Of a stretch of 64,000 bases of DNA, positions 1 to 64,000 are shown piece by piece. Source of the DNA: Sycon ciliatum (Eukaryota > Porifera > Calcarea > Leucosolenida > Sycettidae); contig NC_088649.1 of NCBI RefSeq assembly GCF_964019385.1, forward strand, positions 24,145,795 through 24,209,794. The letters run 5' to 3'. Numbering within the stretch: the first letter of the stretch is position 1; each line of letters starts with the position of its first letter. The notes under the pieces are model-generated. The model had not been told where the DNA came from. It saw nothing but the letters and a program-made list of their open reading frames with translations, and searched no databases. A program made the position numbers and the translations under genes.

Positions 1-140
1 TGAACCCTGCAACCAACAAAGGCGGCAGGTACAGCACTACACTTTCAAGCAGCGGAGCCCGTTGGCAACAGACCCAACACAATCAGGCATAGCTGTCTGT
101 ACCCACCAATTATGGTCGGCGTTTCAGTGGACAACAGGAC

Positions 141-1029
141 CTATCCCGTCAGTTTCAGCCTCGGAGGTACTTTCGGCAGAATGGTGCGGATGAAACGGAG
201 ATGGAAGTCAAACAAAGCCTGAACATCAGCCTGTAGCGGTCCCCAGCATTCGGACCCATAGAGTAGAGTCGACAGTACACAGGCATTGTACACTGACCGT
301 TTGATGTATATTGTCAGTGTTACATCGTGGAAAATCGATTTCTTCAGAGCGCCGAACGCTTTGGCAGCTTGTGCGATCCGGTATTTGCCACTTGCTCCGA
401 TTTTTGATCGCCTGTCGGCCAAACCGACCGATTTTGTTCCCAAAGAGGGATGACCGATTATTTTATTTTGAGCGCTTTTTAGTCCAGTTGGCCATTCGGC
501 GCTTCCAGGTCGCGTTTGGCCAGTGATTGTGCATTTACATGTACATATAGCTGTAAAATGCACGCGTGATTGCACGTGTGTGGACAGTTAAAAACGTGTT
601 CTGGGGCCCCAACAGCAAGCCATTTTCCTAAACCTTTTCACCGGGGGACACCCCCCCCCGGCAGATTTTTATCCCTCCAAGTGTGTCATGATGATTTCAT
701 CGGCCGTTGCTGTGTATGTTGGATCCAAGGTAACGAAAATACGACACAAGGGCAATCTCCATAGTTCGAATCGCGAGTGACTCTAGATTGTCATTAGAGA
801 TGTTGGGGCCAGAAACCATGAACTTGGTTTTGGTGGCACTGACGGTGAGACCAAAATCGCTGCATATGTCCACAAGTACCTCCAAGGCTGAAACTGCGGC
901 CTGGCGTGTCGCGGCCACAAGAGCGGAATCATTAGCAAACTGGCACTCCGTCAGCTCCCACACACGCACGCACACACATGCACGCACGCATGCATGCACG
1001 CACGCATGCACACACACACACACACACAA
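141..1029 (-). pseudogene. LINE reverse transcriptase fragment, disrupted
   Basis: Two minus-strand reading frames together give the second half of a non-LTR reverse transcriptase. The piece at 1029-697 carries a degenerate catalytic box (FANDSALV where FADD is usual) and the following segment ending near YLGSNI. The piece at 575-141 carries the post-catalytic segment with LSTLLYGSECW, typical of APE-class LINE ORF2. A frameshift near 600-700 separates them, and a CA/CG-rich microsatellite at 958-1028 marks the upstream break. The altered FADD box and the frame change show that it is dead. The exact clade cannot be set from this fragment. Confidence 0.75.
958..1028. repeat. CA/CGCA microsatellite
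   Basis: Alternating purine-pyrimidine repeat (ACGC and CA units) at the upstream edge of the LINE fragment. Confidence 0.9.
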
Positions 1030-1267
1030 AACGTGTCTTGCAATGGATTGGGCTTGTATGATTCAAACGCTTTGCATACTGATTGCCGTGTCTCACAAAT
1101 TTCATGGGCAATGGAAGCTGAACAAACCTGACCACGTACAATATACTCTAATTTCAGAAATTTTCGGTGCTCAATATTTTCGGTATGAGGGCAAAATGCC
1201 AGGTTAGGTGTTTAGGTACAGAGAAGCAGTTCCCTATTGGATTATGTGTGATAGTAATTGTTCCGTG

Positions 1268-1335
1268 TACAGTCAGACCTCGCTTTACCGTTTTCCACAA
1301 AATATCCGGATAGGCGAGGTAACCGGATAACTGAA
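1268..1335. repeat. pogo/Tigger-like terminal repeat relic
   Basis: A TA dinucleotide followed by CAGTCAGACCTCGCTTTACC, then within 50 bases an inverted GGCGAGGTAACCGGATAA. The CAG start, the TA flank and the 'acctcgctta-ccgg' character resemble Tc1/mariner-pogo ends. No transposase is nearby. A related end lies at 10258-10322. Confidence 0.35.
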
Positions 1336-1455
1336 CACACATACTGTACATGCATCTAGCATATCAAAAGAAGTGGCATCGCACATACATGTAGACGGGT
1401 CCTATGCAGTATAACTAGCATGCGCAATATAGGTAGGTAGGTACATTTTAGATGC

Positions 1456-2066
1456 CACCACCAGAGGGATTGACACCTTTCATCGAAGGCATCTGAGAAC
1501 AATGGCTGGCGTTAAGTTCCCGAACACAATTACCAACAAGCATCTGTACGACATCTGCGGCTCAGCACCAATTTCGCTCGAGATTGACCAACGGCGTTGG
1601 GAGTTCCTTGGTCACGTACTGAGAATGCAGAAGAGCTCTCCCCCACAGCGTGTGTTAGAGTTTTCAGCCACTGCGAGCCTGCGCGGTCGACTGGGCCGAC
1701 CCAGGACAACTCTCCTCTCAGCTCTTTCTCAGGACTGCCTAGCCCGACTCGGCATTCGCCTGGGCACGCTTAGAGGCCTTAATCAGCTGCGGCAGTTGGC
1801 AGGGGATAAGTCACGGTGGAATGGCACCCCGCGGCACTCATCTTCCTCTGCCGAGCCGCGTCCTTGACTTATCCCCTGCAGGTTGATAATCGTGCACGAA
1901 CAGTCTACCGTCTTTCTGACATTGCCACTCGAACTTGACAATAGATGCTGCTTTTCGTATGTGCAGTTACATTGAGCCATGGTGTTTTTGTCTTATGTTT
2001 GTGAATCCTTCCCGGAAGCAAATGCTGGTTTTTATGCATTCGTGTAATTACTCAGCGTTATTTGCA
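1456..2066 (+). pseudogene. LINE ORF2 C-terminus and 3' end
   Basis: Plus-strand frame from about 1456 to 1867 has the layout of the far C-terminus of LINE ORF2: FHRRHLRTMAGVKFPNT, then RRWEFLGHVLRM, then RGRLGRPRTTLL. That is the usual 'RW-LGHVLRM ... RGRP' tail downstream of the reverse transcriptase. About 200 bases of 3' untranslated sequence follow and end in a short (TAA)n run at 2067-2082. It lies opposite in orientation to the RT fragment at 141-1029. They could be two parts of one twin-primed insertion or two separate copies; the overlapping region differs in sequence, which favours separate copies. Confidence 0.7.
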
Positions 2067-2082
2067 ATAATAATAATAATAC
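2067..2082. repeat. (TAA)n run, first of three
   Basis: Short AAT/TAA run between the LINE 3' tail on the left and the truncated 5' edge of the next element on the right. It looks like the insertion target of the element at 2083-3906. Confidence 0.8.
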
Positions 2083-3906
2083 ACATCACCACGGAGGGCC
2101 GCCCCTACCTGGGTGCTCCTCTGGGCTCGGAAGCCTTCAAGACAACATTTTGCAATGCTCGAGTGGAGGCTTGGGCATCTGAGATGCGTGAGCTGGCGAA
2201 CGTGGCCGAGGCCGAGCCCCAAGCCGTGTATGCCGCACTGGTCTTTGGGTACCGTCACCGCTGGACATTCCTGATGCGCGTGTCGAGCTGTGCACCAGAC
2301 GTCTTCGAGCCTCTCGAGTCCTCTCTTCGCTCCGTCTTGTTGCCAGCTCTATTGGGTGTGCCAGTCGTCCCTGCCCCTCTACGCAGCCTTCTTGCTCTGC
2401 CTGTGCGTCATGGTGGCCTTGCAGTGCTCAATCCAGTTGAGGCTGCCCCGCAACAGCGGACAGCATCTCTGTCCATCACGAGCAGTCTCCAGCAACTTAT
2501 CGCGGACCAGTCCTCCCTCTACAGCGTGGACCCAGCAGCCATTTGCGCCGCCAAGGCTGCTGCCAAGCAAGCCCAGTCTGTGACAACCAAGACCGTCCTG
2601 CAGACAGCTGGTCCAGAGGCCCTACCACCAATGCTTCTGGAGCACCTCCAGGCCAAGGGAACAGGTGCATGGCTGACCTGTCTTCCTGTTCGCGAGCATG
2701 GATACTCCCTCGACCGGCGGTCCTTCGTTGATGCCCTATGCATTCGGTATGGCCTCACCATCCACGGTTCACCTACCGAGTGTCCATGCGGCCGGCCGTT
2801 CACCATCGACCACGCAATGATCTGCAAGTTGGGCGGCTATCCCATCCACCGGCACAACCATGTCCGCAACTACCTGGGCCAACTTCTTTCTCAAGTGTCT
2901 GAGGATGTGCAGCTGGAGCCACCGCTGCAACCTCTACCGACGGTCCGCACGTTTGACCATGGTCCTGCCCTGCTCACTGCGGACGACGCCAGACCGGACA
3001 TCAAGGCCAGGGGGTTTTGGTCGGTACAGACTGATGCATTTTTTGATGTAAGGGTGTTCTATCCCAACGCACAGTCGTACCGATCTCGCCCGCTGGCTGA
3101 GGTGTTCCAATGGCACGAGCGTCAGAAGCAGTCGGCATACGGTGCCCGGATCCGGGAAGTTGAGCACGCGTCGTTCACCCCGATCGTCCTGTCTTCCGCT
3201 GGTGCCCTGGCGAAGGAGGCCACCCGGTTCCTGAAGCTGCTCGGAACGAAGCTCTCCACCAAGCTCTCGCAGCCTTATCCCCTCGTGATGGGAAAGCTGC
3301 GGACGGACCTGGCTTTCAGCCTTGTCCGCGACTCCGTCCTGATGGTTTGTGGGAGTCGCCGTGCATTCCGTGCACCTGGTCTGGCGGCGGATGTGGATGC
3401 TGTTTCTGTGGAGGCCCGCATTCCCGCCACTACGTGACGCTAAGTCCTCCTGGGGTTTGCCGCTCTCCGGTCCTCTTTCATCCCGTTCTCCCCTCTTTTT
3501 TGGGGATTCTTTGTACTTCGTCTTTCTTGTTTTTCTTGTTCCTTTGTTTTTTGTAGGACAGATTTTTGGTGTACTGATTTCGGTCATTGTTGTGTCTGAC
3601 TCTATTCCCAATATCTAATTCTGTGGTTGGTTTTCCAACTCATTGGGTTTTGTAGTTTCCATCATGAGTTTGATTCCATCGTGAGTTTGATTCCATCGTG
3701 AGTTTTGATTCTATTTGCTATTTTTCGTTCCATTTTTGAGCTCATATTTTATTTTCCTGATTTCTTCTCCAGTGTATGTTGTATTGCATTTTAATACATT
3801 GTGTTAATTTTTTGCCCGTAAAAGAGGCTTGCACTTTTTTTTATTTTTTTTTTATAATAAATAAATGATGGTTATCATGGTTAAAAAAAAAATAATAATA
3901 ATAATA
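2083..3906 (+). mobile_element. 5'-truncated LINE with zinc knuckle and REL-type endonuclease domain
   Basis: About 450 codons of open frame (2084-3437, stop at 3435-3437), then a 3' UTR ending in (TAA)n at 3889-3907. The frame starts after the reverse transcriptase catalytic core (GRPYLGAPLGSEAFK). It continues with the region containing TGAWLTCLP and YSLDRRSFVDALCIRYG, a CCHC knuckle (CPCGRPFTIDHAMIC), and then ARPDIKARGFW followed by FFDVRVF. A CCHC knuckle followed by PD...D is the arrangement of restriction-like endonuclease (REL) LINEs, and the sequence matches a large family of such proteins I recognise from cnidarian and fish genomes. Because this reading frame is embedded in a larger open stretch, an initiator cannot be assigned. 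The 5' half, including the RT active site, is absent, so the copy is dead. (TAA)n on both sides matches the TAA preference known for R4-clade Dong elements, but the clade is not proven. Confidence 0.75.
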
Positions 3907-3907
3907 A
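3889..3907. repeat. A-rich/(TAA)n run, second of three
   Basis: A run of A followed by five to six TAA units. It is both the tail of the element on the left and the left edge of the hammerhead array. Confidence 0.85.
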
Positions 3908-4050
3908 GAAAGGTTTGCTCCCCACACCGGAGCTCGCGCTATTCCGCCGACTTTACTTGACACTTGACTGACTCACGACTGCCATCCAGAGCACACGAGA
4001 AGTCCATCGAACCTTCGACTCGGCAAACCTGCAAGAAAGCACCACTCCCT

Positions 4051-4096
4051 GCTCAATACACAGTGTTTCGGGGAATTCACCCCTCATCAGTTGAGC
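4051..4096 (-). ncRNA. Hammerhead ribozyme, type I (unit 1, minus)
   Basis: Same core as the copy at 4999-5044: stem I GCTCAA/TTGAGC, CTGATGA, stem II GGGG/CCCC, GAA, a 3-bp stem III ACA/TGT, and a GTA cleavage triplet. Predicted cut on the minus strand between 4057 and 4056. Confidence 0.9.
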
Positions 4097-4134
4097 TTGA
4101 GTAGGCTGAGGAAGATTGTGCCTGAAGAGCACCA

Positions 4135-4142
4135 CTTATATA
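4135..4142 (-). promoter_or_regulatory. TATA box of repeat unit 1
   Basis: Reads TATATAAG on the minus strand, inside the GTGCCTG...CAGGCAC inverted repeat and upstream of the hammerhead in that orientation. Confidence 0.65.
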
Positions 4143-4528
4143 GTGCTCTCCAGGCACAAACATCACCAGGGATACAAACTTACAGAGACGCTCCGCTTCC
4201 AGCGCGACAAACACCTCGTGAACACCAGATAGCAGCGTGAGTCAGTGTCGCTCCTGGACGGTGAGACATACGTCGAGGACCCTCGGTCATTCGCAACGCT
4301 GTCACCTCCAAACCAACTAGTCGCCAGCCCGCGCTGGGCACAACAGTACGAAGTAGTGGTTGCGACTTCGGCGATGATTTTGTAAGAAAGGTTTGCTCCC
4401 CACACCGGAGCTCGCGCTATTCCGCCGACTTTACTTGACACTTGACTGACTCACGACTGCCATCCAGAGCACACGAGAAGTCCATCGAACCTTCGACTCG
4501 GCAAACCTGCAAGAAAGCACCACTCCCT

Positions 4529-4574
4529 GCTCAATACACAGTGTTTCGGGGAATTCACCCCTCATCAGTTGAGC
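4529..4574 (-). ncRNA. Hammerhead ribozyme, type I (unit 2, minus)
   Basis: Identical core to the other four copies, 478 bases from the unit 1 copy. Predicted cut between 4535 and 4534 on the minus strand, so a transcript through both would release a 478-nt monomer. Confidence 0.9.
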
Positions 4575-4612
4575 TTGAGTAGGCTGAGGAAGATTGTGCC
4601 TGAAGAGCACCA

Positions 4613-4620
4613 CTTATATA
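4613..4620 (-). promoter_or_regulatory. TATA box of repeat unit 2
   Basis: TATATAAG on the minus strand in the same inverted-repeat setting as in the other units. Confidence 0.65.
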
Positions 4621-4937
4621 GTGCTCTCCAGGCACAAACATCACCAGGGATACAAACTTACAGAGACGCTCCGCTTCCAGCGCGACAAACACCTCGTGAA
4701 CACCAGATAGCAGCGTGAGTCAGTGTCGCTCCTGGACGGTGAGACATACGTCGAGGACCCTCGGTCATTCGCAACGCTGTCACCTCCAAACCAACTAGTC
4801 GCCAGCCCGCGCTGGGCACAACAGTACGTCTCACCGTCCAGGAGCGACACTGACTCACGCTGCTATCTGGTGTTCACGAGGTGTTTGTCGCGCTGGAAGC
4901 GGAGCGTCTCTGTAAGTTTGTATCCCTGGTGATGTTT

Positions 4938-4977
4938 GTGCCTGGAGAGCACTATATAAGTGGTGCTCTTCAGGCAC
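4938..4977 (+). promoter_or_regulatory. TATA box in a 15-bp inverted repeat
   Basis: TATATAAG at 4953-4960 is flanked by GTGCCTGGAGAGCAC (4938-4952) and GTGCTCTTCAGGCAC (4963-4977), complementary at 14 of 15 positions. A start site about 30 bases downstream would fall just before the hammerhead. The same block recurs at 5416-5455 and 5894-5933. This is internal promoter-like structure; initiation is inferred, not shown. Confidence 0.65.
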
Positions 4978-4998
4978 AATCTTCCTCAGCCTACTCAA

Positions 4999-5044
4999 GC
5001 TCAACTGATGAGGGGTGAATTCCCCGAAACACTGTGTATTGAGC
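4999..5044 (+). ncRNA. Hammerhead ribozyme, type I (unit 3, plus)
   Basis: Stem I 3' strand GCTCAA (4999-5004), CTGATGA (5005-5011), stem II GGGG (5012-5015), loop TGAATT, CCCC (5022-5025), GAA (5026-5028), stem III ACA-CTG-TGT (5029-5037), cleavage A5038, stem I 5' strand TTGAGC (5039-5044). Stem I extends past an internal loop (AA/AGG) into CTACTC (4991-4996) paired with GAGTGG (5048-5053, one G-U). All catalytic-core positions are intact (CUGAUGA, GAA, A15.1-U16.1, a GUA triplet). The very short stem III is typical of animal retrozyme and Penelope hammerheads, which are thought to cleave as dimers. Confidence 0.93.
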
Positions 5045-5430
5045 AGGGAGTGGTGCTTTCTTGCAGGTTTGCCGAGTCGAAGGTTCGATGGACTTCTCGT
5101 GTGCTCTGGATGGCAGTCGTGAGTCAGTCAAGTGTCAAGTAAAGTCGGCGGAATAGCGCGAGCTCCGGTGTGGGGAGCAAACCTTTCTTACAAAATCATC
5201 GCCGAAGTCGCAACCACTACTTCGTACTGTTGTGCCCAGCGCGGGCTGGCGACTAGTTGGTTTGGAGGTGACAGCGTTGCGAATGACCGAGGGTCCTCGA
5301 CGTATGTCTCACCGTCCAGGAGCGACACTGACTCACGCTGCTATCTGGTGTTCACGAGGTGTTTGTCGCGCTGGAAGCGGAGCGTCTCTGTAAGTTTGTA
5401 TCCCTGGTGATGTTTGTGCCTGGAGAGCAC

Positions 5431-5438
5431 TATATAAG
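5431..5438 (+). promoter_or_regulatory. TATA box of unit 4
   Basis: TATATAAG in the same inverted-repeat context, 478 bases after the previous one. Confidence 0.65.
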
Positions 5439-5476
5439 TGGTGCTCTTCAGGCACAATCTTCCTCAGCCTACTCAA

Positions 5477-5522
5477 GCTCAACTGATGAGGGGTGAATTC
5501 CCCGAAACACTGTGTATTGAGC
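5477..5522 (+). ncRNA. Hammerhead ribozyme, type I (unit 4, plus)
   Basis: Core identical to 4999-5044. Predicted cut after 5516, exactly 478 nt after the previous cut. Confidence 0.92.
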
Positions 5523-5908
5523 AGGGAGTGGTGCTTTCTTGCAGGTTTGCCGAGTCGAAGGTTCGATGGACTTCTCGTGTGCTCTGGATGGCAGTCGTGA
5601 GTCAGTCAAGTGTCAAGTAAAGTCGGCGGAATAGCGCGAGCTCCGGTGTGGGGAGCAAACCTTTCTTACAAAATCATCGCCGAAGTCGCAACCACTACTT
5701 CGTACTGTTGTGCCCAGCGCGGGCTGGCGACTAGTTGGTTTGGAGGTGACAGCGTTGCGAATGACCGAGGGTCCTCGACGTATGTCTCACCGTCCAGGAG
5801 CGACACTGACTCACGCTGCTATCTGGTGTTCACGAGGTGTTTGTCGCGCTGGAAGCGGAGCGTCTCTGTAAGTTTGTATCCCTGGTGATGTTTGTGCCTG
5901 GAGAGCAC

Positions 5909-5916
5909 TATATAAG
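5909..5916 (+). promoter_or_regulatory. TATA box of unit 5
   Basis: TATATAAG in the same inverted-repeat context as the other units. Confidence 0.65.
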
Positions 5917-5954
5917 TGGTGCTCTTCAGGCACAATCTTCCTCAGCCTACTCAA

Positions 5955-6000
5955 GCTCAACTGATGAGGGGTGAATTCCCCGAAACACTGTGTATTGAGC
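5955..6000 (+). ncRNA. Hammerhead ribozyme, type I (unit 5, plus)
   Basis: Core identical to the other copies; predicted cut after 5994. It lies in the last, 3'-incomplete unit, which stops at 6180 where (TAA)n begins. Confidence 0.92.
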
Positions 6001-6180
6001 AGGGAGTGGTGCTTTCTTGCAGGTTTGCCGAGTCGAAGGTTCGATGGACTTCTCGTGTGCTCTGGATGGCAGTCGTGAGTCAGTCAAGTGTCAAGTAAAG
6101 TCGGCGGAATAGCGCGAGCTCCGGTGTGGGGAGCAAACCTTTCTTACAAAATCATCGCCGAAGTCGCAACCACTACTTCG

Positions 6181-6193
6181 TAATAATAATAAG
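6181..6193. repeat. (TAA)n run, third of three
   Basis: Four TAA units join the right end of the hammerhead array to the 3' end of the minus-strand LINE. They can be read as that LINE's (TTA)n tail. Confidence 0.85.
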
Positions 6194-9100
6194 GTACATT
6201 TTTATTTGAATTCGCAGAACCAAACGGGCGGTGTCGCCCAATTACATGGAAGCGAATGGAAACAGTAAAATATTGTAGGAAATAGCCTAACATGATAGCA
6301 GGGTGTAGTACAAAGCAAAGAACGCTCAGTCAATGAATAACGTTAACGTTAGAATACAACAACGGGGAGGCGGTAAACAGCACATGACTGGTACTGTGCA
6401 AACGTTCAAAGATTCCTGTAGTGTTCAGTAGTGGGTGCTACTGCTAGCAAGACAGAACGGGAGGCAGGCTTGTTTGAACTGGTGGTACTAGGTAATACCA
6501 CGCACGTCGGATGGCAGGGTGTTCCATAAAATGGACCCGCGAGCGGTTGGACGGTCGTGGCCGGCTTTGGAGGCAGATTTGGGCACTCGAAGGCCCAAGC
6601 TGCGTTGTGCGCGCGTTGTTCGAGTACTGGGATGCTCCAGAAGGGCTTGCAGTGCATTGCTTGCCCGACCATTCGAGCAACGCCAGATCATAATAAGGGT
6701 CTTTTGCTTGTGGAGCTCTTCGATGCCATACAGCTGCAGACGAGCAAGCAGAGGTTGGGCGCTTGTGCGAGGTGGCAGGCCGAATACGGCGCGTGCCGCA
6801 CGGTTTTGCTGGACCTGAAGGCGGGACCGCTGGTCTTGTCGAAGGCACCCAGAGAACGCCACGGACCCGTAGAGCAAATCTGGCATCACAACGGATTTCA
6901 CGTACTGCTCTCTGGACTTTCTTGTAAGGCAACGGCGGGCTCTCCAGAGTGCTCCCACCTTCTGCGAGGCCTTCTTCACAACATTGTTAACGTGTTCGTC
7001 AAATCGAACGTGCTCGTCTATCGTGATGCCCAGGTACTTCGCATGGGGAACTGCTGGTAGCGGGTTTCCACGGCATTTGACAGTAATGTCTTGGCCGGAA
7101 ATTCGCAGGACATGGCTTTTGCTAGTGTTCAGGATTAGATTCCGTTCCTGGAGGTGGTAAGCAATCTCGGTTGTAGACGTTGTTAGAACTCGCGATACTT
7201 CCTGGCAATCAGGGTGGCTGAACGTGAGAGCAATATCGTCAGCAAACTGCACTGAGATGGACGGATTGGCAATGGTGGGCACATGCCTGGTGTAGATGTT
7301 GAAAAGCACGGATCCGAGAACGGAACCCTGCGGGACGCCACATGAGCATGTGCCACTGACACCAATGGATCCAGCGATTTGCACTTGTTGGGTGCGTCCT
7401 TCGAGGTACTCTGCAAACCATTGGAGTGCAGTGCCGTGAAGGCCAACTTCGAAAAGATCGCGTACAAGAATGTCATGCTTGACTTTGTCGAAAGCCTTCG
7501 ACATGTCCAGCAAACACACACCACTGGCTAGTCGCGCGTCCTTTGCATGGAGAATGTTCTCCGTCAGGAGTACCAAAGCGTCTTCAGTGCAGTGGTTTGT
7601 GCGGTATGCAAATTGCGTGGTCGGCAGGACGTCGTTTGCCGCGAGGAACCTTGTAAGCTGGCGATGTACTACCTTTTCAAGCAGCTTCGCAACAATTGGT
7701 AATAATGACACAGGTCTGTAGTTAGTGGCGACTGTTGGGTCCCCTGCTTTGTAAAGCGGCTTTACCAGGGCGTGTTTGAACGGCTTCGGTAGGCGACCGG
7801 AATGCAAGGAGGCATTGAAGAGGTCGCATAAGTGCGGGGCAACAATATCACTGCAGGCTCGCAGCAGACGGCCAGGGATCTCGTCACTGCCTGTAGCCTT
7901 GTCAGGATCGATTGTGGCGAGTAATCGCTGTACTGCGGGACAGGTCGTTGGCGTGAGAGCTGATAGTGAGTTGCGGGTGCAGGGACCATGGGGTATCTGT
8001 AGGGTGTCCGGACGACTTGGATCAGTGACAATACTATTGAAGGAGCTGCTCACTGCAGAAACATCGCATACTGGGTCCTGCCTTGCCTTGGAGCGGCCGG
8101 TTACCGCGTTCAAGGTTGACCACATTCTCCTTGGATCATGAGAGTGCTGCTCACATTGTCTGGTGAAAAAAGCGTTTCTTTTCTTGCGGATTGCGTTGGA
8201 TGCCTGAGACCGGGCTGTTTTATACCGGGAGAGTAGGATGTCATTTCCTCTATCTCCTAGCCAGCGCTTGTGTAATCTGTTTTTCTTTTGCGTGAGTTGG
8301 TACGTATCCTTGTCGAGCCAAGGTAATCTCGCAGCAGCTCTCTGGCGTCTTGACGAGAGCATGATGGGTGCATGTATGTCTAGAACTGTTTTGAACCCTT
8401 CATAGAAAGCCGTCCACATGTCGTCAACATCCATGTGGGCGGATGTAGGATTAGCGCTGAGTGCTTCGGCGAGGTCACACCGGAACTGGTCGATATCAAT
8501 GTTGCGTAAGTGGCGACGCTTTTGGCATTGCCTACCTGGACTAGTTGTGGGTATGGCGATATGGAGGTTCGCCATCACCGCGTGGTGGTCGCTAATCGAA
8601 CATTCCATGACAACGCAACTCGAGACAAAGTTATGGTCTGCTAGTACGAGGTCGATTACTGAACCATGATTCCCACTTGGAGTCGGCCGTGTGGGGGACT
8701 TCACCAAATTCGAGATGCCAAACATATTGCTGAGGTCTTGCAGGTGTGTACGATGGTGGCTGTGAGTTGTCATGTTGACGTTGAGATCGCCAATAATGGT
8801 CATGTGTGGCGCTTGCGCTTGGGCCCGCTGCAGTGACTCTTCAAGGTCCTTCCAGTAGTCAATCCCCACGTCTGGAGCTCGGTAGACGCAGGCCACTGCA
8901 TGTTGACCCTGGCCGCCTTTGATCGATATCCAGACAGCTTCTAGGCCGTTCAAAGACAGTTCGGGACAAGGTCGGATTGGCAAAGAAGATTTGTAATATA
9001 TACACGTACCTCCTCCTCGTCTACCCACGCGGTCTGTCCTTGTGAGGTTGTATCCAGGAATGGCTACTTCTCCGTCACCAATAGTGCTGTCTAGCCAGGT

Positions 9101-9400
9101 TTCAGCCAATCCAAAAATATCAAAGTCCTGCACCTGGAGGAGTGCTGTTACTTCATCTACTTTGTAGCGCAAGCTACAGACATTCAAAAAACCTAGCTTA
9201 AGAGTTCGGGTGTCCTGGGTGCTCACCGGAAAAAGGGAAGCGGGAGGCTGCATATCAGCACGAGGCAAAAAGGAATATGTAGAAACAAGCGAGAAAAATG
9301 ACAAGTGCATGCAACTGAGTGCTGTCCGCATGTATTGAGCAGGTCAAGGACCTCATTTGGTTGTACAACTCCCTGATTCTAGCTTCTGCAAGCCACGTGC
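6184..9400 (-). mobile_element. CR1/L2-like LINE, long copy
   Basis: A single uninterrupted ORF2 (9331-6488) is followed by a roughly 300-base 3' UTR ending in (TTA)n on the minus strand. No ORF1 was found upstream of 9331, so the copy is either 5'-truncated or of a type without a separate ORF1. The 5' edge is not defined; 9400 is approximate. Confidence 0.8.
6488..9331 (-). CDS. LINE ORF2: AP endonuclease and reverse transcriptase
   Basis: 947 codons without a stop. The N-terminal third is an AP-type endonuclease (EEP fold): LGFLNVCSLRYK near residue 46, then GLAETWL, GDLNVN and SDHHAVM. The central third is a reverse transcriptase: LVKPLYKAGDP, NYRPVSLLPIVAKLLEK, LLDMSKAFDKVKHD, GVPQGSVLGSVLFNIY and the catalytic QFADDIAL. 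The C-terminus has VKSVVMPDLLYG and ends near SILWNTLPSDVRG, as in CR1/L2/Jockey-group elements. The product would nick target DNA and prime reverse transcription there. All catalytic motifs look intact, so this may be a young copy. The initiator is the first ATG of the frame; the Met about 26 codons further in (ADMQPP) is also possible. Confidence 0.85.
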   Translation of the reverse strand: MRTALSCMHLSFFSLVSTYSFLPRADMQPPASLFPVSTQDTRTLKLGFLNVCSLRYKVDEVTALLQVQDFDIFGLAETWLDSTIGDGEVAIPGYNLTRTDRVGRRGGGTCIYYKSSLPIRPCPELSLNGLEAVWISIKGGQGQHAVACVYRAPDVGIDYWKDLEESLQRAQAQAPHMTIIGDLNVNMTTHSHHRTHLQDLSNMFGISNLVKSPTRPTPSGNHGSVIDLVLADHNFVSSCVVMECSISDHHAVMANLHIAIPTTSPGRQCQKRRHLRNIDIDQFRCDLAEALSANPTSAHMDVDDMWTAFYEGFKTVLDIHAPIMLSSRRQRAAARLPWLDKDTYQLTQKKNRLHKRWLGDRGNDILLSRYKTARSQASNAIRKKRNAFFTRQCEQHSHDPRRMWSTLNAVTGRSKARQDPVCDVSAVSSSFNSIVTDPSRPDTLQIPHGPCTRNSLSALTPTTCPAVQRLLATIDPDKATGSDEIPGRLLRACSDIVAPHLCDLFNASLHSGRLPKPFKHALVKPLYKAGDPTVATNYRPVSLLPIVAKLLEKVVHRQLTRFLAANDVLPTTQFAYRTNHCTEDALVLLTENILHAKDARLASGVCLLDMSKAFDKVKHDILVRDLFEVGLHGTALQWFAEYLEGRTQQVQIAGSIGVSGTCSCGVPQGSVLGSVLFNIYTRHVPTIANPSISVQFADDIALTFSHPDCQEVSRVLTTSTTEIAYHLQERNLILNTSKSHVLRISGQDITVKCRGNPLPAVPHAKYLGITIDEHVRFDEHVNNVVKKASQKVGALWRARRCLTRKSREQYVKSVVMPDLLYGSVAFSGCLRQDQRSRLQVQQNRAARAVFGLPPRTSAQPLLARLQLYGIEELHKQKTLIMIWRCSNGRASNALQALLEHPSTRTTRAQRSLGLRVPKSASKAGHDRPTARGSILWNTLPSDVRGIT

Positions 9401-10257
9401 AACCGGATACGACGAAGCTGTTTGTACACATTTCAACCAGTTTGTACACAAAACCATGCACCGGTATGCGGATCGCGAGGTCCGGTTATGTTGTATGCGT
9501 AACATAATAGACATCCTTAGGAAAAGTACGATAACGCTAACTTTTACGGTACTCACTCCCAGCCGTGACAAAAGACGTTATCGGATAACCGAAAAACGTT
9601 ACACAGCTCAAAATAACGGGCCGACTTTCGTTATGGTAATTCTTCAAAAAATGCAAAAACTCGCATTGTTTTGTAACTGGCGGGAAATAAAAAGCACGTG
9701 CAGATCGAGATGAGAGTCGAGATTGCTTCCTCTGGTGACACTTAGCTTTGTTGGCGAGTTTTTCCTTTCAGCTGACAATGTCTGCGTCCTCTGCGTCGTG
9801 CCTTTCACCCTCTATCCCACCTGGGAAACAAAGGACCAGTTCCACGGCACGGTACTCCTGAGGAAGAAATTCATCGGCCTCTCCCAGACGTGCTGGAGCT
9901 GGAGAACCCTTACAGTCTTCGGTGCTGCGTTTAGGAAAGGTTTTCTAAGGACATGGGAACAGCGAAAACTCATTTTCGCCGTGCTTTTGCTATTCCAGAG
10001 TAAAAGACCTCGCCAAGGTATTCTTTCGGAACGACAGCAAACTAATCCCTGGTTCAACATTTTGAATTTCCCGCACCTGTTTCTACGAAAATTCATATCG
10101 CCATGGTTGTCACGACTACTTCGTCTCAACTATAACGTACATTGTGCTAAGGGAAAAGTCAGCTTGAACGATCCGAAGTACGGAAAGGTTTGCGTTTACG
10201 TTAGCGTTTTTTTAGCTAAAGATATCAGATTCTAATATGCTGCACATCGTTAACCAG
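9401..10257. other. No gene recognised
   Basis: AT-rich stretch. A frame of 170 codons at 9723-10235 has no recognisable motif and no sign of splicing, so I treat it as chance. Confidence 0.5.
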
Positions 10258-10322
10258 CGATTTTCTTTCGGATGGTGAGGGATCCAGATAAAAGAGGACC
10301 GGATAAGTGAGGTCTTACTGTA
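10258..10322. repeat. pogo/Tigger-like right end relic
   Basis: CCGGATAAGTGAGGTCTTAC followed by TG and then TA. This is the inverse of a CAGTAAGACC terminal repeat with a TA flank, resembling the end at 1268. The partner end was not found. Confidence 0.4.
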
Positions 10323-10924
10323 TTGAAATTTAAGGTATGAAACAGATGCACCGAAAGTACTGAAAATAAAAGTACACCAAAAATTTGGAAAATTACAGAC
10401 AGACCTTCAAACTACTGTAAAAGCCATTATTCTAATGAGGCGCATATAATATAACGATTTCCCAAAATTGACTGGTTTACGTGTACCAAAGGTAACGATT
10501 CTCACTCATTCTCAACGCTCAATAGAACAGTATATGTATCGATTTCTGTATCCTCGTTAACTCGTTAGAATTTGCACTTCGTTATTATATTGGCTTCAAC
10601 AGTACCCCATTACGAGATAGGAAGGCATCACATTCAACTTACCACGGACCCTGGAGGATAACAACCTGTATACCTTATATCCAAACTCATGTATGTCTTG
10701 GATCTCAGAGATTAGACGATCTCTGCGGAAAACACACACAGAAAATCCACACGCGCATATAATGCGAATCTGTGCTTCTTGCATATTTGATTGCACGTCC
10801 TGTTACAAGATAAATCTCATTATAGGGCTTAAAGTCGATGACATTGGAAGTCGACATCTAACGACAAACAACTACTTTCTGACCCACTCTGCCGATGGCG
10901 AAGTACAGTATGTGATGGATCCAC

Positions 10925-10961
10925 GCCCCCCCCCCCCTCCCCCCCCCCCCCCCCCCCCCCT
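10925..10961. repeat. Poly-C tract
   Basis: About 36 bases of nearly uninterrupted C (one T), the first of many C or G homopolymer tracts between 10.9 and 22.8 kb. Confidence 0.95.
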
Positions 10962-11204
10962 GTCACACTCATGTGTTTTTCTGTATCAGGATTGGTTCCC
11001 TGACCGGGAGGGCCTAGTCCAGTTTCTACAGGTGGGTGTGTCACTATGCAAACGTTTATGGATCCATAACAAACTGGATCCAAATGGATCCAAACTCAGC
11101 GTTGTTATGACTCCGGGCTGGCTGTCACGTAGCTCGTTTTAGCTTTCAAAGGTCATGTTTAGTGGCCCAGAGATTGTCTTCCAAGAAGTTATAATTATGA
11201 ATAT

Positions 11205-11396
11205 AGACTACATGGATGCAGCTAATGGGATTCCGGTCTTTGACCACTTTGTGGTGGGTCTAATCTACTTACCTCCCACCGTTTAGGAGCTGCATCTGCG
11301 CCTTTCATCCTAGAGGGTGATGGCGTTCCTACGGCGGATGCGGAAAACTCGGCTTCCAGCCGAGTCTCACGCGAAACGTAAAATTTATTTATTCCC
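11205..11396 (+). mobile_element. SINE copy lacking its tRNA-like head
   Basis: About 190 bases matching the body of the full SINE at 11880-12215, including the CTCGGCTTCCAGCCGAG hairpin and an ATTTATTTATT tail. The tRNA-related head is absent. Confidence 0.75.
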
Positions 11397-11463
11397 GTAG
11401 CTATGCAGAAGACGTTACTTCAGTAACGTCTGGCGCTAGCCAGGGTCCACACAGCTTTAATTT

Positions 11464-11521
11464 GGTGTTTGTTTGTTTGTTTGTTTATTTGTTTGTTTGT
11501 TTGTTTGTTTGTTTGTTTGTG
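11464..11521. repeat. (GTTT)n microsatellite
   Basis: Fourteen or so GTTT/TTTG tetranucleotide units. Confidence 0.95.
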
Positions 11522-11879
11522 TCACGCCTGGCGCTATCCCGTATCTGTCCCGTACTGTACCGTACTAGCAAAGACAGCTGGCCCCGATATTTTTGTTTGT
11601 TTGTGCCATCGAAATGCCTGGCGCTATCCCGTACCTGTCCCGTACCATCAAGAGTACGGTACCATCAAGAGAATGAGTATATATGCGAAGTGTATCGGGG
11701 GAATGCATTCAGTGCAGCAACATTTTGTGTGGATTTGTGTGCGAGGCCGAGATCCCACTAGCAGGCTGGCTGGGCCGCCTGTCGACCAGCCCGGGAATGG
11801 CATGTAGGCCGATAGCATAATAATTATAACGTATATACAGTCGTGTGGATGTATAGCAGGGAGTCATATTATGTAACAG

Positions 11880-12215
11880 GCAGGCATAGTGGAATGGTCT
11901 AAGACCATTATTGAGAAACAGAGGGTACCAGGTTCAAGTCCTGCTTGGAAGCGGAAGGAATTTTTCCAGCCGTGCTGCGACCCACAGTTAATTGGGAACT
12001 CGTGGCCTGGCACGAGGGTAACATGGATGCAGCTAATGGGATTTCGGTCTTTGACCACTTGGTGGTGGGTCTGATCTACTCACCTCCCACCGTTTAGGCG
12101 CTGCATCTGCGCCTTTGATCCTAGAGGGTGGTGGCGTTCCTACGGCGGATGCGGAAAACTCGGCTTCCAGCCGAGTCTCACGCGAACCGTGAAATTTATT
12201 TATTTTTTATTTATA
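11880..12215 (+). mobile_element. tRNA-derived SINE, full length
   Basis: The head (11880-11955) has an A-box-like stretch (TAGTGGAATGGTCTAAG, from 11887) and a B box GGTTCAAGTCC at 11931-11941, the two pol III promoter parts of a tRNA gene. The body (about 12020-12195) matches 11205-11396 at high identity and contains a CTCGGCTTCCAGCCGAG hairpin. The tail is ATTTATTTATTTTTTATTTA. SINEs of this kind borrow LINE machinery through their 3' tails; the partner here is unknown. Confidence 0.8.
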
Positions 12216-12341
12216 TTATGTAAACGACTATCTGCTGTATGGGGAGCTTTTATGGAAAGAAATACGAAGTAGGGAGACGAGTAAATGCAATCAGAATGGA
12301 TTTTAGTTGCCGTCAGTAAAATAATAAGAAGAAGATAAACG

Positions 12342-12440
12342 CCCGTGATCGGCAGAGTCAGCGCCGGTCCCAGGAAACGTCAGGACAGACATCCCGTCGA
12401 CTCCAGAACGCCCGTGATCGGCAGAGTCAGCGCCGGTCCC
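12342..12440 (+). repeat. Short direct duplication
   Basis: A 31-base GC-rich segment (GCCCGTGATCGGCAGAGTCA and onward) occurs twice, 68 bases apart. Confidence 0.8.
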
Positions 12441-12698
12441 ATAGCTATGCAGAAGACGTTACTTCAGTATCTCATTGAAACGTTTTTGCAATACAATGAT
12501 GTAGCTAATCAAAGGAAAAAGCATTTCCATCAGTTCTAACAACATGCACGAGGAGCTAGGCAACAAAGCATAGCGCAGGGCCCTGAGCTTCCAAGCTCTC
12601 TCGTATTTAGAGACTACATCATCACTGTGAATACTTAGCGAAAGTTGCGGCACAGCGATGCACTAGCAACTCATGCTGTATAGATAGGACCAAGAGTA

Positions 12699-12986
12699 GA
12701 TAAACAAGAGTGTGCAACTCGCGGATGGGCTGGCCCAAGGCGGAAAGTTTTGTTGACGTAATATTTTCAACGACGCACACGCTGCGAGTCTTTTGGGAAG
12801 TCTCGCCTCGTGCACTGGGCAAGACTTTACCATTACAAAGTCGGTGCCCAGCACGTGCTCTCACACTGCTCTGCGGCAAAATGCGCGCGCTCTGTAAAAC
12901 GGTGACATCAACAAAAAATTCCGCCGTGGACTGGGGTATCTGCATAGTGTGCAAGAGAGATGCGGAGTTGCACACTCTCGTTTACT
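12699..12986. mobile_element. MITE with about 25-bp terminal inverted repeats
   Basis: The left end at 12699 (ATAAACAAGAGTGTGCAACT) and the right end to 12986 are inverted copies with few mismatches (GTAAACGAGAGTGTGCAACT). AGTA flanks both sides (12695-12698 and 12987-12990), a possible 4-bp target duplication. There is no transposase inside, so it is non-autonomous; the superfamily is uncertain. Confidence 0.65.
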
Positions 12987-12999
12987 AGTATCAAATCTT

Positions 13000-13600
13000 G
13001 ATAGCACCCTAAAACGGTTCTACAAACTCACACTGTATGCATAGCACTGATAAGCGGTTCCACCGACTCACCACTATGATATCATTCGCGTAACCGCTAT
13101 GAAGGCAAGGGGCTACCGGCAGTCAAGGCGTAGTGTGACCACGAATCAATGAGATCAACAGCATGCATACCAGCTAGGTGTTGCCTCCTAATTGCAGGAC
13201 AATGCATCTAGGGAATTTTCACTACTGATGCTATTCTACTGGTGGCATGGTCAGCAGTCTCCCTCGTCCCCGAAACGAAACATTGTTCGGGGGGGGGGGG
13301 GGGGGGGGACCAAAATCACAATCGACCGGCACTGAACATATATATGTAAGCAAACGATTTGCGTCCCCGGGGATAGCAAGCTGCATTCGCTTTGTTGGGC
13401 GGGGGGGGGGGGGGGGGTGGTTCCAAGTAAGAAAGGGACAATGTTCGTTTCCTGAAAAGCAAAAAGCGTCTGAGATGATCCCTGGCCTTATGTATAGCAT
13501 AATACTATTCTCTTTTAAAAGAGCATGACATATTTTTCAAGGGGCAAAGCAGCAGTTTATTCTTGCATCGTTGCACCGCTGCGGCCTTTCCAGTCCATAG
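13000..13600. other. No gene; two poly-G tracts
   Basis: Poly-G runs at 13290-13308 and 13401-13417 in otherwise unremarkable sequence. Confidence 0.7.
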
Positions 13601-13867
13601 AAAGTGTCTCAACTAATGATGTAGTTGCCTAACCTCCAAACACTCTTCACAATCTCTGGATACATGCGGGCAAAAGAAGGCGACTAACCGTTTGGGCAAG
13701 TTTGCAGTGGAACTTGCAGCTGTGGCTTCCTCAGAGGAGCTCTCCGCCCGAAATCTCTGCTCTGGAAAGGACGCCATGGGTTGACCTGAGCACACGCATG
13801 AGCATTGACGGCCACAGGGGCATGCCGGCATGCACGAATACGCACACGCGGCAATGCAGACACTCAT

Positions 13868-13894
13868 TGCACGCACAGACACACACACATACGT

Positions 13895-13930
<36 letters not shown>

Positions 13931-14214
13931 GTGCACACACACCCACACACCCACACACACGCATGCGCACGCGCGCCCGCACCCACGCACGCACACACAC
14001 GTACACACACATACTCAAGTGGTCACACGTTCTGTGCTGCAACCTACCCAGCACACGAGCAGCACTCCGATGATGTAACAAACAACATCTCCTACAAGAA
14101 AATTGTCTCCTTTGACAAACGGTAAAGCATGCATGAGTGAGTGCGTGCACGCATGTGTGCGTATGTGGGTGTGTGGGTGCGTGTGTGTGTGGGGGGGGGG
14201 GGGAAGGGTGTATG

Positions 14215-14285
<71 letters not shown>

Positions 14286-14362
14286 ATGTGGGTGCGTGTG
14301 TGTGTGTGGGGGGGGGGGGGTGTATGTGTGTGTGTGTGTGTGTGTGTGCGTGCGCGTGTGAG
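13868..14362. repeat. CA then GT/G-rich microsatellite block
   Basis: A (CA)n-rich stretch at 13868-14012 is followed, after 140 bases of unique sequence, by (GT)n with poly-G interruptions at 14155-14362. The opposed polarity makes the two blocks mutually complementary. Confidence 0.9.
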
Positions 14363-14394
14363 TGTACCCAACAGCCACAAGTCCCACCAAGTTT

Positions 14395-14930
14395 ATAGTA
14401 ATGTTGGTAGCCGAAGGACTGGGGGGGGGGGGTCAAGGCTCCTCACATAGACTGTTCTTGATCTCATGTATTACAATCTATGTGCAGTTGATTCACCGTG
14501 CATACATTGCTATACAGTGCTTGATGACAGAGGTGAGTGTTCAAACAAAGCCAGCCATACAGCTACACCCATTACATGTACCGGGCATGTATTGCTACTT
14601 GCTTAACCTGTCCAGCCATGCCGCCACACACCCATGCACGCGCACAAACGCACACAGACCCACACCAGGGCCTGCCGGAACCGGTCCGGTTGGTCCGGTT
14701 GTCACCGGACCAAGTCTGGCTCAGGTCACCCCCTGGGATTCGTCTAAAACCGGGGAGAAAAATTCTGGGCACTCGATCATGCATACATTCTGTACATGCA
14801 CCCATACTCACACAGTAGGCTATAAATTGTACATTGAAATTATTCACCTGCCGCAAGGCGGGCCTGCACACACATAATTATAATTATATAAAATGCTGCT
14901 GTCTGATGATCGCTGAAATGCGTGAAACTT
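14395..14930. other. No gene recognised
   Basis: Contains a short poly-G run at 14421-14432 and scattered CA repeats; no splice-bounded frame stands out. Confidence 0.5.
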
Positions 14931-14934
14931 AAGA

Positions 14935-15195
14935 GAGCGTGTCTGAGAAAGCCAGAAAAGCTGGGCTAGGCCATCCCTCTGATTTCGCTCAAATTTTGCA
15001 AGTAGGTTTCCTTTGGGGTCTACAACAACCAAGCGAAAGGGCTCGTTGCAGAACTTACGGATACCTCGGAACTGGGGACCACCTCGAAATGGGCCCAAAA
15101 TGCGACTGAATTTTGGGTCCAAAAACGAGTGCTGGTACAGCGTACACAATGGAGCTAAGAACAAACCACCGCCACCATGCCAACATTACGCGACA
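14935..15195 (-). repeat. Inverted, diverged partial copy of the 1.24-kb unit
   Basis: Read on the minus strand this matches the part of the tandem unit at about 16640-16890, with roughly one change per ten bases. It shows that this segment existed in the genome before the tandem expansion. Confidence 0.8.
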
Positions 15196-15205
15196 TAGCA
15201 GATCA

Positions 15206-16053
15206 ATGGATTTGATCGAGTTGATCGACAATCAAGATCACAATCAAAATCTGGATGATCAGGTTGATCAGCAACATGATTTTTACGATGCTATGATGTA
15301 TTATGGCATGCTGCTTGAGTGAATCATGAAGAGGGATGATGTCCTGGACTTCACGATATGGGGCTAGCTGCAACCTGTTTTCCAGGCAGCTCATTTGACA
15401 TTTCGACCACATACTCGCCAAGTGCTTTTCAGGTGCACTCCGGAGAGATCGACCTGTTGGGTACGGAAATGCATCCACGGCTATTTCGTGTATCTGGTAA
15501 GTTGGTCGTGTGTTTTGTGCATTTTTAGGATGCCAACAGTAATTTTGTGTTTCACGCATGGATGACATCTGTTGCCGGTGCGACATAGCTTGACAAAGAG
15601 AATACTGTAGATTTCTATCGAAATAATGTCTCCATTCCCACCTGATCTGTATTCCTGCAACCAGATAACGTGATGGGCTCAACACATTATTGGTGTTTTG
15701 AGTATAGTCATTCGAGTCCTAGAAATCGAATTTTCATTACCAGCTGAATTTCAAAATATCCTCCTCCCCAGGTCGATGAAGTCGCGCTGACACCAAACGC
15801 TGCGTGGTCAACCAGCCCTACATTGTCACTGATTAGAGTGTCGACCTTTTGGAGACAAATAGCTGCTCGCTAAGACAGTTACAAGCAAACTTACGCTCGC
15901 TCCTCACTGAAGCTGAGGAAAACCCACACCTCGCTGCATGCTGCAAACTCCGGCTACTCGGGTAAATGTACGCAAAAAAATCGTGTTGCTGATCAGCCTT
16001 CGTCATAGAGATTTCGATTCTGATCTAGATTGTCAATCAACTCGATCAAATCC
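15206..16053. repeat. Foldback element, arms about 78 bp
   Basis: 15206-15282 and 15976-16053 are inverted copies (shared words TTTGATCGAGTTGAT and TGATCAGCAACA) around a spacer of about 690 bases with no recognised gene. Confidence 0.65.
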
Positions 16054-16496
16054 GCCGATCTGCAATGTCACGTGGTGGTCGGCTCACGGCCAGTTTCAAG
16101 ACTCAAAAATATGGTGCTTCGATCGCACAAATCGAGCTTTGTTCAATATAATTAACACTCCTGCAGAGCTTTGCTGCTAGTGAAATTTGAGTCGTTCAGG
16201 GAAGGAAATGCTTGTTGTTTGCAGTGACAAGGGTTGGCAGTTCAAATTTCTTGTCAGACTCGGTAGAGGTGTCCACGCTGCAGTGTTTGGCGTGCTGGTT
16301 TCTGGAGCAGTACCTGGTGTCGGAGCTTGTGGAGGCGCTTTTCGTCGTCGGGTAGGAAATTGGCAATGTTGCAATGTGGTGAAGTGAAAATATTCAAATT
16401 TGTTTATTTCCAGAACACGTGGAACACTTTCTACGGGACAGGTCCCAGGTGGTAGTGGAGATAGTCCACTGTCCTGCAGTGCATAGTTCAGAAAAA
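16054..16496. other. No gene recognised
   Basis: Unique sequence between the foldback and the tandem array. A 66-codon frame at 16187-16387 has no motif. Confidence 0.5.
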
Positions 16497-17316
16497 TTGA
16501 CGCCGTAAATGGTTCCCTCTATGGCCCTTGAAACTTGACTATTCTAGGGATGCAATTTAATGATATTAGGAGATGATGGCCATTGCTTTCCTAGATGTAG
16601 CCATGGCTCTATGTGCTGGTGATGTGAAGACTACTCAGGTGAGGTAATTTCGGCATGGCGGTGATTTGTTCTTTGCTCCATTGTGTACGCTGTACCAGCG
16701 CTCGTTTTTGGACCCAAAATTCAGTCGTATTTTGGCTCCATTTCGAGGTGGTCCCCAGTTCCAAAGTGTCCGTACGTTCTGCAATGAGCCCTTTCGCATG
16801 GTTGTTGTAGACCCCAAAGGAAACCTACTTGCAAAATTTGAGCGAAATCGGAGAGATGATTCAGCCCAGCTTTTCTGGTTTTCTCAGACATGCTCTCTTA
16901 AAGATACAGCCACACAGCCTTTCGACTCTGTTGTGTGTGTACACAATTATAAGTGCACCATGCATACGCCCGTCGCAAGAGAAGCACGCAAATCTGCAAA
17001 TGCACTGGGTGTATCCCCCCCCCCCCCCCCCCGACTTGCTCTAATAGCTATGATAGCGGACAAGATCTGTATGAGACAGATGAAAACTAGCACCAGATAA
17101 CACATACATACACACACGCATACACACACACGCACGCACGCACACACACACACACGCACGGACGGACGCACGCACACACACACACACACACACATACCCC
17201 CCCCCCCCCCCAAAAAAGACACACACACCCGCACGGACACACGGACGCACACACAAACACACACACGCATATACCCTCTCACCCCTCCTCCCATACACAA
17301 ACAAAATGCTACTCAC

Positions 17317-17433
17317 TGCCCATATCAGATGCGCCAGTAATTTCGGCAGTCATCGTAGAAGTGGCTGAAGTACGTTCTAACCGGGTTGTTGTCCTAGCTG
17401 CCGTCTCTACCCTTACCGTCGTTGGTGGCGCAA
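17317..17433 (-). CDS. Candidate symmetric exon, copy 1
   Basis: Minus-strand exon bounded by a pyrimidine-rich acceptor (CTCTTCTTATCCAAG) and a GTGAGT donor. It is phase 1 at both ends and 117 bases long. It encodes a Thr/Ser-rich segment (starts VAPPTTVRVETAA, later RTSATSTMTAE). Mucin-like composition would suit an extracellular linker, but no flanking exons were identified. Confidence 0.4.
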
Positions 17434-18545
17434 CTTGGATAAGAAGAGACAAGACACAAGGAACAGGAATTTGATTTACCGTTTTTTTGAATTTTTTTTG
17501 CAAAAAAACACACACCATTTGACGGCACAAAGCAGCAAGGCAGCAATGAGACATATGGAATGGAAGGAGTGGGGGAGAGGCAGGGGCAGCTTGACCGACC
17601 ATAGGGTCTCGGCTTCATTACAACCCAAGCGCTCCACAAAAACAAAAGATTTCAGAAAATACGCAGGGAGGGGGGGGGGGGGGGTAGATAACTCGGGATT
17701 ACAGGGGAAAGTATGCACAATGAAAAGTTATCATTGACGCCGTAAATGGTTCCCTCTATGGCCCTTGAAACTTGACTATTCTAGAGATGCAATTTAATGA
17801 TATTAGGAGATGATGGCCATTGCTTTCCTAGATGTAGCCATGGCTCTATGTGCTGGTGATGTGAAGACTACTCAGGTGAGGTAATTTCGGCATGGCGGTG
17901 GTTTGTTCGTTGCTCCATTGTGTACGCTGTACCAGCGCTCGTTTTTGGACCCAAAATTCAGTCGTATTTTTGCTCCATTTTGAGGTGGTCCCCAGTTCCA
18001 AGGTGTCCGTACGTTCTGCAATGAGCCAATTCGCATGGTTGTTGTAGACCCCAAAGGAAACCTACTTGCAAAATTTGAGCGAAATCGGAGAGATGATTCA
18101 GCCCAGCTTTTCTGGTCTTCTCAGACATGCTCTCTTAAAGATACAGGCACACAGCCTTTCGACTCTGTTGTGTGTGTAAATAATTATATATGCACCATGC
18201 ATACGCCCGTCGCAAGAGAAGCACGCAAATCTGCAAATGCACTGGGTGTATCCCCCCCCCCCCCCCTCCCCCCCCCCCCCCCCCGACTTACTCTTATAGC
18301 TATGATAGCGAACAAGATCTGTATGAGACAGATGAAGACTAGCACCAGATAACACATACATACACACACGCATACACACACACGCACGGACGGACGCACG
18401 CACATACACACACACACACACACATACCCCCCCCCCCCCCCAAAAAGACACACACACCCGCACGGACACACGGACGCACACACAAACACACACACGCATA
18501 TACCCTCTCACCCCTCCTCCCATACACAAACAAAATGCTACTCAC

Positions 18546-18662
18546 TGCACATTTCAGATGCGCCAGTACTTTCGGCAGTCATCGTAGAAGTGGCTGAAGT
18601 ACGTTCTAACCGGGTTGTTGTCCTAGCTGCCGTCTCTACCCTTACCGTCGTTGGTGGCGCAA
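18546..18662 (-). CDS. Candidate symmetric exon, copy 2
   Basis: Same acceptor, donor and phase (1-1) as copy 1; 117 bases, open frame kept. Confidence 0.4.
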
Positions 18663-19634
18663 CTTGGATAAGAAGAGACAAGACACAAGGAACAGGAATT
18701 TGATTTACCGTATTTTTGAATTTTTTTGCAAAAAAACACACACCATTTGACGGCACAAAGCAGCAAGGCAGCAATGAGACATATGGAATGGAAGGAGTGG
18801 GGGAGAGGCAGGGGCAGCTTGACCGACCATAGGGTCTCGGCTTCATTACAACCCAAGCGCTCCACAAAAACAAAAGATTTCAGAAAATACGCAGGGAGGG
18901 GGGGGGGGGGGTAGATAACTCGGGATTACAGGGGAAAGTATGCACAATGAAAAGTTATCATTGACGCCGTAAATGGTTCCCTCTATGGCCCTTGAAACTT
19001 GACTATTCTAGAGATGCAATTTAATGATATTAGGAGATGATGGCCATTGCTTTCCTAGATGTAGCCATGGCTCTATGTGCTGGTGATGTGAAGACTACTC
19101 AGGTGAGGTAATTTCGGCATGGCGGTGGTTTGTTCGTTGCTCCATTGTGTACGCTGTACCAGCGCTCGTTTTTGGACCCAAAATTCAGTCGTATTTTTGC
19201 TCCATTTTGAGGTGGTCCCCAGTTCCAAGGTGTCCGTACGTTCTGCAATGAGCCCTTTTGCATGGTTGTTGTAGACCCCAAAGGAAACCTACTTGCAAAA
19301 TTTGAGCGAAATCGGAGAGATGATTCAGCCAAGCTTTTCTGGTCTTCTCAGACATGCTCTCTTAAAGATACAGGCACACAGCCTTTCGACTCTGTTGTGT
19401 GTGTAAATAATTATATATGCACCATGCATACGCCCGTCGCAAGAGAAGCACGCAAATCTGCAAATGCACTGGGTGTATCCCCCCCCCCCCCCCTCCCCCT
19501 CCCCCCCCCCCCCCCCGACTTACTCTTATAGCTATGATAGCGAACAAGATCTGTATGAGACAGATGAAGACTAGCACCAGATAACACATACATACACACA
19601 CGCATACACACACACGCACGGACGGACGCACGCA

Positions 19635-19677
<43 letters not shown>

Positions 19678-19794
19678 CCCCCCCCCCCCCCAAAAGACAC
19701 ACACACCCGCACGGACACACGGACGCACACACAAACACACACACGCATATACCCTCTCACCCCTCCTCCCATACACAAACAAAATGCTACTCAC

Positions 19795-19911
19795 TGCACA
19801 TTTCAGATGCGCCAGTACTTTCGGCAGTCATCGTAGAAGTGGCTGAAGTACGTTCTAACCGGGTTGTTGTCCTAGCTGCCGTCTCTACCCTTACCGTCGT
19901 TGGTGGCGCAA
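19795..19911 (-). CDS. Candidate symmetric exon, copy 3
   Basis: Same acceptor, donor and phase (1-1) as copy 1; 117 bases, open frame kept. Confidence 0.4.
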
Positions 19912-20865
19912 CTTGGATAAGAAGAGACAAGACACAAGGAACAGGAATTTGATTTACCGTATTTTTGAATTTTTTTGCAAAAAAACACACACCATTTGAC
20001 GGCACAAAGCAGCAAGGCAGCAATGAGACATATGGAATGGAAGGAGTGGGGGAGAGGCAGGGGCAGCTTGACCGACCATAGGGGCTCGGCTTCATTACAA
20101 CCCAAGCGCTCCACAAAAACAAAAGATTTCAGAAAATACGCAGGGAGGGGGGGGGGGGTAGATAACTCGGGATTACAGGGGAAAGTATGCACAATGAAAA
20201 GTTATCATTGACGCCGTAAATGGTTCCCTCTATGGCCCTTGAAACTTGACTATTCTAGAGATGCAATTTAATGATATTAGGAGATGATGGCCATTGCTTT
20301 CCTAGATGTAGCCATGGCTCTATGTGCTGGTGATGTGAAGACTACTCAGGTGAGGTAATTTCGGCATGGCGGTGGTTTGTTCGTTGCTCCATTGTGTACG
20401 CTGTACCAGCGCTCGTTTTTGGACCCAAAATTCAGTCGTATTTTTGCTCCATTTTGAGGTGGTCCCCAGTTCCAAGGTGTCCGTACGTTCTGCAATGAGC
20501 CCTTTTGCATGGTTGTTGTAGACCCCAAAGGAAACCTACTTGCAAAATTTGAGCGAAATCGGAGAGATGATTCAGCCCAGCTTTTCTGGTCTTATAAGAC
20601 ATGCTCTCTTAAAGATACAGGCACACAGCCTTTCGACTCTGTTGTGTGTGTAAATAATTATATATGCACCATGCATACGCCCGTCGCAAGAGAAGCACGC
20701 AAATCTGCAAATGCACTGGGTGTATCCCCCCCCCCCCCCCCCTCCCCCCCCGACTTACTCTTATAGCTATGATAGCGAACAAGATCTGTATGAGACAGAT
20801 GAAGACTAGCACCAGATAACACATACATACACACACGCATACACACACACGCACGGACGGACGCA

Positions 20866-20904
<39 letters not shown>

Positions 20905-21026
20905 ACACATACCCCCCCCCCCCCAAAGACACACACACCCGCACGGACACACGGACGCACACACAAACACACACACGCATATACCCTCTCACCCCTCCTC
21001 CCATACACAAACAAAATGCTACTCAC

Positions 21027-21146
21027 TGCACATTTCAGATGCGCCAGTACTTTCGGCAGTCATCGTAGAAGCGGCTGAAGTACGTTCTGACCAGGTTGTT
21101 GTCCCAGCTGCTGCCGTCTCTACCCATACCGTCGTTGGTGGCTCCA
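21027..21146 (-). CDS. Candidate symmetric exon, copy 4
   Basis: Same splice sites and phase (1-1), but 120 bases: one extra codon (AAAG where copies 1-3 have AAR) and several replacements. A second frame here is also open and richer in ordinary residues ([13 protein letters not shown], ending CRKYWRI then stop), so the coding frame is not certain. Confidence 0.4.
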
Positions 21147-22101
21147 CTTGGATAAGAAGAGACAAGACACAAGGAACAGGAGTTTGATTTACCGTATTTT
21201 TTAATTTTTTTGGCAAAAAACACACACCATTTGACGGCACAAAGCAGCAAGGCAGCAATGAGACATATGGAATGGAAGGAGTGGGGGAGAGGCAGGGGCA
21301 GCTTGACCGACCATAGGGTCTCGGCTTCATTACAACCCAAGCGCTCCACAAAAACAAAAGATTTCAGAAAATACGCAGGGAGGGGGGGGGGGGGTAGATA
21401 ACTCGGGATTACAGGGGAAAGTATGCACAATGAAAAGTTATCATTGACGCCGTAAATGGTTCCCTCTATGGCCCTTGAAACTTGACTATTCTAGAGATGC
21501 AATTTAATGATATTAGGAGATGATGGCCATTGCTTTCCTAGATGTAGCCATGGCTCTATGTGCTGGTGATGTGAAGACTACTCAGGTGAGGTAATTTCGG
21601 CATGGCGGTGGTTTGTTCGTTGCTCCATTGTGTACGCTGTACCAGCGCTCGTTTTTGGACCCAAAATTCAGTCGTATTTTTGCTCCATTTTGAGGTGGTC
21701 CCCAGTTCCAAGGTGTCCGTACGTTCTGCAATGAGCCCTTTTGCATGGTTGTTGTAGACCCCAAAGGAAACCTACTTGCAAAATTTGAGCGAAATCGGAG
21801 AGATGATTCAGCCCAGCTTTTCTGGTCTTATAAGACATGCTCTCTTAAAGATACAGGCACACAGCCTTTCGACTCTGTTGTGTGTGTAAATAATTATATA
21901 TGCACCATGCATACGCCCGTCGCAAGAGAAGCACGCAAATCTGCAAATGCACTGGGTGTATCCCCCCCCCCCCCCCCTCCCCCCCCCGACTTACTCTTAT
22001 AGCTATGATAGCGAACAAGATCTGTATGAGACAGATGAAGACTAGCACCAGATAACACATACATACACACACGCATACACACACACGCACGGACGGACGC
22101 A

Positions 22102-22140
<39 letters not shown>

Positions 22141-22261
22141 ACACATACCCCCCCCCCCCAAAGACACACACACCCGCACGGACACACGGACGCACACACA
22201 AACACACACACGCATATACCCTCTCACCCCTCCTCCCATACACAAACAAAATGCTACTCAC

Positions 22262-22381
22262 TGCACATTTCAGATGCGCCAGTACTTTCGGCAGTCATCG
22301 TAGAAGCGGCTGAAGTACGTTCTGACCAGGTTGTTGTCCCAGCTGCTGCCGTCTCTACCCTTACCGTCGTTGGTGGCTCCA
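22262..22381 (-). CDS. Candidate symmetric exon, copy 5
   Basis: As copy 4: 120 bases, phase 1-1, both candidate frames open. Confidence 0.4.
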
Positions 22382-22682
22382 CTTGGATAAGAAGAGACAA
22401 GACACAAGGAACAGGAGTTTGATTTACCGTATTTTTTAATTTTTTTGGCAAAAAACACACACCATTTGACGGCACAAAGCAGCAAGGCAGCGATGAGACA
22501 TACAGAATGGCATGAGTGGGGGAGAGGCAGGGGCAGCTTGACCGACCATAGGGTCTCGGCTTCATTACAACCTAAGCGCTCCGCAAAAACAAAATATTTC
22601 AGAAAATACGCAGGGGGGCGGTGGGGGGGGGGGTAGATAACTGGGGATTACAGCGGAAAGTATGCACAATAAAAAAGTTATC

Positions 22683-23480
22683 AGAGAGTCAACGAAGTGA
22701 ATGGAAGAGGGAACAGATTTTCCGGAGTATAAGCCGAACTTCGAACACTCATAATTCATCAAAAAGGGGGGGGGGGATTATACTCGGGTAATCAAGTTAT
22801 CGGTGACAAATAAGGACGGTGTCTGTATTTGGTGGCAAAAACATGGGGCTCGACTTATACTGCAGTGTGGCTTATACTGACGAACCGCACACATGCACAC
22901 GTACACTGACACACATGCAGGCAAGAATGCACATATGCATGCACACACACACACACATACACAGACCCAGACACACACAGACACATGCACACACACACAC
23001 ACGCATACACACATACACAGACACACACAAACATGCACACACACACACACAGCATGAGCCAACCGTAGAAACGTTTGTAGAACTCCGGATGCTGCCACGG
23101 GTCTGGGCAGGAGCAGAGTCGGATACACACATGCGGGCGTGTGTAGCAGACAGACACGTGCGCGTACATACATGCACACATACACACATACACATACACA
23201 TACACACACGCATACACACACACACACACATACACACACACACACAATGCAGCTATGCTTAACAAAACCCTCCCCAGTGCCATGAGGTGCTTGAAGATAC
23301 GTGTACACTACGCATCGCATCAAAACGCGTCTTAAAACTTTGCCGAAGGGCATTAGTAGTGAAGATGTATACCAAATTCTTGAGGGAATATTCTGCTAGA
23401 TTTCACCATGCAAATATTGCACACGGCACCACACACCACGCACAGCGGTCTCTCGGCTTCAAACTGTAAAGCCTGATATA
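22683..23480. repeat. CA-rich region
   Basis: Poly-G runs at 22612-22633 and 22767-22776, then (CA)n and CACG repeats from about 22883 to 23250. No gene recognised. Confidence 0.8.
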
Positions 23481-24507
23481 ATACTTCCTCCGCGTCATCG
23501 AAATTGTCGCAGTTTGATTTTTGACATAAAACGGGGTATTTACTCACAAGCACTCGTATCAGAGGCAAGGAATCGGACATAGGCGATATTCATCAGTATA
23601 GGGTGACGGCAAAGTTCTATTTTTTGTGATTGGAATCTGAAATTTTTGAACTAGACGCAATTTCTTCGCTGATGTCGCTGCGATGGTAATTTCAACTCGC
23701 TGAGATCAGTCAGGCGTTGCAGGCTGCACATTTCTCGTGCTTATGGCCATTCACTCAAGCCTCATCACTGTTTTACCTTAGCTGGGGTGAGAATGAATCC
23801 GTGGAACAAGTAGCAGCGCTCGGAGAAACATCGAGGGGTCAGCAAACTAAATGCATGCAACGGCGATAAAATTTGTTGCTCTGGCTGAGACACTCACAGC
23901 TCAGTACATGATTTTACCTGCAAGAGCCGTGTACTACGGTGTAGACTCTACACGAAGTGCTAGTGATGCACGCGCAGGTGCCGTACCAGTGATGCTGAAA
24001 AAGAGGGCGCGCTGGATGATAGTACACTTACCTGCGCTGCATGAGCTGTGACCACACAGGTAAAATAAATGGGCATGCCACGGCTAAAAAAGGTTCATTT
24101 TCAAGATCGAGGTGGTTCCGCCGACGGTAATCAACCGACCTCGCAACGATCGTTTATTCTTACTAGGCTTCGTCGGGGGTGAAGTAGAAATCATCCAGAG
24201 CTAGCAGACGACAAGCATAGCAGCTCTTGTCCTGTAGAGAAAGTCAAAGCGTCTGAGATGAGGCGCGACCAACTTTCAACCTTCCTTGAAATATTTCGGA
24301 ACGATATTTTTGCGTCCATTGACATCAGCGACGACGAGGACTTCATCTCTGCATGAAAACTCTCAGCCCAACTGTCCTGGAACGTTACTCTAGTATTCAG
24401 ACTATCATACTGTGTAAAAAGTTTTGAATGGCTTAGCTTATGGAGTTGTCAGTAACAAGTGGCAAGTCACTAGTCAAACTGCGACAATTTCGATGACGCG
24501 GAGGAAG
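23481..24507. mobile_element. DNA transposon relic with 34-bp TIRs, mariner/Stowaway-like
   Basis: CTTCCTCCGCGTCATCGAAA at 23481 is repeated inverted up to 24507, about 34 perfect bases. TA flanks both ends. Stowaway/mariner-type elements have CTCCCTCC-like ends and TA duplications, which these resemble. A short plus-strand frame near 24207-24355 ends in acidic residues (ISDDEDFISA) and may be a transposase remnant; I could not confirm this. Confidence 0.65.
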
Positions 24508-25390
24508 TAGTAATATTTGTTTACACTTTGCAAGGTACACCACATGGGAGGGCTGAGAGACCATTCACCGTTGCTTACCACCCGAGGCACTATTGTCGAG
24601 AGTCGGGAGTGTAATCATTTCAATGGTTATCGATGTAGCCATGGGTGTCACAGAGCAGTGGGGGGTCCGGGGCGTCCCCTCTGGAATAATCGGATTTTCT
24701 GTCCAATAGGACAGGACTTAGCGCACTACAGGTGCTCTTAGCGGACCATTTTGGACGAGAAGTGGTACGACCTTTGTCGTATCGGACGTACCTTGTGAGA
24801 TGCCGCCCCTAATAGCTATGCAGTTCAATACTTTCCGACTCCACCAGTGACAACACCACTTATCGCTCGGGCTCAAGTTGAGCAAAGGGCAAACAAATGT
24901 CACAGTTTGAATATGGCAATAAGGAGGACGAGCTGAAGTGATATTTGGATTACTATATTCGTGACTTCAGCACATGGTTCAGAATATCTATCTGAGTCTG
25001 GCCATATCTCGAACTGAGGTATTTTTTAAATATATTTTTAAAAATATTCGACGAGGAGACAACAATTTTATTTTGGCAATAAGAAGGACGAGCTGAAGTG
25101 AGATTTCAAACTTTGCACAAATCGTAGTGAGCAGAGACAACCTGTCATTAAAGGGGAAGTGCATCGATTTTTCAAGTAGGGCTCAGATGAAAGACAATTG
25201 GATATCGGTTCCGATGGTATATCTCTCGCTTGCGTACGGCAAGGGAAACTTGCCATATCGCCGATTTCCTGATCCCGTTTCCATGGCGACTACAGGTGAT
25301 GACGCACATTCTGCTTAGCTCCGTGAGAGAGAAGGTCGATCACTGAAGAATTGTGTCATTTTCAGTTGTCTTCTTGTATTCACGAAGTGA
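24508..25390. other. No gene recognised
   Basis: Unique sequence with no motif or splice-bounded frame that stands out. Confidence 0.5.
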
Positions 25391-25439
25391 AAGAAGTACT
25401 GTGTTCAAGGCTGTTAGTGCCGTGAACTGTTTATTAGTA

Positions 25440-25657
25440 GTCCTCTCCGTTGTGTACTGGGACGTGACACCGACAGGGGAAAGCTGGAGTGCGGAGGCGT
25501 TAGCTGGCAAGCGAAAATCGTGACGAACCAAGTGCTGAAATCTTGGTTGGGACAAATCAAATGTTCAGCATTTACCTCAACCAAGGACCATGCCGTTTGC
25601 TCTTTCCACTTCCTGAAGATGGATGCGCTGCCTGCTGGAGACTCTCCTATCTCTCGT
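25440..25657 (+). pseudogene. Possible THAP-like zinc-finger fragment
   Basis: A plus-strand frame without an initiator has LKSWLGQIK followed by HAVCSFHF, the spacing and 'CSxHF' end seen in THAP fingers, then a stop at about 25657. The first Cys pair is not convincing. On the minus strand 25665-25576 has good splice signals and a 30-codon phase-0 frame, so the stretch could instead be an exon of an unknown gene. Confidence 0.3.
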
Positions 25658-26189
25658 AACATCTTCTGAAGCCAGGTGAGTTGACGAGTAGCGGAGATTA
25701 GCGAACGAAATAATGTCGTATGTTTTGAAATTTTTGCTGAACATATCTCAGGAGAGATGGCATGTATGAACTTAGTCCATGTGAACTCAATCAGCCCATG
25801 AACTAACCCATGAACAAATGCTTGCCTTGCAGACGTGCATGTGTCTATTCAATCTACACGTAGAGATCATTCCATGCCCTCATTGAATGGCCTATGGAGA
25901 CTGTGACGGCAGGTACCGCGATGGAGCGTATGGCTATGGCTCGCCAGAGGCCAGTGGACGAGTCTGGCATCACCGACTGTGTGTCGTCCTTTGTTGTTCA
26001 TCTTGTTGTCTTGCTCGCTGTGTTGTCTGATTGTGTTTCTCTCTCCGTTCAGTTCGTTGCTTGTTGCTGTGTTGTTTCAGTTTGGTTGTTGTCGTTCTCT
26101 TGCTCTTCTCGTCATTCTTTTGTTCTCCATTGTTTTGTGTTTTAGATATATTTTGCGCTGCTGAGCTGCGCGCATGGGATTATTATTTT

Positions 26190-26510
26190 TGTTGGAGCTT
26201 CGGCTCTCGTATTTCGGTTGGCCTTGTGTGCCTGTGATTAGAGCATCGACTCTTGTGTTTTTTTTTGGTTTGGCCCTGAGGTGTGGCCTGGTTCTAGAGC
26301 AACGTCGCCGGCTCTGGTGGCTTTCGTTTGGCCCTGGGTGTGGCCTGGTTGTAGAGCGTCGGCTCTAGGTTTTTGTTTGGCCCTGTGTAGTGGCCTGTGA
26401 TTAGAGCATCGGCTATAGGTTTTTGTTTGGCCCTGTGTCGTGGCCCGGATTTTATTTTAGAGTGTCGGCTCTAGGTTTATGATTGGCCCTGTGTTGTGGC
26501 CCGTTTTCTC
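26190..26510 (+). repeat. Degenerate minisatellite, about 55-bp unit
   Basis: GTTTGGCCCTG, TGTGGCCTG and TAGAGC-TCGGCTCTAGG recur five or six times with indels in a T/G-rich strand. Confidence 0.75.
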
Positions 26511-26905
26511 TATGCTTCTCGTTGTCTCTGGGTTCAGTTGGCTTGTTGTTAGCTTGTTGTGCTACAATGTAAGCTGGTTGTTTTTGGTTTTTCTGTTTTG
26601 CTGTGGTTCCTTTGCTGCCGTGCATGTGGAACGTGGTGTCGGTTTATTATTTTGTGGAATGTCATCAAGGGGGCAGGCGTTGTGTTGTTTTCCTGTGTGA
26701 TGGTATTCCCCAAACTGTCTCGTCTAGTCGCGTGCATGTGTGATATGAGCATGCGCGATCTTGTAGTCGAGAGTCCTTTTGTCAGTCTTCTGTTCGTCTC
26801 TGTCAGAGCAGTTTTCTTTTCCGTCTTGTCAATATAAATAATGTAAACAAACAAGTCTTGTCCTTTGTGTCCTGCGTCCCGGGGAGCGGAATGGCTGTGA
26901 TTCCG
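26511..26905. other. No gene recognised
   Basis: T/G-rich continuation of the previous region; frames here have no motifs. Confidence 0.5.
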
Positions 26906-26943
26906 TAACATGCCCTTATACTTCCTGACATGCTTTATGGATC

Positions 26944-27246
26944 TGTTAGGTACCTCCTCCCGTACCTTTTCTAGCTGGCCTGCATGCACTCGCGTACTCA
27001 CCTTTTGTCTCCTTTTGTTCCGTTGGCCTGGGTAGCTACCTGCGCGCCCATCATTGCCATAGCTACCCAGGCTCTTTATATTGCGCTGCTTCTCTCTATA
27101 ACTCTCTCTCTCTCTCTTTCTCACTCTTCAATAATCACCATGTAGTCGTTTCGTACATCCTGATCTTAGTCATCCCGTCTCTAAATAAATGTCGTTCCAC
27201 CAACCTACCTGTTCCCGTTGTCAGTTGCCCTATTTCGTATTCAACA
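26944..27246 (+). repeat. Left LTR
   Basis: 303 bases, TG...CA ends. It contains a CT-rich stretch and an AATAAA-like signal near 27184. Confidence 0.88.
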
Positions 27247-27890
27247 TTGGCGCCCGATTATTGATCGACCTACGACCCTGAGATCATCCTATGCCATTCG
27301 TCTCGTCTATGTCAACCTCGTCTCGTCCATGTCAACCTCGTCTCTTCTATGTCAACCTCGTCTCGTCCAAGTCATGCAGGTCAGCTACTTTCTTCATTTC
27401 TCTCTTTCTTTTTCATCTGTCCTTCGTCGTCAAATTTATTTCCGGTTTATTTTAGTTTGTGATTTTTGTAGTGTGTGTGCGGGCGGGTGTCCTTCATTAA
27501 TATTAGGGGTCCGATCATAGTGAGCCACGCTCTTTTATTTATGTCGTATATTAAAGTGTAACTAGGCTGTATTAGCCGTGCAAAATACTAGTCATCAGAA
27601 TACAATTCAAGTCCCTCGTCAAACTCCAATAGTTATTTTTGTGCCATTTTTTGAGGGGGCATTTGGGCCCGTTGTTATTGGCAATGTACACACTATAAGT
27701 AGTACAGGAACGTTGTAATGATCTGTAGTGCATTTTTAGTACACACTTTTGTGAGGCCCGTGCGTTGGGTGTGTGTGTGTGTGTGTTTTTTTTCTTCTCT
27801 TCTTCCTCGGTCATTGTTTCTCTCTATTTTTCTCATCGTCTTATTATTTCCTGCGCGAGGTCGCGGTTCTTTTTCCACTCAGGGGAGGTA

Positions 27891-28190
27891 TGTTAGGTAC
27901 CTCATCCCGTACCTTTTCTAGCTGGCCTGCATGCACTCGCGTACTCACCTTTTGTCTCCTTTTGTTCCGTTGGCCTGGGTAGCTACTTGCGCGCCCATAA
28001 TTGCCATAGCTACCCAGGCTCTTTATATTGCGTTGCTTCTCTCTTCAACTCTCTCTCTCTCTTTCTCATTCTTCAATTATCACCATGTAGTCGTTTCGTT
28101 CGTCCTGGTCTTAGTCATCCCGTCTCTAATAAATGTCGTTCCACCAACCCACCTGTTCCCGTTGTCAGTTGTCCTTTTTCGTATTCAACA
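27891..28190 (+). repeat. Right LTR
   Basis: 300 bases, over 90% identical to the left LTR by eye, TG...CA ends, followed by GATC. Confidence 0.88.
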
Positions 28191-29237
28191 GATCAAACGC
28201 GCGTTCTTCTCTGCACTCACGGCTCAGCAGCGGCACCAGCTCACTGTCCTCGACAAGCGATGTGTTCGCTGCGTAGCCAATCTGCCCTTCCCGTCCCATA
28301 CCACTCCTATATACACTCGCCTTTCCCTGACCCCTGTAATTGAACGTGCCAAATGCGAACTCCGTTTCCTTATGCACCGTGTCCACACCAGCCGCATCCG
28401 CCCTCTTCTGAAAGATAGAGTAGCCCTCCAACCTCCCAGGCAGTAACACCCGTGGCAATGACAATTGCAAATACGTTGTGCCGCTAACTCGGCAAACATC
28501 TGGCGACAGCCAACCATTGGTTTCCGCCGTGAAGCTTTGGAACACCCTGCCACAGGAACTCACGTCCACTCGTTGTCCAACCCCGTTTGGAATATTGCTG
28601 AAAGTGTCTTTCTACAGTTAACATGGCCGAATAGTACCTCCCTCTGGCATAGGTCCTCATCTTCATATTTCTCTCTGATTGAATTCGTTCGAACTTGACT
28701 TGCAATTACCGGTACATATACTTCCTATTGACTGTTTTTTCATTTCCTCAAGTGCAGCTTTATCGAGCCACACTTTTTATTCTATCGCCATCATAATATT
28801 GGGCATCAATGCCCGTTTGGTTTGCGATGTAAAATAAAACTTCAAACAAAAACAAAAAAACAACAAATGAAGAAAAACAGCAGACTTCTTATGATCACAA
28901 TCCCCATCCAACTCCTCTTTATCAGCCGCAACCCTGTCCTCCGTCTCATCTCCAAACTCATCTTCATTGTCATCCTCTCTGCCATTCTCCTCATCACGTC
29001 GATCACTCCCAGACTCGCTTCATGTTGCTTAGGCTCTGTTCGTTGACTCCTCCTTTGATCTTGATAGTGAAATTGTTTCCGTTATTGTTGTTCGTGTTCT
29101 CTCTCACACGTCACATTTGCAACAGCAAAACCACAGTGCAGGGTCGGCTGCGGACAGCCACATTGCAAGACAAACGTAAAATGTGTCGAATTTGAATGCA
29201 GAGTGGTCTGCATGCATACTAGTCACTGTTCACTTAC

Positions 29238-39503
<10,266 letters not shown>

Positions 39504-39656
39504 CTAAGGCAGAAACATAATAGAGTTTGCAACAGTGGGGGTCCACAAATTGTGCAGGGAAGACTTCAAGTCAAACCTGTGCCATAGTGCTTCAAAGTTG
39601 AGGGTCGAGCGACTTGAGCCATAACAGTACCAATCTCAGGGTATCAGGTGAACCTT

Positions 39657-39961
39657 AGAGGCGATTTACACGACGGCAGGATTCATCCCGTGCGTGATGC
39701 TACCATGGAGATTCAGTCATGTGAACTCAAATTTTGGCGAGAACGTATCCCGCGAGCTATCCCGGGAAGGTCCAGGTGCCTTGAGGGGTGGGGGGTAGAA
39801 AGGCATGCCATGGCATTCCTTGGACTGTTTTGTAGCACACGTGCTGTACGTCCATCCTGCCGTGTGCATCGATTTTCGTTTTTGCCGTACAATAGCAAGC
39901 TCTCGGGCACACACGCTTCACTTCCCGGCGAGATGCCCTGTCGTCATGTGAATCGCCTCTA
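39657..39961. mobile_element. MITE with 24-bp TIRs
   Basis: AGAGGCGATTTACACGACGG at 39657 is mirrored by AGAGGCGATTCACATGACGA inverted at 39961. 305 bases, non-coding. The '-GCGATTCACACGACG' ends resemble those of the PIF/Harbinger-type MITE at 52128, but no TAA duplication was found. Confidence 0.7.
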
Positions 39962-40084
39962 AAAAGGTATTTGTACCCGGACCTTGTATGGAGCCTTGGA
40001 CTGTGTAAAGCGTAGTGGACTGCATAGTGCGTCTTAGATCAGATAGAGCGTCTGGACCTCCTCGCGCGTCTCACATTAGAGTTA

Positions 40085-40210
40085 TTTGGCAGGTCTATAT
40101 TGGTCTGCACCCAGCGTACAGATTCGAATCCAGCGCCGCACACCATCATTTGTATGCATGATAGATCAGCAGGCTTTACCATTGCGGGATCACACCAACG
40201 GTCCGTTTGG
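40085..40210 (-). mobile_element. tRNA-like SINE head
   Basis: On the minus strand GCAATGGTAAAGCCTG (A-box region, 40171-40186) is followed by GGATTCGAATC (40121-40131, B box). The cloverleaf is degraded and no acceptor stem pairs, so it is a SINE head rather than a tRNA gene. Confidence 0.55.
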
Positions 40211-40273
40211 ATAGGCATGCAATAGCATGTGGCATGCTGTGCCATTGCACTTGAGATATCATAATGACATTTG

Positions 40274-40352
40274 CTCGCAGGGCGCAGTCACCCAGTGTCA
40301 GGGAGGTGTGCAAGTTAGGCTGGGTATACACATGCAGGCAAAGGGAGCGTTT
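40274..40352 (+). repeat. Diverged copy of the 29.95-kb repeat
   Basis: AGGGCGCAGTCACCCAG followed by a G-rich stretch and GGGAGCGT, as at 29947-30108. Confidence 0.6.
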
Positions 40353-40784
40353 TCAGGCCTACCCTCGTAAGCAGACAACCCCGAGAGTTTCAAAATCAAT
40401 TTTTTTCTTGCAATGAGTTTTATCTACTAACAGGACTTGCACATTTTTACTGATCTACATCATTCATATTGCATCTGCCTCAGAAATGATGTTTTCTCAT
40501 TAGAAAACAATTTTTTACCCCAGACCCCTGTACAATTACAAGACAATCCGTTATAAGACAATTTTGTCATTGCACCCCTATACAAGACAACATGAAACAT
40601 CAATCGACCTATCCATGGTCATTTGCTTCGTCTAGTGATGAGGGAATCAAACGTGTGGGGCACTCCCAGCAGACAGTGACGTTATAAGTTGACGAATTCT
40701 GTCCACAAACGAATTATCTCATATCCGGACATGCATGTATGACTGGTAAATGCAGTTCGTCAGGGGATTTCGGATCGTTGTCTA

Positions 40785-40836
40785 CCAATGAGGTGTGTGT
40801 TGTAACCGATGTCGTACTAACGAGGGTTGACCTGTA
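40785..40836. repeat. pogo/Tigger-like end relic
   Basis: ACTAACGAGGGTTGACCTG followed by TA: the inverse of a CAGGTCAACCCTCGTTAGT terminal repeat with a TA flank. Confidence 0.4.
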
Positions 40837-40839
40837 TTG

Positions 40840-43140
40840 AGAGTGGCAATACTCGCAAAAGAGATGCGAGAGGGTCACGGAAGCGGGTCAATATTTTTGA
40901 CATTATAGGAGAATCAATGAATGTTTTAGATCGATCACAGTCTAACCTGTTTTTCATGCAACGTGACGAGGACACGAGGAGAAGTAGTTGATGCGGGTCC
41001 CGCAAGGCATCGCTCACGCACGCATGAGAACATCCACGGTAGAATAAAATGTGCTGCTGAGAATCACCTAACAACCGATCGATTTTGAAATACTACCCTA
41101 TCGAACCAAGCTAGCAATCGTATTGCAAAGATAGATTCACCACATTGGCTGTAGAGTGCCACGCAGGAAAGACGCCACCCACAACTAATTGGCTCCTAAT
41201 TGACCTAACGGTAAAAGCTAGCGGGGACTGGCACGATGCTGAATGGCGATTAGAAACAAACCACAGATCAACTACGACCAGGGTGGCTATAAAAATAAAA
41301 ATAATTTAAAAAATAGTTTGAGCGACAGAAAGTATTAAAAGTTACCGGTAGTTTCTGAGAAACTGGTAAAGACATGTACTACATGTATAGTGGATTTCAG
41401 TTGCCAGCTCTGTATGTCTATGAGTATGAATGTATGATGTATGATGTATGATGTAGTCTGTCAACACTCAACACTGGCAGTTTTAGTCCGGGAGCTGAAA
41501 TCTGTAGGATGCTTTTTATTTTCGGGGTATGCCACTTCAGAGGGAGGACTTGAAACTTCGCACAGAGGTAGGCAAGGGTCACTAGAGGACGATTTGAGAA
41601 CTTGGCCGTCCCGAAGCTGTGCAGCAATGCCGGTGCAAGGAGGTTTGTTCGCTCGTCGAACACTATTTCGTTGCCGTGATTTCACAGTTTTTGCGCCATT
41701 CAGCGCTTGAAAAATGGGGAAATCAGCGGGTTTCGCTGACGTAACCAGACATTTTCATGCGAATGACTCAATTGTGCTAGATTTTCAAGAGAAACACAAA
41801 GAAACACGAAGCGAAACGCAAAGTCACACCGTCGATGAAGCATTTTTCATTCTGTTTGTATAATTGTGTCGTTCTGAGTTCTGAAGACAAACATACAGTA
41901 GCTGGTTCGTCGTCGGAGGACATGACTGGTGTTCCTGAGATTGTCGTGCGTAACGGCTAAATGACTTGCCACTTGACCCTGATGTCGACAGGCAGGTCTC
42001 GTAGGAACTGTCCGTCTCCATCGAGGTGACTCTTGATTGTTTTTACCAATAGTGTTTTGTAGATTGATCCTCACTACAAACAAGAGTACTCCTGCTACAA
42101 ACGATTTCATGCTAGTCAATGAGCGGACTGACAACGTGTGTTAAAGGTGGTAAGGTACACACCATGGCAGCTGCCTTGAACGGAATCTTTGATTATACCA
42201 GTGAACGTAGAAATGCATGACTTATCTTGAATAACGTCTCTTTGAATCATTGTTTTGTTGAAGTTTCGGATGCTGCACAATGACATGCGCGTACGTGGAA
42301 GCATTCACATTGTAGAAGATCATGGGATGATTATTTCCCTACTTCACTCAGTCCTTTGTGTGGTAAATTGAGTAGTAGTAGACGTAGTATATTAATTTTA
42401 GGAATTTCCGCAAACGCAATCAGTAAATGTGGCGGTAACATGTAGAATATAATCATTTTAAAACTACAGCTACGGTGCATCATATTTATGTGAACAAAGG
42501 CTGAATGCAGATATGTAAACAGTGTCTTGGACGCGATATGCATCGGCACCGCATACATCCAGGCAAGACGATGTAGCGCAATATCTGTGTTGAACGGTTT
42601 TTGATCCCTTCATCATGGAGAACAGTATCCATTCTTCATCCGGTTTGCGATCCTCTGCTCTGTGCTGCCAACGACGTCCACTTGTTGCTCACATGTGTAG
42701 TGCTGCTGAGCGGGTTGCAACATTCGGACATGCATCGGCGAGTACCGTAAAAGCCCGTAATAAGGCCCTGGGCGGAAGCGTTAGCGACGGTCCAGAACAT
42801 GGGCGCTAATGATTGGGTTGTCACATTCGGACATGCACCAGCAAGTATAGTACAGGGTTGGGGTGACCCGTTGCACTAGAAGCATCCAGTGCTGTAACCT
42901 TTGCGATGTTTGCAGCTATGCAGAGCAGTTATCTCCTGGGTTCCGACTGCTGCTCCGTGGAGATGATAGTAGGGCACTAGACAGCGGCTTTGTAAATTGC
43001 CATTCTGGAATGCTACCTCAGAGCAGCCGATGATGGTGACGTTCTTGCACAGCATGTTGTTGGTACCACAATCACAGCAAGTTCACTGGTGATGATTAAC
43101 TTCTGGCCGCGTGTTGCATGTTTCTGAGATTCGTAGATAA
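40840..43140. other. No gene recognised
   Basis: About 2.3 kb of unique sequence. A short ATGATGT repeat occurs at 41430-41455; frames up to 95 codons lack motifs or supporting splice sites. Confidence 0.5.
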
Positions 43141-43144
43141 TGAC

Positions 43145-43567
43145 GCGCGCGTGCATGAGTGTGTGTGTTTATATGTATGTATGCATGTGAGCATCGGCAT
43201 GTGCGCATCCATGTGTGTGTGTGCGGGCGCGCGCGTGTGTCGTGCACATGTACACGTGTATGAGCGTGTGTGTGTGAGCATTTGCATGTGCGCATCCACC
43301 TGTGTGTGCGCGCACGCGTGTGTCGTGCACATGTACATGTGTATGCGTGTATGTGTGTGTGAGCATTTGCATGTGCGCATCCACCTGTGTGTATGTGCGT
43401 GCAAGCGCGCACGCGTGTGTGTGCGTGCACATGTACACGTGTATGCGTGTGTGTGTGTGTGTGAGCATTGGCATGTGCGCATCCACCTGTGTGTATGTGC
43501 GCACGCGTGTGTGTTGAATGCGTGCATGTTCGCACACATGTATGTGTGTGTGTGCGAACAGAGAGTC

Positions 43568-43619
<52 letters not shown>

Positions 43620-44135
43620 GTGTGCACTCATGCACACATGTGAGTACACGCTTGCGCGCGTGTGTGGGCGTGCGCGCGTGTACACAATCTCGCACACATG
43701 CATGTGCGCGCATCCACCTGTGTGTGCACGCGTGCGTGTGTCGTGCACATATACATGTACATGTGTATGCGTGTATGTGTGTGTGAGCATTTGCATGTGC
43801 GCATCCACCTGTGTGTATGTGCGTGCAAGCGCGCACGAGTGTGTGTGCGTGCAAGCGCGCACGCGTGTGTGTGCGTGCACATGTACACGTGTATGCGTGT
43901 GTGTGTGTGAGCATTGGCATGTGCGCATCCACCTGTGTGTATGTGCGCACGCGTGTGTGATGAATGCGCGCATGTTCGCACACATGTATGTGTGTGTGTG
44001 TGTGTGCGAACAGAGAGTCACATGTGTGTGCGTGTGTGTGCACTCATGCACACTCGCACACATGTGAGTACACGCTTGCAAGCGTGTGTGGGCGTGCGCG
44101 CGTGTACACAAGCTCGCACACATGTACGTGCGCGC
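43145..44135. repeat. Complex GT-rich block with a 450-bp duplication
   Basis: GT, GTGC and GCGC repeats with recurring words GAGCATT(T/G)GCATGTGCGC and ATCCACCTGTGTGTATGTGC. A segment starting at 43411 is repeated from 43861, so part of the block was duplicated. All long frames here are repeat artefacts. Confidence 0.9.
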
Positions 44136-44139
44136 ATGT

Positions 44140-45170
44140 ATGTTCTATCTTGTGATGTTGCCTATCCCATGCTCTCCTTTGGTGCTGCCACGTAGACGTC
44201 TGTCGTAGTTCCTGTCAGAAGTGCATGTGGAACTGGCAGTGATTGTCATTCTACCTTTGTTTCAAACAACGTCTCGTTTTCGAGTTACATGATCTCTCAC
44301 AGGATCCACAAAGTATTTTGTGCAAAAGCAGCTAGGCTCACCTGAACCAGTGAAGAACGAGTACCGGAACAAACAAGCTGGCAAACTGCAACGGAGTTGA
44401 CACCACCAGCAGATAAATAGGCCAGGCAGAGTACCGACATGGGTGATGATGATCTTGCACGTCCGGTGACTGGTCACTGGTGCATACGGCTGTGGCACTG
44501 GCAGTCAGGACTCAGGGACGCGGAGGCCGACTTGTCAGCAAGCAACATCTCGCCTACTCTGCCGGAATCTTCGCTCGACTCGACCTCAGTCAGACCTGGA
44601 AATATACTTTTGAAACTTTGCTTGCACGCGTTGCAGAATTGCCGGAGTAGGCGCGAGTATTATTGTGCACTATTGCTGGTACACACTCTATGTTGCGCTT
44701 TTGTCCAGAAGCGCCATGCTTCGTGACTAGTGGACCTGACGATGGCAATACTATTCTCACATTCAAAGTCAAAATCGTAATGAAAATGTATGTCACGCTT
44801 TGAGAAAGTAAGCTTGCAGCGTCGTCATCTTCTGGACAGGCGCATAGTCACTGATTTGGAATTTTGAGCGTGCGCACCTACTTCTCAAACCGAGAAGTCG
44901 GCTGAGAACGAAAAACATTTGCGCCTAAATGCTTGACAATTGTGAATTTGATCGTCGAACAAAATGCGTCCTCGCGATGTCCGTGCACAGCTTTGGGATG
45001 GCCAAGAACTCGAAAGCCCTTCTCTGATAGACCCATAACCCATTGCTGAAGAGATCTTGTACTCCATCTCGCCCGACCTGGAGCGCCACTTTTTTGAAGG
45101 TCGGCTCCCTGACTATTTAGTTGTTTGGTGATCGACAGACTCAGTGCTGTACCGGTACCGCGGTATTTCC
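44140..45170. other. No gene recognised
   Basis: Unique sequence upstream of the IS4EU-like transposon. A frame starting MGDDDLARP at 44439 has no recognised domain. Confidence 0.45.
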
Positions 45171-45360
45171 CCTTCTCGACCTTATTCGATCACGTGATTT
45201 TTCGGGGCGCCTTCGAGGATGCGCACGCGGCACTCGGACGCGTGATCCGGACGAGTGGCAAAAAGGCCTCAGCTGAGCATCACGGAAATTTGTTTTGAAT
45301 GTATTTTCAATATCGGAGTTCGTCTCCTTCCTTTTCTCGAAGTACTTTCATGCAGGTTTG

Positions 45361-45634
45361 TCAGGTGTTAGGAGCAGTAAGCAGTCTTCTTGTAGTTTTG
45401 AGTGTTCTAGCAGTGATGGCGGTTCAAGACTTGTCCGAAATCTATCGCGATTTGGATAAAGCGGGCAAGACGCGGTATGCCGAGAAGCTGGCGTTTGTCA
45501 GGTGTTAGGAGCAGTAAGCAGTCTTCTTGTAGTTTTGAGTGTTCTAGCAGTGATGGCGGTTCAAGAGTTGTCCGAAATCTATCGCGATTTGGATAGAGCG
45601 GGCAAGACGCGGTATGCCGAGAAGCTGGCGTTCA
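45361..45634 (+). repeat. 137-bp tandem duplication over the YqaJ gene start
   Basis: 45361-45497 is repeated at 45498-45634 with only a few changes. Each copy has an ATG (45416 and 45553). The unit is not a multiple of three, so the first ATG opens a 30-codon frame that stops inside copy 2, an upstream ORF ahead of the real gene. Confidence 0.9.
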
Positions 45635-47310
45635 TCGGCTCGGACCAGGACCCCTACGTGACGAGCAGATCTCTCACGCCTGGTGCCACACCTGATTTCC
45701 CCAGCGTGGAGTATCCTGATTTGTACCACTATCTCGTGAACGCGCCGAGTCCCTGCACGAAAGAGGAGATGAAGGCGTACAAAAGCTTGGAGGGGTACCA
45801 GTTTTTCGTTGCTGGTTGGGTTGGCAATGTCGTCACCTTTCCTGCAACTGCGGATGGCAAGAGAGCATTTGTGATGGCGAAGGTCCGTCACTCCCAGTCC
45901 GTGTCCTCTGCTGAGCTGCAGCCTTGGGTGGCAGCTGACATGGATGGGAGTGTGCTTTGTGCCCACTGTACGTGTATGGCTGGCCTGGGTGAGGCATGCT
46001 CCCACATTGCCGCCTTGCTATTTACTCTGGTGGCCAGGACGGATTTCGTGAAAGAAAATTCCGCCTGCACCTCCACGCAATGTCAGTGGATTGCCCCATC
46101 CCTGCAGCCTGTGCAGTATGCCAGGATATGCGAGATGGATTTCGCCGCGCCGAGCAGCAAGCGCACTAAGCCAGCAGCAGCCAGTGTGGAGGTCACCACA
46201 CAACTGCCGACATACACTGTGCCAACCACCAGTGAAGTCAACGAGTTCTTTTCTGGTCTTGCCTCCACGCAGAGCAAGCCAGGGATACTATCAATTGTTC
46301 CTGGTTTCTGCGAGAGGTATGTCCCAACCCGCCCAGCTGGGTTCCCAGCTTATATCACCGACCTCTATGATGAGGCAATGCTAGACGCATCACTCGATGT
46401 GTTGCTGAACCGGTGTGATGATGTTTTGAAGGGCATGGGAGTGACAGCAGCAGAATCGGCTGCTGTTGAAAAGGCAACCCGCGATCAGAGCAAGAGCAAG
46501 CTGTGGTTCAGGTTCCGCGCAGGGCGTGTGACAGCTTCAAAGTTCCGTGATGCTGCTCACACACCCCCTGCGAACCCATCATCATCTCTAATTCGTGCAA
46601 TTTGCTACCCCGATGCATATCAGTTTTCCTCTGCAGCGACCACTTGGGGTTTGGAGCATGAGCAGACTGCCCGAGACTGCTACGTCAAACTGTTTGAGCC
46701 TAACCACTGCGACTTCAAAGTTACTGATTCAGGATTCGTCATCTCCACCACTCATCCGTATCTCGGTGCCAGTCCTGATGGAAACATCAATTGTACTTGC
46801 TGCGGATATGGCGTCCTTGAGGTGAAATGCCCTTTCAAAGCCGTGAACAAGTCCTTCCATGATCTGGCAAAGGACACCAACTTCTGTTTGAAGGAGGTCG
46901 ATGGAAAATTCCATTTGCGCCTTGGTCACAAGTATGCATACCAAGTGCAAGCACAGATGTTTGTATGCAAGGCAGCATATTCGGATTTTGTGGTGTGGAG
47001 CGTGCGGGAATGTGTAGTCATCCGCGTTCATCCAGATCCAGATTTCCACAAGACAGTCCAAGCCATCACGTCTTTCTACAAGGCTGGCGTGCTGCCAGAG
47101 ATTGTCGGCAAGTATTTTACAAAATCCTTCAAATCTACTGCCGCCAATTCTGATGGAGCTGTATGCACTTGCAACGAGGATAAGGACGGCGACGTGGTGG
47201 AATGCTCACATCCAGACTGCAGAGTTAAGACGTTTCACTTGGTATGTCTTCGCATGAAGCAGAAACCAAAACGCAAGTGGATATGTGCAGCATGCAAGAA
47301 GAAGGAATAA
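45553..47310 (+). CDS. SWIM zinc finger, YqaJ exonuclease and PHD finger protein
   Basis: 585 codons. I start at the ATG at 45553 (MAVQELSEIYRDLDRAG); a frame-consistent ATG at 45502 lies in a stretch that looks like non-coding leader. The N-terminal part has CAHCTCMAGLGEACSHIAA, a SWIM-type CxC...CxH finger. The middle (about residues 310-500) is a YqaJ-type phage recombinase/exonuclease: FRAGRVTASKFRDA, WGLEHEQTARDCY, YLGASPDG and VLEVKCPF, with the D...ExK metal site. The C-terminus is a PHD finger (CTCNEDKDGDVVECSHPDC ... CAACKKK). It is the second protein of ISL2EU-type transposons and may process DNA ends during transposition; that role is inferred. It converges with the transposase gene, 770 bases away. 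Confidence 0.88.
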   Translation: MAVQELSEIYRDLDRAGKTRYAEKLAFIGSDQDPYVTSRSLTPGATPDFPSVEYPDLYHYLVNAPSPCTKEEMKAYKSLEGYQFFVAGWVGNVVTFPATADGKRAFVMAKVRHSQSVSSAELQPWVAADMDGSVLCAHCTCMAGLGEACSHIAALLFTLVARTDFVKENSACTSTQCQWIAPSLQPVQYARICEMDFAAPSSKRTKPAAASVEVTTQLPTYTVPTTSEVNEFFSGLASTQSKPGILSIVPGFCERYVPTRPAGFPAYITDLYDEAMLDASLDVLLNRCDDVLKGMGVTAAESAAVEKATRDQSKSKLWFRFRAGRVTASKFRDAAHTPPANPSSSLIRAICYPDAYQFSSAATTWGLEHEQTARDCYVKLFEPNHCDFKVTDSGFVISTTHPYLGASPDGNINCTCCGYGVLEVKCPFKAVNKSFHDLAKDTNFCLKEVDGKFHLRLGHKYAYQVQAQMFVCKAAYSDFVVWSVRECVVIRVHPDPDFHKTVQAITSFYKAGVLPEIVGKYFTKSFKSTAANSDGAVCTCNEDKDGDVVECSHPDCRVKTFHLVCLRMKQKPKRKWICAACKKKE

Positions 47311-47314
47311 CTGT

Positions 47315-47320
47315 GTGTAC

Positions 47321-47374
<54 letters not shown>

Positions 47375-47497
47375 AACGCCATGCTAGATTCTGTTGACTC
47401 TCGCTCTTTCTTTCCTCTCTTCTCTCTTTTAGTTGTTGTCTCCCGCTTATGATAGCGGCATGGCCCGATAGGGCAGCTGTACATAGCAGTAGTAGTA

Positions 47498-47533
<36 letters not shown>

Positions 47534-47815
47534 ATACATGCATGTATCCTGATGCAATTATGTAACTAGGAGCTATGCCCAACCCACCAAAACTCTCACT
47601 TCTCACACAAATGATTGCACCATACATGTACATAGAAATCAACAGCCATGCTCATGCATGGCTGCAGGATCATACATTCCACCATGTCAGAAATTTGAAC
47701 TTGAGTCAATATGACCACTGGGGCTTGTTATTATTATGTGCAGGCAAGCAAAAAAGATGAAATCATATGATGATTTCAAGTTGTGCTTTTTGAAACATGA
47801 CGTGTGTGTGTGTAT

Positions 47816-47881
<66 letters not shown>
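47315..47881. repeat. (GT)n tracts between the convergent genes
   Basis: (GT)n at 47322-47372, 47500-47531 and 47801-47881 in the 770-base interval between the 3' ends of the two transposon genes. Confidence 0.95.
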
Positions 47882-47884
<3 letters not shown>

Positions 47885-48082
47885 GGAGTGTGATTGATTG
47901 AGATTTACACATTGGTGCTAACTAGACACAGGGACAAAAGCCGTTCTTCGAGGGAGTGGTAAAATACAAGTAACATAATTTGCATTGCACTCCTGTCCAG
48001 GTAATCTATGCAGCAACAACATGCCACACGTTCCACAATACGGGACAAAAAAAGTAAAAAACAAGTCAATACTTCAGTACTT

Positions 48083-49672
48083 CTACTGGAAAGGCACCAC
48101 TGAGTCGCAGCAGTTGCACAGCGCAGAGCACACCAGGACAATCTTGTCGATGGTGCACACTCCTGTTGAGGCATCACTCATCAGCATGTTCACTGGCAGG
48201 GTTGACTGCAGAATAGTGTACTTCTGCCGCAAGTTGCCGATAACACGTTCCACATGGATTCGTAGCCGAGACAGCTTCCTGGCCTTCTCAATGCTGATTC
48301 TCGACAGTTGCTTCTTGCCTCTTGTGAACGGAGGTATGACCAGCTCAGCGCAGTGCAGGCCAACGGCATCACTGACCGTGAATCCCCGGTCTGCCATTAG
48401 CTGATCACCCGGCAATAGCTTGTCCAACAGCCCGCAATGCTCCGTGATGTACTTATCCGATGTCCGGCCACCCCATCCTTTGGAGATGAAGGAAATAGTG
48501 CCTTGCGGGGTGATACCAATAAGAAATTTAACCGTGTTGTGGTGTTTGTAATTAGAGAAGGTTTGAGCCCTGGCCATCAGATCATGTGGCCTTTCGCAAA
48601 ACACTTCAAAACAATCAATAATGCAAATGCACTTCCCAAAATGTCCGCGAAACTCCAATGGCATCGTGCGGTACAGTTCGGAGCGCTCTGGCCAGATGAT
48701 CAACGGCTGCAGCCTGCCATAAAGGACGTGGATCCATTTGTGGAAGTACTTTGAGACGGTAGACTGGCTGATGCCGAAGCGATGTGCTAGATCTTGATCG
48801 TGCAAGTTGAGGCGCAGCTTCATCAGGACAATAATAAACTGCGCAAAGGACGGAAGTGCCGCTCGGTGGTGGTCGGGGATGTCCTTGCCAGCAAATGCGA
48901 ACACTTTCTCCAGCACAGCAAAAGATGGGAGGCCAGTTTCATATCTCACCATGTCATCATTGGACTTGAATCCTGATATGATGGAAGACATTGCCGCCTC
49001 TGATTTTTGATGTTTCACAGTGGCTTCCAGGTGCTGTACTTTGACGGTGAGAGCAGAAATAGCAGATTTCTGTTCCTGCAACTGACCATTCAGCTGGCAT
49101 TTGTCCTCTTCCAGCTGTGCCACTCTCGCCTGAAGCAAGGCTAGATCGTCATTTTCTTGTTCAGCACTATTGTCGACATGGCTGCTGGCTTCAGTGAGCT
49201 CTGGCTGAGCTGGGGACGCTGGCTCAACAGAGTCTGACGAACATGAATCTCTCGGCGCACTCTCCTCTTCGATTTCCTTGTCAGCATTACAGTCACTTTC
49301 TCCAGTCAGCACGGGCTCATGATTGCCATGGCAGGTATCTTCAGGCTGAGCTGTTGGCTTTGAAGCTGCATGCCGTCGACGTCGGGCCTTGTGGCGATCA
49401 AATTTTACGTAAGCTTTCTCACCATTTACTCGACCCTCGTCTGAAAAAACAGACGGGACGAAATCAGGGGATAGTGGATCGTCGCTCTTCTTGAACCTTA
49501 CAAAGTGATCGCAGCACACCCAACTGGAAGCGTTGGGCTGCCAGTTCTTGCGCTTCAGCGCAGCAATCCACTTTGCTCTCCTGAGCTGATTAGTTGGGAA
49601 CTTATAAAAGCTCTTTCCACCGCCTTTCGCGAAACGGTTAGCGCAACCAACTGCACAGCAACTCTTCACCAT
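48083..49672 (-). CDS. THAP-domain DDE transposase (IS4EU/ISL2EU type)
   Basis: 529 codons from the ATG at 49672-49670 ([14 protein letters not shown]), chosen because it begins the THAP finger; the frame is open further upstream without similarity. THAP: CAVGC ... W ... VCCDHF ... DFVPSVF (residues 5-80). Then a polar acidic linker, a coiled coil (about residues 185-235), a helix-turn-helix ([19 protein letters not shown]) and a DDE_Tnp_4-like catalytic domain with [15 protein letters not shown] and [12 protein letters not shown] carrying the presumed D, D and E. It should bind the transposon ends through THAP and catalyse excision and insertion. No stops or frameshifts; the copy may be active. 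Confidence 0.88.
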
Positions 49673-49874
49673 ACTACTACACTCCCTACCCACGTCTCCC
49701 TGACCAACGACAGTGACAGCTACCCAGAACAATTCCAAAGCTCTCCTCCAAACACACTTGCCCACAACTATCAACACGCACTTTCAAAACAAAACACTTC
49801 TTGCCACTCGTCCAGTTTTTCGTAGGTTCGTGACTGGGGTCCACGTGACCCGTGACGTGTATCGAATAAGGTCG

Positions 49875-50840
49875 TTTGCGTGACAACAGAAGATGACTCC
49901 GACTACATGTATACTGTACTACAGTACTACAATACTCATAGTACAAAGCCTTTCAATAATAATTCAAAGGGCCGGCATGATGCATGATGATGAGAGCATT
50001 TTTGTAGACTGTGTTTGTAGAGCTAGACTAGAGATATTTTACGCGTCTTTCGGAGACGGGTGGTATGCATGGTAGCGAAATGTCGAGTAAGCGATCATAC
50101 GCAGGTGCATTACATAGCTATCTGCTGGGCTGATTTTAGCGGTCTCTCCTGACCAGTCGGTCGTGCTAAAATTATTGTTGCGGCCGTTCTCAACTAATTT
50201 GCTAGGCGAGTGCGTCGTTTAGTATTTTGGTTGCAGCTTGTGGTGCTGTACGTGCTGACTAGGTGACATCAAGAGAGAACGAGAGAGAGACAAAGACAGA
50301 GACAGAGAGAGAAAGGTGAGACAGTGTGGAGCTAGCGCGAACTCGAGAACAGGCTGCACAGTGTCCTAAATGTCCAGTGCACAGTCTGCAAACAGAACTG
50401 TTTCGTACTTTGTGGGCCCATCGGCGCAGCACAGAGAAAATGAGGCCGAACCTGATAGCAATGAAAAAGAATTTTTCCAAAGCCAGATTTAAACCCGGCC
50501 CGAATGTACCTGTCCTTGCCAGTGCAGAGTGCTCACACTGACAAGTCAGTGAATGCCAATTACATGTAAAGTAAACGTTGCGTATAAAGACATTTGGCTG
50601 GGAATCAGAAAAGTGTCTTTATTCGCGAAGTGTCCTTATACCCGAAGTCTCATTAAAATGTATTACAATTGGATGGGACTTTGCTCCGGGCATGGAAATT
50701 CTGTCGTTATTCGCGAATTGTCATTATGTCCGCAGTCGTGATTAGCGAAGTAGACTGTAGTCGGTGCTTGAAAGTGGGCTAGCGTTTGTGGTAGAATTTT
50801 TTTCTCCTGCTTGGAAATGCTGTCTTCTCTTTCTGAGCTA
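49875..50840. other. No gene recognised
   Basis: Short AG-rich stretch at 50271-50315; 50590-50770 has repeated 'tcattatxcgcgaa' words resembling pogo-type terminal sequence, too decayed to place. Confidence 0.45.
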
Positions 50841-50845
50841 ACGCC

Positions 50846-50919
50846 AGTGAACAGTGACGTTGACCGGTGCTATTGACTTTGCAGTGAACAGTGACGTTGA
50901 CCGGTGCTGTTGACTTTGC
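50846..50919 (+). repeat. 37-bp tandem duplication
   Basis: CAGTGAACAGTGACGTTGAC and onward, two copies with one change. Confidence 0.85.
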
Positions 50920-51015
50920 CGCAGGGCTGCATAGATCTGCAGTCGATTCCCTGAAAGTGCCTCGGTGAGAGCCAGATCGGGCCCGCGCGAGGAATCAGAA
51001 ACAGTTACAAAATTG

Positions 51016-51106
51016 CATGGAAACGAGTTATGAAGCAACTATCCACAACTGTAACAGTCAGAAAGTGCGATATCAGGGCATAGTTGCTTCATAACTCGTT
51101 TCCATG
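51016..51106. repeat. 27-bp perfect inverted repeat
   Basis: 51016-51042 and 51080-51106 are exact inverted copies (ATAGTTGCTTCATAACTCGT and onward) with a 37-base loop; probably a foldback remnant. Confidence 0.85.
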
Positions 51107-51497
51107 TGATTTTTTCTATTAAAAAAAAAAAATTGTTGGCTCAGTAACCGAGTTAAAGTTACACAATCAGCGGGAAATTAGTCTGACACTGATTCGTTTA
51201 GAAAAGTGCTAGCGTATTGATCTGTGGTGTTCCAGTCGGGTTGGTTTCCATGGAGTGCACAATATTTGAGGATAAATCCTGTGGATTAATATGGTGGTAA
51301 AGACACACCTGGCAATATGGCGGTAATTACGTGCCTGCCCACGCACGCTCCCCAGGCTGCAACGGTCGGCACAGAGCTCCCCTTCTCGCCGCCACCACCA
51401 CCATCACTTCGCGCCTGGCGCCTAGTCGATGCACGGCCGTCGGTATCTGCGCTGCTTCTGACCCGCAGGCTTTGGGCACGGCTGTAGCAATGCAGTA

Positions 51498-51758
51498 TGT
51501 TTCTGTTCACGCCCTGTGTTGTTTCTGTTCACGCCCTGTGTTATTTCTGTTCACGCCTTGTGTTGTTTTTGTTCACGCCCTGTGTTGTTTCTGTTCACGC
51601 CCTGTGTTGTTTCTGTTCACGCCCTGTGTTATTTCTGTTCACGCCTTGTGTTGTTTTTGTTCACGCCCTGTGTTGTTTCTGTTCACGCCCTGTGTTGTTT
51701 CTGTGCACGCCCTGTGTTGTTTCTGTGCACGCCCTGTGTTGTTTCTGTGCACGCGTTC
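51498..51758 (+). repeat. 22-bp minisatellite, about 12 copies
   Basis: Unit TTTCTGTTCACGCCCTGTGT plus two bases; copies differ at C/T in CCC/CCT and in TTC/TGC. Because 22 is not a multiple of 3, all three frames repeat and stay open. It ends directly upstream of the acceptor of CARD gene 2 exon 1. Confidence 0.95.
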
Positions 51759-51770
51759 CATATTTTTTAG

Positions 51771-61927
<10,157 letters not shown>

Positions 61928-61929
61928 AA

Positions 61930-62615
61930 GAACTAAAAAATCCACAAGAAAACTGTACGGCCATCATCGCGCTGACTTTGGTCTGACTTTGGTCTAAGAA
62001 TTTCTATCACGATCAAAAATGTACGAGGAGCACTCAAAAATACGCCACAGACGTACCTTTATCGCTCTCTACTCCTTTTTCAAGGCACAAAAGTCGACTC
62101 TCCACTTTCAAACCAGGAACTTGACATACCAGTGGTCCTTTTCAGCTGCTCCACGAGCGCAGGAAATGTTCACCAAGGGGCGCAGAGCAGCATCCATTCC
62201 AGAAAAAGAGCTAAAATACGAGTGAGACTGCATGCCTGAGTACATGAGTACATGTATGAGTACATGCAGAAAATAGTCAATTTCAGCGTTTCTGCTCCAA
62301 ACAGCAACTAGCTTCGACTAGAAACAAAGATTACACCAAAGGATCAAACAACAACCATTTTCTGCCGTTTTTTTGCAGATGGCTTCCTTGTGCTTGGCCC
62401 AGCACGTCAAAAATCACACCTCGGAGGAGTACAAAAATTACAACTCTCAGATGTCCTCGATTGCTGGCCATGCACTGATTTGGACTCTAAATTCCCAAAC
62501 GTTTTGGCTCAGCCGCCCCTCTCCCCTCCCCCACAAGTAAATTGTACTTCAGATGGCTGACCGTACCACACTAAAATACCTTCCGACGCCCCTGGGCTCG
62601 AATATGTAATGACGC
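61930..62615. other. No gene recognised
   Basis: Downstream of the presumed last exon of CARD gene 2; no clear polyadenylation signal was singled out. Confidence 0.4.
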
Positions 62616-62619
62616 TTAA

Positions 62620-63237
62620 CCCTTTGAGGGTCCATCGTTCGAATTCGAACGATATGTAGTGTGTACCGTAAAACTGTCGTAGCTTCATTGTTTTTAGTCC
62701 TGTTGCAAATATCGAAATAATATGCAGATCGAAGAAGAAGCTCCAAGCTTTCCAATGATGTAATCGCTTTTGCGATAGGAGAAACGATGATAAAGATATG
62801 GTGCTCGAAAGTTGGATCGCGGCACTAATTTGTTCAAACTGCTCAAAATCAATCTTTTGTCGCGTGCTTCGGGGATTCCCCGTGGATGACGTGGTGTGCA
62901 GCCAGCTCATGACGTGCAGCCGTAGTGACGTAGAATCTACTGATTGAGATGCAAAAAATCTAGAGCTGTGCGAGAAACGACTGCGAAATGGCCTTGGAAC
63001 GAGATTTAGAAGTAATTATTTCACCACGAGGCCCGACCTTTGGCGATTCGCTGCGCTCTGGAGCAGGCTTTGTGGCAACCATGGAGTTGAGCGTGGCCTC
63101 ATTGGATTGGCAGCGGAAAGAGCGTTTCAAAGAGCCCTAGATTGTCAAAATCAAGCGAACAGAACGTAAGTTATGGTGGAAATGGTGGAGTGAACTACAA
63201 TTGTATATTTTCACCCGAACGATGGACCCTCAAAGGG
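62620..63237. mobile_element. piggyBac-type MITE
   Basis: 618 bases with inverted ends CCCTTTGAGGGTCCATCGTT (over 20 bases matching) and exact TTAA on both sides (62616-62619 and 63238-63241). TTAA duplication with CCC...GGG ends marks the piggyBac superfamily. The interior has no transposase. Confidence 0.88.
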
Positions 63238-63241
63238 TTAA

Positions 63242-64000
63242 CCGATCCTTATCCTGGCAAAACGGATTGGATGCAATGCTGGAAAAATTCTGTTACAGGT
63301 CTACCCTTATCAGTTAGATAATCCCTGCGCTTACAATAGGTGTGTCCAATACGTCCGTTGTGCATTGCCAAATATGGAAGGTATGAGTAATTCGTGTGAG
63401 CACGGTGGGATCAGGAATGCACTGTCAGGGCTTACCACGACCATACAAAATTCGAAAAGCGTCGACCACCATTTTGAAAACATGGCGATGCCGCCGAGGC
63501 CAGAGTTTGTGCAGTCATAGCGGCTACGCACCCGAGTTCATGCTGATCGATGTACAGCGATGTACAGTCTAGTCGTAAAATACCTGTATTTTACGACTCC
63601 CTGGTCTACTCTGTACAGCGAAGGGCCAGTGCCGAAGCGAATCTTGTTGTTTGATGTTGGGAAAGACACGCAGAGAAGACGTCCTTTTTCCAAGCCATCT
63701 TGGTCATTTTTCTCAACCCGCTGGTGGGTGTCAACCAAGATACAATGTATGTCCTTGAGGTACTGATGAACTGGAGTCCTGGCATCTACAAGAATTTGCC
63801 GCGCCTAGCTAACCAATGTTGTCAGCAGAACTCAGCGTTTCCTGATCGCGACTCAGCACACTCTTTTCTGTTTGGCCTCGCAGCTTTCACGCTGCGAGTG
63901 GGGAGTTTCCTGGCCACAAATGAATCCCTTAGTCATGACCATGATGAGAGGTGACTGGTATGATCCCTGACTGGCATGAGTCCTGAGCTTGAGTCAACAC
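63242..64000. other. No gene recognised; small palindrome
   Basis: AGTCGTAAAATA and its inverse TATTTTACGACT around CCTG near 63571-63598. A frame at 63700-63954 (ending ATNESLSHDHDER) has no recognised domain. Confidence 0.45.

Follow-up and report, generated by a model that had tools for sequence, protein, structure and literature searches.

A (TAA)n tract in the genome of the calcareous sponge Sycon ciliatum contains an array of units of about 478 bp, each with a candidate hammerhead ribozyme. The locus raises two questions: what kind of element the array represents, and how it was copied into its target. We analysed a stretch of 64 kb containing the array (the window) together with related loci of the same genome. 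Most probably, the array is one recent insertion of a non-autonomous S. ciliatum retrozyme family, copied by two-ended priming of the type of Penelope-like elements (PLEs) on an RNA circle.

Structure of the array and its unit

The insertion consists of two inverted arms, 1.93 minus-strand units facing 2.83 plus-strand units. The minus arm (3905..4828) has its 3' end at site A (3905-3909, phase 147-151, phase 0 being the hammerhead cut). The plus arm (4824..6182, 2.84 laps as aligned) has its 3' end at site B (6180-6182, phase 185-187). The arms meet head-to-head in a short overlap at 4824..4828, which contains the only mismatch of the plus arm; from 4828 onwards the latter is exact (2.83 laps). 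The 478-bp laps have 0 mismatches over 924 bp of the minus arm and 0 over 1355 bp of the plus arm. The insert occupies approximately positions 3909-6180 in the (TAA)n tract and is flanked by identical 13-bp repeats TAATAATAATAAG (3896..3908 and 6181..6193). The exact length of the duplication is ambiguous within (TAA)n, and the true insert length is uncertain, as the target itself is repetitive and TAAG and TA may also derive from the unit. No frames of at least 150 aa were observed in the array. A LINE-like frame with RVT_1 and Exo_endo_phos domains lies beside it (6488-9343, minus strand).

The descriptor of type I hammerheads (CTGANGA, stem II of at least 3 bp, GAA, stem III of at least 3 bp with A15.1-U16.1, H17, stem I of at least 4 bp) matches exactly five sites in the window, all of them one identical 46-mer. 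The chance expectation is 0.01 per window (1 match in total over 100 first-order Markov randomised windows), and all five intact hammerheads of an earlier sequence-only reading were recovered. They have a 3-bp stem III and GUA at the cleavage site; stem I is the open helix, unlike in type III. On the plus strand they occupy 4999-5044, 5477-5522 and 5955-6000, with predicted cleavage at 5038/5039, 5516/5517 and 5994/5995; on the minus strand, 4529-4574 and 4051-4096, with predicted cleavage at 4535/4534 and 4057/4056. The same reading had placed the five copies exactly 478 bases apart. This is true of the laps within each arm, whereas there is no single direct array: two minus and three plus copies meet head-to-head, and thus the middle spacing differs from 478.

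The covariance-model match expected in that reading was not obtained. Rfam 15 found nothing at the gathering threshold in the whole window, nothing at E<=10 in a 2.4-kb segment, and only three weak snoRNA matches, none of them a hammerhead, in 101 bases. At E<=1, L082 and L083, two Penelope-like loci from this genome that contain minimal-hammerhead-like letters, likewise gave no match. This suggests, short of proof, that Rfam is insensitive to such forms. The full descriptor was satisfied at only one, L005, of the 21 pattern-scan loci from viral and prokaryote contigs. Folded by itself, the 46-mer favours another structure over the hammerhead by 0.5 kcal/mol, and in the predicted circle the hammerhead is weak (probability 0.11-0.26 for stem I and 0.02-0.03 for stem III).

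The unit is 478 or 477 bp long, with a GC content of 53.8%. Its predicted circle has a minimum free energy of -196.0, compared to -163.1 +/- 6.5 in 200 shuffles. A 44-nt palindrome (4936..4979, plus strand; further plus-strand copies at 5414-5457 and 5892-5935) is predicted to fold into a 20-bp RNA hairpin, including G-U pairs, with pairing probability 0.87-1.0. The TATA box noted earlier is indeed present as TATATAA within this palindrome (4953-4959, plus strand, phase 392, 52 nt upstream of the CTGATGA core), and is a putative promoter. Downstream, two neighbouring stem-loops are predicted on the plus strand. Stem-loop A (5169..5192, phases 130-153) has the reverse transcription start of one arm on its 3' side, at approximately 5183-5193. 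Stem-loop B (5203..5224, phases 164-185) has an AC-rich loop and the start of the other arm at its foot, at approximately 5222-5228; its pairing probability in the full circle is only 0.14-0.22. The plus-strand segment between the two sites (5190..5226) forms a "tail" carried by the B-starting arm, and has a counterpart in PLEs.

The family in the Sycon ciliatum genome

At least 227 unit matches were found in the 538-Mb genome, a lower bound, as this first-look search scored 40 of 1073 candidates. Together with the tandem 478/477-bp units, the conserved hammerhead, the target duplications and laps with common private variants, they support the retrozyme-like family proposed from the window. 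The hammerhead letters are intact in 170 of 175 genomic copies found within six edits. The detailed sample comprised 39 loci on many contigs, selected for a near-full-length unit, so that short insertions were missed.

In all 37 two-armed insertions the minus arm lies to the left of the plus arm, and in 33 of them one arm ends near phase 150 (site A) and the other near 186 (site B). Both ends are at A or B in 35/37, with one of each in 33/35 (P 1.8e-8 against independent choice, the labels being assigned by hand and the class limits fixed after viewing the data). The exceptions are L056 (B/B, composite), L036 (A/A), and L062 and L074 (one end elsewhere). Single-arm insertions are L063, L071, L073 and L075. 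Flanking repeats of 11-15 bp, counting letters that the unit could supply, occur at 13 loci whose targets are mostly unique. When such letters are trimmed, the ends at 12 of these 13 loci fall at 144-154 and 183-189, save one end without a clear position.

Joints were measured, and A- and B-arm lengths compared, in 32 of the 37 pairs. The joint is overlapping in 18/32. Arms range from 0.1 to approximately 7 laps (6.9 at the C5:27.76-Mb locus, 7.1 in the one-armed L073), with no difference in length between A and B arms (32 of each, p 0.23). Arm starts are scattered and form no significant cluster (83 arms). Candidate arm ends at the hammerhead cut were dropped, since the clearest cases, L052 and L059, were query-edge artefacts and there was no significant start cluster. 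A diverged copy, L060:1629-1928, was considered as a PLE pseudo-LTR and rejected, as it matches phases 393-184 of the unit at 78%; apart from itself, its matches in the genome were all of 77-87%, many of them at retrozyme loci. It was therefore treated as an old relative.

Template, candidate helper and mechanism

There are 118 variants private to one insertion, of which 77 are confined to a single monomer. Of the 19 multi-monomer variants at sites covered by both arms, 11, spread over eight insertions, occur in each lap of the two arms, for example 387 A>T in 6/6 and 5/5 laps of L069. The arms of one insertion disagree in 10 of 242 informative comparisons, compared to 23% between arms of different loci. 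These counts cover 36/37 pairs, L025 being excluded for its 37-nt minus arm; an apparent 153/156 discordance was merged, as it reflected an A-run that can be aligned in more than one way. L079 has two private variants that are present in both plus-arm laps and absent from the minus arm, and thus either the templates of its arms differed or there were later changes. A further six multi-lap variants are present in only part of the laps (two in L056, and one each in L065, the C8:28.79-Mb locus, L072 and L076); L056 and L072 contain two haplotypes each. The variants that recur in every lap of the two arms speak for a circular template at the genomic level, without proving it.

One possibility is that the template was an uncut linear multimer, transcribed from an array already in the genome, with two-ended PLE-type priming unchanged. 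A purified anole PLE used mainly unprocessed RNA in vitro, and its ribozyme mutants were still inserted; thus, in the experiments of PMC11167929, this PLE did not require a circle. Homogeneous source arrays would likewise yield homogeneous laps, and 6 of 83 arm starts fall at phase 418-430, a possible start of a TATA-driven transcript (P 0.026 for that window). However, no 10-nt window reaches significance (p 0.78 for the best), so that no defined template end emerges. To produce arms of 6.9 and 7.1 laps, a linear template would need six or more hammerheads left uncut. Finally, the variants that fill both arms would call for uniform sources, whereas the predominance of single-monomer variants indicates that source arrays as a rule are not uniform. 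We thus consider a linear template unlikely.

A candidate helper is encoded in the same genome by a GIY-YIG element with an 807-codon frame. Its inverted pseudo-LTRs carry TATATAA and a minimal hammerhead-like motif. Pfam finds only the GIY-YIG domain in the protein (24.5 bits, cut-off 22.6), with no reverse transcriptase (RT) domain. The RT assignment is based on homologues bearing RVT_1 and on motifs that we take to be those of RTs. Of the 49 pseudo-LTR matches listed, 22 end at site B and 19 at site A, 7 are short pieces and one is the query; the two PLE sites are 37 nt apart, A being the earlier. Among the two-armed PLE loci listed, 7 of 11 have one site per arm and 4 do not have the A and B combination. 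The retrozyme unit and the PLE share the 9-mer CTACTTCGT at site B and a similar predicted fold of two stem-loops. No significant similarity of the unit to the two PLEs fetched was observed outside this 9-mer. Two 9-mers are shared overall, and thus the match is at chance level if it is not anchored to site B. The expected traces of PLE machinery, two internal starts about 30-40 nt apart and a tail on one inverted end, are both present in the retrozyme. The anole PLE also prefers ATT, cuts and extends both strands, and has two adjacent internal start sites, located in an AC-rich stem-loop, according to the biochemical part of PMC11167929.

Alternatively, the enzyme could belong to an AP-endonuclease LINE with an (ATT)n tail, the inversion being due to twin priming. 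The window array is indeed inserted in (TAA)n beside a LINE-like frame, and (TAA/ATT)3 tracts occur at an edge in 24 of 39 loci. However, the other 15 have no such tract at either edge, and two internal starts with one tail per pair agree with the PLEs of the same genome and with PLE biochemistry, which makes this source very improbable. Still less probable is an origin of the head-to-head form by fold-back self-priming of one cDNA, or from an antisense template, instead of two-strand target priming. In rotifers, palindromes at the inverted joints of Penelope elements led to the proposal of such a route (PMC3846280). Here, the paired arm starts are 20-235 nt apart in phase and never mirrored (32 pairs), and on the target side each arm starts at a fixed site of its own. 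The least probable explanation, close to negligible, is that unequal crossing-over or rolling-circle amplification of DNA, with an inversion, produced a satellite-like array in which the hammerhead is a passenger: it would account for identical tandem units, and newt hammerhead repeats were first reported as satellite DNA (as recounted in PMC7229834), but it conflicts with short arrays dispersed over 39 loci in a constant head-to-head form with two fixed end sites, with flanking repeats in mostly unique DNA, and with 9 hammerhead mismatches where 69 are expected from the mean rate (9 against 13.8, a weaker contrast, for unshared changes).

The preferred reading, two-ended PLE-type priming on an RNA circle, would proceed as follows. 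Transcripts of tandem units would be cut by each type I hammerhead into 478-nt monomers, which would then be circularised. A GIY-YIG PLE protein, with that of the element above as a candidate, would bind the two neighbouring stem-loops of the circle. In AT-rich DNA, with (TAA)n/(ATT)n preferred, it would cut the two strands so as to leave 3' overhangs of approximately 11-15 nt, as the duplications suggest. Reverse transcription would begin from each of these 3' ends, at site A (phase about 150) for one strand and at site B (about 186) for the other, each copying 0.1 to about 7 laps of one common circle. The resulting cDNAs, which face outwards, would join at their far ends, often via an overlap of a few nucleotides, to give a head-to-head array between target duplications. 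The sequences themselves show the units, the hammerhead motif, the ends at two sites and their pairing, the shared variants, the duplications and a like anatomy in the Sycon PLEs, whereas cleavage, circularisation, the identity of the helper and a protein dimer are inferred. In its strictest form, one ribozyme-made circle would be the template for both strands, and each of two subunits of the PLE protein would hold one stem-loop, cut one strand and start there. We regard the arguments for this form as evenly balanced. One subunit per stem-loop and per target strand would yield one A arm and one B arm per insertion.

Thus, we favour a new retrozyme family with an RNA circle as the template of PLE-type reverse transcription, both strands of the target serving as primers. 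PLEs were previously called a strong candidate for moving animal retrozymes (in the discussion of mobility in PMC7229834). The mobility of animal retrozymes has so far been a matter of conjecture; the Sycon family has a PLE-like signature at most examined loci, and the same genome supplies a candidate helper. The informative features, namely the inverted two-arm form, the pair of fixed priming sites and the connection with PLEs, escaped the sequence-only reading. The tail on one inverted Penelope end may be read as a record of two paired starts, one per target strand. If so, two-ended priming on one RNA would explain both the long-known inverted ends and the optional tail of Penelope elements. 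For reconstitution in the test tube, the system offers a defined RNA of 478 nt, a pair of start sites and an enzyme candidate.

Comparison with known systems

In LINE-1 twin priming, both target strands prime on the RNA and an inversion results. The Sycon arms differ in that they start at fixed internal sites, mostly exceed one lap and overlap in content.

Plant LTR retrozymes, e.g. NbRZ1 (as presented in PMC12029980), are similar in having a promoter whose transcript contains the ribozyme and a hammerhead-made circular RNA, the latter being predicted in Sycon. They differ in having type III hammerheads in LTRs and circles of 600-800 nt, and are probably mobilised by LTR machinery of the Gypsy type (PMC7229834, in its account of plant elements).

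Endonuclease-positive PLEs, as described in PMC3846280 and PMC11167929, share with the Sycon family head-to-head inverted ends, short target duplications and a tail of about 30-40 nt on one of these inverted ends. Also common are the TATA box, palindromes, a type I hammerhead near the 3' signal, two adjacent RT starts and AT-rich targets. The Sycon hammerhead has a 3-bp stem III; the PLE forms are described as minimal in a review (PMC7761336). Unlike PLEs, the Sycon insertions contain many laps of one unit. The unit has no RT or endonuclease ORF, and its total size is about that of one pseudo-LTR. Having no frame of 150 aa or more, the array is not an autonomous PLE.

The closest analogy is with metazoan non-LTR retrozymes, which, as characterised in PMC7229834, have tandem type I hammerhead units, target duplications, a highly self-paired predicted circle, and PLEs in the genome. 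Members of that group are also non-coding, lack LTR, PBS and PPT, and occur as linear and circular transcripts. The Sycon arrays likewise are short tandem repeats, from dimers to multimers, dispersed in the genome, and their target duplications of 11-15 bp (13 loci) agree with the more than 4 bp typical of that group. The earlier remark that known animal retrozymes are mostly shorter is correct: published RNAs are about 170-400 nt and repeats 150-450 bp (ranges given in PMC7229834), and thus the 478/477-nt unit lies just outside, marginally exceeding a descriptive range. The GC content of 53.8% is above the less than 50% stated in the same source for metazoan retrozymes. The Sycon unit has a TATA box in a palindrome, whereas metazoan retrozymes seem to be promoterless according to the review PMC7761336. 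The main text of PMC7229834 does not contain the words "inverted", "head-to-head", "sponge" or "porifera"; in the Sycon family, inverted two-arm insertions are systematic.

The hammerhead repeat and its family in the genome

Judged by its sequence, the 478-bp unit represents a real, young and repeated retrozyme family in a calcareous sponge, Sycon ciliatum. A descriptor search found the five hammerhead sites claimed in the sequence-only reading and no others in the window, all of them one 46-mer; 100 randomised windows yielded one descriptor match in total. The covariance-model check proposed there had a negative outcome, as scans of the window and of shorter stretches with Rfam 15 gave no hammerhead match. 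The units are exactly 478 bp each and identical throughout. However, they do not form one direct array, but two opposed arms, a minus arm of 1.93 laps round the unit (3905-4828, minus strand) and a plus arm of 2.83 laps (4828-6182, plus strand). The arms lie head-to-head within a (TAA)n tract, with TAATAATAATAAG flanking either side. Phases in the unit start with base 5039 as phase 0, just after the cut predicted at 5038/5039.

The (TAA)n target may be the 3' tail, seen from the other strand, of a LINE-like element whose open frame occupies 6488-9343 (minus strand) and contains RVT_1 and an AP-endonuclease-type domain. Other frames in the window are a second LINE-like pair (53084-57490, minus strand), one having RVT_1 with Exo_endo_phos and the one upstream matching eIF3g below the cut-off, a YqaJ/alkaline-exonuclease frame with many animal relatives (45460-47310, plus strand), and, adjoining the latter, a THAP/DDE_Tnp_4 transposase frame (48083-49783, minus strand).

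A search for further units in the assembly (538 Mb, 313 contigs; the window is G000:C8:24145795-24209794) produced at least 227 matches, with the best 40 of 1073 first-look candidates scored. We examined 39 loci, namely the window and 20, 10 and 8 loci from the genome-search matches; they were chosen for near-complete units, and thus short insertions were missed. Units are either 478 or 477 bp long, and several variants are common to multiple copies; the mean mismatch to the unit of the window is 0.8%. Among the 175 hammerhead copies found within six edits, 170 are exact. At the mean rate 69 mismatches would be expected in the hammerhead, where 9 are observed, a contrast weakened by the fact that the excess outside the hammerhead is largely shared subfamily variants; for unshared changes the numbers are 9 observed and 13.8 expected. 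At L060:1629-1928 (minus strand) lies a diverged stretch with a short open frame that is related, with a match of 78%, to the segment of the unit holding the TATA box, hammerhead and tail. The descriptor also matched a contig of a viral collection (L005:2586-2652, minus strand), where Rfam Hammerhead_3 gives a sub-threshold match of 27.5 bits against a gathering threshold of 48.5.

Arms, end sites and templates

The examined loci comprise 37 two-armed insertions in 35 loci, the minus arm always being left of the plus arm, and four one-armed loci (L063, L071, L073, L075). Adjoining insertions (L066, L076) were counted separately, and their variants differ; in L076 an (ATT)n site holds two neighbouring two-armed insertions with different private variants. 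An extra plus fragment lies farther left in L056. The 3' ends of the arms fall at phase about 150 (site A) or about 186 (site B). Both ends are at these sites in 35 of the 37 insertions, and 33 of these 35 combine one A with one B (P = 1.8e-8 against independent choice, with labels assigned by hand and class limits set post hoc). The exceptions are L056 (B/B, two haplotypes), L036 (A/A), and L062 and L074 (one end elsewhere). At 13 loci where most of the target is unique sequence, the flanking repeats measure 11-15 bp, including letters that the unit could supply; after trimming of such letters, the ends are at 144-154 and 183-189 (12 two-armed loci, one end unresolved). A (TAA/ATT)3 tract is present at an edge in 24 of the 39 loci, and at both edges in 19.

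These insertions would result from two-ended, target-primed reverse transcription of the type used by Penelope-like elements (PLEs), copying as a rule one template sequence, and this mode is well supported. Private variants were analysed in 36 of the 37 insertions with arm ends trimmed. There are 118 variants private to one insertion; 77 are confined to one monomer, which later mutation would be expected to produce. Nineteen multi-monomer private variants are at sites that both arms cover. Eleven of them occur throughout, in all laps of the two arms; the eight insertions concerned are L060, one of L066, L069, L070, L047, both of L076, and L078, and in L069 the variant is present in 6/6 and 5/5 laps. 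Six are present in some laps only (L056 twice, L065, the L048/L049 locus, L072, L076). In L079, two private variants (191 and 340) each occur in both plus-arm laps and nowhere in the minus arm. This counts against a single template there; perhaps two templates contributed to one insertion. The arms of an insertion disagree in 10 of 242 informative shared-site comparisons (six from L056 and L072), compared to 23% between loci. The arms of L056 and L072 contain two haplotypes, which could reflect either the nesting of one insertion in another or a change of template.

The template is likely to be a ribozyme-made circle. The 5' starts of 83 arms are scattered round the unit, the largest clusters being not significant, as an endless template would lead one to expect. 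Within an insertion the two starts differ in phase by 20-235 nt and are never mirrored, and in the 32 joints the arms overlap by 1-14 nt in 18 cases, abut in 5 and are separated by a gap in 9. This speaks against fold-back self-priming as the origin of the head-to-head form here, the mechanism that PMC3846280 favours for the Penelope elements of rotifers.

Folded as a circle, the unit has a predicted minimum free energy of -196.0 kcal/mol, compared to -163.1 +/- 6.5 for 200 shuffles. Predicted pairing probabilities are 0.87-1.0 for the TATA palindrome, 0.51-0.87 for stem-loop A and only 0.14-0.22 for stem-loop B. In the hammerhead they are 0.99 for stem II, 0.11-0.26 for stem I and 0.02-0.03 for stem III, and with stems I and III so weak the ribozyme would be largely masked in the circle. 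Masking could protect circles; as regards self-cutting, it is also where this model is weakest.

Penelope-like elements of the same genome

Thirteen GIY-YIG matches in the genome led to L082, a locus with an open frame of 807 codons (1552-3975) in which this domain is the sole Pfam match. We read it as a PLE, given the domain, RVT_1-bearing homologues, the ends of the element and what we take to be reverse transcriptase motifs. By eye, its pseudo-LTRs are inverted, the right copy having TATATAA and CTGATGATGGCAATTTGCCGAAACGTTG, and both edges carry the 11-bp repeat AGTTGTCTTCC. One end is 34 nt longer than the other, and the final letters of the longer end, CTACTTCG(T), match site B of the retrozyme. 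The head-to-head pair L083/L084 has the same two ends.

For a search with the pseudo-LTR and tail, in which the best 40 of 586 candidates were scored, the 49 matches listed are the query itself, 7 short pieces, and two groups with fixed ends, 22 stopping at positions 412-420 of the query (site B) and 19 at 375-388 (site A). Pairing by proximity gave 11 loci with arms in both orientations among the matches listed. Seven combine one B with one A (C1:2.907 Mb, C3:9.626, C13:0.219, C3:46.53, C11:7.643, C5:21.087, C5:10.779), and in one (C12:9.669) the match of the second arm stops elsewhere. The other three are B/B, all on C12 and with a deleted form in common: their second arms (C12:6308762, C12:8747086, C12:9524942) all stop at site B, lack the same internal stretch and may represent a short non-autonomous derivative. 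A twelfth two-armed locus, at C1:19.42 Mb, ends at B in the pseudo-LTR search and at A in other analyses of the locus.

Both RNAs have two predicted neighbouring stem-loops with a start site on the 3' side of each. No significant similarity of the retrozyme unit to the PLE was found apart from CTACTTCGT. The two share two 9-mers overall, and thus the argument for a link depends on one of these being at site B in both elements. The site-B end of a PLE in L086 directly abuts (TTA)n, the kind of target seen in many retrozyme insertions. L085 and L088, which adjoin GIY-YIG matches, contain letters resembling a minimal hammerhead, CTGATGATGG... and CTGATGAAGG..., and this genome may therefore hold several PLE families.

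Comparison with known systems

In the open-access papers searched, Sycon was not found together with a hammerhead ribozyme, and among the titles listed on retrozymes, sponge hammerheads and PLE hammerheads none concerned a sponge retrozyme. According to PMC11167929, the PLE protein of the anole, in purified form, cleaves the two target strands and extends each, with a preference for ATT. It starts at two adjacent sites, mostly in an AC-rich stem-loop, and the interval between them corresponds to the 30-40-nt tail of genomic copies; in that study the two strands did not differ in start site, and ribozyme cutting was dispensable in vitro. In rotifer Penelope, the tail is optional and on one inverted end, and among inverted forms the head-to-head one is the most frequent (PMC3846280). 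Animal retrozymes are described in PMC7229834 as GC-poor RNAs of 170-400 nt, with PLEs named as a strong candidate for their mobilisation. By motif, arrangement and duplications, the Sycon unit would belong to the metazoan retrozymes, from which it departs marginally in size and GC content. The proposal of a distinct 478-nt family with its own TATA box holds for the size, the box standing only as a possible promoter; compared to the described animal retrozymes, the Sycon unit is larger and more GC-rich.
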